From assembly GCA_002709695.1 (NCBI GenBank), contig PAQF01000028.1, forward strand, positions 1-64,000: a stretch of 64,000 bases of DNA, written 5' to 3'. Positions 1-64,000 of this stretch are shown here, piece after piece. Source of the stretch: Candidatus Poribacteria bacterium (GTDB lineage: Bacteria; Poribacteria; WGA-4E; UBA9662). Position 1 is the stretch's first letter. Each line of letters begins with the position of its first letter. Under the pieces are notes generated by a model, which saw only the letters and a program-made list of their open reading frames with translations, was not told the DNA's origin and searched no databases. The position numbers and the translations under genes were made by a program.

Positions 1-933
1 TCGTCTTTCTTGATAATTGGTCATTTTATCTGTATTCAGAAAGTATTGAGAATCGACAGTGTATTTTAAAGCACGAATTCGTTTACGGAAATGATCACCC
101 TGAGACTTAGTAACACCTACCAAATTCTCGAATTGAGACAAGATATGTTCCCGCATATAATCTACGCGCTGATAAAGTGACGCACCTTCAACGGGTTCAA
201 TCCTATGTTCCTTCTCCAGCACTGAGACTATGGTTCTTATAAGTTTCTGAAGCCGATCAATCGCAGTCAATTCTCTTTGCTGATCAGCTGATAGAATCAC
301 ATTCTCCAACTTGGTAATTGACTCCTCAATTTCGATAGTCATATCCTGATCATAAAAATATACTGTACTCATAGGAATAGCATAGATTGGTTGTAGATTG
401 TCAGCTTTCCTCATATCATCAAATGCCCAAAAACACAGTTGTAAAACACCACTCTCAAAGGGCATGACTGTCTGTGTTTGTCGTGATACACCACCTTCAG
501 GAAAGATAAGAAGTGATCCATTCTTCTGACTCAATATTTCTCTTGTGGTACGAAACGAATTACGATCTGGTGCTCCACGCAGAATTGAATAACCACCGAG
601 ATGCTGCATAAGAGATGTTCGAATACCACGGAAAAATGGTGAACCTTCATCAAACAGTTCGCGTCCAGTAACATAATACAAGTTCCGTCCGATTTCACGA
701 GAGAACCCCATAATGACATAAGCATCCGCATAATCGGAGTGGTTTGGCAAAAATATCGTTGAGAATCCCTTCGTCGCTTCAACACGTGCTTTTGATTCTG
801 CATCAATCTCGATTTTTGAAACTTTATGCAAAGCTCGCGTTAGTGCAGGTTGCAGCCATTTACCTAGTCTAATCAGAAGTGGTGTTGGTTTGGGCGGTAA
901 GAAATTTGGTTGGGCTGGCAAGAAATCTGACAT
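1..933 (-). CDS. PlsC-like acyltransferase, C-terminus cut by window edge
   Basis: The reverse strand reads open from an ATG at 933 to the first base of the window, giving at least 311 residues. The order of motifs is that of glycerolphosphate acyltransferases: NHSDYAD (the HX4D catalytic box) near residue 64, a GR-containing second block (VTGREL) and FPEGG (substrate/phosphate block) near residue 142. Family members transfer acyl chains to lysophosphatidate or similar acceptors at the inner membrane. No strong membrane helix is visible in the N-terminus. It lies 54 bases downstream of the sigma54 activator on the same strand, so they may be co-transcribed. The exact acceptor cannot be told, and the stop lies outside the window. 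Confidence 0.8.
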   Translation of the reverse strand, partial: MSDFLPAQPNFLPPKPTPLLIRLGKWLQPALTRALHKVSKIEIDAESKARVEATKGFSTIFLPNHSDYADAYVIMGFSREIGRNLYYVTGRELFDEGSPFFRGIRTSLMQHLGGYSILRGAPDRNSFRTTREILSQKNGSLLIFPEGGVSRQTQTVMPFESGVLQLCFWAFDDMRKADNLQPIYAIPMSTVYFYDQDMTIEIEESITKLENVILSADQQRELTAIDRLQKLIRTIVSVLEKEHRIEPVEGASLYQRVDYMREHILSQFENLVGVTKSQGDHFRKRIRALKYTVDSQYFLNTDKMTNYQERR

Positions 934-987
934 ATAGAAGCTTACTTAACCTTTCTGAATAGGTGCTGATTCATTTCTTCATACCAA

Positions 988-2424
988 TCAAAAGTTAGCT
1001 CCCAGTTCTATTTCTAAGTCCGCAGCACGCTTCAGTATTCGTCGAATAGAGTTTCGGTCTATATCTAAAAGTTGTGCAGCACGCGTCTGATTCCCATCAG
1101 TAATCCGAAGAACTTCATTGACATACCAGGCTTCGAAGGCTCGACGCACATCGACATAGGGTTGAACGTTCGATTCGCTATTCGGTGATATCGAACTCAG
1201 ATCAGTAACAATTGTTTCCTGTTCTGGGTGACTTGAAAAATCCAGATCTTGTACTGAGATTTCTTCCCGATCCGACATCAAAATTGAGCGTTGAATTAGG
1301 TCCCGTAACTGGCGAATATTCCCTGGCCAATCATGCTTTTTCATATGATCCACTGCTTCAGAAGTAAAGCGTCGTTGAACATTGTACTGCTGGCAAAACA
1401 AATCAGAAAAATAGTGGATTAACATCAATAAATCTTCCTTCCGATGTCGCAACGAGGGCAAGTGAACAGGTAACGAATTCAATCGATAATAAAGATCTTC
1501 CCTGAAATTTCCAAGCTTAACTTCTTCCCTCAGATCGCGGTTGGTTGCTGTAATTACACGCACATCGACCACCCGCTCCACATTCTCTCCAATTCGTTTA
1601 ATTCTTTTTTCCTGTAGCACACGCAAAAGTCGGGGTTGCATGGAAATGGGCATCTCACCGATTTCATCTAAGAAAATAACGCCTCCGTTAGCCGCTTCAA
1701 AGGCCCCAGTTCGATCACCTGTTGCTCCACTGAAAGCACCATGCTGATGGCCAAAAAGTTCATCTTCAATCAATTCTATTGGGAAAGCTGCACAGTTGAG
1801 TGGCAAGAAAACATTATTAGATCGCTGACTATGGTAGTGAATAGCTTGAGCGACTAACTCTTTTCCAGTTCCACTTTCGCCCGTAATTAGCACTGTTTCA
1901 TCGACTTTGGACACTTTCTCTATGAACTCGTAAGTTGTTCGTATTTCCCGTGATGTACCCACCATAATTTTTCCTGGACCATAAGGATAACCACCAACAC
2001 GATCGATTTCCCACTCATTATTGACTTCAATTTGCTGTTCAAGTTGTAGGCGTTCAAAAACCGCCTGCACTCGGAATCGAAGCGCATCCAGAAAGCCACT
2101 ACCTTTTTCAAGGAAATCGCTGGCTCCCCGTTGTATAGCTTCAAGGGCAACTTGCCGATCAGTGGAAGCAGTAATCACAATAACTTTGATATCAGGAGAA
2201 TCTGTTCGTACTTTGGAGAGGAAATTGAGGCCTGTATTTGGAGAACTTCCATCGAAACTCAGATCTAGCAATATTAGGTTCGGTTGGAATTCCCCCATTA
2301 CCACTTCTGCCTCTTTGGGGTGGCGCGCTGTCTCAAATAAGAAACCTAGAGGAGCTAGCTTGCGCTTATAGTGAGACCAGTAAGACAATTCATCTTCAAT
2401 AATTAAAATTTTGGGCGTTGACAT
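988..2424 (-). CDS. NtrC-family sigma54-dependent response regulator
   Basis: 478 residues in the classic three-domain layout. The receiver (1-125) keeps the acidic pair IIED at 8-11, the phosphoacceptor Asp54 (ILLDL) and Lys107 (FLEKG). The AAA+ domain has Walker A GESGTGKE at 182-189, the sigma54-contact loop as GAFSGA at 229-234 and Walker B FLDEI at 251-255. The C-terminus carries a Fis-type helix-turn-helix (GNQTRAAQLLDIDRNS). All catalytic features are present, so it should be an active, phosphorylation-controlled activator of sigma54 promoters. No sensor kinase is adjacent, so its signal and targets are unknown. It contrasts with the degenerate homologue at 15888. Confidence 0.92.
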   Translation of the reverse strand: MSTPKILIIEDELSYWSHYKRKLAPLGFLFETARHPKEAEVVMGEFQPNLILLDLSFDGSSPNTGLNFLSKVRTDSPDIKVIVITASTDRQVALEAIQRGASDFLEKGSGFLDALRFRVQAVFERLQLEQQIEVNNEWEIDRVGGYPYGPGKIMVGTSREIRTTYEFIEKVSKVDETVLITGESGTGKELVAQAIHYHSQRSNNVFLPLNCAAFPIELIEDELFGHQHGAFSGATGDRTGAFEAANGGVIFLDEIGEMPISMQPRLLRVLQEKRIKRIGENVERVVDVRVITATNRDLREEVKLGNFREDLYYRLNSLPVHLPSLRHRKEDLLMLIHYFSDLFCQQYNVQRRFTSEAVDHMKKHDWPGNIRQLRDLIQRSILMSDREEISVQDLDFSSHPEQETIVTDLSSISPNSESNVQPYVDVRRAFEAWYVNEVLRITDGNQTRAAQLLDIDRNSIRRILKRAADLEIELGANF

Positions 2425-2521
2425 CTTTGGTTGGTGATTCTAACATTTCGGTGAGATGATACTTGGGGTTTTCAAGATTCGGCAAGGCCTAAGATATTAG
2501 TATAATGTGCTATAAGTTCAT

Positions 2522-2550
2522 AGTTTAAGCCAAATTATCTTCGTTGTCAA
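2522..2550 (-). promoter_or_regulatory. Candidate sigma70 promoter of the response regulator
   Basis: On the minus strand TTGACA (2550-2545) is followed after 17 bases by TAAACT (2527-2522). A second TTGACA lies just upstream at 2557-2552. The predicted transcript would have about 90 bases of leader before the ATG at 2424. The -10 match is moderate. Confidence 0.4.
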
Positions 2551-2662
2551 CTGTCAACAGAGATAGCGATATCACCTTAGACAAACACACTTTAGAACTG
2601 AGTGGAAACAAGCTTAACTGTAGGAGAGACGAAAATCAGTTGTAGACTGGCAACGATACTAG

Positions 2663-4087
2663 TTATTTAGTTGGTATAAGTTCAAGCAGTTTTCGGTATG
2701 CATTGATCAAATGATTTAAGTCTTCATCTGTGTGAGCTGTCGAAAGAAAAAAACGTGTGCCAGATAGTGATAGAATACCTTGCGATTGTAGGAACAATTG
2801 GTACTGGTGAACTGAGGAAAGTCGTTTTTGAAAATCGAATATTCGTGACCATGAAAACTTGGAGGGCCAAGCGACAAGTTCTATTTGAACAATCGAACCA
2901 AAATGATAAGCAAAAAAAGGAAAGCCGGCAGAATCAAACAGTGAATTTAACCGATCAACCATCTTCTGCGCTTTTTGATCAAGGGTATTGTAAGGATCAT
3001 TCTCTTCGATTGCCTGAAGTGTTGCTAGTCCCATCATAGTTGATACTCGATTGGCCGCCATCGTGCCGCCAACGAAGACCGCCCGACCACGAACAGTCTG
3101 GGTAACATCACGGCTGAAGTATTGGATGAAATCTCTGTGCCCACCTACTGCGCTTAGAGAAGTACCACCACCGAGAACCTTACCAAGTATCGTCAAATCA
3201 GGTTGTAAATCGTAGACGGCTTGTGCTCCCCCTTTAGCCAACCGGAAACCGGTAACGACCTCATCAAGAATAAAAAGGATTTTGTGTTTGCGACATAATC
3301 GTTGAATTTCATGGACAAAATCCGGGTAAATAGGTATTCGGCCAGATTCGGGGCCCGGTAATTCCACTATAACAGCTGCTATTTTCCGAGATCGTTTTCG
3401 AATCGTTTTTTGAAGCGCACTTAAATCATTGGCAGGAACAGTTAAGCATAAATTTGCCTCTGCCTTTGGCACCCCAGACATATATAAGTCACCAACGCCT
3501 GGTTGTCGGATATCTCGTATCGTTGGACTCATCCAACCATGGTAACTGCCACTAATTTTTACAACAAGATCTCGCTTTTGGTAAGCCCTTGCCAGTCGAA
3601 TTGCCGCTTTCACAGCTTCAGTTCCAGACTGAAAAAACTTGATTGATTCTACTAAAGGCATAAACGCGTTGACTTTTTCTGCTAACTCTAGCTCTTCTGG
3701 GTGATGAAACAGCGAAAACCGATCTGTGGCTAGAGTTTGCCAAACCTGCTCATAGTGTTCAGACGCATACCCAAACAGCTGGGCTCCCGCCCCCATGGTA
3801 AAATCGAGGTATGTGTTTCCTTCGACATCAAAGACTTTACTGCCACATCCTCCCTTTATAAAAATCGGGTAAGGTGAAACATAGGTATTGTGATGTTGAA
3901 TACCATCTGGGAAGTAACGCTTTGCCTTTTCAAAAAGACTCTTTGATTCCCCAGTTCTTTCGAAATAACCAACGTATTGATCAGCCAATTTCTGTTCGGG
4001 AAGAACTGAAATTGGCATTTTCAGAAGAGCTTCACGCTTTACGTATGCGTCTTCTACATTTTGATTAATAGAATTGAGGGTTCGCAT
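2663..4087 (-). CDS. Class III (PLP-dependent) aminotransferase, GSA-aminomutase-like
   Basis: 474 residues with the fold-type I class III signature: FQSGTEAVKAAIRLAR (cofactor phosphate site), SGSYHGW, LDEVVTGFR (Asp contacting the PLP ring nitrogen) and ILGKVLGGG, whose Lys should form the Schiff base. The sequence resembles glutamate-1-semialdehyde aminomutase (HemL), but it has an N-terminal extension of about 50 residues and no heme gene nearby, so an omega-aminotransferase or another mutase is equally possible. It stands alone between the response regulator and ubiX, both on the same strand. The substrate cannot be assigned. Confidence 0.85.
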   Translation of the reverse strand: MRTLNSINQNVEDAYVKREALLKMPISVLPEQKLADQYVGYFERTGESKSLFEKAKRYFPDGIQHHNTYVSPYPIFIKGGCGSKVFDVEGNTYLDFTMGAGAQLFGYASEHYEQVWQTLATDRFSLFHHPEELELAEKVNAFMPLVESIKFFQSGTEAVKAAIRLARAYQKRDLVVKISGSYHGWMSPTIRDIRQPGVGDLYMSGVPKAEANLCLTVPANDLSALQKTIRKRSRKIAAVIVELPGPESGRIPIYPDFVHEIQRLCRKHKILFILDEVVTGFRLAKGGAQAVYDLQPDLTILGKVLGGGTSLSAVGGHRDFIQYFSRDVTQTVRGRAVFVGGTMAANRVSTMMGLATLQAIEENDPYNTLDQKAQKMVDRLNSLFDSAGFPFFAYHFGSIVQIELVAWPSKFSWSRIFDFQKRLSSVHQYQLFLQSQGILSLSGTRFFLSTAHTDEDLNHLINAYRKLLELIPTK

Positions 4088-4143
4088 TAAGCTTTTTTCT
4101 CAGGAACAATAATATTTATTATCTGCGCTTATTAAAGATAACA

Positions 4144-4162
4144 ATGGCAATTATCGTGCCAT
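4144..4162. repeat. 19-bp dyad motif, copy 1
   Basis: ATGGCA and TGCCAT arms flank a 7-base centre. A near-identical 19-mer lies at 12200-12218 inside the spacer of a strong promoter (shared form ATGGYAATTATYGTGCCRT). This copy lies in the 194-base gap between two minus-strand genes with no obvious -35 box next to it. It could be an operator or a fragment of a small repeat. Confidence 0.4.
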
Positions 4163-4281
4163 AGCTATCAATGCTCGAACGCCAGCTAAAACAGACATAT
4201 CAGCATGATATTCAACGAATCTGCTACAAAAATGTTGCAATATAAGCAGGATAAGCGAGGCACAAAAGTAGCAAACACTTA

Positions 4282-4872
4282 TTAGGGTTCCCCCCACCTC
4301 TTGATTAAATTAGTACTAACTCCGAATTGATCAAGGAGTTTGGTAACGATAAAATTGACTTGGTCATCAAGGGTCTTGGGTAGATGGTAGAAGCCTGGTG
4401 CTGCAGGAAGGATTACGGCACCAGTTTGGGAAAGTTTCAACATATTCTCAAGATGGATCGTGTTAAGAGGCGTTTCGCGAACAGCCAAGACAAGCTTTCG
4501 ACGTTCTTTGATGCACACGTCTGCTGCTCGTTGGACCAAATTTCGCGAAATACCTGTGGCCACAGAGCCTAGCGTACCCATACTACAGGGGACAATAATC
4601 ATCCCCTCTGTTTGGAATGAACCGCTGGCAATTGCTGCTGAGATGTCACTTTGATGGTGGTATACGATCTGGTCGCAATCACACTGAAGTAATGACGCAA
4701 CCTGAAAGTTATTAAGGTCAACCTGAATCTGCATCTCTTCCCATAATGTGCGGACACCGGATTCAGAAATAGTAAGGTGAATCTCATAATCAAGTTGAGC
4801 CAGTGTTTCAAGTAACCGAATGCCATAAATGACACCACTTGCCCCTGTAATAGCTACAATCAAGCGTTTCAA
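4282..4872 (-). CDS. ubiX: Flavin prenyltransferase UbiX
   Basis: 196 residues, the usual length. The N-terminal ITGASGVIYGIRLLE loop and the IIVPCSMGTLGSVATGIS block are hallmarks of UbiX, which joins dimethylallyl phosphate to FMN to make the prenyl-FMN cofactor of UbiD decarboxylases. The RETPLNTIHLENMLKL stretch and the PAAPGFYHLP segment also match. The start is TTG at 4872 with AAAGGA seven bases upstream. No UbiD partner is in the window. It follows the LarA-like gene by 52 bases on the same strand and may share its transcript. Confidence 0.92.
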   Translation of the reverse strand: MKRLIVAITGASGVIYGIRLLETLAQLDYEIHLTISESGVRTLWEEMQIQVDLNNFQVASLLQCDCDQIVYHHQSDISAAIASGSFQTEGMIIVPCSMGTLGSVATGISRNLVQRAADVCIKERRKLVLAVRETPLNTIHLENMLKLSQTGAVILPAAPGFYHLPKTLDDQVNFIVTKLLDQFGVSTNLIKRWGEP

Positions 4873-4924
4873 GGTGTTCCTTTCAACATCTCAACTAAAA
4901 ATTTGTAGTAGCAATCTTTAAATT

Positions 4925-6178
4925 TTAGAATGAGTCTAGATTCCCTGAAGAATCAAACGGAAACACTTTGGCTTCGCTAATAATTTCAAGATCACTCCGT
5001 AACTCAGCATCTTCAACTAAGATTTCAGATATATCTACTTCATCTAGTTTAAGGGTATTTTGAATCCTTACAACTCTTGCTTCTTCCGGAGGTGTCAAAC
5101 CGATTGTATTAAGCGCAGCTTCAATGACTTCCAAATCTGTATCGTAGTGAAACGGAATTCGCGACTTTTGAGGACCCAGTCCTGTCAGGCCATTCATATA
5201 GGTTGCTTTTTTATCAAATTTTTCTACAAGCCGTGTTGTGGTAAAATCTGCCAACCCAATTCCTGTGGCATTTCCTGAGCTATCTTCAGTTAAATCACGT
5301 GCAAAAATGCGGGTAATAGATGGCTTTTCCGGATCTGATTCGAAATTTTGCATATACCTACCAATGATGTTGGTATCCATACCAGTACCAGAGATATTTT
5401 TACCCACCTCATCCAAAATCAGTAAGTCTAATTCATCAAAAGGTAACTTGCCAGATAAAGCTTTTGCCTCGACTAGCAATTCACGTTCGCGGCGCACAAA
5501 ATCCTTTGACTGTATGGCAGAGACTTTTGCTGTTTCTTGATAGGCATTTTCCACCAAGGCAACGCCAAACCCGATTTTACCCGACTCGATTAAAAGGCTC
5601 CCAGAAGCAAGAATAACATGCTCAAAACCGTAACGGAAGAATGCACGATGGTACATGCTAGCACCTTTTTGTTTGCCAAAGCCAATTGCCAACATCTTCA
5701 TTAAGCCGCTTTCAATGGAACCATGAAAATCAGTGTGGGATTTGACGCGATTAACTGGCACTGCTACATCTGCTTCATAAGCATAACGATCGAGAAAAAC
5801 AGGCAAATCGTCAGTTGTTCTACCAACTTCGACTACTTCCATAGTTGCTCGAACTGGGACGCCCATTGTTTCTTCTGTAATCCCATAATGTGCTAGGATA
5901 TCCTTTTGTCCTGCTGGGGTTGCCCCACCATGACTTCCCATAGCAGGAAAAACAAACGGTTTTGAGCCAATTTCTTTTAAATAATCCACAACCGATTTGA
6001 TAGCGACGTCAATGTTAGTAATTCCACGGCTTCCAGCACCAACCGCAACAGTATCTCCCGATTTCACAATTGAATCCATGTTAAGTTGATCGAGTTCGGT
6101 AAAAATCGCAGACCGAATATCTTCAACCACATCAGTTGGGAATTTTTGCTTTACTCTAATCATTTTTGGTAATAGCAT
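4925..6178 (-). CDS. LarA-like (lactate racemase domain, DUF2088) protein
   Basis: 417 residues. Conserved blocks GAGSRGITN, GSHGGATPAGQ and NRVKSHTDF with their histidines match the DUF2088/LarA-like superfamily, whose best-known member is the nickel-pincer-dependent lactate racemase. Many homologues are predicted 2-hydroxyacid racemases or epimerases of unknown substrate. GAGG-type Shine-Dalgarno bases (GAGGGTG) stand just before the ATG. The gene is divergent from queG and upstream of ubiX. No LarB, LarC or LarE genes for cofactor synthesis are in the window, so nickel-pincer dependence is inference. Confidence 0.75.
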   Translation of the reverse strand: MLLPKMIRVKQKFPTDVVEDIRSAIFTELDQLNMDSIVKSGDTVAVGAGSRGITNIDVAIKSVVDYLKEIGSKPFVFPAMGSHGGATPAGQKDILAHYGITEETMGVPVRATMEVVEVGRTTDDLPVFLDRYAYEADVAVPVNRVKSHTDFHGSIESGLMKMLAIGFGKQKGASMYHRAFFRYGFEHVILASGSLLIESGKIGFGVALVENAYQETAKVSAIQSKDFVRRERELLVEAKALSGKLPFDELDLLILDEVGKNISGTGMDTNIIGRYMQNFESDPEKPSITRIFARDLTEDSSGNATGIGLADFTTTRLVEKFDKKATYMNGLTGLGPQKSRIPFHYDTDLEVIEAALNTIGLTPPEEARVVRIQNTLKLDEVDISEILVEDAELRSDLEIISEAKVFPFDSSGNLDSF

Positions 6179-6194
6179 AACACCCTCATATAAT
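6167..6194 (+). promoter_or_regulatory. Candidate queG promoter
   Basis: TTGGTA at 6167-6172, 16-base spacer, TATAAT at 6189-6194. A second TATAAT sits at 6197-6202. The signal overlaps the start of the divergent LarA-like gene. A transcript starting near 6202 would favour the ATG at 6245 over the TTG at 6194. Confidence 0.35.
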
Positions 6195-6244
6195 TGTATA
6201 ATTTCCCCAATGTTATCAGAGTATCAGGTGTGTTTGCAAACGAA

Positions 6245-7378
6245 ATGTATCATCAAAAGCTAAGTAAAAAAATCAAAAAGGTTGCTCAGCAAATGGGGTT
6301 TGACCTGGTTGGTATCACTCAGGCAGATCCTCCCAAAATGATCGATCGTTACCAAAAGTGGCTGGATAAAGGATATGCTGGGAAGATGGATTACCTGAAA
6401 CGGCATCTAAATCTGAAGAGGGATCCAAAAACTATACTCTCTGAAGCCAAGTCGGTCATCTCCGTGGGGATGAACTATCATACAATTGAACCCGATCCAG
6501 CACGGAAAATTGATCCATTGCGGGGGCAAATATCACGCTACGCCTGGGGGGATGACTATCATGACATTATACGCACAAAACTTAAAAAACTGGTAAAAAT
6601 TATCGAAAAGATATCGCGAAAAGAAACGCGCAACCGTGTTTTTGTAGATTCCGGACCTGTTTTGGAACGGGAATACGCTAAAAACGCCGGCTTAGGTTGG
6701 CTAGCCAAAAATACCAATTTGATTAATTGGGAAAAGGGGTCGTGGTATTTTCTGGCCGAAATACTAATTGACATTCCGTTACAACCGGATCAAATCGAAC
6801 CTCGAGGCAGCTGTGGAACCTGTACTCTTTGCATAGAAGCTTGTCCGACAGACGCTATAGTTGAACCTAACATTCTGGACTCGCGTCTTTGTATTTCATA
6901 TTTGACAATTGAACTCAAGGAGTCAATTCCTAGGGAAATCCGTTCAAATATGGGTAATTTAATATTTGGATGTGATATTTGCCAAGAAGTTTGTCCGTGG
7001 AATAGCAAAGCTAAACCATCTTCGGAAACAGGATTCCAACCACGGAAAGGCAATTTGCTTCCTAAGCTGACCTCACTAATGAACATGACACAAGAAGAAT
7101 TCAATCGACGTTTCAAGGGAAGCCCAGTTAAAAGGTCGAAACGACGCGGTTTTCTCAGAAATGTGGCAGTTGCTCTCGGCAATTCGAAAGACAAATCTGC
7201 TGTCAATGTGCTTGGGAAGGCATTGAATGACTCGGAACCACTTGTTCGTGGTCATGCTGCTTGGGGGCTAGGGCAGATCGGCGGAGATGACGCAATTCAA
7301 GCACTTAGATCGCGTCTGAAGATCGAAGAAAATCCGGAAATTATTGAGGAGCTAGAAATTGCAATCGATTCAATCTAG
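6245..7378 (+). CDS. queG: Epoxyqueuosine reductase QueG
   Basis: About 377 residues from the ATG at 6245; a longer reading from TTG at 6194 is possible. QueG reduces epoxyqueuosine to queuosine in tRNA using cobalamin and two [4Fe-4S] clusters. The cluster ligands are visible as CGTCTLCIEACP and CDICQEVCPW, with the DSG and YAKNAGLGWLAKNT blocks upstream. The C-terminus holds a HEAT-like repeat (SEPLVRGHAAWGLGQIGG) typical of the long QueG form. The enzyme needs B12, which fits the cobalamin riboswitch found 75 bases downstream, although the riboswitch controls the next operon and not queG itself. Confidence 0.93.
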   Translation: MYHQKLSKKIKKVAQQMGFDLVGITQADPPKMIDRYQKWLDKGYAGKMDYLKRHLNLKRDPKTILSEAKSVISVGMNYHTIEPDPARKIDPLRGQISRYAWGDDYHDIIRTKLKKLVKIIEKISRKETRNRVFVDSGPVLEREYAKNAGLGWLAKNTNLINWEKGSWYFLAEILIDIPLQPDQIEPRGSCGTCTLCIEACPTDAIVEPNILDSRLCISYLTIELKESIPREIRSNMGNLIFGCDICQEVCPWNSKAKPSSETGFQPRKGNLLPKLTSLMNMTQEEFNRRFKGSPVKRSKRRGFLRNVAVALGNSKDKSAVNVLGKALNDSEPLVRGHAAWGLGQIGGDDAIQALRSRLKIEENPEIIEELEIAIDSI

Positions 7379-7452
7379 TAGTATAATGCCTAACATGATG
7401 TATTGATTAAATATTCAGTAATTTTTGTTACATAAAGTTTGTATTCAATTTG

Positions 7453-7650
7453 GTTCAGGTGCTGACGTCTTATACCAGATAATAGGGAAGTTCGGTGAGA
7501 ATCCGGCGCAGCCCCGCTACTGTAATCAACAGGGTTCGAGTCCTAATTTTAGCTCGGATCCACACGCTGGTGTTCGATTATACCACTATTCCTAAACTTG
7601 GAATGGGAAGGTGAACACAGTCCGTTGTTAGCCAGGAAACCTGCCTGAAC
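7453..7650 (+). promoter_or_regulatory. Cobalamin (B12) riboswitch aptamer
   Basis: Conserved aptamer blocks occur in order: AGGGAAGTTCGGTGAGAATC at 7484-7503, GCCCCGCTACTGTAATC at 7511-7527 and the B12 box GCCAGGAAACCTGCC at 7631-7645. A closing P1 helix is visible: GTTCAGG at 7453-7459 pairs with CCTGAAC at 7644-7650. The core between them holds a variable arm around 7530-7600. This is the adenosylcobalamin-type riboswitch class, which turns off downstream genes when cobalamin is bound. It lies on the strand of, and directly upstream of, the propeller/S-component operon. Confidence 0.95.
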
Positions 7651-7729
7651 TGACTAGCGCATTAGCTTTCGTGGGTAAAGTTGCGTTAAAAGAATCGCAT
7701 TTTCATCTGTCTACGTATTGATTCTTTTG

Positions 7730-7766
7730 AGCCAATTTTCCTGACGAAAATTGGCTATTTTTATTT
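7730..7766 (+). terminator. Riboswitch expression platform: rho-independent terminator
   Basis: AGCCAATTTTC at 7730-7740 is perfectly complementary to GAAAATTGGCT at 7746-7756, with a 5-base loop, followed by ATTTTTATTT. It sits between the aptamer and the ribosome site of the first gene, so cobalamin control is probably by transcription attenuation. A second inverted repeat, AAAAGAATC (7688-7696) with GATTCTTTT (7720-7728), lies between aptamer and terminator and ends one base before the terminator stem; whether it acts as an alternative structure cannot be decided by eye. Confidence 0.88.
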
Positions 7767-7790
7767 CTATTCAAAAGTGAGGAGGTTTTG

Positions 7791-8918
7791 ATGAAAATGC
7801 TGCAACTCAGTAAAGTAACGACGGTCATATTTATTATCAGTCTTGGTGTTTCCGCACAAATCCAGAACTTAGCTATAGTTACTAACGGCCTCAAAGATCC
7901 TGGATCGCTCTCAATAATTGATATCAACCAACTAAACATCAAGAAAGCGGTAAAAAATGACATCATTACTACTGGGTCTACTCCTAATGATGTGCAGGTG
8001 CAACAGAATCTAGCTTATGTTGTTAACACCTACAGTAACAACATCCAGATCATCAATTTGCTTGAGCAAAATAGCGTAGGAGAAATTTCGGTTGGTTCCG
8101 ACACCTTGCCAGAAAAGATTGCCTTCGTTGATCCCTTCAAAGCCTACGTCACCTGCAATGAACCAGATCAAGTCGCAGTCCTCAATCTACACACAAAATC
8201 TGTTACTAAAAGAATCCAAGTTCAATCTAAACCTTGGGGGATTACCATAATTAACAAGAAAGCTTACGTTGCCAATTCAGCTGCAGTTACCAACTGGGTG
8301 ACTTTTAAAACGACCTATGGTAATAGTAGTGTATCAGTTATTGATACAACAACTGATCGAGTCATAAAAAAAATTAAGGTAGCAACCAACGCAACAGAAA
8401 TCACAACCGATGGAAACTCTAAGGTGTTAGTTATCTCAACAGGCGATTACGCCATGATACCAGGACAACTAACAATTATAGATGCAAATACTGACGAAAT
8501 TGAAAAAACAGTCAAACTTAAAACTACTCCAGGCGCAATAATTGTTAACCGTAAGCAACAAATTGCTATAATTAATACCAACGCTGGAGCCATGGTTTAT
8601 GATTTGGTCCAAAATAAACTTGTTCGTGACAAAAATAACCCGATCGTTGGATTCTCAGGTGGATTTGGAATGACAATCAATCAGGAGAAAAGTATCTACT
8701 ATGTTTGTATTCCTGATTGGACAGGAGGTGGTCTAGATGAACTTCGTGTCCTCAACTCAAAATATAATATTGTCAAACGGTATCAAGTTGGAAAAGGTGC
8801 CTCTTTTGTCGCAGTCGCACAAATTGAAGGGAAAAACTCGATAGGAGTTTCAAAAATCAATGATCTGTATAAAACAACATGGGGAACAATCAAGCAGAGT
8901 ATGAGCACAAACAAGTAA
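7791..8918 (+). CDS. Secreted YVTN beta-propeller, BtuG-like, under B12 riboswitch
   Basis: 375 residues from the ATG at 7791, which has a perfect AGGAGG five bases upstream (the in-frame TTG at 7788 is too close). An N-terminal signal peptide appears to be cleaved after GVSA. The rest is built of about 45-residue blades such as NLAYVVNTYSNNIQIINL, KAYVTCNEPDQVAVLNL and GNSSVSVIDTTTDRVIKKI. This is the YVTN/surface-layer propeller pattern, which is also the fold of BtuG, the cobalamin-binding surface protein of Bacteroides. BtuG is a lipoprotein; this protein has no lipobox. First gene after the cobalamin riboswitch, ending directly against the next gene. B12 binding is inferred from fold plus regulation. 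Confidence 0.8.
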   Translation: MKMLQLSKVTTVIFIISLGVSAQIQNLAIVTNGLKDPGSLSIIDINQLNIKKAVKNDIITTGSTPNDVQVQQNLAYVVNTYSNNIQIINLLEQNSVGEISVGSDTLPEKIAFVDPFKAYVTCNEPDQVAVLNLHTKSVTKRIQVQSKPWGITIINKKAYVANSAAVTNWVTFKTTYGNSSVSVIDTTTDRVIKKIKVATNATEITTDGNSKVLVISTGDYAMIPGQLTIIDANTDEIEKTVKLKTTPGAIIVNRKQQIAIINTNAGAMVYDLVQNKLVRDKNNPIVGFSGGFGMTINQEKSIYYVCIPDWTGGGLDELRVLNSKYNIVKRYQVGKGASFVAVAQIEGKNSIGVSKINDLYKTTWGTIKQSMSTNK

Positions 8919-8921
8919 GTG

Positions 8922-10706
8922 ATGTATGGTTTTGGTATTAGGTTTTTATGTATTTTGCTACTCTGTTTTTTAGGATGTTTTCGTAAAACAGAACAGACTA
9001 GTTTTAAGGAGTTTTCTGCTAACGTTGAGTTTTTTCAGCGTGGAGCTAAAATTCACCTTCTTGAGCATAATCGGAGACAGCTAAAACACGTTAGTGTTTT
9101 CAACGCAGTAGACAATCAAATTTTGGCTAATCTGGACCTTGGTGGGATAGCTAATAAAACTGAATTGATCTACTTTAGATGGTATAAGGATCAGAACTAC
9201 CAATTCAGGTTTGAGAGCTTAAATGGTGAACAAACTTGGCAGTTGCATACTGCGCCTAATCTTGAACCAGGAGGATCGATCCGAATTGGAGTTCCTTACC
9301 CAGATGCAAACCCGTCCAAAAGTTCGCTCGTTCTTTATGGATCTGAAGTATATGCATCAGTCATGGTTAAAAATGGTTTTGAAGCCCCAACCAATTTTCG
9401 GCTTGAGATTGAAACTCCATTTACATCACCTATTATTCGACAATCATCCTTTATGACTGGATTTGAGGTGTGGCACGATCAATTTAAGCTTAGAATTCCT
9501 GATGAATTTACTTCACTCAATACAAAAATCATAGGACGTGTTTTTTTTGAAGCCCCTAATGGTAAAAACTGGACAAGAACTACAACAATAGAATTACGAT
9601 TAGCTTCAATTCAAGACGTTGTCGAGCAAATCTCAATTGGGGAAGTCCTGATGCCGACTGATGTCAATGGGACTCTTAACCGAAGGCAACGACCAGATGC
9701 GATAAAACTACTCAAAGATAGTGAGCAGCATAATGCTTATATACCAATAGCTTTTCAAGCAGTACGAATTCGGAATCATCTTCCAGAGACGATTCATGTA
9801 GCCGTTTCATCCATTAACCGCGACGTTAACACAAAAAAAACTATTTCTTTTCTAAAACCTCCTAATGAAAACAGTCCGAAATCAAATCAAAGCTTTGCCA
9901 TAATCAGCTTAGTAGGTGAGAGTGTTACAAGTGTGGTTCTTCCGTTTTATTTGAATCCTGCGTTGAAACCAAGAACAGGTCATTACGAACGGCATATCGA
10001 AATCAAAGTTTGGGGAAACGAGATTCCCATCTTTTCTATGACTCGACCTCTTGAAATTGTGAAACCGAATATATATTCGTTAGCTATGGCCGGAATTGCC
10101 ACTATGGTCGCTATTTTTGGTTTGATTGGTTTAATTCGGTTCCACCAAAAAATCTTCGGTTTTTTTTCTACCAAAGAGTTAGTCCTTATCGCGCTTTTCG
10201 CCACCACAATCTTCGTGACTGTAAGTGTACCGACAACACTATTTTTTGCAGTTATCAATGCGCTGCTAGGACCAGCCTCTTTTCTAGTCATTGGTTTTCT
10301 TAATGAAATGCTATACTATGCGTTGCTAACGACTTTAATCATGCTAGTCCGAAAACCATGGACAATAACATTGGTCTCGGCGGTACGAGTTTTGCTTGGT
10401 GGCATTCTCTTAGGCGCATTTACACCTTTCACTCTTGTTTATGTTGGTGTTTCCACTATTTTACTGGAACTCGGTTTTTGGCTGTCCCGCTGGGGTAAGA
10501 ATAGGCTTATACTAGCCTTGGCCTTTGGGTTCTGTGACGCACTTAGCGTTCATATCGACTTTCAGATTAGCATCGCTTTCTATCGACTGTTTTATGCAGA
10601 TTGGTACGTCTGGACCATGATTATTGTTTCTGGATTTGCCTACACTGTCATTGGTGTGTTATTAGGGAAACATATCAGTTTAGGATTACAAACAATTACG
10701 GAATAA
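8922..10706 (+). CDS. Lipoprotein fused to a six-helix ECF S-component-like membrane domain
   Basis: About 594 residues from the ATG at 8922; a GTG at 8919 directly follows the previous stop. The N-terminus is a lipoprotein signal (LLLCFLGC). Residues about 23-385 form an extracytoplasmic, mainly beta-looking region I do not recognise. A single membrane helix (near 390-410) then leads to six hydrophobic segments starting STKELVLIALFATTIFVT, with ALLGPASFLVIGFLNEMLYY and SAVRVLLGGILLGAF. That layout is typical of substrate-binding S-components of energy-coupling-factor vitamin transporters. Under B12 control the likely substrate is cobalamin or a precursor. No EcfA or EcfT gene is in the window, so the energising module would be elsewhere and shared. 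The lipoprotein-S-component fusion is unusual. Confidence 0.65.
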   Translation: MYGFGIRFLCILLLCFLGCFRKTEQTSFKEFSANVEFFQRGAKIHLLEHNRRQLKHVSVFNAVDNQILANLDLGGIANKTELIYFRWYKDQNYQFRFESLNGEQTWQLHTAPNLEPGGSIRIGVPYPDANPSKSSLVLYGSEVYASVMVKNGFEAPTNFRLEIETPFTSPIIRQSSFMTGFEVWHDQFKLRIPDEFTSLNTKIIGRVFFEAPNGKNWTRTTTIELRLASIQDVVEQISIGEVLMPTDVNGTLNRRQRPDAIKLLKDSEQHNAYIPIAFQAVRIRNHLPETIHVAVSSINRDVNTKKTISFLKPPNENSPKSNQSFAIISLVGESVTSVVLPFYLNPALKPRTGHYERHIEIKVWGNEIPIFSMTRPLEIVKPNIYSLAMAGIATMVAIFGLIGLIRFHQKIFGFFSTKELVLIALFATTIFVTVSVPTTLFFAVINALLGPASFLVIGFLNEMLYYALLTTLIMLVRKPWTITLVSAVRVLLGGILLGAFTPFTLVYVGVSTILLELGFWLSRWGKNRLILALAFGFCDALSVHIDFQISIAFYRLFYADWYVWTMIIVSGFAYTVIGVLLGKHISLGLQTITE

Positions 10707-12169
10707 TGCAGAACCAAAGCTCGAAAATCAGGAGATTCAGTGCTATGTATGCTACTTTTTTTACTACATGCATCTTTATTTTTTGTAGCAGTATTGTTTG
10801 TGGCCAGATCGATATTGATTCTATTCTACCGCCATTTTCCAAATTTCAGAGACCTGCACAATTTACTACGATTGCACTCTCTCCTGATAGTAGTCAACTT
10901 GTATTAGGAACGAATTCTGGTTATCTTGCCACTATCAGCACCGTTACCAGAAAAGTAATATGGAAAACTCGAATCTCACAGGGATACATTAAACATGCAA
11001 CTTTTTCTTTGGACGGCAAGCAATTGTACCTCGGTGAACAATCGGCTGATGGATTCATTTTTTGTTATGATGTTTTCAAATCACGAAAACCTAAACTCCT
11101 GTGGCAATATCGTCTTGCTGATGATATCGGTACATCCATGCCGGAAAACCCAGATGCTTACTATGCTTGGATTCAGTATCCCGGTCCATACCGTATTGCT
11201 AATACCAAACAAGGCGATTTAATTGTGGCTGCCGTTCATTCATGGTATGAGGATGGAAAATCTCTGATAAGATCGCAGCTTTATCGATTCGACGCTAAAA
11301 CAGGAAATTTAGTATGGAAGTTTCCGTCCGAAATACCACTTCCAATGATTATCCGCTGGTTCGATTATAGTGATGATGGCCGAACGATTGCTTTCGTTTG
11401 TGATAAATATTCAATCGATCAGCCAATTGGAGATCTAAAACCAGGGTCTCTTTATGCTATCAATGGTGAAACAGGAAAAATTCGATGGGGGCATACTTTT
11501 AAAGCATTTACACCCTATTTTGATCAGGTAACTTTTTGGCGTGGTGTTGCTGTGTCACCTGATGGAGAGTCAATTGGTGTGACAACTGATGATGGACGAG
11601 CCTTCATTTTCTCAGAAGAAAAATTGATTTGGCAGGAGGATCTAGCTACACCAATTGAAATTAGTGGCGTTCCGATAACGGCAACTTCGGGAACAGTTGG
11701 AGCCACAGATGATTTTATGATATTTATTACTGGTGATACCTTCATACCTTATGATTTGCAAAAGGATGTCAAGCGTCCGCCAATGGCACATCCAAAAGGG
11801 CTTACTCTTTTCGGATATGAGTGGAACGGGAAAAAATCTTGGCAATGGAAATTAGAGAATGTGCCGCAAGGGTTACGTATTGACTCATCTGGAAAATACG
11901 CGGCGATTCCGATATCAATGTATGGTCATAAGAACACAGAAATGCCAAATGGTATCTCAATTTTTGATCTAACAACAGAGGGTGAAGGGCTTGACAAATA
12001 TCTACGTACTCACCGACTAGCGGGCCAAATTCCCTATGATATGATTGCATTCAGTCAGAATGGAAGACGGATTGCTGTAGTTGAAACAGTAAGTTCTGCT
12101 CGTGGAAAAGAACAGCGAGGTAAAAACCAAGTTCACATCATTACTCCCAAAATAGAAGATACAAACTGA
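10706..12169 (+). CDS. Secreted PQQ/WD40-like beta-propeller protein, third gene of B12 operon
   Basis: 487 residues from the ATG at 10706, which overlaps the preceding stop as TAATG and suggests translational coupling. A second possible ATG is at 10745. A signal peptide (FTTCIFIFCSSIVCG) precedes the mature part. Repeated blades include FTTIALSPDSSQLVLGT, LYRFDAKTGNLVWKF and LYAINGETGKIRWGH, the DxxTGxxxW pattern of PQQ-like/quinoprotein propellers. No catalytic residues of alcohol dehydrogenases are evident, so it is more likely a binding or scaffold protein. Its role beside a BtuG-like propeller and an S-component is unknown; a second extracytoplasmic cobalamin-handling protein is a reasonable guess. 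Confidence 0.75.
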   Translation: MQNQSSKIRRFSAMYATFFTTCIFIFCSSIVCGQIDIDSILPPFSKFQRPAQFTTIALSPDSSQLVLGTNSGYLATISTVTRKVIWKTRISQGYIKHATFSLDGKQLYLGEQSADGFIFCYDVFKSRKPKLLWQYRLADDIGTSMPENPDAYYAWIQYPGPYRIANTKQGDLIVAAVHSWYEDGKSLIRSQLYRFDAKTGNLVWKFPSEIPLPMIIRWFDYSDDGRTIAFVCDKYSIDQPIGDLKPGSLYAINGETGKIRWGHTFKAFTPYFDQVTFWRGVAVSPDGESIGVTTDDGRAFIFSEEKLIWQEDLATPIEISGVPITATSGTVGATDDFMIFITGDTFIPYDLQKDVKRPPMAHPKGLTLFGYEWNGKKSWQWKLENVPQGLRIDSSGKYAAIPISMYGHKNTEMPNGISIFDLTTEGEGLDKYLRTHRLAGQIPYDMIAFSQNGRRIAVVETVSSARGKEQRGKNQVHIITPKIEDTN

Positions 12170-12194
12170 GACGAAAATCTTCACATGGCAACAG

Positions 12195-12223
12195 TTGACA
12201 TGGTAATTATTGTGCCGTAGAAT
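12195..12223 (+). promoter_or_regulatory. Strong sigma70 promoter, apparently leaderless
   Basis: TTGACA at 12195-12200, 17-base spacer, TAGAAT at 12218-12223. Only eight bases separate the -10 box from the ATG at 12232, so transcription should begin at or within two bases of the start codon and there is no room for a Shine-Dalgarno. The spacer contains the dyad motif described at 12200. Confidence 0.7.
12200..12218. repeat. 19-bp dyad motif, copy 2, inside promoter spacer
   Basis: ATGGTA, seven bases, TGCCGT: the arms pair if G-T pairs are allowed. It matches copy 1 at 4144-4162 at 16 of 19 positions and fills the -35/-10 spacer, where a regulator could act. Two copies only were noticed. 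Confidence 0.4.
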
Positions 12224-12231
12224 TAGCAATC

Positions 12232-13911
12232 ATGAATTTTTGGTCAGATTACACTAAATCTGCACTCAAGAACCCTTTCCTAGATAAGATGAGTTCCCGT
12301 TTATTACCTTATCTAGTCGTTTTAGGTGCAATACTTGTATATGCTCTGATTCAAATTCAACACTTCACACCCGCCCATCCGGAATATGATTGCGATGGCT
12401 ATCTTTTTTTAGCTAAACGTATTGCTCATCTTCAACCACTTGCCGTAGATGATCCCGATCCCTTTCGTCATCAACTCCATTTTTGGGTTGAAACCCAAAA
12501 TGGTGGGATCATGCCCAAATACAGTCCAGGTTATCCATTTCTAATGGCTATTGCTTATTGGTTCGGTGGTGACGAAGCGATGTTCTTGGTTAGTCCAATT
12601 GCAGGTATAATGACATTGATTGGAGCTTTTTTGCTGTTTCAACTGTGGATGCCACCTTTCATGGCCGCGCTATCGGTCTGGGTTTTAACAATTAATCCGA
12701 TGTGGCTTGCCTATCCAGGATATTTATTGGCTCATGGAGTTAATACCTGTGCAATTACATGGGGCATGTACTTCCTGTGGAGGTGGGTTAATTGTGGCAC
12801 AAACAGATACGGCATCTTAGCAGGTTTGATCCTTGGTTTTTCCGCCACAGTTCGACCAACCAGTGCCATGATGGCTATTGTTGTAGGAATCGCCATCATT
12901 AGGAAATATAGGAATAATTATGGAAATCATGGGATTAACCAAAGTTTGACCAATAGCCCCGTTGTTCGGTCGATTGGAATTCTTGTCTTATCGTATTTGG
13001 TGTTTGCCTTAATTATAATGAGTTTCAATTGGGTACATTTTGGACATCCGATTAAAACAGGCTATGGTCTCAGTCAAGAACAAGCAGCATTTAAACTCGA
13101 AATTCTGTGGAGAAATTTCGGCCGTGTGCTTAAAGGGTTGAATGACACTTGCCTTTATCTCATTTTCCCAATTGGTTTAGTGGGATTATTTGCCGTAGGA
13201 ACAATCCTGGAGCGTCTAATGCGAGTTGGCTGGTTTTTACCAACTTTTTTAATTTACTCGGCATATTATTGGCAAGCTGGAGGCATGCCTTTTTTACGAT
13301 TTCTTATTTGTACTTTCCCCGTACTTATTGGTTCGGCTTTTATGTTGTTAACGCAAGCTTGCAACCTGAATTCACCTAACGATCGATTGCAAAAAAATGT
13401 AAAGTACATTTTAGTTAGTTCGTTTGCAGTTTTAATTATATTTTTGCAATATGGTCCGTCTCAAGCACAAATGGACCGTATGGTTTCAAATGAGAAATCA
13501 GAAAAGAGGTTGGCGGTGGGTCGTATGCTAGCGCAGAATTTGGGGGATCAGGTGGTGATTTTTTCGCAATCTCCATACGAAGCCTATCTCGATACGCTTC
13601 GAAATTTTCGGCACTATAATCTTGCTCGTTTTTCTGGTGCTTGGGCTGGAGGAGAACTCCGTCATCCACTTCGAACAAAAAAAATCAAATCATTTTATGC
13701 CACCTTCGATCAAGAGCAACGTGACCAAAAACAAAAAGAAATCATTAAATCTTTCTTGAGTGAGAATCGTCCTGTTGTTTTCCTCGTTCCCAAAAAATTA
13801 CTTGAAAGTTATGGAGCACGCCTCGGTCCGCATTTTACGTTCAACTTATTCCAAGATTGGGAGAACGGTAGTTGGGGGGTTTATCTTATCAAATTCGATG
13901 AAAAAATTTGA
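12232..13911 (+). CDS. GT-C fold membrane glycosyltransferase (PMT/ArnT-like)
   Basis: 559 residues with about ten hydrophobic segments. After the first membrane helix comes an acidic loop, EYDCDGYLFLAKRI, in the place where GT-C enzymes carry their catalytic Asp, then KYSPGYPFLMAIAYWFGG and AGLILGFSATVRPTSAMM, familiar from the dolichyl-phosphate-mannose/ArnT superfamily. The C-terminal 150 residues are soluble. Such enzymes move a sugar from a polyprenyl-phosphate donor to lipid or protein on the outer face of the inner membrane. It has its own promoter, so it is probably separate from the B12 operon. A polyprenyl synthase is encoded at 26344, not adjacent. Substrate unknown. Confidence 0.72.
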   Translation: MNFWSDYTKSALKNPFLDKMSSRLLPYLVVLGAILVYALIQIQHFTPAHPEYDCDGYLFLAKRIAHLQPLAVDDPDPFRHQLHFWVETQNGGIMPKYSPGYPFLMAIAYWFGGDEAMFLVSPIAGIMTLIGAFLLFQLWMPPFMAALSVWVLTINPMWLAYPGYLLAHGVNTCAITWGMYFLWRWVNCGTNRYGILAGLILGFSATVRPTSAMMAIVVGIAIIRKYRNNYGNHGINQSLTNSPVVRSIGILVLSYLVFALIIMSFNWVHFGHPIKTGYGLSQEQAAFKLEILWRNFGRVLKGLNDTCLYLIFPIGLVGLFAVGTILERLMRVGWFLPTFLIYSAYYWQAGGMPFLRFLICTFPVLIGSAFMLLTQACNLNSPNDRLQKNVKYILVSSFAVLIIFLQYGPSQAQMDRMVSNEKSEKRLAVGRMLAQNLGDQVVIFSQSPYEAYLDTLRNFRHYNLARFSGAWAGGELRHPLRTKKIKSFYATFDQEQRDQKQKEIIKSFLSENRPVVFLVPKKLLESYGARLGPHFTFNLFQDWENGSWGVYLIKFDEKI

Positions 13912-14293
13912 TGTATTTAAGGGTAATTATTAGTGTCTGAATCGTATCAGAAAATCCAGTGAATACAGCGCCTGAATTCTATTGTTTTTCATATGTGCCT
14001 ATGATAAAATGCTTTCGAGATGTCAGCATAAAATAATTAAGATGAGAAATTTTCTCTACGCAGAAATCTACAACTTTTAGTAGTACTGTTTTTTTCGTAG
14101 GGTTAGGGTAAGCTTTTCTACTTCCATCTAGAGCACAAAACCTGCCTGATTTTTATCAATTGAAGCGTTCTGAGGGATGTTGTGAAATGGGAAAACTCGG
14201 AAATTTCACCAAATATCGTTTTTAGAACATTGTGTTCAGTAACTGGAAGAAACTTAAAGTCTCTAATTGAAGTTTCTGATCAGTATCTCGTTT
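13912..14293. other. Intergenic region without a recognisable gene
   Basis: About 380 bases between the glycosyltransferase and the ABC ATPase, AT-rich, with only very short ORFs (for example 12 codons from 14042). The inverted repeat ATCAAATT/AATTTGAT across the preceding stop (13888-13912) lacks a T-run. No convincing promoter consensus was found. Confidence 0.5.
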
Positions 14294-15061
14294 ATGGAGG
14301 GGGGGTTGCCAGATCAGATTATAGAGATTGAGAAATTAACCAAGAATTTTGGTGCTATTACAGCAGTTAACGAGTTGGGATTCTCAGTCGCAAGAGGTGA
14401 AACGGTTGGTTTGCTAGGGCCAAACGGTGCAGGAAAAACAACAACGATTCAGATGTTACTTGGTTTGACAAAACCAACCTCTGGTGATATTCGTTTTTTC
14501 AACCTTAACCTTCAGGATAGTCGCCGCAAAATTCTTCAGCGCATTAACTTTGCTTCCGCTTATATTTCTTTGCCAAGCAATCTCACGGTTTACGAAAATC
14601 TGAATGTGTTTGGCAAATTGTATGGTATTCCTACCCCCCGAAGAAAAATTGGTGATTTGCTTGATTTACTTGAAATACCACAAGTCATTAACCAGGTGAC
14701 TGGGGCACTGTCATCTGGTCAGCTTACGCGATTGAATCTGTGTAAAGCATTTCTGAACGATCCAGAAATCCTGCTTCTTGACGAACCGACGGCCAGTCTG
14801 GATCCTGATATTGCTGAGAAGGTTCGGCTGACTCTCCAGAATGTACAGCAAGAACATGGCGTGACAATGTTGTATACTTCACATAATATGCGGGAAGTTG
14901 AGTTAATGTGTGATCGTGTTATATTTTTATCGCGTGGTAATATCGTAGCTGAAGGAACACCACAGGAAATTGTTGATAATTGTCAATCGGAATCGTTGGA
15001 AGAGGTATTCATTTCACTAGCTAGAAATGGTGAACTCAAGGATTTTTCGGAGTTAGAGTAG
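14294..15061 (+). CDS. ABC-2 type transporter ATP-binding protein
   Basis: 255 residues from the ATG at 14294; the reading extends to a TTG at 14267. Walker A GPNGAGKTT, signature LSSGQ (one change from LSGGQ), Walker B ILLLDEPT with D-loop SLDP, and the H-loop TSHNM are all present. The C-terminus (EGTPQEIVDNCQSESLEEVF) is that of NatA/CcmA-type exporter ATPases. It overlaps the permease gene by one base (TAGTG), so the two form a pair. Such exporters carry antibiotics, lipids, polysaccharides or ions; the substrate is not evident. It is not an EcfA and so is not an obvious energiser for the S-component at 8922. Confidence 0.9.
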   Translation: MEGGLPDQIIEIEKLTKNFGAITAVNELGFSVARGETVGLLGPNGAGKTTTIQMLLGLTKPTSGDIRFFNLNLQDSRRKILQRINFASAYISLPSNLTVYENLNVFGKLYGIPTPRRKIGDLLDLLEIPQVINQVTGALSSGQLTRLNLCKAFLNDPEILLLDEPTASLDPDIAEKVRLTLQNVQQEHGVTMLYTSHNMREVELMCDRVIFLSRGNIVAEGTPQEIVDNCQSESLEEVFISLARNGELKDFSELE

Positions 15062-15843
15062 TGCTAACACGAATTAACGGCTTAGTGCTCCGCTACCTGT
15101 ATCTTTATCGTAGGAGCTTAGCCAGAGCCGGGGAAATCTTTTTCTGGCCTATAATGGATTTACTGGTGTGGGGCTTCGTTAGCACTTATATTAATCAAGA
15201 GAATAACGTTGCACTTTTTTTACTAGGTTCAGTGATTTTCTGGGATGTTCTCTATCGGTCACAACAAGCTATCACATTGTCTATCAGTGAGGACATATGG
15301 GTCAAAAACATCCTAAACGTGTTTGTTTCTCCAGTTAGTATTTTTGAGTTGATGGTCGCTACCTGTATAATGGGAATAATCAAAGCGGTAATCACTGCCG
15401 TTGTGCTAGGTTCTCTGGCATTTCTGCTTTATGCATTTAACATAGTATCAATAGGTATTTTACTGTTGCCTTTTTTAATTAGTTTGTTGTTGTTCGGATG
15501 GGCACTTGGTATGGTGACAATGGCACTTATTCTTCGGTTCGGAAAATCTGCTGAAGCCCTAGTTTGGGGAATTCCTTTTCTGATTCAACCTTTTTCAGCA
15601 GTGTTCTACCCTGTAGAAGTTCTACCAAATTGGTTACAGATTGTTGCCTATACTATGCCATCTACATATGTCTTCGAAGGAATGCGAGAAGTACTTTCAA
15701 ATGGAGAATGGCTCAATCTAAAGATATTAATGATTGCTTTTTTATTGAACATTCTTTACTTAGTAACTGGTGCAATATTTTTCGGTTGGATGTTCTCTCA
15801 AGTCCGTGAGAAAGGGTACCTAACCCGGCTTGGCATGGAATGA
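15061..15843 (+). CDS. ABC-2 type transporter permease
   Basis: 260 residues starting at GTG 15061, overlapping the ATPase stop. Six hydrophobic segments; the WGFVSTYI, AEALVWGIPFLIQPFSAVFYP and YTMPSTYVFEGMREVL blocks match the ABC-2 membrane family, with the conserved Pro-rich region and the short amphipathic helix before the last segment. It works with the preceding ATPase as an inner-membrane exporter. The degenerate sigma54-activator homologue starts 44 bases downstream. Confidence 0.88.
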   Translation: MLTRINGLVLRYLYLYRRSLARAGEIFFWPIMDLLVWGFVSTYINQENNVALFLLGSVIFWDVLYRSQQAITLSISEDIWVKNILNVFVSPVSIFELMVATCIMGIIKAVITAVVLGSLAFLLYAFNIVSIGILLLPFLISLLLFGWALGMVTMALILRFGKSAEALVWGIPFLIQPFSAVFYPVEVLPNWLQIVAYTMPSTYVFEGMREVLSNGEWLNLKILMIAFLLNILYLVTGAIFFGWMFSQVREKGYLTRLGME

Positions 15844-15853
15844 AAACATGTTC

Positions 15854-15880
15854 TTGAAACTAAGCTTGATAAGACATAAT
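15854..15880 (+). promoter_or_regulatory. Weak candidate promoter, short or absent leader
   Basis: TTGAAA at 15854-15859 and CATAAT at 15875-15880 with a 15-base spacer, or TAATTT at 15877 with 17. The -10 box ends seven bases before the ATG at 15888 and no Shine-Dalgarno is visible. Weaker than the promoters at 12195, 49088 and 59480. Confidence 0.3.
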
Positions 15881-15887
15881 TTTTGCC

Positions 15888-17297
15888 ATGAATGACTCAA
15901 AGATATGCCTTATTGTCAATTCCAATCAAGTGCAAATGGATAATGTCAGCCGAGCATTAGCTGATGAACGGCTTGAGGTTGTCGTTGCCCAAAATCTCTA
16001 TGCTGCTCTGGACAGAATTGAACGTCTCAAGGTAGATATTTTAATTACACCTCTTAAATCAGACCGGATTGATGGCTTGGAATTGCTAAAAGCTGCTCAG
16101 CAGGAGAATCCCGATGTGGGAATTATCTTTATTTCTTCTCCTAAAATTTTGGCAATGGATCTTGGTATTAAAGCCATGACATTATACGAAACAAGCTATT
16201 TTCTAACTGAACCCATCAATGCTATCCATCTTCGTGTATTTCTGCATAAAGTTCTGGAAAATCAACGACTTCATATTGAAAACCGGAGACTACAATCGCA
16301 AATTGACGAGAAAGTTGGTTTGTTGCAAATAACTGGGAACTCGCCAAAAATCCAAGAAATCCGACAACTGGTTAGTCAGGTTGCACCAACAAACGCTACC
16401 ATCATGATTTGTGGCGAACGAGGAACCGGAAAAGAACTTACAGCTCGTACAATTCACTACCGAAGTTTGAGAAAAGGACGATTTGTTGCTCTTAATTGTG
16501 CAGCGTCGAGTGAATCAGTAACAGAATCAGAACTATTTGGAACTGAACTCGGTAAGGATACATACCATGTCCGAAAAGGGAAATTTGAAATAGCAAACGG
16601 AGGTACATTGTTTCTTAAACATGTAGACGAGCTAAGTCTAAATAGCCAAGAAAAACTCCTTCATGTGCTGAGAAATGAGGAATTTGAAAAAACTGACAAG
16701 AATCAAAAGGTCAAACTTGATGTGCGGATTATTTGTTCTACCAGCTTAAACTTCGAAGAAAAAGTGTCCAACAGAAAGTTTATGGCAGATTTATATGATC
16801 GATTAAATATTGTCAAAATTGAGTTGCCTCCGCTTCGCAATCGGAAAGAAGATATTCCTTTGCTAATCAAGGCGTTTATTGAAGAATTTTGTCGGGAAAA
16901 TCGAGGAGGGGTGAAAATGATTACTCCGCGCACGCTTCGACTCTTGATGTGTTATGAATGGAAAGGAAATGTTCGCGAGTTACGTAACGTGATCGAAGGA
17001 ATCGTGATTTTGTCCGATCGGAATGAACTTGACGAGGATGACCTTCCCTCACACATCCTAGAATCTGATGCCAATAGTGAATACTTTCCTACTTCCACAC
17101 CGATAGACAAAGTCAAACATCCTTCAAAAGCTATAGATGTTGAAGTTGGAATGAAAATGTCACAGATTGAAAGAGAAGTGATTCATGCAACGCTTAACCA
17201 TGTAAACAATAACCAGACGAAAGCAGCAGAAATACTAGACGTTTCAAGACAAACAATATTCAGAAAAGCCAAAAAGTATAGCCTATACAAAGAGTGA
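15888..17297 (+). CDS. Degenerate NtrC-family protein with lost receiver, Walker B and GAFTGA residues
   Basis: 469 residues that align end to end with sigma54 activators but lack the working parts. In the receiver the acidic pair is VNSN (10-13), the phosphoacceptor position is Thr54 (ILITPL) and the conserved Lys is Glu108 (FLTEPI). In the AAA+ domain Walker A is intact (GERGTGKE, 176-183), but the GAFTGA loop reads GKDTYHV (222-228) and Walker B LDE reads LKH (243-245). The arginine region (LYDRLNIVKIELPPLRNRKEDIP) and the C-terminal Fis-like helix-turn-helix (NNQTKAAEILDVSRQTIFRKA) are kept. It should bind DNA and perhaps ATP but neither accept phosphate nor drive sigma54 opening. It lies between an ABC-2 pair and a MoxR gene; a repressor or scaffold role is inference. 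Confidence 0.85.
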   Translation: MNDSKICLIVNSNQVQMDNVSRALADERLEVVVAQNLYAALDRIERLKVDILITPLKSDRIDGLELLKAAQQENPDVGIIFISSPKILAMDLGIKAMTLYETSYFLTEPINAIHLRVFLHKVLENQRLHIENRRLQSQIDEKVGLLQITGNSPKIQEIRQLVSQVAPTNATIMICGERGTGKELTARTIHYRSLRKGRFVALNCAASSESVTESELFGTELGKDTYHVRKGKFEIANGGTLFLKHVDELSLNSQEKLLHVLRNEEFEKTDKNQKVKLDVRIICSTSLNFEEKVSNRKFMADLYDRLNIVKIELPPLRNRKEDIPLLIKAFIEEFCRENRGGVKMITPRTLRLLMCYEWKGNVRELRNVIEGIVILSDRNELDEDDLPSHILESDANSEYFPTSTPIDKVKHPSKAIDVEVGMKMSQIEREVIHATLNHVNNNQTKAAEILDVSRQTIFRKAKKYSLYKE

Positions 17298-17303
17298 TTT
17301 TCG

Positions 17304-17987
17304 GTGACAAACTATACGAAAACGATTTTGGCAATTTTAACTGTTCTCTTGTTTACTTCTAAAAAAATCTTGTTTGCGAATGTAGACGGGGAAAAAAGTT
17401 CTGATCTTACTTGGGCTTTAATTGGAGTGATGCTCCCATCTTTGCTTCTGATATGTATTGTTGGCGGAGTCTACTTTTGGGTAAAGCGAAGAAAGACATC
17501 GCTAGTAAAAACTCTAAAGAAAACTGGTGGTAAAGAAAACCCAGATGTGACGATGTTGAGTGAACCCTTCTCGTACAATTGTAAAACTGCATCTATCTAC
17601 CCATACTACAGTCAAGGCACCCAAGAAACGCGGTTGAAGGGGCTAGAGGAATCTGCTCTTGAAGATTTAGAGCAGATTTTCCGTTTGAATATAAATGACA
17701 AGGAATTGCAAAAAAGCTATGCTTTGATAGCTAATCTTGTGAAGGATTACATCTCTGAAAAATACGGAATCAAAATGAAACGACTAACAACAACACAAAT
17801 CTTGGAAAGTTTACCAAATAGTTCAACAGATTTGGTTGTTGACCACGTCGGTGAAATCCTTCGAGGTTGTGACATGGTTGAATTCTCACATTATCGTCTT
17901 CTTCGAGCCAACCTGATGGAGATCTACGTATCCACAAAAGAATTTCTGGAAAAACAATTAGAAAATAACGCAGATGCAGAAATTTGA
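17304..17987 (+). CDS. DUF4381-like membrane protein linked to MoxR
   Basis: 227 residues from GTG 17304. A signal-like N-terminus is followed by one clear membrane helix (WALIGVMLPSLLLICIVGGVYFWV, residues about 37-60) with a basic cytoplasmic side (KRRK). The C-terminal helical part, with YALIANLVKDYISEKYGI, LTTTQILESL and ILRGCDMVEFSHY, matches the small domain found in DUF4381/BatD-type proteins of MoxR-vWA gene clusters. It overlaps moxR by 14 bases. Function in these clusters is poorly known; a role in assembling or inserting cofactors into client proteins has been proposed. Confidence 0.6.
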   Translation: MTNYTKTILAILTVLLFTSKKILFANVDGEKSSDLTWALIGVMLPSLLLICIVGGVYFWVKRRKTSLVKTLKKTGGKENPDVTMLSEPFSYNCKTASIYPYYSQGTQETRLKGLEESALEDLEQIFRLNINDKELQKSYALIANLVKDYISEKYGIKMKRLTTTQILESLPNSSTDLVVDHVGEILRGCDMVEFSHYRLLRANLMEIYVSTKEFLEKQLENNADAEI

Positions 17988-18966
17988 TCTTGACGAACTA
18001 AACGCTAAAATAAAAGAAGAAAGCACTTTTGTCGAAGCAATATTTGATGAAGTCAGTAAAGTTATTATTGGTCAAAAGGAGATGATTGAACGTTTGATTA
18101 TTGGGTTGCTGTGCAATGGGCATGTTTTGCTTGAAGGCGTTCCTGGATTGGCCAAAACGGCAACTGTACAGTCAATAGCATCTGCATTTTCAGTTAACTT
18201 CAACCGTATTCAGTTTACACCTGATCTTCTTCCTGCCGATTTAATTGGAACCCTCATATACGATCCTCAGCAGGCAACATTCTACACTAAGAAAGGACCG
18301 ATCTTTACCAATATAGTTCTAGCAGATGAAATTAACCGTGCACCAGCAAAAGTGCAAAGTGCTCTTCTGGAAGCAATGCAGGAACGGCAGGTTTCAATTG
18401 GTGATGAAACTCATCTTTTAAATGACCCATTTCTGGTTTTAGCAACCCAGAACCCAATAGAACAAGAAGGTACATACCCATTACCCGAAGCCCAAGTTGA
18501 CCGCTTTATGCTCAAAGTAAAAGTAGATTACCCGACGAATTCAGAAGAGCTAGCTATTCTTCGCAGAATGACGTATGGTGATATTACACCGATTAAACCT
18601 GTGATTTCACCTCCACAAATTGTTCAACTAAGATCTGTTGTCCGCGAAATTTATATAGACGAAAAGATTGAACATTATATTATTAGACTAATTTCTGCAA
18701 CACGAAACCCACGAGAGTCTCAACTGGAGGACCTTGTTGATTTGATAGAATTTGGTGCGTCTCCACGTGCAACAATCTCTTTGGCAATGGCAGCCAAAGC
18801 TCACGCATTCTTATGCCAACGCGGGTACGTTACACCAGAGGATGTGCATGCAATTGGCAAAGACGTATTAAGGCATCGAATTATCGTTAGTTACGAGGCT
18901 GAAGCTGAAGAAATCTCTTCTGAGGAAGTCATACAAAGAATCTTTGAGAATGTTGAAATTCCATAG
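17974..18966 (+). CDS. MoxR-family AAA+ ATPase
   Basis: 330 residues, normal for MoxR. Walker A GVPGLAKTAT near residue 53, Walker B LADEINRAPAKVQSALLEAM, sensor 1 LATQNPIEQEGTYPLPEAQ(V)DRF, and the C-terminal lid with GASPRATISLAMAAKA. MoxR ATPases act as chaperones, normally with vWA-domain partners (DUF58, BatA). Here no DUF58 or vWA gene follows: the next gene, 41 bases on, is a phytanoyl-CoA dioxygenase. The cluster is therefore reduced to MoxR plus the DUF4381-like protein, or its partners are elsewhere. Confidence 0.93.
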   Translation: MQKFDLDELNAKIKEESTFVEAIFDEVSKVIIGQKEMIERLIIGLLCNGHVLLEGVPGLAKTATVQSIASAFSVNFNRIQFTPDLLPADLIGTLIYDPQQATFYTKKGPIFTNIVLADEINRAPAKVQSALLEAMQERQVSIGDETHLLNDPFLVLATQNPIEQEGTYPLPEAQVDRFMLKVKVDYPTNSEELAILRRMTYGDITPIKPVISPPQIVQLRSVVREIYIDEKIEHYIIRLISATRNPRESQLEDLVDLIEFGASPRATISLAMAAKAHAFLCQRGYVTPEDVHAIGKDVLRHRIIVSYEAEAEEISSEEVIQRIFENVEIP

Positions 18967-19007
18967 AGCGTTGTAATGTTAAGTCTATTATGACAAGGAA
19001 ACTATAA

Positions 19008-19682
19008 ATGACAAAGAGGATCTTATCGGATAAACAGGTAGGTCAATATTTTCAAGACGGTTATCTGTTAGTATCAGGCCTTATCCCTGATCAAGTTTCA
19101 GCCAAAGCTGAAGAAAAAATGTGGCAGGAATTAGGGTTCACCCCAAATGAACCAAAGAGTTGGGAAGGAGCAGAATCCGTTTTTCATTCAAACGACGCTG
19201 ATTTGATAGCTTGCTATACAGATGATTTTCTTTCTGCCACAACCCAACTTTCTGGTGATGAACCAGCCACGTTTCATAAACCAAGTGGGATCTTCGCTAT
19301 AAATACTTATCCAAGTGAAGGTAAATGGGATTGGCCACATCCACATATAGATCATGCGATCAAGGAACATGGACATAAATCTCTTCCGCGTCCTTTTCGA
19401 ATTGCTGCTATGACTTATATTAATGATGTCGATCAACATGGTGGTGGTACTGTTGTTTGGCCTGAATCTCACCACAAAATCCGCATGTTATTGGAAAGTG
19501 ATATTGAGAAATACGAATACGTGTGGAAACTTGGTAAAGATATTCGCACGGTAGGTCTTGATAACCCAGTTGAGTTGATACCTAGAAAGGGGGACATCTT
19601 ATTTTATCACTATTTCTGCGCCCATGCGGGTAGCAAGAATACCAGTAACCGTCCACGTTTCGCTTACAACGCCAAATGGTAA
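19008..19682 (+). CDS. Phytanoyl-CoA dioxygenase family (PhyH) protein
   Basis: 224 residues. Fe(II)/2-oxoglutarate oxygenase with the facial triad visible: His113 and Asp115 in HPHIDH and distal His206 in FCAHAG, with Arg in SNRPRFAY to hold 2-oxoglutarate. AAGGAAA lies seven bases before the ATG. The family hydroxylates diverse small molecules, and the sequence does not tell which. It heads a run of same-strand genes (isomerase, oxidoreductase, ceramidase-like) with gaps of 16 to 65 bases, suggesting a catabolic unit. Confidence 0.88.
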   Translation: MTKRILSDKQVGQYFQDGYLLVSGLIPDQVSAKAEEKMWQELGFTPNEPKSWEGAESVFHSNDADLIACYTDDFLSATTQLSGDEPATFHKPSGIFAINTYPSEGKWDWPHPHIDHAIKEHGHKSLPRPFRIAAMTYINDVDQHGGGTVVWPESHHKIRMLLESDIEKYEYVWKLGKDIRTVGLDNPVELIPRKGDILFYHYFCAHAGSKNTSNRPRFAYNAKW

Positions 19683-19714
19683 GCACACACAACAAGCACA
19701 AAAGGAAATATTAG

Positions 19715-20536
19715 ATGTTCAAAATTGGTGTCGTCACAGATGAAATCAGTCAGGATCTTGTTGAAGCAATTGAAGTTGCAAAATCTTGGGGGCTTAAATA
19801 TATTGAGCTGCACAGTCTTTGGGGAAAAAACATCTGTCAGGTAGATGATGCAACACTCAGCCAAGTGATCAGCATTGTTAAAAAAAGTGGCATGATTGTA
19901 ACAAACATTGATTCCTTAACTCTCCGATGTCATCTTGATGACGACGAGGAATATGCCGAACATATAAAGCACTTAATGAGATCTATTGAAATTGCACCTT
20001 TATTTGATAGTAATGTTGTACGTTTGTTTTCGTTTTGGAAGGAAGAAAACATTGACGACGAAACATGGGAGCGTATCTTTGCCAAGATGGAGCTACCGGT
20101 CAAAATTGCTGAACGCGAAGGGATAATTTTAGGCTTCGAGAATGTTAGTTCCGGTAACATTGGAACGAGTGCGGACTTAGTGAGGTTATTTGATCATTTC
20201 AAGTCACCTCACCTAAAATTAATTTGGGATCCGGGAAACGCATACGCTGCCGGAGATCCTGACCCATCGCCGAGTGGTTATCAACGCATCAAGGAGCACA
20301 TTATTCATGTACATGTTAAGGATGTAGGCTTTATTGATGGTAAACGCGTTTGGTTGCCAGTTGGAACTGGCCAAATCGACTACCAAGCGCATCTACGTGC
20401 ACTGCAACACGATAATTACAATGGTGTCATTGCACTTGAAACGCACTTTCGTCTTCCAGGTGACAACGGAATAAAGAGTACAAAGCAATCCTATGAAGGA
20501 TTAATGGAAATCCTTCATTCAATAAAACAAAACTGA
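19715..20536 (+). CDS. Sugar phosphate isomerase/epimerase (AP endonuclease family 2 TIM barrel)
   Basis: 273 residues. Typical xylose-isomerase-like barrel blocks: KYIELHSLWG near the start, FENVSSG mid-protein, WDPGNAY, HVHVKD and LPVGTGQIDY with the metal-binding Glu, Asp and His positions, ending IALETHF. AAAGGA precedes the ATG by eight bases. Related enzymes interconvert ketoses, inosose or similar sugars. Placed between PhyH and a Gfo/Idh/MocA oxidoreductase, a pairing common in sugar or inositol oxidation routes; the exact substrate is unknown. Confidence 0.87.
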   Translation: MFKIGVVTDEISQDLVEAIEVAKSWGLKYIELHSLWGKNICQVDDATLSQVISIVKKSGMIVTNIDSLTLRCHLDDDEEYAEHIKHLMRSIEIAPLFDSNVVRLFSFWKEENIDDETWERIFAKMELPVKIAEREGIILGFENVSSGNIGTSADLVRLFDHFKSPHLKLIWDPGNAYAAGDPDPSPSGYQRIKEHIIHVHVKDVGFIDGKRVWLPVGTGQIDYQAHLRALQHDNYNGVIALETHFRLPGDNGIKSTKQSYEGLMEILHSIKQN

Positions 20537-20601
20537 AATGCATATCGATAACGTTCTCATATATATTCTTATAATACATTAGAAAGGATAATTAACTAAA
20601 A

Positions 20602-21588
20602 ATGGAAAAAGTGAAAGTTGGATGTATTGGTACTGGAGGAATGGCAAACTCTCACCTGAGTACTTTGACCACTCTTGAAAACGCGGAAATCGTTGCTTTA
20701 TGCGATATTTCTGAGGAACGAGTAAGCTCAGCAGTGGCAACATATGGGGGAATTGCCTATACAAATGCAGAAAAAATGATCAATGAAACAGAGCTCGATG
20801 CTGTTTATTTCTGCCTACCACCGTTTGCGCATTCTGAGATTGAAAAGATCGCAGCTGAGAACGGGCTTCATATCTTCGTTGAAAAACCGGTTACGATGGA
20901 TCTTGAGCATGGTTTATCAGTTGTTGAGGCAACTAAAACGTCGGGCGTGATTTCCGGTGTTGGCTATCAGGGAAGGTACCAGAACGCAGAAAGTACACTG
21001 AAGGAGTTTCTTGCCAATAGAACAATCGGTATGGTTGCTTGTCATCGTTGGGGAGGAATTGCTGGTGGCCCAGAACATTGGTGGAGAGTAATGGCAAAAT
21101 CAGGAGGAATGTTGCATGAACAAGCCACGCACCAAATCGACATGATCCGCTATTTAGCTGGGGAGATAACCGAAGTTTATAAAATTGATAGTATGCGTAT
21201 TAACATTGATCAGGAAAATAATACTATTCCTGATGCAGAAGTGGTAACACTCCAATTTGAAAATGGAGCAGTTGGCTATATCACTACGACGTCAGCGTTA
21301 ATTCGTGGTGGAGGTAGTATGCGAACCGATTTTATTCTTGATGAGCATGTTGTACTTCAGTTAGGTTGGGGGAATTTTACAATTGTGCCAGAAGGTGTTT
21401 TAGAAATTGAGGTTCCAGACACTCCACAGGTTTCAGTAGATGAGGCTTTTATCAGCGCCATTCAGGCCAACGATCAATCTATTGTAAAATCCTCCTACGC
21501 TGATGGGCTTAGGTCAGCACTTGTATCGATATGTGCTAACCAATCCGCAATCGCAGGAAGGCCAATTCAAATTCCGAAAGTCCCATAA
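20602..21588 (+). CDS. Gfo/Idh/MocA family NAD(P)-dependent oxidoreductase
   Basis: 328 residues. N-terminal Rossmann motif GCIGTGGMANSHL, then the EKPVTMD catalytic-lysine motif near residue 94 and the GGGPE/MLHEQATHQIDMIRYL region with the active-site His. These enzymes oxidise or rearrange sugars and inositols with a bound nicotinamide cofactor. Follows the isomerase by 65 bases with AAAGGA upstream. One of three paralogues here (also 50461 and 54694), which are not close copies of one another. Confidence 0.9.
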   Translation: MEKVKVGCIGTGGMANSHLSTLTTLENAEIVALCDISEERVSSAVATYGGIAYTNAEKMINETELDAVYFCLPPFAHSEIEKIAAENGLHIFVEKPVTMDLEHGLSVVEATKTSGVISGVGYQGRYQNAESTLKEFLANRTIGMVACHRWGGIAGGPEHWWRVMAKSGGMLHEQATHQIDMIRYLAGEITEVYKIDSMRINIDQENNTIPDAEVVTLQFENGAVGYITTTSALIRGGGSMRTDFILDEHVVLQLGWGNFTIVPEGVLEIEVPDTPQVSVDEAFISAIQANDQSIVKSSYADGLRSALVSICANQSAIAGRPIQIPKVP

Positions 21589-21604
21589 GCAACTAGGAAA
21601 AATT

Positions 21605-22876
21605 ATGGGAAATCTACAGTATCAAGTAGGTGTTGGAAAAATAGATATTACGCCAGACTATCCTATTCGGCTTAGTGGCTACGGGGCTAGACGTGAAGAA
21701 ACTAGTGAGATCACCCAAAGAATTTACGCTAAATCTTTGGTGATTAGCTATCAAGATAACGATCCATTCGTAATGATTTTGGTGGAAAATGTTGGAATAC
21801 CGGATCATTTAACTAAAGAAGTTTCTAATCGTTTGGGAAATGCCGCTGGGGTTTCAGAGGAACGGTTTGTCATATGCTCGACCCATACACATGCAGCTCC
21901 ATGTCTCAGTGGCATGTTGCCAACTTTATTTGGCCAACCAATTCCTGCTAAGCATCAACAAAGAATTGAAAAATATACGGTTGAATTAGCCAATCAACTT
22001 GAGAGTGTTGCGAGATCTGCCATTGACTGTTGTGTTCCAGCTCACTTGGCATGGGCAATTGGAAGCGTTGGTTTTGGCAAAAATCGTCGCGACGTGGATG
22101 GTCCTGTTGATCATTCTCTGCCCGTGCTTCTTGCTTGTAACAAAGATGGAAATCCAATCGCAATTTGGGCGAGTTATGCATGTCATACAACGACGCTGAA
22201 TCTCAATTGTATTCATGGTGACTGGGCAGGATATGCAATGGAGCAAATAGAAACTACTTATTCACATGCGATGGCGTATATATCTCTCGGTTGTGCAGCT
22301 GATATCAATCCACACCCAAGAGGCGAATTCAAACATGCTCATCAACACGGTCAGACCTTAGCTGATGAAATTAATCGTTTAGTTAAATTTGGAATGAAAC
22401 CGGTTACAGGGAAATTGAATGGATGTATCAAACGTATATCGCTACCATTTGATACTATACCAAACCGTAAAGAATGGGAAAAACGTGCCGAACAACAAGG
22501 GGCAATCGGGTATCATGCGAAAATCCAACTGAAAAAGTTAGATAGTGGTGAGAAACTCCAAACAGCAATTTCCTACCCCATACAAATTTGGGAATTCAAT
22601 GGAGAGCTATTGATGGTTTTTCTAGCAGGTGAAGTTGTCGTTGATTTTGCACACCGATTGAAGAATGAACTAGATCATAACCGGCTCTGGATTAATGCAT
22701 ATTCAAATGATCTGCCATGCTATATCCCATCCGTTCGAATACTGAACGAAGGTGGTTATGAAGGAAAAGATGCTATGATTTACTTTGATCGCCCAACTTA
22801 TTTTAGGCCGGAAGTTGAAGAGCTGATAATCTCAGCAGTACATAAACTGGTCCCGAAAACATATCTACCTAGTTAG
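21605..22876 (+). CDS. Neutral/alkaline non-lysosomal ceramidase-like protein
   Basis: 423 residues from the ATG at 21605 with AGGA upstream; the frame is open further back into the oxidoreductase gene, but family proteins begin near VGVGKIDITPDYP. The conserved STHTHAAPCLSG block supplies the nucleophile/zinc region of neutral ceramidases, followed by SYACHTTTLN and GCAADINPHPRG. No signal peptide is seen, so it may act in the cytoplasm. Bacterial members of this size often lack the C-terminal domain of true ceramidases and their substrate is unknown. Last gene of the PhyH cluster. Confidence 0.8.
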   Translation: MGNLQYQVGVGKIDITPDYPIRLSGYGARREETSEITQRIYAKSLVISYQDNDPFVMILVENVGIPDHLTKEVSNRLGNAAGVSEERFVICSTHTHAAPCLSGMLPTLFGQPIPAKHQQRIEKYTVELANQLESVARSAIDCCVPAHLAWAIGSVGFGKNRRDVDGPVDHSLPVLLACNKDGNPIAIWASYACHTTTLNLNCIHGDWAGYAMEQIETTYSHAMAYISLGCAADINPHPRGEFKHAHQHGQTLADEINRLVKFGMKPVTGKLNGCIKRISLPFDTIPNRKEWEKRAEQQGAIGYHAKIQLKKLDSGEKLQTAISYPIQIWEFNGELLMVFLAGEVVVDFAHRLKNELDHNRLWINAYSNDLPCYIPSVRILNEGGYEGKDAMIYFDRPTYFRPEVEELIISAVHKLVPKTYLPS

Positions 22877-22943
22877 GTGTTGCAGGAATTTGGGGATTAT
22901 GCTACAATCCAAACTTGCTTACGAATCCACTGGAGTAATAAGA

Positions 22944-23393
22944 TTGCCCAAGAAAAAGAATAACTCAGGGTTTACATCAACACAAGTTTTGCTCGTTATT
23001 ATAGTCATTGCTGGCGTTGTTGGTGTGGTTTTCTCATCTCGGTTGTTAAGTCAGTCCGGGAAAGCTGCCAACGCCGAAGCGGCCGAGGAGATCGAGAAAA
23101 TAGGGATTGCACTTGATACATATGCCAAAGACAATGGCGACTATCCGTCAACGGATCAAGGTATAATTGCACTTTGGGAGAAACCAGAAATTGCACCTAT
23201 GCCAGTCAATTGGAATGGGCCATACCTTGAAATTCCGATCATCAAAGATCCTTGGGGTAGAGATTATATCTATATCCGTCCCGGTGTGCATAACCGCTTT
23301 GGGTATGATCTCATATCCTTCGGTGCAGATGGGATAGAAGGGGGCACCGGTGAAAAAGAAGATGTCGTAAGTTGGATCCGCCCTGATGAATAA
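22944..23393 (+). CDS. Orphan type II secretion GspG-like pseudopilin with Gln at +5
   Basis: I favour the TTG at 22944, which has GGAG eight bases upstream and gives a short leader MPKKKNNSG before the cleavage point; earlier starts (ATG 22899, TTG 22890) are open. The mature protein begins FTSTQVLLVIIVIAGVVG, a class III signal helix in which the usual Glu at +5 is Gln. The C-terminal part (DNGDYPSTDQGIIALWEKP, DPWGRDYIY, SFGADGIEGG) is clear GspG. GspG is the major pseudopilin of the type II secretion system, but no other secretion gene is nearby. Convergent with hisA, eight bases between stops. Confidence 0.82.
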   Translation: MPKKKNNSGFTSTQVLLVIIVIAGVVGVVFSSRLLSQSGKAANAEAAEEIEKIGIALDTYAKDNGDYPSTDQGIIALWEKPEIAPMPVNWNGPYLEIPIIKDPWGRDYIYIRPGVHNRFGYDLISFGADGIEGGTGEKEDVVSWIRPDE

Positions 23394-23401
23394 ATGGAAT
23401 T

Positions 23402-24118
23402 TTAGAGTATTGCCGCATTGATAGCTTGGGGAAGGCTCAAGGTTCCAGTATACAGTGCTCGACCAACAATAGCTCCAGAGGCACCAATGTCCCTAAGTGC
23501 CATGATGTTTGCTGGGAACGTGATACCACCGGAAGCAATGACATCAACTTTAACAATGTCGATAATCTTTCGGGTTGCTTCGAGATTTGGGCCTTTTAGC
23601 ATCCCGTCGCTCTTAATATCGGTATAGACTATGGTTTTGATTCCAGACTTTTCTATTTCCACAGCAAAATCAAGTGCTGACTTATCAGAAACATCAAGCC
23701 AGCCTTCGGTTGCAACTGCCCCATCCTTGGCGTCGATGCCAACGGCAATTTTTTTGCCATATTCTTGGCCGGAGAAGTTGAGAAAGTCCGGGTCTTTTAG
23801 CGCAGCTGTTCCGATGATTGCACGTGATACACCAACTTCAAAAACCTGATTGAGCTGATGGATGTCCCGAATTCCTCCACCCAGTTGGACTGGTATTGAA
23901 ATGGACTCGATAATGTCTTGGATGATTCTAAGATTTTGAGATGATTTCTGAAATGCTCCATCAAGATCGACTAGATGGAGGTACTCTGCACCTTGTTGCT
24001 CCCATTGTTTTGCAATATCAATTGGATATTCAGAAAAAACGGTTTCCTTGTGTGCATGCCCTTGAATTAAATTTACGCATCTACCTTGACGTAGATCAAT
24101 CGCAGGTAATATTATCAT
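23402..24118 (-). CDS. hisA: HisA, phosphoribosylformimino-AICAR ribotide isomerase
   Basis: 238 residues, normal length. The TIM barrel begins ILPAIDLRQGRCVNL with catalytic Asp8, the first phosphate loop is QLGGGIRD, the second catalytic Asp is in AVGIDAKDG, and VIASGGIT and GAIVGRALY close the second half. It catalyses the Amadori rearrangement in the fourth step of histidine synthesis. No other his gene is in the window, so the pathway is dispersed. Divergent from the gene at 24165. Confidence 0.95.
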   Translation of the reverse strand: MIILPAIDLRQGRCVNLIQGHAHKETVFSEYPIDIAKQWEQQGAEYLHLVDLDGAFQKSSQNLRIIQDIIESISIPVQLGGGIRDIHQLNQVFEVGVSRAIIGTAALKDPDFLNFSGQEYGKKIAVGIDAKDGAVATEGWLDVSDKSALDFAVEIEKSGIKTIVYTDIKSDGMLKGPNLEATRKIIDIVKVDVIASGGITFPANIMALRDIGASGAIVGRALYTGTLSLPQAINAAIL

Positions 24119-24164
24119 AACTTGTCACCATTAACATTAATAACTTTACTCGAAAAAATTGGAA

Positions 24165-24923
24165 ATGCGTCCTGTAATTGGCATAACCTGTAGTCTGACT
24201 GCCAGTAAAATTGGAGGGGACTCCCCATATTTCTCTCAGTATAACATCATTTCATGCGACTACGCGCAAGCAATTGAGAATTCTGGTGGTGTTCCAATGT
24301 TTTTACCTCATACTGAAAGTATCGAATTAGCTGATGATTATCTTTCCTACATTGATGGTATTCTATTATCCGGAGGAGGTGACGTAGACCCACTCGTGTT
24401 TGGAGAGGAACCGCATCCAAAAATTGGTAATGTTGATATTGTACGAGACAGAATGGAACTCAGCCTTCTCGAAAAAGCACTAAATCAGGATATACCAATT
24501 CTGGGTATATGTCGTGGCATACAAATGTTAGCAGTTGCCAGTGGAGGCAAAATTTGTCAAGATATTGCCTCTGAAAATACCAATTCGGAAGTTTGTCATT
24601 CGCAAAAAGGTGCAGGGTGGTACGCGTCTCACACAATTGAAATCGAACCTGATACTATTCTGCATAAGATTTTTGAAACAACAACCGATCGCGTTAACTC
24701 CTTTCACCACCAAGCCGTTAACGAAGTGGGGCATAACTTTGTCGTCGCGGCCCGAGCCAAGGACGGCATAATTGAAGCCATTGAAAGCTTAGTGCACCGA
24801 TTCGCCATTGGTGTGCAGTTTCACTCTGAATTGATGTGGAAACGACATTTACCTACCCAGAAACTATTTGCTCATTTTGTTAAAGCCTGCCAAAGTAGAG
24901 ACTACTATGACGAAGAATCCTGA
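24165..24923 (+). CDS. Gamma-glutamyl-gamma-aminobutyrate hydrolase-like (peptidase C26)
   Basis: 252 residues from the ATG at 24165; a TTG two codons earlier is also open. Class I glutamine amidotransferase fold: LLSGGGDVDP, nucleophile Cys in LGICRGIQMLA, and the His-Glu pair in GVQFHSELMW. This is the PuuD/C26 type, which hydrolyses gamma-glutamyl amides in polyamine breakdown. No polyamine genes adjoin it. The small coiled-coil gene at 24907 overlaps its end by 17 bases. Confidence 0.87.
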   Translation: MRPVIGITCSLTASKIGGDSPYFSQYNIISCDYAQAIENSGGVPMFLPHTESIELADDYLSYIDGILLSGGGDVDPLVFGEEPHPKIGNVDIVRDRMELSLLEKALNQDIPILGICRGIQMLAVASGGKICQDIASENTNSEVCHSQKGAGWYASHTIEIEPDTILHKIFETTTDRVNSFHHQAVNEVGHNFVVAARAKDGIIEAIESLVHRFAIGVQFHSELMWKRHLPTQKLFAHFVKACQSRDYYDEES

Positions 24924-25194
24924 TTCCCAAAAGTCACGCTTTTCGGGCCAGGAAAACCAGTATATATCAACTCGGGCGATGAACTCAATGCACCAAGCAC
25001 AGCTCAAAAACTTGGAAGAACGAATTCTCTTGTTAGAAGAAGATAAAAAATATCTAACGGCAGCGATGTCCCGTGACCTCAGTGACATCAAGACAGAGCT
25101 TAAAAAGTTTCAATGCATAGTTGACGACCAAGGAAAAAAGTTGATGGGAATGAAGGGAATCTTTACCAGATTGCGAAACTTTTTTGGTATCTAG
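24907..25194 (+). CDS. Small coiled-coil hypothetical protein
   Basis: 95 residues from the ATG at 24907, overlapping the previous gene. The middle (QLKNLEERILLLEEDKKYL) has heptad spacing of a coiled coil and the end is basic (GIFTRLRNFFGI). No family recognised. The composition is protein-like and the overlap suggests translational coupling, but a chance ORF cannot be excluded. Confidence 0.5.
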   Translation: MTKNPDSQKSRFSGQENQYISTRAMNSMHQAQLKNLEERILLLEEDKKYLTAAMSRDLSDIKTELKKFQCIVDDQGKKLMGMKGIFTRLRNFFGI

Positions 25195-25244
25195 GAAACG
25201 GTGTAGCACTTTACTGAGTAGACTATTTGGCCTAAGAAGATTAT

Positions 25245-26306
25245 CTAATAAATTTCGTACCAATTTGAGCCTTTCTTATCGAGGTCGATATTTTTCAGGC
25301 CACCAAAACTTTTATGATCAAACCACGGAGTGGCATTAGATACCGCTATATTTGAATTCTTGAAGTTAACGCTGGCTTCTCCTCGCAGAAACTCAGCAAC
25401 CGCGTCTTCATTGGGATATAGAGGAACAGCATCTTTCCATATTGCTCGACCACACAAAAAACCACTAGCTCCATGTGCAGATGAAATCTTGACGTTTTCT
25501 ATAAACTCTTCAATATCCACGCCCGCACTGAGTATTACCCATGGCAAGGTCGATTTTGCATCGAGGTCCCGACAAAATTCTTCAACTTCACCTAAAGTGT
25601 ACGCAGGTGCTCCCATATAGAAATCTCGGTCTTTGTACTCTTCCACAAACTTCAGATTGGCAGGGAATTCCACTTTAAGAATATCGACTTTGTATTGCGG
25701 CTTCGTAAATTCTTCCACACTACGGATGACAAGATCCGGTTTTTGACTAGCGAACTCAAGGGTATTTGTTGATTCGCCATCCAACGAATAACAAACAAAC
25801 TCAAGCAAGAATGGAAGATCGTACTTCTGACACTGCTCACCAACATATTTTGTAAAGTCTTTTTGGTGATTACATGCACTTGGAGATGCATCAGGATGAT
25901 AATAAATCAACAACTTAATGGCATCTGCTCCTGAACGTATAGCCTTTTCAATGTTCCAATTGGCGATCTGAACCGAGGCTCGTTCGTTTTCTCCAACACC
26001 ATCGTCGACATAACCTGATTCTTCAAACGCAAGGAGTAACCCTACATCACGTGGGACATCCATTACCGAATACGGATACCCGAAAATGGGGTCTGTAAGG
26101 ACTGCGGTTGAGTTTGGCGAAAGTATCTTTGTGATCATCGTTTTCATCTTAGCTACCTGTTCATAAGCAGCTTCTTCACCAGTTGCACTCTGAATAGCCT
26201 GTTCCATCGAACCACGTTGATCGATAGCCATCATCCTGAACCGACCATCCAAACCCGCGAGCCGTGTAATTCTTCTTAATTTACCCCCTGAAATAGTAAC
26301 CGACAT
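25245..26306 (-). CDS. LacD-like class I aldolase (tagatose-1,6-bisphosphate aldolase family)
   Basis: 353 residues. RMMAIDQRGSM near the start, AIKLLIYYHP with a candidate Schiff-base Lys, LPFLLEFVCY and PWVILSAGVD are the ordered blocks of the LacD/DeoC-like barrel. A GGAGGAATAAT ribosome site precedes the ATG. Members cleave ketose bisphosphates or sulfo-sugar phosphates (LacD, SqvD/YihT-like), and this one is slightly longer than LacD. No lac or sulfoquinovose genes flank it. Downstream of the polyprenyl synthase by 37 bases on the same strand. Confidence 0.82.
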   Translation of the reverse strand: MSVTISGGKLRRITRLAGLDGRFRMMAIDQRGSMEQAIQSATGEEAAYEQVAKMKTMITKILSPNSTAVLTDPIFGYPYSVMDVPRDVGLLLAFEESGYVDDGVGENERASVQIANWNIEKAIRSGADAIKLLIYYHPDASPSACNHQKDFTKYVGEQCQKYDLPFLLEFVCYSLDGESTNTLEFASQKPDLVIRSVEEFTKPQYKVDILKVEFPANLKFVEEYKDRDFYMGAPAYTLGEVEEFCRDLDAKSTLPWVILSAGVDIEEFIENVKISSAHGASGFLCGRAIWKDAVPLYPNEDAVAEFLRGEASVNFKNSNIAVSNATPWFDHKSFGGLKNIDLDKKGSNWYEIY

Positions 26307-26343
26307 ATTATTCCTCCATTAAAATAACCAAATAATAAAAAAT

Positions 26344-27381
26344 CTAGTATTGCCTTTCAATCACAAAATCAATTAAATTTTTAAAAACCTGCTTCGCTGG
26401 CTCACCAGGTAAGGCACTTGCAACTTGGTCGAAGCCATCACTCGCCTTTTTTGCAAATTGCTTTGATTTTTGTTCTGCATACTGAATCGAATTATATTCT
26501 TTCATCAAATTCAACACATCGTAAACTTCGACTTCCGTTTTTTCTTTTCGTGGCTTACTCATAATTTTTTTTAAAATTGCAGATTCATTCTGAGTACAAG
26601 AACGAAACAGGTGAATCAACATCAATGTTCGCTTGCCTTCGCTAATGTCGCCTGCGATTTCTTTCCCATAGGTACCTTCTTCACCAATCAAATTTAAGAC
26701 ATCATCTTGAATCTGAAAGGCGACGCCAAGATCGGATCCTATCTGCACGAATTGGGCCAGTTGGTCGGGCTTGACGGTACTGCTGATCAATGCTCCAAGA
26801 CGACAAGGTGTGATGCAAGTATACCAAGCCGTTTTCTGAACGCACATCATCCAATAATCTTCTTCAGAAACATCCCATCGTTTTTCCCGCATCCAACTTA
26901 GTTCAATGTGTTGGCCTTCAACAACTCGATTACTCAACTGAATGAACTCAGATAAAATCTGAAAGCTCAGTTCGTAACCTAGCAAACTAACATTTTGGTT
27001 AAGCATTTCCCACATTTTACAGTGGAGTGCATCACCCACATTAATTGCCACAGGAACGCCATGTTGATGGTGAAGACACGGTTCGCCACGTCGCAATATG
27101 GATTCGTCTTCGATATCATCATGTATCAGAAGCCAACTCTGTAAAAGTTCCAATGCAGTCGCAGTGTGAATTGCATCTTGAGTTTTGCCACCAAACATCT
27201 CGCAAGTAAGAAAGCAAAGAGCAGGCCGCAACCGCTTACCTGGCCGCATCGGGTAATCACGCATGAGTCGATATAAAAAATCAATCTCTGGATTTCCATG
27301 GGCTGTTGGTAGAAAATCGGAAATATGGGCATCTATTTGCTTTTTCGTCTCATTAAGGTATTCAAACACACTGCTAAACAT
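26344..27381 (-). CDS. Polyprenyl (farnesyl/geranylgeranyl-type) diphosphate synthase
   Basis: 345 residues. The first aspartate-rich motif HDDIED near residue 93 and the second QIQDDVLN near residue 223, with GKRLRPAL and EGQHIEL, mark a trans-isoprenyl diphosphate synthase. It condenses isopentenyl diphosphate with allylic primers to make quinone tails, carotenoid precursors or lipid carriers. Product length cannot be read with certainty; residues before the first motif (ALELLQSWLLI) are small and aromatic-poor, suggesting a medium to long chain. Paired with the zinc-ribbon gene 11 bases upstream. Confidence 0.9.
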   Translation of the reverse strand: MFSSVFEYLNETKKQIDAHISDFLPTAHGNPEIDFLYRLMRDYPMRPGKRLRPALCFLTCEMFGGKTQDAIHTATALELLQSWLLIHDDIEDESILRRGEPCLHHQHGVPVAINVGDALHCKMWEMLNQNVSLLGYELSFQILSEFIQLSNRVVEGQHIELSWMREKRWDVSEEDYWMMCVQKTAWYTCITPCRLGALISSTVKPDQLAQFVQIGSDLGVAFQIQDDVLNLIGEEGTYGKEIAGDISEGKRTLMLIHLFRSCTQNESAILKKIMSKPRKEKTEVEVYDVLNLMKEYNSIQYAEQKSKQFAKKASDGFDQVASALPGEPAKQVFKNLIDFVIERQY

Positions 27382-27392
27382 TCAAGCTAAAT

Positions 27393-27731
27393 TTACCTTT
27401 CATCGGGAGGGAATTTGAATATGACACGAATAACATAGGTCAAATCCTTAGCAATACGTTGTATTTCATTAACTATAGTAACGACAACATCTAACCCAAA
27501 CGTTCCCATTTGAGAGAGAGGATTTGCTTTGATATGTGTGCTTTTAAGCACCCAATGCGGTTTATTTTCTGCCCTGTATCCTTGGTGAGGGCGAGAGCTG
27601 GCAAAAATATCAAGTCCCCTTAACGGTTTTAGATCTTCAGTATAAAGAGCTTTCAAGCATTTTCCACATCTGATCTTACCAAATACGTTACTATGGTTAC
27701 ATCGTGGACATTTAGTCGGATGATAAAACAT
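27393..27731 (-). CDS. Small zinc-ribbon protein
   Basis: 112 residues from the ATG at 27731, which has GAGG six bases upstream. CPRC followed 12 residues later by CGKC forms a zinc ribbon at the N-terminus; the C-terminal half (LDVVVTIVNEIQRIAKDLTYVIRVIF) is amphipathic and could lie on a membrane. No family recognised. It starts the operon that continues with the polyprenyl synthase and aldolase. Confidence 0.6.
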   Translation of the reverse strand: MFYHPTKCPRCNHSNVFGKIRCGKCLKALYTEDLKPLRGLDIFASSRPHQGYRAENKPHWVLKSTHIKANPLSQMGTFGLDVVVTIVNEIQRIAKDLTYVIRVIFKFPPDER

Positions 27732-27965
27732 AGGTATCCTCAGCAAAATTTAGTAAACGGAGAGAGAATAAAAGATTGGATACAGCAACAAAAAAACTCT
27801 TCTGCCAAAGCACTTTAAACTATAAGTCTAGTAGCATGAGATCAATGTCTGAAACAGATTGCGTTAATATGCAATATTCCCTTTGGAATCCCAAAACTTA
27901 GAAATTCTACCATGCGAGAAACGTTTCTGCAATTTATTTATCTCAGGTTTTATACAACAAGTATA

Positions 27966-27994
27966 TTGACGTTCTCTTCTGATTTTGCTAAGAT
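27966..27994 (+). promoter_or_regulatory. Candidate sigma70 promoter of aminopeptidase P
   Basis: TTGACG at 27966-27971, 17-base spacer, TAAGAT at 27989-27994, followed by GAAGGGG shortly before the ATG at 28022. A conventional promoter with a short leader and ribosome site. Confidence 0.55.
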
Positions 27995-28021
27995 GCGAAT
28001 ATTAAAAAGAGAAGGGGTTGT

Positions 28022-29320
28022 ATGCACAAACAAAATCGAGACCAGTTCGCAAAACGACTTAATGGGGGGGTTGCCATTATTCCAGCCGCAATACCAGCCA
28101 TACGCACACACAACATGGAGTATACTTATCGTCAAAACAGCAATTTCTATTATCTAACTGGTTTTGAAGAACCGAACTCAATTTGCGTAATCGCCCCGGA
28201 TCACCCAGAACATCAATTCATTATGTTTGTTCAGCCTAGAGACTGTGAACGTGAAATTTGGGATGGAAAGCGAGTTGGTATCGATGGTGCCATCGAGGAC
28301 TTTGGAGCTGATGTAGGGTTTCCAATATCGGAATTCGACCAGAAAATACCAGATTATATTAATGGAACGGATCGGATATATTACACTTTTGATAACGGAC
28401 CTTTAGACCAAAAAATTATCGGTTTTATACAACAAAATCGTCACACCCGTTCAACCAAAGGTATTGGCCCCAACACGATAATTGATCCCTCTGAGTTTTT
28501 TGCAGAAATGCGTGTTATCAAAAACGAGGAGGAAATCCACCGTATTCGTCGCGCAACTGAAATAACGGCTGATGCTCACTTAGCAGCTATGCGAGTAACA
28601 CAACCCGGAATGTACGAGTATGAAATCGCAGCACTGATGGAATCAATTTACCACCAAGCACAGCAGAGCTACCCGGGTTACAAAACAATTCTAGCTAGCG
28701 GCCAGAATGCGACAATTTTACACTATATTGACAATAACCGGCAGATTCAAGATAATGAACTTGTACTGATTGATTCTGGTTGTGAATATAAATATTATAA
28801 TGGCGATGTCACACGCACATTTCCCGCCAATGGTAAATTCACCGATGTACAACGCCAAGTCTACCAAACTGTCCTTGAAACACAAATAGAACTGATCAAT
28901 ATGATAAAACCTGGAATAACAATCGATCAAGTTAATAGAAGAGCGGTTAGTCAACTAACGGAAGGAATGATCAAACTTGGATTACTAAAGGGAGACCCAG
29001 ATGAGTTGATCAAAGATAAAAAATACCGACAGTTTTATATGCACAGCGTGGGGCATATGTTAGGACTAGACGTACATGATGTTAGCAGAACCGCAGAAGG
29101 AGATGAACACCGAAACTTCGAGCCTGGGATGGTGATAACAGTTGAACCAGGTTTATATATCAATATTGACAGTAAAAACATAGATCCCAAGTATCTGGGA
29201 ATCGGTGTACGTATCGAGGACAACGTCTTAGTGACTAAATCGGGGAATGAAGTTCTGACAGCAAGAATACCGAAAACAATTGACGAAATTGAACGAGTCT
29301 GTTCGGAGAATCAGGCTTGA
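28022..29320 (+). CDS. pepP: Aminopeptidase P (M24 metallopeptidase)
   Basis: 432 residues. The N-terminal domain (TYRQNSNFYYLTGFEEPNS) and the pita-bread catalytic domain match Xaa-Pro aminopeptidase. Metal ligands are visible: Asp in LIDSGCEY, Asp in YNGDVTRTFP, His in HSVGHMLGLDVHD, Glu in TVEPGLY and Glu in VRIEDN. It removes N-terminal residues preceding proline in the cytoplasm. Its last ten bases overlap the end of the convergent coiled-coil/DAC-like gene. Confidence 0.93.
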   Translation: MHKQNRDQFAKRLNGGVAIIPAAIPAIRTHNMEYTYRQNSNFYYLTGFEEPNSICVIAPDHPEHQFIMFVQPRDCEREIWDGKRVGIDGAIEDFGADVGFPISEFDQKIPDYINGTDRIYYTFDNGPLDQKIIGFIQQNRHTRSTKGIGPNTIIDPSEFFAEMRVIKNEEEIHRIRRATEITADAHLAAMRVTQPGMYEYEIAALMESIYHQAQQSYPGYKTILASGQNATILHYIDNNRQIQDNELVLIDSGCEYKYYNGDVTRTFPANGKFTDVQRQVYQTVLETQIELINMIKPGITIDQVNRRAVSQLTEGMIKLGLLKGDPDELIKDKKYRQFYMHSVGHMLGLDVHDVSRTAEGDEHRNFEPGMVITVEPGLYINIDSKNIDPKYLGIGVRIEDNVLVTKSGNEVLTARIPKTIDEIERVCSENQA

Positions 29321-30468
29321 GGTTGTGCAACAGCAACTTTGTCTGCTAATCTTGATGTGTTATTTTCGTCGTGCTCTAGCTCATCTTCTTCAAGTTCTAT
29401 GGAAGTCTCATTGTCCTCATCATTAACTTTTTCGACAATATCAATGTCTTCTTCGTTAATTACTTCTTCAACTGCTTCAACTGCTTCAACTTCATCATCC
29501 TGAAAGGTCATCTCATTTTCTATAAGTTCTAGTTTTTCTTCCGTGATTTCCGTCTCTAATTCCTGTTCCTGAGTAATTTCGATATCAAGGTGTGGGTCGT
29601 ATCGTTTAATAAATTGTCCATCAATGAACAGTGTGACCTCGCTATTTTCCTCACTCACAACAATAGATGCCATTACCTCAGCAAGCGAGGACGCATAAAT
29701 CGCAGCATTGTGACGAGAACTACCTTTCTGTAGCTGATCAACCCTATTATACACACGAAAAGTACGTACACCTTCAACCATCATACATGACCGAAACGCA
29801 ACTCCCTGTAAATTGATTAATAGTGACCCGTCTCGTTCCTCATGACCGGTAATTTTCCCGGATTTATCCTTGATGATTGTTTTTTCTCCCATATAAGCCA
29901 AAACTTCACTAATTTTTGTTGAGAAGAGGTGCGGGAGCTGATCAATCCCTTCGTAGATATCTTGTTCAAGATGTTCTTCTTGGCCGTAATGGAATTCAGA
30001 AAAATTAGACCCTTCCATGTTTCGATAATCAGCAAGAACTAGAAAGAGACCACGGTTCTTTTGTAATCCTTTACTTGTCTTAGCGAAATGCTTAGCTAAC
30101 GAGTATAGTTTATCAATGTACATGTCGATTAATTCGGTTCTGTCGCTCCACAGCTTTTTAATTTGATCATGACTCATTCCAAGATCTTTGATTGTGAGTT
30201 CAATTCTCTCCGATCTATTAGCCTCACTTTCTTCTTGTACTAGACGGTATTCTTCTTCGAGACCCTGAAAGTCCTGCCCCATTTTTTTTAGATTAATCAG
30301 CTGTTCTTCTAATAACTCATCTTTCTTATGCAATTCTTGGTTAAGATGATCCTCTTGCTGCTGGTATTTACTAATTTCTGCTTCCAGCTCAGTACATTGA
30401 TCTTTTAATTTTCGTTGCTCTTCCTGAAGAGCCCTAAACTTTCTGTAACTAATAATTTTGAAAAGCAT
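29311..30468 (-). CDS. Coiled-coil protein with diadenylate-cyclase-like (DisA_N) domain
   Basis: 385 residues. Residues 10-95 are a strongly charged coiled coil and 100-160 are helical. Residues about 205-290 contain DGSLLINLQGVAFRSC (213-228), GSSRHNAA (249-256) and SIVVSEEN (268-275). These match the order and spacing of the DisA_N/DAC domain, whose catalytic motifs are DGA and RHR. Here they read DGS and RHN, a variant close to the GARYNSA form seen in DacZ-type cyclases. From about 295 the chain is a long acidic tail with EAVEAVEE. It may make or sense cyclic di-AMP; activity is unproven. An extended -10 (TGCTATAAC) lies just upstream. Confidence 0.6.
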   Translation of the reverse strand: MLFKIISYRKFRALQEEQRKLKDQCTELEAEISKYQQQEDHLNQELHKKDELLEEQLINLKKMGQDFQGLEEEYRLVQEESEANRSERIELTIKDLGMSHDQIKKLWSDRTELIDMYIDKLYSLAKHFAKTSKGLQKNRGLFLVLADYRNMEGSNFSEFHYGQEEHLEQDIYEGIDQLPHLFSTKISEVLAYMGEKTIIKDKSGKITGHEERDGSLLINLQGVAFRSCMMVEGVRTFRVYNRVDQLQKGSSRHNAAIYASSLAEVMASIVVSEENSEVTLFIDGQFIKRYDPHLDIEITQEQELETEITEEKLELIENEMTFQDDEVEAVEAVEEVINEEDIDIVEKVNDEDNETSIELEEDELEHDENNTSRLADKVAVAQPQA

Positions 30469-31075
30469 TTCTATTCCAATCTGGTTATAGCATAAAGCTC
30501 AGGTTCCAGTTCTGACACCAAACATCTATTTGGCCTTAGCGATCTTAATAGCGTTAAAATCCGAAACGCTATAAAACGACATCTGAATTTAGCAACATTG
30601 GAAGCGACTCTATTTTAAAAACTGTACATAATGACTTGATGACTTGTTCCAATAAGTGTAAACGATTCCCTTTCTCTTTCTGTTACGCGGAAGTTCAAGA
30701 AGAGAATCGAATGCTCTTATACAGCAAAACCTGTCAAGCGCCAAATTAAGACCTAAATGAGCGATCATCTCATTATAGAGTTTGCCTGTGAACTATAGAC
30801 TCACGGGATTCTTTGTCTTTTCCAAGGTAAAGCTAGCAACGTGCTAAATTGGCTTTCCTTCACACCATGAAAAAATAAAAGCGGATGATAAAAAAGCACG
30901 AAGGGAAAATAAAATGCATTGAGTAAAGCCAAAGATATCCGAAATCCTCCACCAAAATTCTAGCAAAATGCAATAATAGTTTCAAGAAGAAAGTCATGAA
31001 AATCCTATAAACTTTGATTTTCTAATTACGTCCAATTAGCGTGGTGTTTAGAGATATGGGTTTTAGGAGACGTGG
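30469..31075. other. Long AT-rich divergent intergenic region
   Basis: About 600 bases between the divergent coiled-coil/DAC-like gene and the AMIN-TolC gene. It carries promoter-like elements at both ends (TGCTATAAC near 30490 on the minus strand; CCTATAAACT near 31005 on the plus strand). No ORF, tRNA or clear hairpin-plus-T-run was found. A small RNA cannot be excluded. Confidence 0.45.
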
Positions 31076-33682
31076 ATGACGAAAATAAGAACGCGACGCT
31101 ACTTTATTGTTCGTGTATGTGCCCTTGTGTTTTTTTGGGCATCAGGAGGATACATCTCAGCTCTAGCGGAGTTGGCCCAACTTATTGATATAAGATATCA
31201 TTATCATTATGAAGATCGAAAAACCCGTATCGTGCTTGAGTTTAATCAAGATGTTAATTACAAGGAGAATGTTAAGTCTGATCATACTACCTTACACATA
31301 TTAAACACAGTAGCCATTCCGAAGGTGAAATCCAAGGTTGCTGCTGTTGTTTCTGACCCAATTTTAACAAAAAAATCAGAACTGAAAGAGCTAGCCGAAA
31401 ATAAGCTTCAACTTACTTTTTCGTTTCGCCCACCAATAAAATCGGAAGTTTTCAGGCTTTCTGGTCCCAGTCGCATTATCATAGATCTAAAGCAGGCTAG
31501 AGAAACTGGCGTTATTCCTTCAAAACCAAAAGAATTGGAAGAATCACTGTTGACCACTTCCTCTGTGTCTAAAAAGGAGGGAAATGAATCTCTTGAATCT
31601 GGGTTGGACTCTGACCTTCCTCAGCTTGTGAATATACGATCCCATTACCATCATAAAGATGGTAAAGCGCGTATTGTCCTCAAATTTAACAAGGCAACCA
31701 CCTACAAGAGAGATATTGGTTCCACTTACGTCACCCTGTACATTTCTAATACCATAATTCATTCGAGTGTTAAGCTAAAAAGATCAGTTGAAGTTTCCAA
31801 CTCAATTTTAGTGAAGGATATTAAGCTTATAGAATTACCCAGTAATCAATTGAAACTTGATCTTCTGTGTTTTGGGGGAGTGAAATCAGAGATTTTTACA
31901 CTAACCCAACCAAATCGGATTGTAGTTGATCTGTTACCAAAAGAAGGGGTTGATTTTGCCTTTCCCGAGTCAGCACAGCCAACCAATTTTTCAGTTAAGT
32001 CACAAAGTAATATCCTCACAGATATAGGACGACAGGAAAGAGAATCATCTGTTGTTGATGGACAAGAAGAGGCTTCACCAATCCCCGAAATCTCCTCTCC
32101 CACGGTTGAACAAGGTAGTCAAAGCACGACAGGAAATGACTTGTTTGTCTTGAGTGAAGATGGAAATGACATCTTGGAACCTGAAGAACCAGTTTTATCA
32201 CAGCTAGAATCACAAAGTATTTTGGTCTCTGAATTTGAATTGGAAGAGGAACAGGATGAAAATTTTGAGATCGAGGCTCAGCAGAAGGAAAATCCTGCTG
32301 ACATTTCCAAAGATGGAAATAATCTGAGAAAAGATGGAAATAATCTGAGACCGGAGTTGTTTATTTTGCCTGGAGGGAAGAATAAAGGTCAAATTCAAAA
32401 AGATCCGAGAATTAGGAATATTCCTCCGGTTGCTGTTGTTCAGGCTGATGCCGTCTACGATTTATCTCAACCTCTTACGCTCAAGCAATGCATCGCGATA
32501 GCCAAGAAGAATTCAAGTGATATAAAAAATGGGCAAATCAGCGCAAAGATTGAGGAATTACGAGTTAAAAATGCCCAAGCGCTTTACTATCCAGATCTTT
32601 TTCTGAACGGAGGTTATTCTGCTTCAAAACAGGTTGATTTTGGATTTGAGCGGAATAATTATAATTTTGGAGTCACTGGACGCTACACAATCTGGGATCA
32701 TGGACAGCGAAACGTTGGCCTCTTACAAGCACGAGAGACTAAAAATTTGGTTGATGTTCAAAATGACCAAATTCGTCAAGATTTGGTTTTTAGAGTAACT
32801 CAAGCTTATTATGAAGTTTTAAAAGCACAGGAGTTGGTGAAAGTTGACAGACAAAACCTAGATAGATCCCGTGAGAACCGAGAACGAGTTGAAGCTTATG
32901 TGGAAGCAGGAATTCAGATTGAAGCTGATATTGCCACTGCACAAGTCCGTGAAGCTAATAGCGAATTAGCACTACTCAATGATCAGAACCAACTCGATAT
33001 CGCACTAGCTAACTTACCACGTGTTATGGGGCTTAATCCAGCAACTCGAATTCGTGTTATTGAGAACAAGGAACCGAAAAACAGAGTCGAAACAGTTGAT
33101 ATTTCACTGGATGAAGCTATTAGTCGCGCTATTAAAGCCCGTTCTGAATTTATGGTAACCAAATCAAATATCAAGCAAACGGAATACGCCCTTAGGTTGG
33201 CAAAACTTAATCGTTTTCCTCGATTAAATGCCCAATATAGTCATGATTTTAATCTGGACGATTACTTTGATGATACAGAAGATCTTGGTCATTTGCGTTA
33301 CTGGCGTTTTGCTGCTACATTGGACTTTCCTATTTTCGACGGAGGCACAACTAAGCGGCGGGTCAGTGAGCTCGAACTCCAGCTGGAACGAGCCCGGGAA
33401 AATCTTGAAGACCTGAAGAGATCGGTTGCTTTGGACGTCCAGCAAGCTTATCTAAATCTCATCCGGGTGACAAAAGCCGTTGAGATATCAGATGCACAAG
33501 TTCGAGACGCTAGGCAAAGTCTCAATGTTATTCGCGAACGATTCATACAAGAACTAGCCATATTGATTGAACTTCTTGATGCACAAACCGCACTTGCTAG
33601 TGCTCTCACCAATCAAGTTCGTATATTTTACGATTACCAGATAGCACGAACGTCCCTCCAGCAAGCTTTAGGTGACCTATAA
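31076..33682 (+). CDS. AMIN-AMIN-TolC fusion outer membrane efflux protein
   Basis: 868 residues, about twice the length of TolC. AGGAG stands five bases before the ATG. A signal peptide (1-30) is followed by two AMIN-like domains (about 34-140 and 186-300), each opening LxxIRxHYH and closing RIIIDL or RIVVDL. An acidic, repeat-bearing linker (300-450) follows. Residues about 460-868 are a complete outer-membrane-factor domain (LTLKQCIAIAKKNS, YYPDLFLNGGYS, FPIFDGG, LLDAQTALASALTNQV). AMIN domains normally direct amidases and secretins to peptidoglycan or division sites. The fusion could fix the channel in the cell wall. The next gene is a matching adaptor. Confidence 0.85.
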   Translation: MTKIRTRRYFIVRVCALVFFWASGGYISALAELAQLIDIRYHYHYEDRKTRIVLEFNQDVNYKENVKSDHTTLHILNTVAIPKVKSKVAAVVSDPILTKKSELKELAENKLQLTFSFRPPIKSEVFRLSGPSRIIIDLKQARETGVIPSKPKELEESLLTTSSVSKKEGNESLESGLDSDLPQLVNIRSHYHHKDGKARIVLKFNKATTYKRDIGSTYVTLYISNTIIHSSVKLKRSVEVSNSILVKDIKLIELPSNQLKLDLLCFGGVKSEIFTLTQPNRIVVDLLPKEGVDFAFPESAQPTNFSVKSQSNILTDIGRQERESSVVDGQEEASPIPEISSPTVEQGSQSTTGNDLFVLSEDGNDILEPEEPVLSQLESQSILVSEFELEEEQDENFEIEAQQKENPADISKDGNNLRKDGNNLRPELFILPGGKNKGQIQKDPRIRNIPPVAVVQADAVYDLSQPLTLKQCIAIAKKNSSDIKNGQISAKIEELRVKNAQALYYPDLFLNGGYSASKQVDFGFERNNYNFGVTGRYTIWDHGQRNVGLLQARETKNLVDVQNDQIRQDLVFRVTQAYYEVLKAQELVKVDRQNLDRSRENRERVEAYVEAGIQIEADIATAQVREANSELALLNDQNQLDIALANLPRVMGLNPATRIRVIENKEPKNRVETVDISLDEAISRAIKARSEFMVTKSNIKQTEYALRLAKLNRFPRLNAQYSHDFNLDDYFDDTEDLGHLRYWRFAATLDFPIFDGGTTKRRVSELELQLERARENLEDLKRSVALDVQQAYLNLIRVTKAVEISDAQVRDARQSLNVIRERFIQELAILIELLDAQTALASALTNQVRIFYDYQIARTSLQQALGDL
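32309..32350 (+). repeat. 21-bp perfect tandem duplication in the linker
   Basis: Two identical 21-base units encode KDGNNLR twice inside the linker between the AMIN pair and the TolC domain. In frame, so harmless; probably a recent slippage event. Confidence 0.9.
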
Positions 33683-33754
33683 TTATTTACCCCAAACACC
33701 CTCATTTCGCATTCTATGGCAAACTGTGTATTATTTCATTTCTCAGTGCCTAAT

Positions 33755-35755
33755 ATGAAAAAACTAATTGTATTCCAACAAAAACAAAAAAAACTCTGCA
33801 ATTGTGCTCGTTTGCTATTCAACATTTTCTTAGTTAACACGATTACTATTTCCTTGATTATCAATGGTTGTAACAAGAAAGAGGAAGAAGAAGACAAAAT
33901 GGAGGTTGTTCGATATGGAAGATTTGTCGTTAAAATTCGTGAAACAGGAAACCTCGAACCATTGGTTTCTGTAGCTGTTAGGTCAAACGTTGAAGGTGAG
34001 ATTGAGAGAATCCTTGTCAAAGAAGGAGACTTTGTTCAGAAAGGACAAGAATTGATCAAAATTGATCCTCAACAGATCGAAGAACAAAAACACCAAGCAG
34101 AAGCTAGTCGCGATGCACGGCGTGCATCGCTTGATCAAGCTAAACTCAGGATCTACTTGGCGGAAAAACAGCAGAACAGTACAATAGCCCAAAGCAAGAA
34201 TGCAGTTGCAGTTGCGCAAGCGAACTTGGACTCAAACCAAGCTACTTCAAATCAACAGATTCGTCAAGCACAAGCAAACATCGCCACCACTCGAAACCTG
34301 TTGGAGCAAGATCAAATTTCTCTTAACCAATCAAAAATTGCCTTACAACAAGCGGAAATCCAACTTCAACAATATCAATCGAATTCTGCATCTTCCAAGA
34401 TAAACTATGATAATGCCAAAGCAGAATATAATCGAAGCACGGAACTATTTCAAAAAAAGTTCATCTCAAAAAAATCTTTAGACGATGCCAAAGCTAGTTA
34501 TGCCACAGCAACCTCACAATACGAATCTGCACGAAAAAATGTCGAATCCCAAATAAGAACGGTAGAATCCCAGAGACAAAATATTTATGCTCGAAACCGA
34601 GCAATTGAGAATCGTAAAACCACACTGAAGTTAGAAGAGTTGAATCTAGAGTCAACCACAAGTGCACAAGAAGCACGGCAAAAACAATTGGAAGCAGAGT
34701 TAAAGAACGCTCAAACACGACTTCAGGAAATCCTTGAAACTTCTGAACAACAGAAAGAGCTCACTGTTCATTCTGAAGTTGGAGCGCAAGCAGCTTTGCT
34801 CGAATCAGAAAGTCGCCTCAAATTCGAGACTGAGCGCTTGGCCTGGACAACCATGGTAGCCCCAATTTCGGGGAAAATTACAAAATTGAGTGTTGAGGAA
34901 GGAGAAATTATTACTTCTGGCAGGTCAGCCTTTAGCCAAGGACCAGCTATTCTTACAATAGCAGATCTCTCAAAAATGGTAGTTAAAACTTACATTAACG
35001 AGGTTGAAATTGCGAAAGTAATGATCGGCCAAAAGGTGGAGATACGCGTAGATGCATACCCTAAGAAAACCTTTCAAGGGATTGTAAGTGAGATTGCGCC
35101 GAGTGCGGACGTGCAACAGCGAACATCAAGTGGAATTGTCACTTTTGAAGTTGTGGTTGAAGTTGTTGGATCCCCTCCACAGTTGCTGCCGGGAATGTCC
35201 GCTGACATTGACATTATCATTACTGAAAAATCTGATATTCTACAACTACCGATTGAATCTGTTATTATCTCCGAAGTTCTAACAGTTCAGGCTAATATCC
35301 CGCTAATGGAGCTGAGCAAATTACAGGTTGATCAAGAGATAACAATTGAAAATTTAGTTGGTAAGCAGTTTAAATCCACTGTAGGCAAAATTTTTCCTGA
35401 AAAGTCTTTTGGAAACGCTGAGATTCTGCTTGATAAGTCTGCCCGTGGCATTCGAACAGGACCAACTGAAATTAAAATTTATCTTCAGGATGGAGATACG
35501 CTGAATGGTATAGAAACGAATATAGACAGTGGAAAAAAGTATTTTGTTCAACTCGACGATGGCAGAACGACGAAAAAGGCTAAAAAAGGAAAGAAAGATG
35601 AAAATGAAGAAAAAGGTCTAAGGAAGAGGATCGAAGTTGGGCAGCGAAACAATAGTCACTTCGAAATTATAAATGGCTTGGCAGACGGAGACCGAATATT
35701 CGTTCCTTCAATGAAGCAATTAACCCAACAAGATGATAATGATGATAAAAGATAG
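33755..35755 (+). CDS. MacA/HlyD-like periplasmic adaptor (membrane fusion protein), lipoprotein
   Basis: About 666 residues from the ATG at 33755; the frame opens at 33716. The N-terminus ends in a possible lipobox (LIINGC). Biotinyl-lipoyl halves (VRSNVEGEIERILVKEGDFVQKGQ and MVAPISGKITKLSVEEGEII) flank a very long Gln/Ala/Asn-rich coiled-coil hairpin (about 100-365), followed by beta-barrel domains and a Lys-rich C-terminal insert (KKAKKGKKDENEEKG). Such adaptors link an inner-membrane pump to TolC. It lies 72 bases after the AMIN-TolC gene, but no MacB, RND or MFS pump gene follows; the next gene is convergent. Confidence 0.85.
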   Translation: MKKLIVFQQKQKKLCNCARLLFNIFLVNTITISLIINGCNKKEEEEDKMEVVRYGRFVVKIRETGNLEPLVSVAVRSNVEGEIERILVKEGDFVQKGQELIKIDPQQIEEQKHQAEASRDARRASLDQAKLRIYLAEKQQNSTIAQSKNAVAVAQANLDSNQATSNQQIRQAQANIATTRNLLEQDQISLNQSKIALQQAEIQLQQYQSNSASSKINYDNAKAEYNRSTELFQKKFISKKSLDDAKASYATATSQYESARKNVESQIRTVESQRQNIYARNRAIENRKTTLKLEELNLESTTSAQEARQKQLEAELKNAQTRLQEILETSEQQKELTVHSEVGAQAALLESESRLKFETERLAWTTMVAPISGKITKLSVEEGEIITSGRSAFSQGPAILTIADLSKMVVKTYINEVEIAKVMIGQKVEIRVDAYPKKTFQGIVSEIAPSADVQQRTSSGIVTFEVVVEVVGSPPQLLPGMSADIDIIITEKSDILQLPIESVIISEVLTVQANIPLMELSKLQVDQEITIENLVGKQFKSTVGKIFPEKSFGNAEILLDKSARGIRTGPTEIKIYLQDGDTLNGIETNIDSGKKYFVQLDDGRTTKKAKKGKKDENEEKGLRKRIEVGQRNNSHFEIINGLADGDRIFVPSMKQLTQQDDNDDKR

Positions 35756-35810
35756 AGGTTCCGATTGACGTTCTAGAAACGATACGAGTTGAAATCTCAT
35801 GCAGACTTAC

Positions 35811-37010
35811 TTAATATCCAGGTAGATTGTAGTCTGTCAATTCGAAGGTATGGATTTTGGGCTGTGAACCGACTGGAATGTACTTTGGATAATCATACTT
35901 GACTACACCAACGTTTTTAGCTACCCAGTAGTGAGCAGGTGGAATATAAGGTTTCCCTGAATCGGTTTTGACTCCGCTTTTCCCTTCCTCGTTTTCTTCC
36001 GTTTCATCTGGTTGCCCAACATCTTCTATACCCACAACGACTTCTTCAACAAGAAAAGTTTGGAAACTACCGGCTGGTACATCTACTGCAACATCTTCAG
36101 CAACAACTCGACGAATTACCAAAGTTGTGGGTACAGATACTTTTTCGAAAACTGTCCATTCCTTCCCAACAATTAGAGGGAAATCCCACATTTTTTGGGG
36201 GATGAAATAGGATTGGTGCAAAATAGGAACTTCACCCAAAAGTGTTAGATAAACATCAAGTGCGGCTTCTTGGTAGCCCTTAATGGACTTGAAGAAGTAT
36301 CTGGACTTAATCGGAATCGAGGCTGGAAAGTATACCCCTTTCCACCGAAATACTAGACCATTTGTGGCTAAATGGTCAAAAGTCTCGCGAGTGAAAACAA
36401 CTAATTGATCATCTTCTTTGCGTATGATGAAAGGTTGCTGAAAATTTTCAAATATTCGCCATTCATCGTCTTTCTTTTGTACAGTGAATTCTTTCGTGGC
36501 ACGATTTGTTAGTAGGCCAAAATCATTTTTTTGGAAGTCTTTATCGATGACAGAACGCAATTGCTTCTGGTCAACCTTCAGCGGTTCAAGTTCTTCGTCA
36601 GATACTCCCTTTCGTTCGCCCTCAGCAATCTGCTCCTGAACCTTGTAAAGTGTCTGTATAACATCTTCCAAATCACTGACTTCTTGACCTTGCATATCTG
36701 GTATCTTATCTTTTAATGGCTCAAGTGGGATCTTGAAAAGGCGCATCTCACTGGAATTGAGCTTTCGATACACGAAGCCGTCAACAAACCTGGTATCCTC
36801 AATCCGTAGTGTGAACTTACGATTATTTTCTGGGTTTAGATAAGTCCATGTTCCATTTGATGGGGTAGGAAATTCTACAGCGTGCAATCCTTCTACATCA
36901 CCGAGTTCCCGATCTATGACAGGATCATCAAACGGGTCACCATCACTACAACTAAAAAAGGATACAATCAACAATCCAAGAACTAAGACATGTATTAGAT
37001 ATTTAAGCAT
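35811..37010 (-). CDS. Uncharacterised lipoprotein
   Basis: 399 residues. The N-terminus has a lipoprotein signal with lipobox SFFSC, followed by an Asp-rich linker. The body is beta-rich with segments such as FTLRIEDTRFVDGFVYRKL and DVPAGSFQTFLVEEVVV, the latter recalling secreted proteins with DPAGxF-type strands. A low-complexity acidic loop (DETEENEEGKSG) sits near residue 335. No known family recognised. It directly follows the HExxH protease gene (20-base gap), so both may be secreted or assembled together. Confidence 0.7.
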   Translation of the reverse strand: MLKYLIHVLVLGLLIVSFFSCSDGDPFDDPVIDRELGDVEGLHAVEFPTPSNGTWTYLNPENNRKFTLRIEDTRFVDGFVYRKLNSSEMRLFKIPLEPLKDKIPDMQGQEVSDLEDVIQTLYKVQEQIAEGERKGVSDEELEPLKVDQKQLRSVIDKDFQKNDFGLLTNRATKEFTVQKKDDEWRIFENFQQPFIIRKEDDQLVVFTRETFDHLATNGLVFRWKGVYFPASIPIKSRYFFKSIKGYQEAALDVYLTLLGEVPILHQSYFIPQKMWDFPLIVGKEWTVFEKVSVPTTLVIRRVVAEDVAVDVPAGSFQTFLVEEVVVGIEDVGQPDETEENEEGKSGVKTDSGKPYIPPAHYWVAKNVGVVKYDYPKYIPVGSQPKIHTFELTDYNLPGY

Positions 37011-37029
37011 ATCATTTTTGCATCCAAGG

Positions 37030-39762
37030 CTATTTAACGATCACCATTTTTCCACTGCCAACATAGCCCGTCGTCCGAAGCACATAAAAATAAACGCCAC
37101 TTGCTACTCTTTCTCCTGTGGCTGTTCGGCCATTCCAATAAGCAGCAGAGTCTTTATGAATATATCTGCCAGATGATTGCATCCCAATATCTAGAGTACG
37201 AACCTTCTCACCTACTGGAGTATAAATATCAATACTGATCGGCGAATCTGTGGCTAACTCATATGGAATCCAAACCTCAGGATTGAACGGATTCGGGTAA
37301 CTCTGGTGTAAAGTGGTCTGAGAAGGTGCAGCAGTAATTTGATTATCTTCAGGGATATAATCAGGTGTTATAGACTTTTGGCCAATAGCAGGGGTTCCCA
37401 TCAGGCCATATTGACCAATGGGAACAACAGCATAAAAGTAAGCAACCCCCCTTGGATTAAACGATTTGTGGTTCACGTTAATATCTTGAAAAGTGGTTGA
37501 GTCAAAAAAGTTAGTGTCCGTTGCCTCAACGTAACCAACAATGTTAATGTCTCCATCGGGTACACCATTGTTATCACGGTCACCAGCATCGAAGACTTGA
37601 GCCGCATTTTGAAATGGTTTCAGAGTTTGACGCGAGGTATCGGTTCTAAGCTCGAATCGCTTGCGGACGATAGCTATCTGTTTGATTCCTGCTAGGTCTT
37701 CGAGTTCCCATTCGATGTGAACTCCACCGTTCTCTCCTTTGCGCAATTTCGGTTCGGTCAATCTACCCACCGGAGGCACACCCGCATAATAACTTATACT
37801 CCCACCTGTTGCGTTTTCCCCTGTTTGGGGGTCATAATCCGGCGTAATAACCTGCTCAATATCAGGATGAATGTTGATCAAAATCAAGACAATCTTAGTA
37901 ATATCGCTATGTTTGCCAAAGTTCTGAAAATTCATCTGTGCTTCTTGTGACCGATGATAAGTAAAAACCTCAGTATCTTCAGTTGTCCCGTTGTTTTTGT
38001 GAATGATAAATTTCACGCCCCATCCACGCAGGCCAGTTGAACCAAGCCGACTTAGTTCTTTTTCAATCTTTTCACGACGCTCTGCGATCTCAATGGTTCT
38101 CAGGTCTATTGGAGCGATATCCATCCCATCTATCCGCACAGCAAATTCCTCAAAGATCCGTCCATCCTCCGGCGGATTAAACACAACATAACGAGCTCCG
38201 AATGCTTCCGGCATTTCCTTGTCATTGTAATATCGATGAATAGGATAAAAATTATGTATATTGGTTGGATTAATAGCAACTCTGGGAAAACGGTTACCGT
38301 TAAAATAGTGCCTTCCTTCGTCACGATCTGCAGTATAGTAGTTCCAAACAGTAAACATTTTGAATGCTTCAGCTAAAGTAGTACCATAATCTTCAAAGAG
38401 GGAAGCAAAGCTGCGATATTCGCGGCCAGCACCTTGTGTCGCTTTAGCAAAAAATTTCCTCACAATATCCATCTCAAAACGCTCAGTTATATAGAAAAAC
38501 CAGATCATCGAGCCATAATGATGATAGAATTTTGTTTCATCAAGAGAAATGTCTGGAATAATAAACCAATCGTGTAATTGGCCTGTATAATAGTGATAAC
38601 CATCAGTCTCATCGATATTGTCGATGTCAGGAATATCATCAAAATCTTCATGGAATCTGAGTTCGTCGCGGTATTTGCGAATCTCGTAAATACGACGTTT
38701 GGTCCAGTCCTCGTTTCTGCGATGATCCCTGATGCGCCACCGTAGTCCTTTTCCCGTCTTCTCATCAGGAGGGATTCTTATGACAGAAACATCCTCGCGG
38801 ATGCTCTTTTTATCTGGCGTTAATAGAAAAATCTTGTGTTTTTCCCTCAATTCCATGGCTAATTCAACGGGAAGTATCAACTGATCCAGATCTCCTTGAT
38901 ACTTCGGATCAATGTTGAAGACGGTTCTTCCTCCATCATAGACTTTTGATTCTATCCAAGTGGCAGTGGCTTCCATACTCCACGGAGGCATTTTAGCGTT
39001 ATAGGCTAATTGAACGCCATGAAAGTATTCGTGGGCGATAGTAGTATCGATGTAACGATTCCCTTCTGATCGACCGTAGTAATCCCACATTCTGGAATTG
39101 ATTAGGTAAAATGGAATAGCTGTTACTCCAGCTGAAATAAAACGCCCGCTAATACCACTGTTTAGTGCCAAACCTAGGGAACCAAATTTGACTAAATAAA
39201 TATCTGCTTTGATATTCCCACCGTTATTCGTTGCCCAAAAATCGTCATACGGTGCCTTAAATCCCATTCCTTTCAGTTCAATACGATAGGATTTTTCAGC
39301 TGCGTCTGCCGCTCTATCAACATAGTCGGGAACCCCATTTGCTGGACTGTAATCATCTAGAGGTGGAGCATGACGATCGTTGGTTGAATAATGTATCCGA
39401 AAATGGGGGGTGTCGAATTTGTGTACTAGAGAACCTGTAATTGGGGTTCGTGGTGGGACACCTCCACCGTCGCGCCCAACGATGCCAGTAATGTGGGGTC
39501 TGGCAAAAACACCTGCAAACTCTCTTTGATGTATAGGTGATAGTACATCCCAGTTTTGGGCCAATGTTGCCATGCCCCCAGTAAAACATTTTTCAATTTC
39601 ATGAGCAGCAAAATTCCGGTCAGAATTCAAGTATTTTCGCGCAACACGAATAGCCTCGGCTAACTGTGTGGCACTTGCTCTTTGCGCTAAACTAACCGAG
39701 AATGGCACCATTGTAGACGCAAAAACTAAGACAATAATAACGAACAAATTAATTGACTTCAC
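37030..39762 (-). CDS. Secreted HExxH metalloprotease-like protein with FlgD/T9SS-type C-terminal tail
   Basis: About 910 residues from GTG 39762 (a TTG at 39768 is also open). A signal peptide (VIIVLVFASTMVPFSVSLA) is followed by a region like the MXAN_6640-type putative metalloproteases: HFRIHYSTND, GVPDYVDRAADAAEKSY, zinc motif TIAHEYFHGVQ and the downstream Glu in SMEATATWIES. A fibronectin-like region precedes the C-terminal YPNPFNPEVWIPYEL domain, which ends KMVIVK. That tail is a FlgD-Ig/type IX-like cell-surface sorting domain. It probably acts outside the cell or on its surface. Operon with the lipoprotein downstream. Confidence 0.8.
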   Translation of the reverse strand: MKSINLFVIIVLVFASTMVPFSVSLAQRASATQLAEAIRVARKYLNSDRNFAAHEIEKCFTGGMATLAQNWDVLSPIHQREFAGVFARPHITGIVGRDGGGVPPRTPITGSLVHKFDTPHFRIHYSTNDRHAPPLDDYSPANGVPDYVDRAADAAEKSYRIELKGMGFKAPYDDFWATNNGGNIKADIYLVKFGSLGLALNSGISGRFISAGVTAIPFYLINSRMWDYYGRSEGNRYIDTTIAHEYFHGVQLAYNAKMPPWSMEATATWIESKVYDGGRTVFNIDPKYQGDLDQLILPVELAMELREKHKIFLLTPDKKSIREDVSVIRIPPDEKTGKGLRWRIRDHRRNEDWTKRRIYEIRKYRDELRFHEDFDDIPDIDNIDETDGYHYYTGQLHDWFIIPDISLDETKFYHHYGSMIWFFYITERFEMDIVRKFFAKATQGAGREYRSFASLFEDYGTTLAEAFKMFTVWNYYTADRDEGRHYFNGNRFPRVAINPTNIHNFYPIHRYYNDKEMPEAFGARYVVFNPPEDGRIFEEFAVRIDGMDIAPIDLRTIEIAERREKIEKELSRLGSTGLRGWGVKFIIHKNNGTTEDTEVFTYHRSQEAQMNFQNFGKHSDITKIVLILINIHPDIEQVITPDYDPQTGENATGGSISYYAGVPPVGRLTEPKLRKGENGGVHIEWELEDLAGIKQIAIVRKRFELRTDTSRQTLKPFQNAAQVFDAGDRDNNGVPDGDINIVGYVEATDTNFFDSTTFQDINVNHKSFNPRGVAYFYAVVPIGQYGLMGTPAIGQKSITPDYIPEDNQITAAPSQTTLHQSYPNPFNPEVWIPYELATDSPISIDIYTPVGEKVRTLDIGMQSSGRYIHKDSAAYWNGRTATGERVASGVYFYVLRTTGYVGSGKMVIVK

Positions 39763-39906
39763 GCACAATACCTACGCTTATTTCTTGGACTTACTGCTGG
39801 CCATTCAATCTTAGCAGATCGGTCTAATTCTTGTCAAGGGGGGGTTAAAGTAACAGAAATTAACGAAACCAACCAAATAATTTTCTGGAAGGGATTGAGC
39901 CAAATC

Positions 39907-41148
39907 CTATAATTGATCCGACCTTAACTTCTGAATGTAATTCTCATTAATATTATTTGATGGGTGGCTTGGTGTTTGATGTAATTCCGGGAAGTTTATC
40001 AGTAACTGTTGATAGGCTTCAACAGCCCCATCAATATCATTGTTTCCTTCAAGCAACTCTGCAATCCGATATTGAGCTGACCTGCGTGTATTGTAATCGA
40101 TCATCGTGTTATCTGTGACCTTTCGATAAGCCTCTGTAGCACCTTGGTAATCTTCTTTAGCATGATAAATCTGGGCGATAAAGAATTGCGAGTTAGGGGA
40201 ATTTTCGTTGTGAGGAAATAGCTCAATTGCCTCCTCAAGTTGCAAAATAGCGTCATCATACTTTTCTAGTCTCTGATACGACCACCCAATGTAAAATCGT
40301 GCATCTTCAGCGGATTTCGTTGCACTGTAATTGTCAATAACTTTCTTGTACGCATCTATCGCTTTTTGATAACTTGCTTCGGAAAAGTGGGTTTGGGCAA
40401 TACCAAATTGGGCTAAAGGAGAAAGCTCTTTGTGATTCGAATCGATGACATTCTTAAACTCTATCCTTGCTTCCTCATACTTGCGTTGTTCAACATAAAT
40501 CATGCCGATATAGTAGATAACTTCATGAATCATCAACGTATCTGCTAAATCATTGGTCAAAGCGCTAAGTTGTTCTAGCGCTGGCCCAAACATTTTTTTA
40601 CCGTAGTAACACATGGCTCGATTAAATAATGCTTGGTCAACAAGCACGCTCCCAGAGTAATCTCGAATGACCTGATCGAAGAAAGCAAACGATCGATCGT
40701 AATAAGTATCGCCTGCATCCTGCAATTCTGGATTATTTTCCGCTGCTTCTGATCCCAAGCGGTAATAGGCAACGGCAATACCGTAAAGTGAATCATCTGC
40801 CCATAGACTATCCGGATAGTTGTTAATAATACGCCTGAAAAGCGTAAACTGTTCTTCTTGAGATCGTGAAATACGAGATGCATATTGGTATAGGGCATCA
40901 TCCGCCCAATCACTATCGGGGTATTTATCGAAAACTTTGCGGTACAGAGCACGAACTTCCTGCAATCGTTCTTGATCAAGATCGTCGAGAGTAACAGGTG
41001 GGATATCAGCTTTTTCCGCTTCTTGCCAGGCACGATCAGCATCCCTATAATAGTTGATAAAATCATCACGATTCAATGATTTGCCAACCAGAAATCCGAT
41101 TGCCAGGGCAATAATAACAGCAACTTCAACAACAATGAACTTTTTCAT
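39907..41148 (-). CDS. TPR-repeat protein, BamD/YbgF-like, membrane anchored
   Basis: 413 residues. A single N-terminal hydrophobic segment (VVEVAVIIALAIGFLVG) without a lipobox anchors or exports the protein. The rest is a run of about eight TPR units with YPDSDWADDALYQYA, YPDSLWADDSLYGIA and SAEDARFYIGWSYQRLEKYDDAI, the tol-pal YbgF/BamD pattern. Such proteins scaffold envelope complexes. The gene is divergent from serA and 138 bases upstream of the HExxH protease on the same strand. Its partner is unknown. Confidence 0.8.
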   Translation of the reverse strand: MKKFIVVEVAVIIALAIGFLVGKSLNRDDFINYYRDADRAWQEAEKADIPPVTLDDLDQERLQEVRALYRKVFDKYPDSDWADDALYQYASRISRSQEEQFTLFRRIINNYPDSLWADDSLYGIAVAYYRLGSEAAENNPELQDAGDTYYDRSFAFFDQVIRDYSGSVLVDQALFNRAMCYYGKKMFGPALEQLSALTNDLADTLMIHEVIYYIGMIYVEQRKYEEARIEFKNVIDSNHKELSPLAQFGIAQTHFSEASYQKAIDAYKKVIDNYSATKSAEDARFYIGWSYQRLEKYDDAILQLEEAIELFPHNENSPNSQFFIAQIYHAKEDYQGATEAYRKVTDNTMIDYNTRRSAQYRIAELLEGNNDIDGAVEAYQQLLINFPELHQTPSHPSNNINENYIQKLRSDQL

Positions 41149-41247
41149 TACTTGGCCTTTTTACTTACCTGTTGACGTCCGAATGCTATCATACCTGCAC
41201 AACTATTTGCAACTGATTTTTCAGCTGGTTAGGTGGGATTGTTTCAG

Positions 41248-41276
41248 TTGACAAGCGAATTTTGCAGTGTTATATT
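41248..41276 (+). promoter_or_regulatory. serA promoter
   Basis: TTGACA at 41248-41253, 17-base spacer, TATATT at 41271-41276. The predicted transcript start leaves about 16 bases of leader with GGAG at 41288-41291, so this gene has a normal ribosome site, unlike the leaderless cases. Confidence 0.75.
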
Positions 41277-41298
41277 TTTTCAAGCTTGGAGACTAAAC

Positions 41299-42888
41299 AT
41301 GAAAGTATTGATCAGTGACTCTTTATCCCAATCAGGCTTGGACCTTTTGGCTAAACAGGATGATTTTGAAGCAGATGTTAAGTCCAATCTTACTGAAGAG
41401 GAATTGATTTCCCATATTGGTAATTATGATGCTCTGATAATCCGAAGTGCAACACAGGTTACAACCAAAGTTCTAGCAGCAGCCGATCAACTAAGAGTTA
41501 TCGGCCGTGCAGGGGTTGGCATTGACAATGTTGACGTCAATAAAGCTACCGAAAAAGGGATACTGGTCTTTAATACTCCGAACGGAAATACAGTTGCTGC
41601 AGCCGAACATACTATTACGTTGATGTTGTCGCTTTCAAGACGCGTTCTTCCCGCCGGCATATCTCTGAGAAATGGTGAATGGGATCGTAGTCGATTTGTG
41701 GGTAACGAACTTTACCGAAAGACTCTTGGCGTAATCGGTTTAGGCCGAATTGGCATAGAGGTAGCCAAACGTGTCCAAACATTTGGGATGAAAATTATTG
41801 CCTTTGATCCCTACATTTCATCGAATGCGGCTGAGAAACTGGGCATTCAGCTTGTTAACCAAGATGAACTGATCCGAAACTCGGACTATATTTCATTACA
41901 CTTGCCTCTCACAAATGACACACACCATAGTATTAGTTACCGCGAGTTTGACATGATGAAATCCAATTGTCGCGTGATTAATTGTGCACGGGGAGGGTTG
42001 GTAGATGAAACCGCACTTTTGGAAGCATTAAAAAATGGAAAGATCTCTGGTGCAGCCCTTGATGTCTTTGAAAAAGAACCGCCTGATAACTCAGCTTTGA
42101 TGGAACTTGACAACTTTATTGCTACACCACATCTTGGTGCATACACGTCAGAGGCTCAAGACCATGTTGCGAGAGAGATTGTCCAAAAGGTAATTGATTC
42201 ACTACGCGGTTTTCCCATTGACGGGGCCATCAATCAACCAAGAATGGACCAGTTTGAGGAATTGAGGCCTTATCTCTTGTTAGCAGAACGACTCGGTAGT
42301 TTTCAAGCACAACTTCTTGAAAGCCAACTTCTTGAAGGCCAAATTACAGAAATTCGGATACAGTATAATGGCAATATTTTTAAAGGAGATGTGAATTTGC
42401 TCAGTACCGCTTGCCAAGTGGGTCTTCTGAAGTCTGCTCTCCACACAAACATAAATTACGTGAATGCATCCCTTCTTACCCAACAACGTGGAATCCAAAT
42501 TAGTGAAACCAAAAAATTGGCAGATGATAACTTCTCAAACTCAATTGTTGTCACAGTTGTAACAGATAAAACAGAACAGTTAGTTGAAGGAACATCATTT
42601 GGAAATGACGACACACGAATTGTGAGAGTTGACGACCTGTATCTTAATGCTAAGTTGGAAGGACACATTATTCTGATTTACAATCTAGATATACCGGGAA
42701 TGATTGGTCGAATTGGTACAGTTTTGGGGAAGCATGAAATTAATATTGCCGATATGACATGTGGAAGGAAACAAATCGGTTCGCTAGCACTCATGTTGAT
42801 TAATATAGGAGAGAGTATTCCAATTGAAATTATGCACGAAATTTCTGAACTTGACAATGTCACCTTCGCTAAACAAATCAAACTATAG
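41299..42888 (+). CDS. serA: D-3-phosphoglycerate dehydrogenase SerA
   Basis: 529 residues from the ATG at 41299 (family start MKVLISD; the frame opens at 41233, upstream of the promoter). The long, type I form: substrate domain with RAGVGIDNVD, Rossmann motif GVIGLGRIGIEVA, catalytic Arg in CARGGLVDE, Glu in DVFEKEP and His in ATPHLGAYT, then the intervening ASB domain and a C-terminal ACT domain (DIPGMIGRIGTVLGKHEINIADM) for serine feedback. First step of serine synthesis. Followed 20 bases on by the ATP-grasp-like gene. Confidence 0.95.
   Translation: MKVLISDSLSQSGLDLLAKQDDFEADVKSNLTEEELISHIGNYDALIIRSATQVTTKVLAAADQLRVIGRAGVGIDNVDVNKATEKGILVFNTPNGNTVAAAEHTITLMLSLSRRVLPAGISLRNGEWDRSRFVGNELYRKTLGVIGLGRIGIEVAKRVQTFGMKIIAFDPYISSNAAEKLGIQLVNQDELIRNSDYISLHLPLTNDTHHSISYREFDMMKSNCRVINCARGGLVDETALLEALKNGKISGAALDVFEKEPPDNSALMELDNFIATPHLGAYTSEAQDHVAREIVQKVIDSLRGFPIDGAINQPRMDQFEELRPYLLLAERLGSFQAQLLESQLLEGQITEIRIQYNGNIFKGDVNLLSTACQVGLLKSALHTNINYVNASLLTQQRGIQISETKKLADDNFSNSIVVTVVTDKTEQLVEGTSFGNDDTRIVRVDDLYLNAKLEGHIILIYNLDIPGMIGRIGTVLGKHEINIADMTCGRKQIGSLALMLINIGESIPIEIMHEISELDNVTFAKQIKL
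42310..42339 (+). repeat. 15-bp near-perfect tandem duplication inside serA
   Basis: Two 15-base units differing at one base encode QLLES and QLLEG in the linker before the ASB domain. In frame. Confidence 0.8.
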
Positions 42889-42908
42889 GCTAGTAGAAAG
42901 GAGTTTTG

Positions 42909-44312
42909 GTGAACGTTCAAGATAAATGTTTACGAATCAACGAAAATATTCCTGAAGGTGGCCTATATACTGGAGAGAGACGTGAAGTCCATCCTAACAG
43001 CAAGGTTCCATGGAGAATCTCGCCCGTTCCCTTCCCCATATCTGTAGAAGATCATGTCTGGCTGGAAAACTTAGGTAAGCATTTACTGAAATTTTACAAA
43101 GTATGTAATTTGCTTTATTCACAAAGTACTAGAGGAATTCAACCTAAATGGAATTCGGATTACTTAAATAAAGGGAAACCGGAGACAGTCATCGAACTCG
43201 GGCGGATGCGCCGGTTCAAAAGTCAATTACCACAGGTCATACGACCAGATATCCTGCCTACTGAAGATGGTATGGTAATTAGTGAGCTTGATTCGATTCC
43301 AGGCGGTATAGGTTTTACAGGAGGGCTAAGTATTCAGTATTCAGAACTGGGTTGTGAAATTGTAGGAGGATCAAATGGTATGGTGACTGGATTTGCTGAC
43401 ATGGTTCGTTCACTATCGAAAAAAGATCAGCCAGTACTTGCTATCATTGTTTCAGACGAAGCCTCCGACTACCAACAAGAGATGTCTTGGTTAGCTTCCG
43501 AACTAAATCACCTCGGATTACACGCTCGAACTATTCATCCACGTGACATTATCTTCACTGAAAGTGGTCTCTTCCTACATGAAGATGAGCAGAACATTCA
43601 GGTTGATATTGTCTATCGGTTTTTCGAACTCTTCGATCTGAAAAACATTCCAAAAGCCGAACTCATTTTGCATGCAGCAAAGAAGAGAAATGTTATTATA
43701 ACACCGCCCCCAAAAGCATATTTGGAAGAGAAGCTCTTATTTGCCTTATTTCATCATCCAACGCTAAACTCATTTTGGAAACGCGAATTAGGGAAAGATA
43801 CTTATCATCTTCTATCAGGGATTATCCCAAATACTTGGATTATTGATCCTCGTGTACTACCACCGCATGCGATTATCCCTGGCTTAACCCTAGATGAAAC
43901 ACCCATTACCGATTTTCGGCAATTAATTTCAGTTACGCAAAAACAACGCGAACTAGTAATTAAACCCTCAGGCTTTTCTCCACTTGCTTGGGGCAGTAAA
44001 GGCGTAGCAATTGGTCATGACATGGCTACTGAAGATTGGAAGGAAACTGTTGAAGAAGCTCTAAACAACTTCGAAGAGACACCACATATCTTGCAGGAAT
44101 TTCACAAATCTAAGCGAATCGTGATGTCATATTACGACTTTAACAACTGTGAGATGCGAAAGATGAGAGGTAGAACCTTACTAAGACCCTACTATTTTGT
44201 CGTGGGGGACGAAGTTCGACTTGCTGGCATTCAAGCAACAATCTGCCCGGATGACAAAAAGATACTACACGGTATGGTAGATTCGATTATTGTTCCCTGC
44301 ACCATTGAATAG
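42909..44312 (+). CDS. Uncharacterised ATP-grasp-like protein in serA operon
   Basis: 467 residues from GTG 42909, with AAAGGAG five bases upstream. I do not recognise a named family, but the order of motifs recalls circularly permuted ATP-grasp ligases: VIRPDILPTEDGM, VISELDSIPGGIGFTGG (acidic loop plus Gly-rich turn), LVIKPSGFSPLAWGSKGV (candidate ATP-binding Lys and Gly loop), PHILQEFHKSKRI and TLLRPYYFVVGDEVRLAG. A central region (VLAIIVSDEASDYQQEMSWLASELN) looks Rossmann-like. If correct it would join an acid to an amine or thiol at ATP cost. The link with serA suggests an amino-acid-derived product. Confidence 0.5.
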   Translation: MNVQDKCLRINENIPEGGLYTGERREVHPNSKVPWRISPVPFPISVEDHVWLENLGKHLLKFYKVCNLLYSQSTRGIQPKWNSDYLNKGKPETVIELGRMRRFKSQLPQVIRPDILPTEDGMVISELDSIPGGIGFTGGLSIQYSELGCEIVGGSNGMVTGFADMVRSLSKKDQPVLAIIVSDEASDYQQEMSWLASELNHLGLHARTIHPRDIIFTESGLFLHEDEQNIQVDIVYRFFELFDLKNIPKAELILHAAKKRNVIITPPPKAYLEEKLLFALFHHPTLNSFWKRELGKDTYHLLSGIIPNTWIIDPRVLPPHAIIPGLTLDETPITDFRQLISVTQKQRELVIKPSGFSPLAWGSKGVAIGHDMATEDWKETVEEALNNFEETPHILQEFHKSKRIVMSYYDFNNCEMRKMRGRTLLRPYYFVVGDEVRLAGIQATICPDDKKILHGMVDSIIVPCTIE

Positions 44313-44379
44313 GGAAAACCTTGATAAATTCACAGCAGAGAGCCAGGTATTCCAGTCCTAGGCCCTTAGCTGACTTGAT

Positions 44380-45576
44380 TTAGAACCCTGTGGTTAGGGC
44401 AACATAACCGCTATAACCAGAAAGCCGTGCTTGTTCCTCATCCACTTTCCCATTGGATATCTTCAAGCCAAGCGTCAAGCCGATCGGACTTGAAAGTTGA
44501 AAATGGGAATCCAAGTAGTAACTCTGAATGCTGGCAACCCGCTCCTGATTTTGATCCTTAAGAAGTTTATCTTCAACTGTTGTGGAAATAGTGCTTCTTC
44601 CACCAGTTTGGTACGTAATACGAAGTGCGTATATTCTCCGGTTTTTTTGGCTTTCATCCACAATTTCAAGTCTGTTATTCTTGCTGGCATCGGGGCGGTT
44701 ACTAGCTTCTCGATTTAGTATTTGTCCCAATAAGTCTAGTTGCAGGCGTTGTCGTTTGTATGTTACCCTACTGTCGATGAGTAGATCAGGACCTTGTTCA
44801 AAATAATTTTTCTCCTTATCAAAAACTCCGGTACCATGAATTGTCTGTTCTGTATGAAGAATGTAGGTGAGGTCCGAGTGGAATTGAAGAACTGACCCTA
44901 CACTAAAACCGCTAGTAAAGCTGATGTCTGTACCAGGATTATAGTTTACTTTTCTTGTCGGATCATTCAACAATTGGCGTAAATATGTGCTTTTATATAG
45001 GTAATTTGCTCCAATTCCAAAAGTAATACCAGCCAATTGATGAGCATAGGCGGTTCCAATGTCAAAAGCCCACCCCTCACCAAGGCGCCCAGTTTGAAAA
45101 TCAAGAGTATCATCGAATAGGTGCTTTAAAACCTCATCCTCGTGAGCTTCTGAATCCAAACTAGTTTTCCCAGTAGGGAAGTTGGTACCAGCGATCAACA
45201 TCAAATTATCAAGTAATTGATGTTTGATTTTCAGCCGGATATCTCCCATGCCTTGAAGAGTCAGCTCAGGTTTCGCTTGATCATCCAACTCATCTAAACT
45301 GAATTCCGAAATTGCATTCGATTGTGTTAACATCACACCAGTTCTATTAGATAACCATAGCTGAGCTGTCCAAGGAACAGATATTTGCATTAAACTCGTT
45401 TGGGTCTTATCAATTTGATTGGTAAGACTCCAGCTTTGCAGGTGTGGGATTGAATACACAGCGAAACTGCGATCTTTCGTGGCTATTGTCTGAATAGTTT
45501 CAGCAAGAACCGGACTATGTCCGGTAAATAGACAACATACAAGCGAACTGAAGAGAATATATCGAAAAATTTTCAT
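44380..45576 (-). CDS. Outer membrane beta-barrel protein
   Basis: 398 residues from the ATG at 45576, which has GGGGAG upstream. A signal peptide ending SPVLA is followed by alternating amphipathic strands: GDIRLKIKHQLLDNLMLIAGTNFP, GITFGIGANYLYKSTY and RIYALRITYQTGGRS. The chain ends ...YVALTTGF with the C-terminal Phe that BAM recognises. This is the pattern of outer-membrane transporter or MetA-pathway-type barrels; no substrate is evident. It follows the TPR lipoprotein by 15 bases. Confidence 0.75.
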   Translation of the reverse strand: MKIFRYILFSSLVCCLFTGHSPVLAETIQTIATKDRSFAVYSIPHLQSWSLTNQIDKTQTSLMQISVPWTAQLWLSNRTGVMLTQSNAISEFSLDELDDQAKPELTLQGMGDIRLKIKHQLLDNLMLIAGTNFPTGKTSLDSEAHEDEVLKHLFDDTLDFQTGRLGEGWAFDIGTAYAHQLAGITFGIGANYLYKSTYLRQLLNDPTRKVNYNPGTDISFTSGFSVGSVLQFHSDLTYILHTEQTIHGTGVFDKEKNYFEQGPDLLIDSRVTYKRQRLQLDLLGQILNREASNRPDASKNNRLEIVDESQKNRRIYALRITYQTGGRSTISTTVEDKLLKDQNQERVASIQSYYLDSHFQLSSPIGLTLGLKISNGKVDEEQARLSGYSGYVALTTGF

Positions 45577-45591
45577 CAAACTCCCCTGAAT

Positions 45592-46875
45592 CTACTGTTT
45601 TACTGTAATGGTAATAGATGTTTTTGGTGGTGGGGCATCACCTTCAAGTGTAGCGTCAGCTGCCGATGGTGGAGCGAATTCGCGCGTTAACGCGCTGTCC
45701 ATATGTCTAAAACGGTCGTGAATAGCTGACTGCGACTTAATCCGACGTACAACGTTAGTTTCAATGAGTGATAAATCTTGGCTTCTAGCAATTTCAAGCG
45801 CTTCCGCTTCATTTAAGGACTTCTTAGCCAATTCAAAATTTGGATCTTCACTTAAAGCATCTCGGAACAGCTTTGCAGCTGTTGTGTAGTCACTACGATC
45901 TACACTATCTAATCCTTGTCCAAATAGGATTAGTGCAGACATATTCTCTGTTTCCTTCTTTAGCAAAGCTTTTTTGAGAGTACCTACTGGTTGGATGCCA
46001 AGTGACTCAAGAATACCAAAAACCAAGACTTTCTGGAGTTCGAAAAGATCGTTTTCTTCTTCTGGTGTACCTATCGGTTGTACTTCGTTTGAGTCAATGT
46101 TGTTAAGAAAGAGATTTGAGCGAAAAACTCCGTCACTAGATTCCTCAATTTTTCCGGAAACAACATGCTTTGCGTGAAGCAGATGACCAATCCGTTTAAC
46201 ATTTTTGGTATTTAAAACAGCGTCTTGGTCCAAATCTATTACATTGATCAACTTCTGTAGCAAATTACGTCTAACAATATTATGCTGATCGACTTTGGCT
46301 AGATCGGATATCAGTAGACCAGTCAGTGACTTTTGAAGGGCAATGGGATCTACACTCCCGGGTGTAACTTCAAGATAATGGACAACAATTCGATTATCTT
46401 GAACCTTGTTAAAACTCACACCAAGTTCCTCTGCAACAACTTCTTGTACAATCTGGTTATCCCTCTTATCTTTGATCAAAGCGAGGCGGGATCTGATATC
46501 TTGCCTAATTGACTGAGAACTGTTCAGCGTTATAAATTTTCGGTATGTGTCTAATGCCTCGTCAAAATCGCCATTTTCCTCAAGAGCAATAGCCAGAAAA
46601 AATGTGGCACGACTATCCTTTCTATTATTTGAAACGGCAATCCGTAAATGATTTGCTGCTTGCTGTGCCATCTCTTTCTTGTAGTAAGTTATGCCTAACT
46701 CACGATGGGCATCCGCAATATTAACTCCGCTATCGATTGCTGCTTCAAAATACGGAATCGCTGTGTCAAATTCTTCCTGTTCCAAAAAAACCACACCACG
46801 ATCATAATTGGAGACACCACATCCCAGAATGAAGACCAAGATGTAGACTATAATGCCACACTTCTCAAGTTTCAT
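45592..46875 (-). CDS. TPR lipoprotein with CsgG/FlgO-like middle domain
   Basis: 427 residues. Lipobox ILGC at about residues 16-19. TPR units follow (DTAIPYFEAAIDSGVNIADAHRELGITYYKKE, FDEALDTYRKFITLN). A middle region (IVVHYLEVTPGSVDPIALQKSLTGLLISDLAKV...IVRRNLLQKLI...IGHLLHAKHVVSGKIEES) looks like the CsgG/FlgO-type fold, in which a small lipoprotein domain helps form outer-membrane pores or bind to them. A further TPR lies near 325. GGAGAG precedes the ATG. Downstream neighbour is a beta-barrel protein, suggesting a shared outer-membrane complex. Confidence 0.72.
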   Translation of the reverse strand: MKLEKCGIIVYILVFILGCGVSNYDRGVVFLEQEEFDTAIPYFEAAIDSGVNIADAHRELGITYYKKEMAQQAANHLRIAVSNNRKDSRATFFLAIALEENGDFDEALDTYRKFITLNSSQSIRQDIRSRLALIKDKRDNQIVQEVVAEELGVSFNKVQDNRIVVHYLEVTPGSVDPIALQKSLTGLLISDLAKVDQHNIVRRNLLQKLINVIDLDQDAVLNTKNVKRIGHLLHAKHVVSGKIEESSDGVFRSNLFLNNIDSNEVQPIGTPEEENDLFELQKVLVFGILESLGIQPVGTLKKALLKKETENMSALILFGQGLDSVDRSDYTTAAKLFRDALSEDPNFELAKKSLNEAEALEIARSQDLSLIETNVVRRIKSQSAIHDRFRHMDSALTREFAPPSAADATLEGDAPPPKTSITITVKQ

Positions 46876-46937
46876 TTATTCTCTCTCCACATCTACCCAC
46901 CAAAACTAGGATACTATATCAAAAAACACCTCAGGGT

Positions 46938-47894
46938 TCAAGCGAAATCGGATGGATTTGACAAAGTCGTAATCGCAGATTGCATATCTGTAGGAAGTGG
47001 TGAACGATAGGATACACGCTCTTGAGTTAAAGGATGCTCAAACTCAAGACTTCGAGCATGAAGTGCTTGACGACCCAAGCTAAGGAATGATTGCCTTATA
47101 AATGGACTAGGTGCATCATTAAGTGCCCGTTTTTCTCCACCACCATAAACAGGGTCGCCAACAATAGGATGTCCAATATAACTGAGATGCAACCGAATCT
47201 GATGTGTTCTGCCTGTATCTAGGGTAAGATCTACCAGAGAAAACCGACCAAAACTTTCCAAGACACGATAGTGAGTGATAGCCCGACGCCCACTTTCGGT
47301 AGTAACCATCATTTTACGCCAATTTTGACGACTACGATGAACTTGGGTATCTATAGTTGCACTATGATGTTTTGGTGTTCCACAGACTAAGGCAATATAT
47401 TTACGGCTTGTTGTATGCGCCTTAAATTGTTTAGACAAATGAAGTGCAGCATTAACTGTTTTAGCGACTACCATAACCCCGGTAGTATCTTTATCAAGTC
47501 GGTGGACAATACCATTTCGATCAAGTGTACGAATCTGGTTTCCATAACGCTGCAATAGGCCGTTAACAAGAGTACCTGAATTTACTCCAGGTGCTGGATG
47601 CGTAATCAAATTAGTTGGTTTATCAACAACCAGAATCTCAGTGTCTTCATGAATAATTCCGAACTCGATGCATTCCGGTAGGACATTTAAGCTGTCAAAT
47701 GTATCCGAAACATCCACGCGAATACAATCATTAATCTGAAGCTTATAGGCAGGTTTACAAAATTTTCCATTAACAGCAACTTGTTTTTTACTGATCAGTT
47801 TCTTTGCCTGAGACCTTGAAACTGAATCAAAAACCAATGTAATAAATTGATCTAGCCTTGTATCAACTTGGTCAATTCCAATTTGGTAATCCAT
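46938..47894 (-). CDS. rluD: Pseudouridine synthase, RluD family
   Basis: 318 residues. An N-terminal S4 RNA-binding domain (TRLDQFITLVF, SRSQAKKLISKKQVAVNG) is followed by the catalytic domain with NGIVHRLDKDTTGVMVVAKT (catalytic Asp in HRLD) and LDTGRTHQIRLHLSYIGHPIVGDPVYGG. The RluD/RluC group modifies 23S rRNA helix 69 and other sites; the exact site is inferred. Located 18 bases after iscS on the same strand. Confidence 0.9.
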   Translation of the reverse strand: MDYQIGIDQVDTRLDQFITLVFDSVSRSQAKKLISKKQVAVNGKFCKPAYKLQINDCIRVDVSDTFDSLNVLPECIEFGIIHEDTEILVVDKPTNLITHPAPGVNSGTLVNGLLQRYGNQIRTLDRNGIVHRLDKDTTGVMVVAKTVNAALHLSKQFKAHTTSRKYIALVCGTPKHHSATIDTQVHRSRQNWRKMMVTTESGRRAITHYRVLESFGRFSLVDLTLDTGRTHQIRLHLSYIGHPIVGDPVYGGGEKRALNDAPSPFIRQSFLSLGRQALHARSLEFEHPLTQERVSYRSPLPTDMQSAITTLSNPSDFA

Positions 47895-47912
47895 TTAGTT
47901 AAGTGCTGTTTA

Positions 47913-49079
47913 TCAAACCCATGATGAATTCCGGGTTGATCGAAGCTCCGCAACAATCTCCGTGACTTTTTGTATGGTCTCATCAATTTGCTCTTCTGTA
48001 TTTGTAATGCCTACTGAGAACCTAACAGTACTTTGTGCTACTTCTGGAGGTAGACCTAGCTTTGCCAAGACATGTGATGGCTCAACTGATCCTGACGCAC
48101 AAGCAGAACCACTCGAGGCACAAATGCCTTCCATATCAAGCCGCATCAGTAACATTTCCCCACTTACAGATTTAAAGGAGATGCTTAATGTCCCTGGATC
48201 TATGTACTTAGAATGCCCATTTTCGCAAATATCTTCGATTTTTCCTTTGAGTCCGTTTCTCAGCCGATTCGTAAGTTTAGTAATTCCATCACTATTTTTC
48301 TGGAGATCCCGCGTGGCAATCTCCGCGGCTTCACCCATTCCAACTATAGCGGCAATGTTCTCAGTACCAGCACGGCGATTTTGTTCCTGCGCACCTCCAT
48401 GAACAAAATTGTCTAAACGAGTTCGCCGGCGCACATAATTAGCTCCAACCCCCTTTGGACCGTAAAACTTATGTGCTGAGAGTGAAAGCAGATTGACACC
48501 GAGATCTTCCACATCAACTGGAATTTTACCAATTGCCTGTACTGCATCCGTATGAACAGTAATGTTACGATCCTGAGCGATACTGCAAATATTAGTCATA
48601 GACTGAATTGTACCTATTTCATTATTGACATACATGATGGAAGTCAGTATAGTATTCTCTTGGATTGTCTCCTGAAATTGGTTGAGAGAAATTAGCCCAT
48701 GTCGATCGACCGGTAAGTAGGTAACTTCAAATCCATGCTTTTCCAAATATTCACAAGTATGTAGGACTGCACTGTGCTCGACTGCAGTCGTAATAATATG
48801 ATTGCCAAGCAAATTTTTCTGTCGCAACGCAACACCTTTTATAGCATGATTGTCTGACTCAGTTCCTCCACTGGTGAAGACAATTTCACTGGGGTTCTGA
48901 GCCCCAATTAAATTTGCGACTTGCTCACGAGCTTTGTCAATTGCACTACGAACTTGGCGGCCATAGAAATGGATACTTGACCCATTACCAAATTGGTTCG
49001 TTAAGTATGGCATCATGGCATTTAAGACCTGTGGGTGAAGTGGTGTTGTGGCGTTGTGATCTAAATAGATATGATCCAT
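47913..49079 (-). CDS. iscS: Cysteine desulfurase (IscS/NifS family)
   Basis: 388 residues. Begins YLDHNATTPLHP; PLP Lys in SLSAHKFYGPKG; the sulfur-carrying Cys sits in the short loop SSGSACASGSVEPSHVL, as in group I IscS/NifS enzymes. It supplies sulfur for Fe-S clusters and tRNA thiolation. No IscU, IscA or mnmA gene is adjacent. The promoter at 49088 places the transcript start within two bases of the ATG. Confidence 0.93.
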   Translation of the reverse strand: MDHIYLDHNATTPLHPQVLNAMMPYLTNQFGNGSSIHFYGRQVRSAIDKAREQVANLIGAQNPSEIVFTSGGTESDNHAIKGVALRQKNLLGNHIITTAVEHSAVLHTCEYLEKHGFEVTYLPVDRHGLISLNQFQETIQENTILTSIMYVNNEIGTIQSMTNICSIAQDRNITVHTDAVQAIGKIPVDVEDLGVNLLSLSAHKFYGPKGVGANYVRRRTRLDNFVHGGAQEQNRRAGTENIAAIVGMGEAAEIATRDLQKNSDGITKLTNRLRNGLKGKIEDICENGHSKYIDPGTLSISFKSVSGEMLLMRLDMEGICASSGSACASGSVEPSHVLAKLGLPPEVAQSTVRFSVGITNTEEQIDETIQKVTEIVAELRSTRNSSWV

Positions 49080-49087
49080 AATCCGAG

Positions 49088-49116
49088 ATTATATCCACTT
49101 TTTATCAGACCGTCAA
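49088..49116 (-). promoter_or_regulatory. Consensus promoter of iscS, apparently leaderless
   Basis: On the minus strand TTGACG (49116-49111), 17-base spacer, TATAAT (49093-49088). Only eight bases separate the -10 box from the ATG (first base 49079), so the mRNA should have at most about two untranslated bases and no Shine-Dalgarno. Confidence 0.75.
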
Positions 49117-49154
49117 GCGGACAAATAGGCAATAGAATTCCAGGACGAAAATTG

Positions 49155-50039
49155 ATGAAAGAATTAATTAAAAAAGCTGATGTGTTGATCGAAGCGCTCC
49201 CCTACATTCGCCAATTCTCTAACAAGATTGTGGTGATTAAATATGGTGGGTCAGCAATGGAAAATGAGGCCTTGAAACAAAACATAATCCAAGATATCGT
49301 TTTAATGAAGTTTATTGGAATTAAGCCGGTAATTGTCCATGGTGGAGGGAAAAAGATCAGTGAGATTATGTCAAGAATGGGTAAGCAAACTGAATTCGTT
49401 CAAGGGCTTCGCGTTACTGATAACGAAACAGTAGAAATTGCTGAAATGGTATTGGCAGGTTCAATCAATAAGGGAATCGTACAGTTAATTAATCAGCTTG
49501 GTGGTCAAGCCGTGGGCCTATGTGGTAAGGATGGTAACATGATTCAAGCGAAAAAGCATGAGCTTGTGGACGAATTAGGTAACCCAATCGCAATTGACCT
49601 CGGATACGTCGGTGAAATCACTCGAGTCAAACCAGAAATCATTACCACATTGTTGGAAGCGAATTATATCCCGGTCGTTGCCCCAAATGGTGTAGGTACA
49701 GACGGTTCTACTTATAATATCAATGCTGACACTATGGCAGGTGAAATGGCTGCTGCACTAAAAGCGGAAAAGCTCATTTTGTTGACAGATCAACTTGGTA
49801 TTATGCGTGATCTAGAAGATCAAACGACTCTAATTCCTTCTATCATGGCAGATGAAATCGATAAGTTGGTTGCAGACAACGTAATCAAGTCGGGAATGCT
49901 CCCCAAAGTGGGTGCTTGTGTAACTGCTCTCAAGGCTGGCGTTACCAAAACTCATATTATTGATGGCCGACTTCCACACACAATCTTGCTGGAGGTCTTT
50001 ACTTCCACAGGCATTGGCACAGAGATTATTTTGCATTGA
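49155..50039 (+). CDS. argB: Acetylglutamate kinase ArgB
   Basis: 294 residues from the ATG at 49155 with AGGA upstream (the frame opens earlier at 49071, overlapping iscS). Amino-acid-kinase fold with KYGGSAM, VIVHGGGKKIS, NADTMAGEMAAAL and LLTDQLGIM, then KSGMLPKVGACVTAL. It phosphorylates N-acetylglutamate in arginine synthesis. The sequence has an N-terminal helix (KELIKKADVLIEALPYI), the feature found in arginine-inhibited hexameric ArgB. Other arg genes are not in the window. Confidence 0.95.
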   Translation: MKELIKKADVLIEALPYIRQFSNKIVVIKYGGSAMENEALKQNIIQDIVLMKFIGIKPVIVHGGGKKISEIMSRMGKQTEFVQGLRVTDNETVEIAEMVLAGSINKGIVQLINQLGGQAVGLCGKDGNMIQAKKHELVDELGNPIAIDLGYVGEITRVKPEIITTLLEANYIPVVAPNGVGTDGSTYNINADTMAGEMAAALKAEKLILLTDQLGIMRDLEDQTTLIPSIMADEIDKLVADNVIKSGMLPKVGACVTALKAGVTKTHIIDGRLPHTILLEVFTSTGIGTEIILH

Positions 50040-50083
50040 GCATTCCAACCGGGTATGATATTCTTCTGCTAGGAGCATATTTG

Positions 50084-50425
50084 ATGTCACTAAACGACGA
50101 CGAAAAAAAGATACTGAAAGAAAAAATCCGAGGCCAAAGACGGGAAATGTGGGATGGGGATCGCCCTGTACGTCGTCCTCGTTCTGATCGATCTCCTTCG
50201 TTAGAAACGACGCAAGAATCCATGGCTGAAAAACAAGCTGATTCAGGTGCTAAAGTGCAAGGCACCAATTGGAACAATGACATTATTTTGCCCTCCCAGT
50301 CTTCGGAATCGATCGAAATACATGTTTCAAGTGAGTTAACTTGGAAATCCTATTTGGCTATTGCACTTTCAGCTGTTGCAATCATCGGATTGGGTTTTTG
50401 CCTCGGTTATATTTTTGCCAGTTGA
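50084..50425 (+). CDS. Small tail-anchored membrane protein
   Basis: 113 residues from the ATG at 50084 with AGGAG upstream (the frame opens at 50036). The N-terminal two thirds are charged and basic (RGQRREMWDGDRPVRRPRSDRS), and one membrane helix lies at the very end (YLAIALSAVAIIGLGFCLGYIFAS). No family recognised. Lies between argB and a Gfo/Idh/MocA gene, all in the same direction. Confidence 0.65.
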   Translation: MSLNDDEKKILKEKIRGQRREMWDGDRPVRRPRSDRSPSLETTQESMAEKQADSGAKVQGTNWNNDIILPSQSSESIEIHVSSELTWKSYLAIALSAVAIIGLGFCLGYIFAS

Positions 50426-50460
50426 TTGCACCATAAACAGGAAATTCAGGAAAGGGAATT

Positions 50461-51510
50461 ATGAAAACTTACGGTTTTGGTATTATTGGTTGTGGAATGA
50501 TTTCTGACTTCCATTCAGCAGCTATTGCAGATATCAAAAATGGTAAACTCGTTGCTGTCAGTTCGCGGAAGTCAGAGAACTCGCAGCGTCTGGTTGACCG
50601 ATACAGTATTCAGGCTTACTCTGATTACAATGAGATGCTGAGCCGTGAGGATATTGACATTGTTTGTATCTGTACACCAAGCGGAGCGCATATGGAACCC
50701 GCTGTGGCTGCGGCAGAAGCCGGTAAACACGTGATTATTGAAAAGCCTCTTGAGATTACATTAGAAAGGTGTGACTCCATAATCGAATCCTGTGAGAAGG
50801 CGAATGTCCGGTTATGCGCTATATTCAACTCCCGTTTTAGTGATGCCAGCCAATTGGTCAAAGAGACAGTTTCTAGTGGCAGGCTTGGACAGTTAACACT
50901 TGGTGATGCATATGTCAAATGGTATAGGTCGCAAGATTACTACGACAGTGGCGACTGGCGCGGTACCATGGAACTTGATGGTGGTGGTGCATTGATGAAT
51001 CAATCAATACATGCAATCGATTTTCTGCAATATGTGATGGGGCCTGTAGAATCGATACAAGCTTTCACCGATACTCTTGCACATGAGCGAATCGATGTAG
51101 AAGATGTTGCTGTTGCAGCTTTACGATTTAAAAATGGGGCGCTTGGGGTAATTGAAGGTACTACGGCAGTATATCCGGGTTCTTTGAAAAAATTTGAATT
51201 CTCCGGTACAAAAGGAACAATTGTGTTAGAAGAGGAAGACATTATCACGTGGGAATTCGAAGAAACAGAGCCGAAAGACGTAGAAATTAAAAAGCAATTT
51301 TCTGAAAAAAAATCGGGTGGTGGTGGAGCCTCTGACCCCCGTGCGATTAATCATGATAACCATCGTCGGCAGATGATAAATCTTATCCAGTCAATCGAAA
51401 ATAACACACCTCACCTCGTTGATGGACGTGAAGGTAGAAAAGCAGTTGAGATCATTCTGGCAATTTACCAAGCAAGCAAAGCAGGTAAAACTGTCCATCT
51501 CCCCCTATAG
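50461..51510 (+). CDS. Gfo/Idh/MocA family NAD(P)-dependent oxidoreductase
   Basis: 349 residues. Rossmann motif GFGIIGCGMISDFH, EKPLEITLE with the catalytic-lysine motif near residue 94, and GGGALMNQSIHAIDFLQYV. AGGAAAGGGAATT precedes the ATG. A glycine-serine stretch (SEKKSGGGGASDPRA) forms a loop near residue 285. The substrate is unknown. Placed between a small membrane protein and era, four bases from the latter, with no obvious metabolic partner. Confidence 0.9.
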   Translation: MKTYGFGIIGCGMISDFHSAAIADIKNGKLVAVSSRKSENSQRLVDRYSIQAYSDYNEMLSREDIDIVCICTPSGAHMEPAVAAAEAGKHVIIEKPLEITLERCDSIIESCEKANVRLCAIFNSRFSDASQLVKETVSSGRLGQLTLGDAYVKWYRSQDYYDSGDWRGTMELDGGGALMNQSIHAIDFLQYVMGPVESIQAFTDTLAHERIDVEDVAVAALRFKNGALGVIEGTTAVYPGSLKKFEFSGTKGTIVLEEEDIITWEFEETEPKDVEIKKQFSEKKSGGGGASDPRAINHDNHRRQMINLIQSIENNTPHLVDGREGRKAVEIILAIYQASKAGKTVHLPL

Positions 51511-51513
51511 CTG

Positions 51514-52413
51514 ATGGACATACAGGAAAATTTCAAGTCTGGCTATGTTAGTATACTTGGCGAGCCAAACGTTGGGAAATCCACGTTTTTGAACGCAGTT
51601 ATGGGGGAAAAGATTGCTATTGTCACCCCCAAGCCTCAAACAACGAGAAACCAAGTCCGTGGTGTTGTTACAACTGATACTTACCAGATCATTTTTCTTG
51701 ACACACCTGGTATTTTGGATCCCAAATACCGCTTACATGACTGGATGGTGAAAACTGCTTACGCCGCAGCAGAAGACGCGGACCTCGTTTTGTACTTTAT
51801 TGATGTCAACCAACGCAGAAATCAAATAGAGCTAAAAATTCTTGAAAGAATTTCTAAGCTAGGTCTTAAGACGATTTTGGTTATAAATAAAATTGATCTC
51901 ATTCCAAAAGATTCGTTGCTACCGATTATCCAAGAATATAGCCAAAAATTCCCATTCCTTGAGATTATGCCTATTTCCGCTAAATTGAGTGAAGGAATCT
52001 CAGAATTGAGGAAACTAGTTGTCAATTACCTGCCGTTAGGTCCCCAATATTTTCCGGAAGATCAAATAAGCGATTTACCTGAACGATTTTTCGTGGCAGA
52101 AACTGTTCGTGAAAAAATTTTCCTCGAGACATCAAAGGAAATTCCCTATTCAGCAAGTGTCATTATTGAACAATTCAAAGTGCGGAAAAACGGCAACATA
52201 TTTATTAGCGCCATTGTTTACGTGGAGAGAAAATCCCAAAGAGGAATTTTGATTGGGAAACAAGGTGAGATGATTAAACGTATCGGACGACTAGCACGTG
52301 TCGAAATCGAGGAGTTTCTTAACTCATCTGTCTTCCTTGAATTGCGTGTTTTAGTTAAAGAGGGGTGGCGCCGAAGTGATAGAAAACTTAAAGATCTTGG
52401 ATATACATCTTAA
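51514..52413 (+). CDS. era: GTPase Era
   Basis: 299 residues. G1 GEPNVGKST, G3 DTPG, G4 NKIDLI and the C-terminal KH domain (GILIGKQGEMIKRIGRLAR) are all present and in the right order. Era binds 16S rRNA and matures the small ribosomal subunit. Begins four bases after the Gfo/Idh/MocA stop; its last 38 bases overlap the TPR lipoprotein gene. Confidence 0.96.
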   Translation: MDIQENFKSGYVSILGEPNVGKSTFLNAVMGEKIAIVTPKPQTTRNQVRGVVTTDTYQIIFLDTPGILDPKYRLHDWMVKTAYAAAEDADLVLYFIDVNQRRNQIELKILERISKLGLKTILVINKIDLIPKDSLLPIIQEYSQKFPFLEIMPISAKLSEGISELRKLVVNYLPLGPQYFPEDQISDLPERFFVAETVREKIFLETSKEIPYSASVIIEQFKVRKNGNIFISAIVYVERKSQRGILIGKQGEMIKRIGRLARVEIEEFLNSSVFLELRVLVKEGWRRSDRKLKDLGYTS

Positions 52414-52783
52414 CATAAGCAGTAAACTGTTTGGATTAGCCATTTTTTCCCTTTTCATTGTTTTGATTGGATGCGGAACAATTCAGCATAACCAACCACC
52501 AAGTTCCTTTGACCAATCGTCCTATTCTTACTTAGATCAAGGGAATGTCTTCCTACGACAAAAACGCTATCAGCAAGCAATTGAACAATTCCAACTGGCA
52601 ATCGAAGTGGATCCAAACTCAGTTATAGCTCACGTTGGGCTTGGCTGGGCATACTACAACAATGGGATGATCGACGCAGCCATCACCGAGGGAGAAGTTG
52701 TTATGAACCTTGAACCAAATCATCCTGATTTACCAGTGTTATTGGATCTAATTAATCAATTGAAAAAACGTCAACGGCACTAA
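52376..52783 (+). CDS. Small TPR lipoprotein
   Basis: 135 residues starting at GTG 52376 inside era. A lipoprotein signal with lipobox LIGC near residue 33 and two TPR units (YSYLDQGNVFLRQKRYQQAIEQFQLAIEVDPNS, AHVGLGWAYYNNGMIDAAI). The 38-base overlap suggests translational coupling to era. Role unknown; similar small TPR lipoproteins assist envelope assembly. Confidence 0.78.
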   Translation: MIENLKILDIHLNISSKLFGLAIFSLFIVLIGCGTIQHNQPPSSFDQSSYSYLDQGNVFLRQKRYQQAIEQFQLAIEVDPNSVIAHVGLGWAYYNNGMIDAAITEGEVVMNLEPNHPDLPVLLDLINQLKKRQRH

Positions 52784-52791
52784 CCTATATT

Positions 52792-53643
52792 ATGGAAAAT
52801 CACCAAGCTGATTCGAAAGATTATCATCGTGCGATAGAGACCAGTATCCCTTCGAATCTGGATAATATTCGTATCATTTTGTTTGAACCACAGGGGCCAC
52901 TTAATATTGGGGCTACCGCCCGGTCTATCAAAGGGATGGGATTGTCACAATTTTACTTGGTTAACCCCAAACCATTCCTTGATTGTAGGGAAACATGGTA
53001 TATGTCACATGGGGCTACGGACATAATCCGAAATTGTCATATCGTAGAATCTCTTGGTACAGCACTGGAAGGGATACAGTTTTTAGTTGGCACAACACAT
53101 CGTCGCCGCAAAGAGAAATTGGCCCGTCCGGCAACCGCCAGAGACGCTGCTAAAGAAATCGTCAAGTTTTCCCAAGACCAACAAGTGGCAATTCTTTTCG
53201 GACGAGAAGATTTTGGATTATCAACCGAACATGTGAGTCGATGTCACTTAACCGCCAGTATTCCTATGGCAATGAAAAATCCATCATTAAATCTGGCACA
53301 AGCAGTCCAGATTTTTGCGTACGAAATTTTCTTGGAAAGTTTAGAGAATACGGTCAAACCAGTAGGGTTACAAAACGCCAACATAGAAGAGGTTGAAAGA
53401 TTCTACCAACGTTTACTGGCTTTTGTGGAACGAATCGGTGTCAAACCCCGAAACGGAGATTGGAAATACTTGATGCGTTCTGTCAGGAGAGTCTTTTCAA
53501 GAACGGGGCTAGAAGACAGGGATATTGGCACTTTAGATCTCATCTTTTCCTCAGCTCACCGTTACATTAATCGATTAGAAGAACAACTGCAATCCGATCG
53601 GCACGAAACAGCAGAAAACCCAGTGAGTAAAACGAAAAATTAG
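52792..53643 (+). CDS. trmJ: TrmJ-like tRNA/rRNA methyltransferase (SpoU/TrmH family)
   Basis: 283 residues. The knotted methyltransferase has the RIILFEPQGPLNIGATARSIKGMG start, GREDFGLSTEH and PSLNLAQAVQIFAYE, the last two being the SAM-binding knot. A C-terminal helical part (VERFYQRLLAFVERIG) as in TrmJ dimers. TrmJ methylates the 2'-O of tRNA position 32. Position specificity is inferred. Follows the TPR lipoprotein by eight bases. Confidence 0.85.
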   Translation: MENHQADSKDYHRAIETSIPSNLDNIRIILFEPQGPLNIGATARSIKGMGLSQFYLVNPKPFLDCRETWYMSHGATDIIRNCHIVESLGTALEGIQFLVGTTHRRRKEKLARPATARDAAKEIVKFSQDQQVAILFGREDFGLSTEHVSRCHLTASIPMAMKNPSLNLAQAVQIFAYEIFLESLENTVKPVGLQNANIEEVERFYQRLLAFVERIGVKPRNGDWKYLMRSVRRVFSRTGLEDRDIGTLDLIFSSAHRYINRLEEQLQSDRHETAENPVSKTKN

Positions 53644-53680
53644 TCACTGGAAATTGAAGACCAAGCGCTGGAGACAACTT

Positions 53681-53863
53681 ATGCGTTCGCAATCCCCACT
53701 TGATCAGGCCTTGTTGGTATGGTATATGCGTACCAACAACAATCTGGCACTTAGAGGTGCAGCCCAATTGGGTGTTACGCTGAGCAAACGCGATCGTGAG
53801 GCATCCACCGCCCGAGGTGGGAATGCTCAGGTAATTTCCCTATTCATAGAATCCGGAATATAA
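53681..53863 (+). CDS. Possible 60-residue protein after trmJ
   Basis: ATG at 53681 has GGAG seven bases upstream and reads MRSQSPLDQALLVWYMRTNN... to a stop at 53861. Basic, no membrane segment, no family recognised. The ribosome site favours it, but the length and the open minus-strand frame argue for caution. Confidence 0.35.
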   Translation: MRSQSPLDQALLVWYMRTNNNLALRGAAQLGVTLSKRDREASTARGGNAQVISLFIESGI

Positions 53864-53909
53864 CTTCTGGCTTAAAGCTTAAACAAAGAAGGTCACCGAC
53901 AGAGAACCT

Positions 53910-54683
53910 TCAGTCATATACTTGCGCCAAATCTTCGCTCAGCACTGATGGACACCAGTACTTTTCAATATGCTGAATCACTTGTTCCGTTCCTTCATCG
54001 TGTGTTACATAAGGATGCTTCTCTGGATTATACATAGCATCGGTTAAATCCCTCACCAACACACAATGAACTCCAATTTGGGTCATGGCCTTGATGGCAA
54101 AAGATCTGCCCAGCACACACATGTTGGTATGAACGCCCATAATAACCAAATTTTTGATTCCAATTTGCTGCATTAGGTTGTAGACTTCTTGGCCATTATC
54201 AGAAACTCCATCATAATCACTAATTTTAATGGCCGCATGTTGTCGTGTCCATCCAGTAAAGTCTGGTGTTTTTTCCGTGTCGCAACCACCATCAGAGGCA
54301 TCGATAGGTAATGGTGGATCGGGTAATTCTTTCGGTTCAGGCATTTCGACTGGCGGGGCTTCGATCATTCGTTGACGTTGCGGAGTTTCAACATAGAAAT
54401 CCATGCAACCAGAGGGTGCATGGATGATCTGCACACCATTTTTCCTGGCTTCTGCTACAATTGGATTGGCTTTAATACAAAGAACCTCACATCTCTGTGC
54501 AGCACCATAACACCAGTGGGTATTCCACATATCACATAGCAAAATAGCTGTTTGGGATGTTGGAAATTCTCTTTGTACAACGATCTCTTCCCATTCATCA
54601 CTACCTTTAAAAGGTTGAACTCTCGACCTAAGGTTCAACCGAAGATTTCCTTTCTTTTCAGGTCTCAATTGTATATCCGGCAT
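53910..54683 (-). CDS. Isochorismatase-family cysteine hydrolase
   Basis: 257 residues. The Asp-Lys-Cys triad of the family appears as LLCDMWNTHW (Asp), WTRQHAAIKI region (Lys) and VHTNMCVLGRSF (nucleophile Cys). AAGGAGGAAATT precedes the ATG. A proline-rich insert (PPVEMPEPKELPDPPLP) around residue 115 is unusual. Members hydrolyse amides such as nicotinamide, ureidoacrylate or N-carbamoyl compounds. Follows a Gfo/Idh/MocA gene by 10 bases; likely catabolic. Confidence 0.85.
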   Translation of the reverse strand: MPDIQLRPEKKGNLRLNLRSRVQPFKGSDEWEEIVVQREFPTSQTAILLCDMWNTHWCYGAAQRCEVLCIKANPIVAEARKNGVQIIHAPSGCMDFYVETPQRQRMIEAPPVEMPEPKELPDPPLPIDASDGGCDTEKTPDFTGWTRQHAAIKISDYDGVSDNGQEVYNLMQQIGIKNLVIMGVHTNMCVLGRSFAIKAMTQIGVHCVLVRDLTDAMYNPEKHPYVTHDEGTEQVIQHIEKYWCPSVLSEDLAQVYD

Positions 54684-54693
54684 AATTTCCTCC

Positions 54694-55656
54694 TTATTGA
54701 TCTAGGGAGACTATAGTTGCACCCCCCTGTTGGGTTTGGAGTACAGCATCATAAAGTTTCATGGTACCAATACAATCATGGATACTCGCAACCGGTTCCC
54801 GATCTTCACGAATGGCATGAACAAATTCGGTCAGGCTTACACCATCACCGGTTAACTCTCCGTTCCGTTGATCGGAAAAATTATCCGTAAATGTATTTTG
54901 GTTTTCGGCGTAGTGTTGAATGGTCCAGAGTCCATCCAATACTACATATTGTCCTTGCCCAGTGATCTCAATCCGATCATAATTGCGCCTCCAAAGTCTC
55001 TGGCTGTTTAGTTGCATAATCCCTACAGCGCCACTTTCAAATTCAACTGAAACAGCAAAACTACCTTGACCGTCGATTTCGTTATGGAAAGTCGATACTG
55101 TTTTGACTTCACCTCCAAGATGGCGGATAAGATCAAAATGGTGAATAGCAAAGTCAAGTAGATATATTTGTGGAGTGCCGTAAGTTCCGCTACAGAAAGA
55201 ACAGAAAATTTGCGAGATCTGACCAAATGAATCCTGATTTATAATCTCTATAGCTGAACGAACGCCTATACTAAAACGGCGTTGGAAGTTGATCATCAAT
55301 TTTCTATTATTAGCCCTCGCAACGTCTGCTAGTTTGATAGTCGCTTCAAGCGAAGCGGCTGGGGGTTTGGGCGTAAAGACATGATAACCAGCTTCTAATG
55401 CTTCAATCACAAGTGGCAATCGTGATTCGGGTCCCATAGAGATCACAATCGCTTCCAAATCCTCACTTTGGTACATTTGATGCCGGTCTTCATAAACGTT
55501 TGTACTGCCTCCAAACTTCTTAGCGTTACGGTCAGCCTTTTCTACATCCATATCGCAGATCGCTTTCAACACCAAAGGAGCAAAATGCAAAGCTGGATAT
55601 ATGGTATGAGTTGCGAATCCTCCAGCTCCAAGAAACCCAACACGAAGGTCTTCCAT
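54694..55656 (-). CDS. Gfo/Idh/MocA family oxidoreductase with PKP in place of EKP
   Basis: 320 residues from the ATG at 55656 with GGGAG upstream; a GTG at 55689 is also open. Rossmann motif VGFLGAGGFATHTIYPA. The usual EKP reads PKP (VFTPKPPAAS), keeping the Lys but not the Glu. DFAIHHFDLIRHLGG supplies the His. Third Gfo/Idh/MocA of the window; operon with the isochorismatase-like gene. Confidence 0.87.
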   Translation of the reverse strand: MEDLRVGFLGAGGFATHTIYPALHFAPLVLKAICDMDVEKADRNAKKFGGSTNVYEDRHQMYQSEDLEAIVISMGPESRLPLVIEALEAGYHVFTPKPPAASLEATIKLADVARANNRKLMINFQRRFSIGVRSAIEIINQDSFGQISQIFCSFCSGTYGTPQIYLLDFAIHHFDLIRHLGGEVKTVSTFHNEIDGQGSFAVSVEFESGAVGIMQLNSQRLWRRNYDRIEITGQGQYVVLDGLWTIQHYAENQNTFTDNFSDQRNGELTGDGVSLTEFVHAIREDREPVASIHDCIGTMKLYDAVLQTQQGGATIVSLDQ

Positions 55657-55795
55657 AAGATCATTCTCCCAAATCCTAATTAATGTCACTAAAACATTGG
55701 CAGTTTAGCACGGATAAATCGACCCATCAAGGCTAAAGCCGAACAAGAACAGAAGTTTGACGCACTTTGCTCATAACTCAAGTTAGTTCTAGATC

Positions 55796-57196
55796 TTAAG
55801 ATTCTGTTGATTCCCGATCAGCAATAATCAAAGCATCATCAATAGCTTCCAACAAAAAATCAATCTCTCCTTTAGTCACAACTAATGGTGGAACGATCCA
55901 AATGCCGAATTTATCATTCGGTATATAGATACTTCGTTCCTCCAGTAGATATTGAGCGATCTTGGTTACAACGGTCTCTTTATATTTCTCTGTGAACCGA
56001 CGGAAAGGTTCCTTTGTCTGTCGGTTCTTTACCAGTTCTACTGTCCAAAACAGGCCAAGACCTCGTACATTGCCAACTGACTTGTGTCGTTTGGCAATCT
56101 CGGTCAACTGCTGGCCCAAATATCCACCTAATTCTTGGGAATGCTGGATTAGACTTTCTTCCTCTAGCACTTCGATAGTTCTGAGAGCGGTAGCACATGC
56201 CAGCGCATGACCAGAATAGCTTTGCCCATGACCAAAGAGATTCTTGTCAAAAATTCGGGCGACTTTTTCACTAAAAATTGCTGCTGTCAATGGACAGTAG
56301 CTTCCCAGAGCTTTCCCAACTACAATAATATCTGGGATAATGCCATAATGATTGATAGCAAACATCTCCCCAGTTCGACCAAATCCTGTCATCGTTTCGT
56401 CAGCAATTAACAGAATTTCCCACTTATCACAGATCTCGCGGAGGAGAGGTAAATACTCAGCGGGAGGAGGAATAATACCGTTTGATCCAACTATTGGTTC
56501 GACAATCACTGCTGCGACTTTGTCCGAGCCACCTTCAAACTCAATCATTTGGTCAATATAGTTGGCACAAGCAATACCACAATCTTCGCGATCTAGCCCC
56601 AATGCACATCGGTAACAATAAGAGTCCGGCCCAAAAACAACGCCGGGCATAACAAACGGCTCCTGAAACCAACGCCTGGGATCTCCACTCACCGACGCGG
56701 CAGCGGTAGTTGCTCCATGCCAAGAACGGTAACGCGAAATAATTTTATATGGATAAGGGTAGGAATGCTTTCCACTTTCAGGTGTGAGTCCTCGCTCCAT
56801 CATCTGGTTGTATTTGTACAGCCTTGCGCCTTTAATGGCACCTTCAACAGCTGCCGCTCCACTTTGAGCAAACCAAACACGTTTATTGACAGATCCAGGT
56901 GAAACTTCTGCTAATTTTTGAGCTAATTTGGCCGTAGGCTCTGTTGAAAAATCATCAGTTAGCTAAACGACTTTTTCCATCTGTTCTCGCATAGTTTGCA
57001 AAACTTTTGGATGTCGAAAACCAATGTTGATACATTCATGGGCACTCCTTAAATCAAAGATCTTTCGCCCATCTATTGTATGGATCCAACAGCCTTCTGT
57101 TGACTGAACCGGAATCGGCTTGTAGTCTTCTTGTGTACTCCAAGACTGCATGACATGTCGCTGCTGCAACTGAGAAAAATCTTGTGTTTCGCTCAT
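55796..57196 (-). pseudogene. Class III aminotransferase interrupted by an in-frame TAG
   Basis: One continuous frame from the ATG at 57196 (GGAG eight bases upstream) to 55796, broken only by a TAG at 56965-56963 after codon 77. The N-terminal piece ends REQMEKVV and the sequence resumes LTDDFSTEPTAKLAQKL without shift. The downstream part carries FAQSGAAAVEGAIKGAR, RYRSWHGAT, LIADETMTGFGRTGE, VVGKALG (PLP Lys) and GHGQSYSGHALACA, so the rest looks like a working enzyme of about 466 residues. Relatives usually have an aromatic residue here, and TAT or TAC to TAG is one base. Nonsense mutation, readthrough or a read error are all possible. TAG is an ordinary stop for other genes here (queG, moxR). 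Confidence 0.8.
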
Positions 57197-57214
57197 CTAC
57201 TATCTCCAGTTACT

Positions 57215-59473
57215 TCAAGACAATTTAGCCGTCTTGAGCCTCAAAGAGTTTGTGACCACCAAGACAGAACTGAACGACATCATCGCGGCAGCAATCATTG
57301 GATTCAATAGAAACCCTTCCCCTAACACAGGAAATAACAACCCGGCGGCGATTGGTATACCAAGAATATTATAGAAAAATGCCCAGAAGAGGTTCCATTT
57401 GATGGTACGGAACGTTTTTCGACTCAAACATAGAGCAGAGGCCACATCAGCTAGGTCGCTATTTACCAAAGTAATATCGGCTGCTTCAATCGCGATATCG
57501 CTTCCTGAACCAATAGCAATTCCGACGTCGGCACGAGCCAGCGCCGGTGCATCGTTGATCCCATCACCAACAACAGCAACAACTTTCCCTTCCTGTTGTA
57601 ACATCTGGACTTGCATATCCTTCTCTTCAGGTAATACCTGAGCAATATGGTGATCAATTCCCACCGCTTCAGCAACCGACTTTGCCGTCAGTGGATTGTC
57701 CCCTGTCATCATGTACACTTCGATATTGGAACGTTGAAGGGTTTCAACTGCTTTTTTAGACGTTTGCCTGATAGGATCAGTGATTGCTACAATGCCTGCT
57801 AGTTTTTGGTCTATAGCAATCCAAACAATCGTTTTGTTCTGATTGGCAAAACGAGTTTCATTGTCAACATCTTGTCCAAGCAAATTTTTAATGCCACTTT
57901 TTTCCATCAGCCGGCGGCTCCCAATATGCACAATATGATTCTTGAAAGTTGCCGTTATGCCAAAACCGACAATGACCTCAAAATTGTCGACAGCATCCAG
58001 ATCAATGTCTAAATCTCTCTTTTGGCAAGCAGCTATGATTGCTTGTCCCAAGGGGTGTTCAGATTTTGACTCTACTGAAGCACTAATAACCAGCAGTTGA
58101 TCTTCAGAAAAATTGTTTACAACGACAATATCGGTAACTGATGGTTTTCCTTCAGTGATCGTACCCGTTTTATCCAAAATAATGGTTTCAATTTGATGTG
58201 CAAGCTCAAGCGATTCTCCATCCTTGATAAGAATTCCTAACTCGGCACCACGACCAGTTGCGACTACAACAGCAGTTGGTGTCGCCAACCCCAATGTACA
58301 GGGACAAGCAATAATCATCACCGCAATAAAATTGCGGAGTGCCATTGAAACATCGTCCGGGCTAACTATCATCCACACAATAAAAGTAATCACAGCAACA
58401 CTAATGACAATAGGAACAAAAATACCTGCGATACGATCCGCGAGTTTTTGAATCGGGGCTTTAGATCCTTGTGCTTCCTCAACATGCTGAATAATCTGGG
58501 CCAATGTCGTGTCAGCTCCAATGCGTGTTACCTCTAAAGTGAAACTACCAGCACCATTGATTGCTCCTCCAATGACTTGACTGCCAATACCTTTTTGAAC
58601 CTGCATACTTTCACCAGTAACCATCGATTCGTCAACACTCGATTGGCCTTCAATAACAACTCCATCGATCGGAATGCTTTCACCGGGTCGAACGACAATC
58701 TGATCTCCAATTTCAACTTGATCTATCTGAACCTCGATCATTCGACCGTCCCGGATCAGTTGTGCTGTCATCGGTTGAAGTTTGATCAGTTTCCTAACAG
58801 CTTCAGATGTCTGACCTTTCGCACGTTCTTCAAGAAATTTGCCAATTAAAACTAAGGTAATAATCATGGCAGAGGTTTCGTAATAGTTGACCGAACTTGG
58901 TTGAACGACAAGAAACGCTACGAATGTCATTATGAAACTATAAATGTAAGCAGCAAAAGTCCCGATACTAATTAGAACATTCATATCTGCAAAGAGATGC
59001 CATAAGGAAGCAACGGCCCCCCGATGAAACTGCCATCCGGCCCAAAATTGAATCGGAGTGGTAATAAACAATAGAACAAGCAATTTTGCTCGAACTGCGT
59101 ATGGAGTTTGAGCTCCAAAAAACATCGCCGACATGGCAACCACTGAGACGAAAATACTTGCTAGAATTTTGCGTCGAAGTTTTTTCAATTCCTGATGATG
59201 AGCTATTTCTTGAACCTCAAGTTGTACTTGGCGGAACTCGGCTAAGTCCATGGTTGTGTAACCAGCATCAACGATAGCTTGCTTGATGATATGCAATTCA
59301 ACCACTGAGGGATCAAATTCTATAGTAGCTTGTTCAGTTCCATAATTAACTATAGCGGATGACACACCTTCCACTGTAAGAATTGCTTTTTCAACACGAT
59401 TAACGCAAACAGCGCAAGTCATACCACCAACTGCAACCGTACGTTTAGGGAAAGAAGGGTGACTAGTTTCCAT
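57215..59473 (-). CDS. copA: Copper-translocating P1B-type ATPase CopA
   Basis: 752 residues from the ATG at 59473, chosen because the promoter at 59480 puts the transcript start there; ATG 59500 and TTG 59512 are also in frame. One heavy-metal domain with GMTCAVCVNRVEKA, then the ion-channel motif CPCTLGLATPTAV, DKTGTITEG (phosphorylated Asp), SEHPLGQAI, and TGDNP and GDGINDAPALARADVG. YNILGIPIAAG and MMSFSSVLVVTNSLRL in the last helices mark the Cu(I) class. It pumps copper out of the cytoplasm. Divergent from the 2-hydroxyacid dehydrogenase. Confidence 0.95.
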   Translation of the reverse strand: METSHPSFPKRTVAVGGMTCAVCVNRVEKAILTVEGVSSAIVNYGTEQATIEFDPSVVELHIIKQAIVDAGYTTMDLAEFRQVQLEVQEIAHHQELKKLRRKILASIFVSVVAMSAMFFGAQTPYAVRAKLLVLLFITTPIQFWAGWQFHRGAVASLWHLFADMNVLISIGTFAAYIYSFIMTFVAFLVVQPSSVNYYETSAMIITLVLIGKFLEERAKGQTSEAVRKLIKLQPMTAQLIRDGRMIEVQIDQVEIGDQIVVRPGESIPIDGVVIEGQSSVDESMVTGESMQVQKGIGSQVIGGAINGAGSFTLEVTRIGADTTLAQIIQHVEEAQGSKAPIQKLADRIAGIFVPIVISVAVITFIVWMIVSPDDVSMALRNFIAVMIIACPCTLGLATPTAVVVATGRGAELGILIKDGESLELAHQIETIILDKTGTITEGKPSVTDIVVVNNFSEDQLLVISASVESKSEHPLGQAIIAACQKRDLDIDLDAVDNFEVIVGFGITATFKNHIVHIGSRRLMEKSGIKNLLGQDVDNETRFANQNKTIVWIAIDQKLAGIVAITDPIRQTSKKAVETLQRSNIEVYMMTGDNPLTAKSVAEAVGIDHHIAQVLPEEKDMQVQMLQQEGKVVAVVGDGINDAPALARADVGIAIGSGSDIAIEAADITLVNSDLADVASALCLSRKTFRTIKWNLFWAFFYNILGIPIAAGLLFPVLGEGFLLNPMIAAAMMSFSSVLVVTNSLRLKTAKLS

Positions 59474-59792
59474 ACTAGAATTATCGTGTGATATAACCAT
59501 ATTGTCAAACAAAAATGAAGTTTAATTCCTCCGCGAGGACAAAATTTAAGTCAAGCATATTTAAACAGTCAAATTGTAGTTGATTATACCCTGATTCTCA
59601 TCAATTTACTCGTCCGCTAGTTCCGTTCTGACCATGAAAATTAGTTGTTACTATATTTATAGGTTTCACCTTAATAACTCATAGAAACAATCCGTGATAG
59701 AATTGGTATAAATATGTTCCCAAATAACAGATTTTTTTAAAGTTAATAGCCTTTTCTCTTAGATTTATCATGAAATATAGGGAAATTACTGA
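59474..59792. other. Divergent intergenic region upstream of copA
   Basis: About 320 bases holding the copA promoter at its left end. The right end has AGGGA before the ATG of the dehydrogenase at 59793. No ORF of note, no CopY or CueR gene and no clear hairpin were seen. Confidence 0.5.
59480..59508 (-). promoter_or_regulatory. Consensus promoter of copA, apparently leaderless
   Basis: On the minus strand TTGACA (59508-59503), 17-base spacer, GATAAT (59485-59480), then six bases and ATG (59473). Transcription should start at the ATG, defining the start codon and leaving no ribosome site. Confidence 0.65.
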
Positions 59793-60788
59793 ATGAAAAA
59801 AGCGGCAATATTCAGCAACAATCCATCTGATGTCAACCGAGTATATAACAGTAATCACCAAGCACAGCTTGCGAAAATCACTAACCTCTATCCTGATATA
59901 ATTAATCTGAGAGACATCTCTCTTCACTTGGAAAAATTGAGGGATCTCGAAGTAATCTTTTCTACTTGGGGAATGTTCAAACTAGATGATGAAGTGCTCA
60001 GCCAACTACCGGAACTAAAAGCTGTTTTCTATGCCGCTGGTTCTGTACGGAATTTTGCTGGTAATCTATTGGAACAAAACATACAAGTTTTCAGTGCTTG
60101 GCGCGCCAATGCAATTCCTGTAGCCGAATTCTCCTTAGGACAAATTCTGTTAGCTAACAAAGGATATTTCCGTAATTTTAGGGATTGTGCGACACCAACA
60201 GGCCGTGCAAGCACACCATTTCGAGGACGTGGTAACTTTGGTGCTACGGTAGCGATCCTTGGGTTTGGTGCCGTTGGTAGCTATCTTTTTAAGCTACTTC
60301 AACCGTTTCGATTGAAGATAATAGTCTTTGACCCGTTTCTACCGGATGATCAAGCAAGATCCCTCGGTGTCCAAAAGGTATCACTCACATCTGCGTTTCA
60401 GCGAGCAGACGTTGTAACTAATCACCTGGCAAGCAATTCCGAAACACATTATCTGCTTGACAAACACCTGTTTAATTCCATGAAAGATAATGCTGTTTTT
60501 ATCAATACCGGTCGTGGTGCAACAGTGGTTGAAATGGATCTTATCTCAGTATTGGAAGAGAGACCGACATTGACGGCTCTACTGGACGTTACATTCCCGG
60601 AACCTCCTGAACTAACTTCGCCTTTTTACTCTATGGAAAATGTGATTCTGACATCACATATTGCAGGTTCAATGAATGATGAACTCGCCCGGATGGCAGA
60701 CTACATTATCCACGAATTTCTAAGGTGGGAACGAAAGGAACCCTTGCAAAACCAAGTGACATTAGATATGCTCGCTACACTAGGTTGA
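59793..60788 (+). CDS. D-isomer-specific 2-hydroxyacid dehydrogenase family protein
   Basis: 331 residues. NAD domain with VAILGFGAVGSYLFKLL, catalytic Arg in INTGRGATVVE, Glu before DVTFPEPPE and His in TSHIAGSMN. Similar in build to SerA without the ASB and ACT domains. AGGGA lies nine bases before the ATG. Substrate unknown; sits with CehA/McbA-like and sulfatase genes that suggest use of external organic compounds. Confidence 0.87.
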   Translation: MKKAAIFSNNPSDVNRVYNSNHQAQLAKITNLYPDIINLRDISLHLEKLRDLEVIFSTWGMFKLDDEVLSQLPELKAVFYAAGSVRNFAGNLLEQNIQVFSAWRANAIPVAEFSLGQILLANKGYFRNFRDCATPTGRASTPFRGRGNFGATVAILGFGAVGSYLFKLLQPFRLKIIVFDPFLPDDQARSLGVQKVSLTSAFQRADVVTNHLASNSETHYLLDKHLFNSMKDNAVFINTGRGATVVEMDLISVLEERPTLTALLDVTFPEPPELTSPFYSMENVILTSHIAGSMNDELARMADYIIHEFLRWERKEPLQNQVTLDMLATLG

Positions 60789-60918
60789 CAGAATGTTATT
60801 CATCATGTTGAGAATCAGGTGTTCGATCAACTCGTAAGTCTCTAATTGGATCTCGCTCGCCAACATTCATGTTTTGCAAAAATCTAGTTCATAACGCGCA
60901 AATGATAAGGAGAACCCT

Positions 60919-62373
60919 ATGGGAATATTACGCGGTATTATCCGTGATGGTACTTCAGGGGCTTTAGTTGAAGCTAAAGTACATGTTTTGTCAAGTAACG
61001 GCAGATTTGTACACCCATCGAACAGTCTCTTAAAGGTTGGGCCAGGGGATCCGTTCTTCTATAGTTCTGGAGAATTTACTGTCAACCTACCACGCGGTGC
61101 TACAGATATCGTCGTTGAGCGAGGAACCGAGTATCAACCGCTTCGAAATGTGGTATCAATGCCACAGAAAGGTGCGGTAGAAGTTGAGCTAAACCTCAAA
61201 CGATGGATAGATTTACCATCCCAAAATTGGTATCCGGGAAACACACATCTTCACTACAGCGAGAAAGAAACCAATCCTGATGAACGATTGCGACTTGATC
61301 CCCACGTACATGATTTGAACGTTACAGTCATCAGCATCCTTCAGCGACGCGAAATTCCATATGCAAGTAATAAGTATCCGATCGGATTCATGACCGATTA
61401 TTCGACCGCACATCACCTAGTCGATTGTGGTGAAGAGAATCGGCATAATCATCGACGTGGTGGTATGGCTTATGGGCATGTGATGTTTCTTCGTCTCAGA
61501 AATCAGGTTGATCCAGTCAGTCGAGGGGATTTGGTTAGTGACTTCGATCCTGATTACCCTCCGCTCTGCTACGCTTGTGATGATGCGAAACGGCAGGGAA
61601 GTGTCGTCTTATGGTGTCATAATGGTATTGGTATGGAAGCGCCTGTAGCTGCCGCTTTAGGGAAATTAGATGCGTTCAACCTTTTTGATCCTTATTGGGC
61701 CGATCCAGAGTACGATATTTGGTATCGGTTGCTTAATTGTGGTATATCACTACCAATTTCAACCGGAACAGATTGGTTCATCTGCTCAAATAACCGAGTA
61801 TATGTCCAAACTGAGCAAGAATTCACCTATAACAACTGGTTAGAAGGACTCCAGGAAGGAAAAACTTTTATCACCAACGGACCTGCACTGTTCTTGAAAA
61901 TTGATGGTATGATGCCTGGGACGCGCTTACCCTCTACTAATGGAAAACCTCACCAATTTGCAGTGGAAGTTTCCTGGTCTTCGCACTATCCGATCGATCG
62001 TATTGAAATTGTTCAGAATGGTCGTGTTGTACGAAGTCATGCACTAGTTGGTATTAATCAACAAAGACATGGGACCCAAACACACGCTCTGAAAATAGAT
62101 TCCGATGGATGGATTGCTGCTCGTCTCTATGGTAATGCACGCGATAGTTTTGCCCAAGCTATCTACGCACATACCAGCCCAATCTACATTGGTGATGGCA
62201 TACCAGCTGAAGCTATTAATGGTTCAGCTGAGTTTTTCGTTCGCTCAATTGATGATTCCATTAGTTGGATCACTAAAACCGGTCGATTTATACAGGACCA
62301 GCAGAGGGAAGAAGTATTGCACCTCTTCAATCAAGGGCGAAAAGTCTATGCTAATCTAGCAAGGATGAATTAA
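60919..62373 (+). CDS. CehA/McbA-like metallohydrolase
   Basis: 484 residues. After an N-terminal Ig-like part (MGILRGIIRDGTSGALVEAKVHV) comes the PHP-related domain with metal-ligand His/Asp in GNTHLHYSEKE, ILQRREIPY, WCHNGIGMEAP and STGTDWF. The C-terminal half is a beta domain (FAVEVSWSSHYPIDRIEIVQNGRVV). AAGGAG precedes the ATG. Named for the carbaryl hydrolases CehA and McbA; natural substrates are mostly unknown. Stands between the dehydrogenase and the sulfatase. Confidence 0.78.
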   Translation: MGILRGIIRDGTSGALVEAKVHVLSSNGRFVHPSNSLLKVGPGDPFFYSSGEFTVNLPRGATDIVVERGTEYQPLRNVVSMPQKGAVEVELNLKRWIDLPSQNWYPGNTHLHYSEKETNPDERLRLDPHVHDLNVTVISILQRREIPYASNKYPIGFMTDYSTAHHLVDCGEENRHNHRRGGMAYGHVMFLRLRNQVDPVSRGDLVSDFDPDYPPLCYACDDAKRQGSVVLWCHNGIGMEAPVAAALGKLDAFNLFDPYWADPEYDIWYRLLNCGISLPISTGTDWFICSNNRVYVQTEQEFTYNNWLEGLQEGKTFITNGPALFLKIDGMMPGTRLPSTNGKPHQFAVEVSWSSHYPIDRIEIVQNGRVVRSHALVGINQQRHGTQTHALKIDSDGWIAARLYGNARDSFAQAIYAHTSPIYIGDGIPAEAINGSAEFFVRSIDDSISWITKTGRFIQDQQREEVLHLFNQGRKVYANLARMN

Positions 62374-62549
62374 AAAAGTACCGTCTCTAAGATTCTACAC
62401 TCGTCTGTAAATTTCACTGTTTAATTCGATTGACGTGAAATCTTAACCAATTAGGATTGATCTTGATCACGACTACATTTTAGGTTATGTCTCTTAGGGT
62501 CACCGCAAAGAATCTTATTATGTTCAAACTGATGAAGGAGTGCCAAGAA

Positions 62550-63974
62550 ATGTCCCAACCCAACATCATTTTCATCATTACTGATCAACAAAGATATGAT
62601 ACGATCGCTGAGCTAGGTTTTCCCTACATGGATACACCTAATTTAGATCGGCTAGCTATGGAAGGTGTAACATTTACTCAATGTCATGCTACTGCACCTT
62701 CCTGTGCACCGTCGCGTGCGAGCCTGTTTACCGGTTATTATCCTCACACTACCGGTATCCTGAAAAACGCTGATTCATGGTGCCGTTCTTGGGTGGAAAA
62801 CCTGAACGCGGCAGGTTACCATTGCGTGAACATCGGCAAAATGCACACATTCCCTTTTGAAACCTCTCTTGGGTTTGACGAGAGGTACGTGGTAGAGAAT
62901 AAGGATCGATACCTCGAAGGACGTTATTATTTTGATGAATGGGACAAAGGGATGCAAGCCCATGGTCTAATAAAACAACAACGGGAACTCTATCGCCAAC
63001 AGGCCGATTATAAGCAACGGCTAGGTGCTTTTGAATGGGAATTACCAGAAGAAATGCACTCTGATATGTTCGTTGGTAATATGGCAACTTGGTGGATTGA
63101 AAGTTACCCTACAACACAACCGTTATTTCTACAAATTGGGTTTCCTGGTCCTCATCCGCCTTATGATCCAACCCCGAGATTCGCTGAACCATATCTAAAA
63201 CGAGATTTACCATTACCAAAAGTTGACGATCAAGAACTGGCTGGACAACCACCACCGTATTTGGCTATGCGGCAACATAATACTGAAGTTGACCACGACT
63301 CAGTAGTTCACCAGTTAAATCCGACCGAAGAACAACTGCATCGTCAACGAGCATATTATTTGGCCAATGTAACCATGATTGACGAAAAAATCGGTCAAAT
63401 TTTGACTGCGCTGGAAGAAAAAGGATACCTAGAAAATTCGGTGGTGATATTTACTTCTGATCATGGCGATTGTCTGGGAGACCACGGCCATAGCCAAAAA
63501 TGGACGATGTACGATGTCATTACCCGAATTCCTTTGATTGTATGGTCACCAGGACGTTTTCAAGGTGGGAAAAAAATTGAGGGTCTTTGCCAACAGATGG
63601 ATATCGCACCTGCCATATTGGAACTGGCCGGTGCCGAACTAACTGATACAATGGAAGCGGAATCGGTTCTGCCCGCATTAACCGATCAACCTTGGTCAGG
63701 TCGTGATTATGTTTTTGCCGAACATGGACAAGACGGCATTCTACAAACCACTGATTTTATGACTATGGTACGGAGTTCAGAATGGAAATTGGTCCATTTT
63801 CTTGATCAGCCCTTCGGTCAACTATTTAACTTGCGGCAAGATCCAAATGAAGTTAACAATCTGTGGGATAATCCGTCTGACAGCGACAAGAAACAGGAAT
63901 TGCTGGACGTTCTACGTGAATGGAGGATTCGAAGTCATTATCATACCAAGAACTGGTCAGCTGATTGGCGTTAA
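62550..63974 (+). CDS. Type I (formylglycine) sulfatase
   Basis: 474 residues from the ATG at 62550 with AAGGAG upstream; earlier starts at 62487, 62520 and 62532 are open. Begins QPNIIFIITDQQRYD (metal Asp), with the modification site Cys52-Ala-Pro-Ser-Arg56 in SCAPSRASLFTG, then the TSDHGDCLGDHG metal/sulfate site. No signal peptide, so it would act in the cytoplasm. Needs a formylglycine-generating enzyme encoded elsewhere. It hydrolyses sulfate esters, choline sulfate or phosphonate-like substrates; the exact target is unknown. Confidence 0.92.
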   Translation: MSQPNIIFIITDQQRYDTIAELGFPYMDTPNLDRLAMEGVTFTQCHATAPSCAPSRASLFTGYYPHTTGILKNADSWCRSWVENLNAAGYHCVNIGKMHTFPFETSLGFDERYVVENKDRYLEGRYYFDEWDKGMQAHGLIKQQRELYRQQADYKQRLGAFEWELPEEMHSDMFVGNMATWWIESYPTTQPLFLQIGFPGPHPPYDPTPRFAEPYLKRDLPLPKVDDQELAGQPPPYLAMRQHNTEVDHDSVVHQLNPTEEQLHRQRAYYLANVTMIDEKIGQILTALEEKGYLENSVVIFTSDHGDCLGDHGHSQKWTMYDVITRIPLIVWSPGRFQGGKKIEGLCQQMDIAPAILELAGAELTDTMEAESVLPALTDQPWSGRDYVFAEHGQDGILQTTDFMTMVRSSEWKLVHFLDQPFGQLFNLRQDPNEVNNLWDNPSDSDKKQELLDVLREWRIRSHYHTKNWSADWR

Positions 63975-64000
63975 GGCGAAATCAAGGAAAATGAAGAAAT

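Follow-up and report, generated by a model that had tools for sequence, protein, structure and literature searches.

The window analysed here is a stretch of 64,000 nucleotides from a Candidatus Poribacteria MAG of 5.2 Mb (G000 in our survey of relatives), and its forward strand carries a cobalamin riboswitch with three tightly packed genes behind it, P1 (7791-8918), P2 (8922-10706) and P3 (10706-12169). The aptamer at 7440-7662 covers the complete RF00174 model (1-189) and scores 92.3 bits, the gathering cut-off being 31.5 (E 1.3e-21); it is followed by an expression platform and is the sole cobalamin riboswitch in the genome. A terminator-like hairpin of this platform, with 11 pairs and then the T run ATTTTTATTT, lies at 7730-7756; since the region holds 4 terminator-like sites where 3.5 are expected, a count not above chance, the call of a terminator rests on its position. 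A promoter-like site, TTGCAA-17-TATAAT, at 7359-7387, about 50 nt upstream of the aptamer, is a consensus match that likewise does not rise above chance. The preliminary description of this DNA had placed a full cobalamin aptamer with a terminator ahead of the genes, and both are present, with the start of the aptamer moved from 7453 to 7440. It had also described the genes as nearly without gaps, which their coordinates bear out: P1 runs from an ATG at 7791, preceded by AGGAGG, to a stop at 8918, P2 starts at 8922 or at an alternative GTG at 8919, and P3 is translationally coupled to P2 by a TAATG overlap at 10704-10708.

The product of P1 is predicted to be a secreted propeller of the seven-bladed type that resembles BtuG. 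Its structural model (pLDDT 87) consists of a propeller with a predicted signal peptide, phmmer relates it to BtuG chains with an E of 2e-10, and Foldseek places solved BtuG structures at all of ranks 1-16 (E about 1e-20, TM 0.70), with E. coli YncE (E about 1e-10) behind every one of them. Going by the model, BtuG is the nearest structural neighbour of the P1 propeller, in line with the BtuG-like propeller supposed from the letters, and the Foldseek gap between BtuG and the YncE and WD40 folds disfavours a generic propeller. PF16819 is matched by 14 of 19 P1 orthologues and not by P1 of the window itself. Despite its signal peptide, P1 lacks the lipobox of a surface lipoprotein such as BtuG; its orthologues carry a dockerin instead, and dockerin, cohesin and sorting domains are found on these orthologues and on neighbouring proteins. 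A TonB receptor, standing to P1 as BtuB does to BtuG, is absent from the trio and from the conserved neighbours examined. P3, previously described as a secreted PQQ-like propeller, is confirmed as a PQQ/WD40-like one and matches generic propellers only.

P2 is a predicted lipoprotein in which periplasmic beta-sandwiches are fused to a membrane domain resembling an S-component. A signal peptide with a lipobox (FLGC, Cys19 invariant in 23 sequences) occupies 8922-8978, and the AlphaFold model (pLDDT 84) continues with beta-sandwiches at residues 34-380 (9021-10061), for which Foldseek gives Ig-like matches only, then a transmembrane helix, TM0, at residues 384-406 (10071-10139), which would lead the chain back to the cytoplasm and is followed by a positive loop, and finally six helices (10161-10703). 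The topology is N-in/C-in, with positive loops on the predicted cytoplasmic side. Against PF09819 the six-helix domain gives an E of 0.0013, which is below the cut-off; 2 of 40 family members match this model, weakly, and no member passes any curated S-component cut-off. With hhalign the domain aligns to a five-sequence YkoE alignment at E 5.8e-5 and a score of 36.8, negative controls scoring 13.8-20.0 and no control exceeding 20.8; the signal emerges with this alignment, a single YkoE sequence giving a probability of 0.9%. Six helices, an N-in/C-in charge pattern and a profile homology to YkoE that lies below the Pfam cut-off are thus the marks of an S-component found in P2, and, judged from these profiles, its C-terminal domain is distantly homologous to ECF S-components of the YkoE type. 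The lipoprotein with a six-helix, S-component-like end of the preliminary description is in this way substantiated. Nothing was found by a PDB profile search with full P2 or by phmmer with the C-terminal domain, tblastn of the domain against plasmids gave no relative, and the best 50 Foldseek matches of full P2 were all beta-sandwich, with no S-component among these. Of 40 family members, 39 share a Cys in the six-helix domain.

Relatives were surveyed in 59 genomes of sponge-associated and marine Poribacteria spanning the order. P2 occurs in 56 of them, across the order, and in 53 of these 56 it has a same-strand riboswitch upstream (within 2.2 kb in 52); the trio is kept downstream of a B12 riboswitch, a conservation on which the earlier reading of the locus depended. 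Exactly one cobalamin riboswitch per genome is present in 56 of the 59, and those that do not stand ahead of P2 (G002, G005, G008, G018) precede P1. Three genomes (G002, G018, G019) have EcfT and lack P2, possibly because these MAGs are incomplete. Unlike the trio, the genes outside it differ from family to family. CbiC, the marker of B12 synthesis that was tested, is absent from all 59 genomes, a gene content consistent with B12 auxotrophy of Poribacteria.

The YkoE homology of P2 agrees with the ECF-type transporter proposed in the preliminary description, which had missed the complete ECF motor encoded elsewhere in the source genome, unlinked to the operon. This motor comprises EcfT (PF02361, 75 bits) and a fused two-domain EcfA-A' ATPase at G000:C57 (E 6e-108, above the cut-offs of both ECF_ATPase_1, TIGR04520, and ECF_ATPase_2, TIGR04521). 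The EcfA pair is a single protein, much as in the YkoEDC motor, where two ATPase domains lie in one gene. The EcfT and ATPase genes are apart from each other in the source genome and adjoin each other in several relatives. One EcfT is found in 57 of 59 genomes; its two Arg-Gly coupling motifs, RLRG and E(S/C)RG, are largely conserved, and in some relatives the second motif reads RA. With these genes encoded elsewhere, the S-component of P2 need not act alone. Cobalt transport through CbiMNQO is rejected, as CbiM is missing from all 59 genomes, and so is a service of EcfT to biotin or general S-components, as neither BioY nor PF12822 is found over cut-off in any of them; riboflavin, thiamine and queuosine families lay outside the search. 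Among the families searched, P2 is therefore the sole S-component candidate seen, and the motor, kept as it is, has no other client.

From what was computed, that is, the riboswitch, the operon, its conservation, the BtuG-like fold, the S-component homology, the motor genes and the absence of the alternatives searched, we infer the ligand, its hand-off, the pairing of P2 with the motor and the role of P3. We consider it likely that the locus is a B12-repressed cobalamin or corrinoid uptake operon of Poribacteria, in which BtuG-like capture is combined with import by P2 and an ECF motor; its earlier reading as a B12 acquisition system is largely supported, and none of the checks that were run and could have spoken against it did so. 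At low intracellular cobalamin, the riboswitch would let transcription through the terminator. P1 would be exported and catch the corrinoid outside the cytoplasm, and in relatives it is apparently kept at the surface via dockerin-cohesin pairs. The outer membrane is presumably crossed via one of the TonB-dependent receptors, and in the periplasm the beta-sandwiches of P2, which would be anchored in the inner membrane as a lipoprotein, probably take the vitamin or dock a propeller. The six-helix S-component may then move the vitamin across the membrane, powered by EcfT and the fused EcfA-A' motor in place of BtuF and BtuCD, with P3 probably a periplasmic accessory or a second binding protein. 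With less confidence, we lean towards a wider proposal. In it, P2 would found a new ECF S-component family with its own lipid-anchored periplasmic receptor, and in this diderm phylum cobalamin would pass from a BtuG-like propeller at the surface to an ECF motor; for most Poribacteria this combined route, in place of BtuF/BtuCD, would be the only means of importing B12.

The BtuB-BtuG systems of Bacteroides (BtuG1/2/3; PMC6143338, PMC10404256) share with the operon a B12-riboswitch locus and a secreted propeller, P1 being closest to BtuG among solved structures. The Poribacteria operon differs in having no BtuB, in a P1 without a lipobox, often with a dockerin in the orthologues and with an identity to BtuG of only about 20%, and in an inner-membrane step via a predicted S-component and not BtuCDF. 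BtuCDF is likewise a riboswitch-controlled B12 importer of the inner membrane; it is not encoded with the operon, and most of the 59 genomes lack a BtuC-family permease. ECF-CbrT of Lactobacillus (PMC5997447) also has a six-helix S-component, and P2 would, like it, be expected to use an EcfT and EcfA-A' motor for corrinoid import; P2 differs in its lipid anchor, in an additional helix and in periplasmic beta-sandwiches of about 360 residues, and belongs to a diderm host with partner propellers and fused ATPases; its sequence similarity is to YkoE only. BtuM (PMC6072759), an S-component-like B12 carrier of diderms with a conserved Cys, resembles in these respects what is proposed for P2; unlike P2, it measures about 22 kDa, has no extra domains and belongs to hosts without an ECF module, whereas the source genome has EcfT and a fused EcfA. 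With YkoE, the S-component of YkoEDC for HMP/thiamine (PDB 5EDL; PF09819), P2 shows remote homology across the whole six-helix domain; it differs in falling below the Pfam cut-off, in standing under a cobalamin riboswitch and in having its S, T and A genes unlinked.

No description of a BtuG-like surface propeller combined with a lipid-anchored ECF-transporter relative was found in the literature, just as none had been known to the preliminary description. BtuG has been reported only from Bacteroidetes (PMC6143338), and B12 import in Poribacteria was earlier proposed as TonB-driven only, with the carrier unnamed (PMC5087111, PMC8546597). The operon names a candidate B12 carrier for Poribacteria, conserved across the order; it would extend BtuG-like capture beyond Bacteroidetes and join two principles of B12 uptake not known together, the surface propeller and the ECF transporter. 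An S-component that brings its own periplasmic receptor may also help to ask how substrate reaches toppling S-components behind an outer membrane. A pattern scan of genome contigs returned Poribacteria alone, with patterns that were themselves derived from Poribacteria, so that other phyla could escape it. The hosts are uncultured, yet the genes are testable in E. coli.

Passage of B12 through the inner membrane could instead fall to a BtuF/FecCD-type importer at G000:C28:87-93 kb, about 85 kb from the operon on the same contig, with P1-P3 only binding the corrinoid. That locus holds a TonB receptor, whose best NCBIfam model is TonB-B12 at a score far below cut-off, a BtuF-like binding protein, FecCD and two HmuY genes. 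The HmuY genes point to heme, however, the genome-wide RF00174 search gave no cobalamin riboswitch there, and the BtuC-family FecCD permease gives a strong match in only about 19 of the 59 genomes and is missing in G001, a genome of the same genus in which the riboswitch operon is retained; such a division of labour is improbable, and as a general B12 importer the locus is rejected for its distribution and its HmuY company. The preliminary description had seen no BtuB, BtuC, BtuD or BtuF, which holds for the operon, where no BtuC-family FecCD permease is encoded; on the contig beyond it, BtuF-like and FecCD genes do occur. About as doubtful is that the trio is no transporter and that the propellers under the riboswitch serve some other B12-related purpose, sensing or surface adhesion for instance: the dockerin, cohesin and sorting domains would suit this, and propellers are common and promiscuous, but the homology of P2 to S-components, which the controls bear out, and the rank of BtuG above all other propellers for P1 argue for uptake.

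That P2 is a solitary S-like carrier in the fashion of BtuM, with the ECF motor serving something else, is unlikely. The scattered motor genes would fit it, and the Cys of the six-helix domain recalls the invariant Cys of BtuM (PMC6072759); yet EcfT persists where BioY, PF12822 and CbiM are absent, and, one exception aside, the organisms with BtuM have no ECF module (PMC6072759). Compared with our preferred reading, in which P2 and the motor import cobalamin, a lesser but tangible possibility keeps the same anatomy, B12 regulation and ECF mechanism and has as its substrate a different corrinoid, or else a precursor (cobinamide, pseudo-B12 or a lower-ligand base). Cobalamin and cobinamide are both ligands of BtuG (PMC10404256) and both substrates of ECF-CbrT (PMC5997447); sequence cannot tell a precursor from cobalamin, and broad corrinoid use is equally likely. 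Four genomes have, close to the operon, a DUF71 gene with the signature ENGEFH of DUF71-B12, a family to which a part in pseudo-B12 salvage is ascribed by prediction (PMC3541065); in L026 another DUF71 gene stands in line with the trio. These genes speak for the preferred reading as well as for a change of substrate.

The three genes that follow the cobalamin riboswitch in this Candidatus Poribacteria genome (a 5.2 Mb metagenome-assembled genome, 96% complete) very likely form an operon for the uptake of B12 or corrinoids. The riboswitch (RF00174, 92.3 bits) at 7440-7662 is the only one in the genome, and in the folded leader an 11-pair hairpin followed by a T run lies at 7730-7756. P1 (7791-8918), the gene for a BtuG-like propeller, is nearly gapless with P2 (8922-10706), which encodes a lipoprotein with a six-helix domain, and P3 (10706-12169), the gene for a further propeller, overlaps P2 as TAATG. 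This bears out the preliminary description of a riboswitch and terminator ahead of three close-set genes.

All 61 related loci in named genomes, retrieved with Poribacteria-derived search patterns, come from Candidatus Poribacteria, and P1 and P3 stand beside P2 in nearly all of them, while the flanking genes differ from family to family. P2 is present in 56 of 59 relatives; in 53 of these 56 genomes P2 has a riboswitch ahead of it in the same orientation, at a distance of at most 2.2 kb in 52. A single cobalamin riboswitch is the rule (56 of the 59 genomes); G005 has two, and neither G019 nor G045 has any. The RNA precedes P1 rather than P2 in G002, G008 and G018, as does the second riboswitch of G005. 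The counts of riboswitch position and trio co-occurrence therefore make the association of RNA and genes order-wide. G005 has a split system (L116 and L027), with one riboswitch directly before P2-P3 and the second before P1 elsewhere, and in G014 (L114) one transposase gene and one fatty-acid desaturase gene separate P1 from P2, so that the riboswitch is 5.9 kb from P2. On a 5.3 kb contig, possibly misbinned (L112, G021:C394), RRXRR/HNH and Cas4-Cas1 fusion genes follow a cobalamin riboswitch.

Among solved structures, BtuG chains and a YVTN protein from an archaeon are closest to P1 in sequence. A Foldseek search with its AlphaFold model (pLDDT 87) returned BtuG for all of the first 16 matches (E 3e-20 to 3e-16, TM 0.70), with E. 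coli YncE at about 2e-10; 8BLW, 8OKV, 8P97, 8BMX and 3DSM are BtuG structures (PMC10404256). PF16819, a family tied to B12 loci (PMC13398666), is matched by 14 of 19 P1 orthologues; the window's own copy gave no match to it. Dockerins occur on 15 of the 19 and sorting tails on two, and cohesin proteins adjoin P1 in several relatives: P1 would then be retained at the surface by protein pairing, not lipid, and the set is possibly a non-cellulosomal surface assembly for vitamin capture. At L113, L114, L115 and L116, cohesin-domain proteins are directly 3' of riboswitch-P1.

P2 is modelled (pLDDT 84) as beta-sandwiches (34-380), a helix (384-406) and six more helices, and all 23 sequences compared keep the lipobox Cys19. 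Judged by its charge pattern, the six-helix domain has both termini on the cytoplasmic side, as in BtuM (PMC6072759). The window's copy of this domain matched PF09819, the YkoE family, below the cut-off (E 0.0013). Profile comparison by hhalign with five YkoE-type proteins gave a score of 36.8 (E 5.8e-5), against at most 20.8 for 100 column shuffles, 16.5 for the reversed profile and 13.8 to 20.0 for four other membrane families; because both alignments are shallow, the domain is a likely but not certain remote homologue. Helix five contains a Cys-Asp pair that hardly varies, the cysteine being kept in 39 of 40 sequences; this cysteine could conceivably be a cobalt ligand, as in BtuM. In the window, this GxCDA motif has its cysteine, Cys538, at 10533-10535.

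P2 likely serves as the S-component in an ECF mechanism, and a propeller would hand the vitamin to it. EcfT occurs once in this genome and once in 57 of 59 relatives, several of which have a fused two-domain ATPase gene adjoining it. The genome of the window encodes its own orthologue of this ATPase (44% identity, E 6e-108; runner-up 2e-43) on a separate contig, and this protein exceeds both ECF ATPase cut-offs; the Arg-Gly motifs of EcfT and the Walker and signature motifs of the ATPase are present. No CbiM, BioY or PF12822 clients above cut-off were found for this motor, and thus P2 is the sole S-component candidate seen with the families searched. In the open-access literature we found no paper that links BtuG-like propellers to an ECF transporter.

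TonB-driven B12 import, with the carrier unnamed, has been proposed for Poribacteria (PMC5087111). TonB receptors are numerous, and one may be the outer-membrane route. The genome's sole strong FecCD permease belongs to a locus beyond the window on the same contig (87192-93240), in which genes for a TonB receptor, two HmuY proteins and a BtuF-like binding protein come before it and one for a HupE/BNR-repeat fusion protein comes after it; this locus is probably for heme uptake, and strong FecCD permeases occur in only about 19 of 59 genomes.

P3 is the most conserved of the trio (mean column identity 67%) and matches generic PQQ/WD40 propellers only; any role given to it is a guess. Orthologues in relatives (L045-L095) begin with a domain that is similar to the first one of P2 (score 33.5, shuffles at most 18.2, over just 27 aligned columns); the window's copy is without it.

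QueG is a cobalamin enzyme, and queG is the gene directly upstream of the operon. This gene (6194-7378, directly before the riboswitch) encodes C-terminal HEAT repeats and takes this position in this genus only, among the neighbourhoods read. CbiC was found in none of the 59 genomes, which is consistent with B12 auxotrophy. Near the operon in four genomes is a DUF71 protein with ENGEFH, the DUF71-B12 motif (PMC3541065), and in one relative a DUF71 gene is in line with the trio (L026:8160-8765). The copies at L036-L039 that bear this signature are full-length DUF71/COG2102 proteins.
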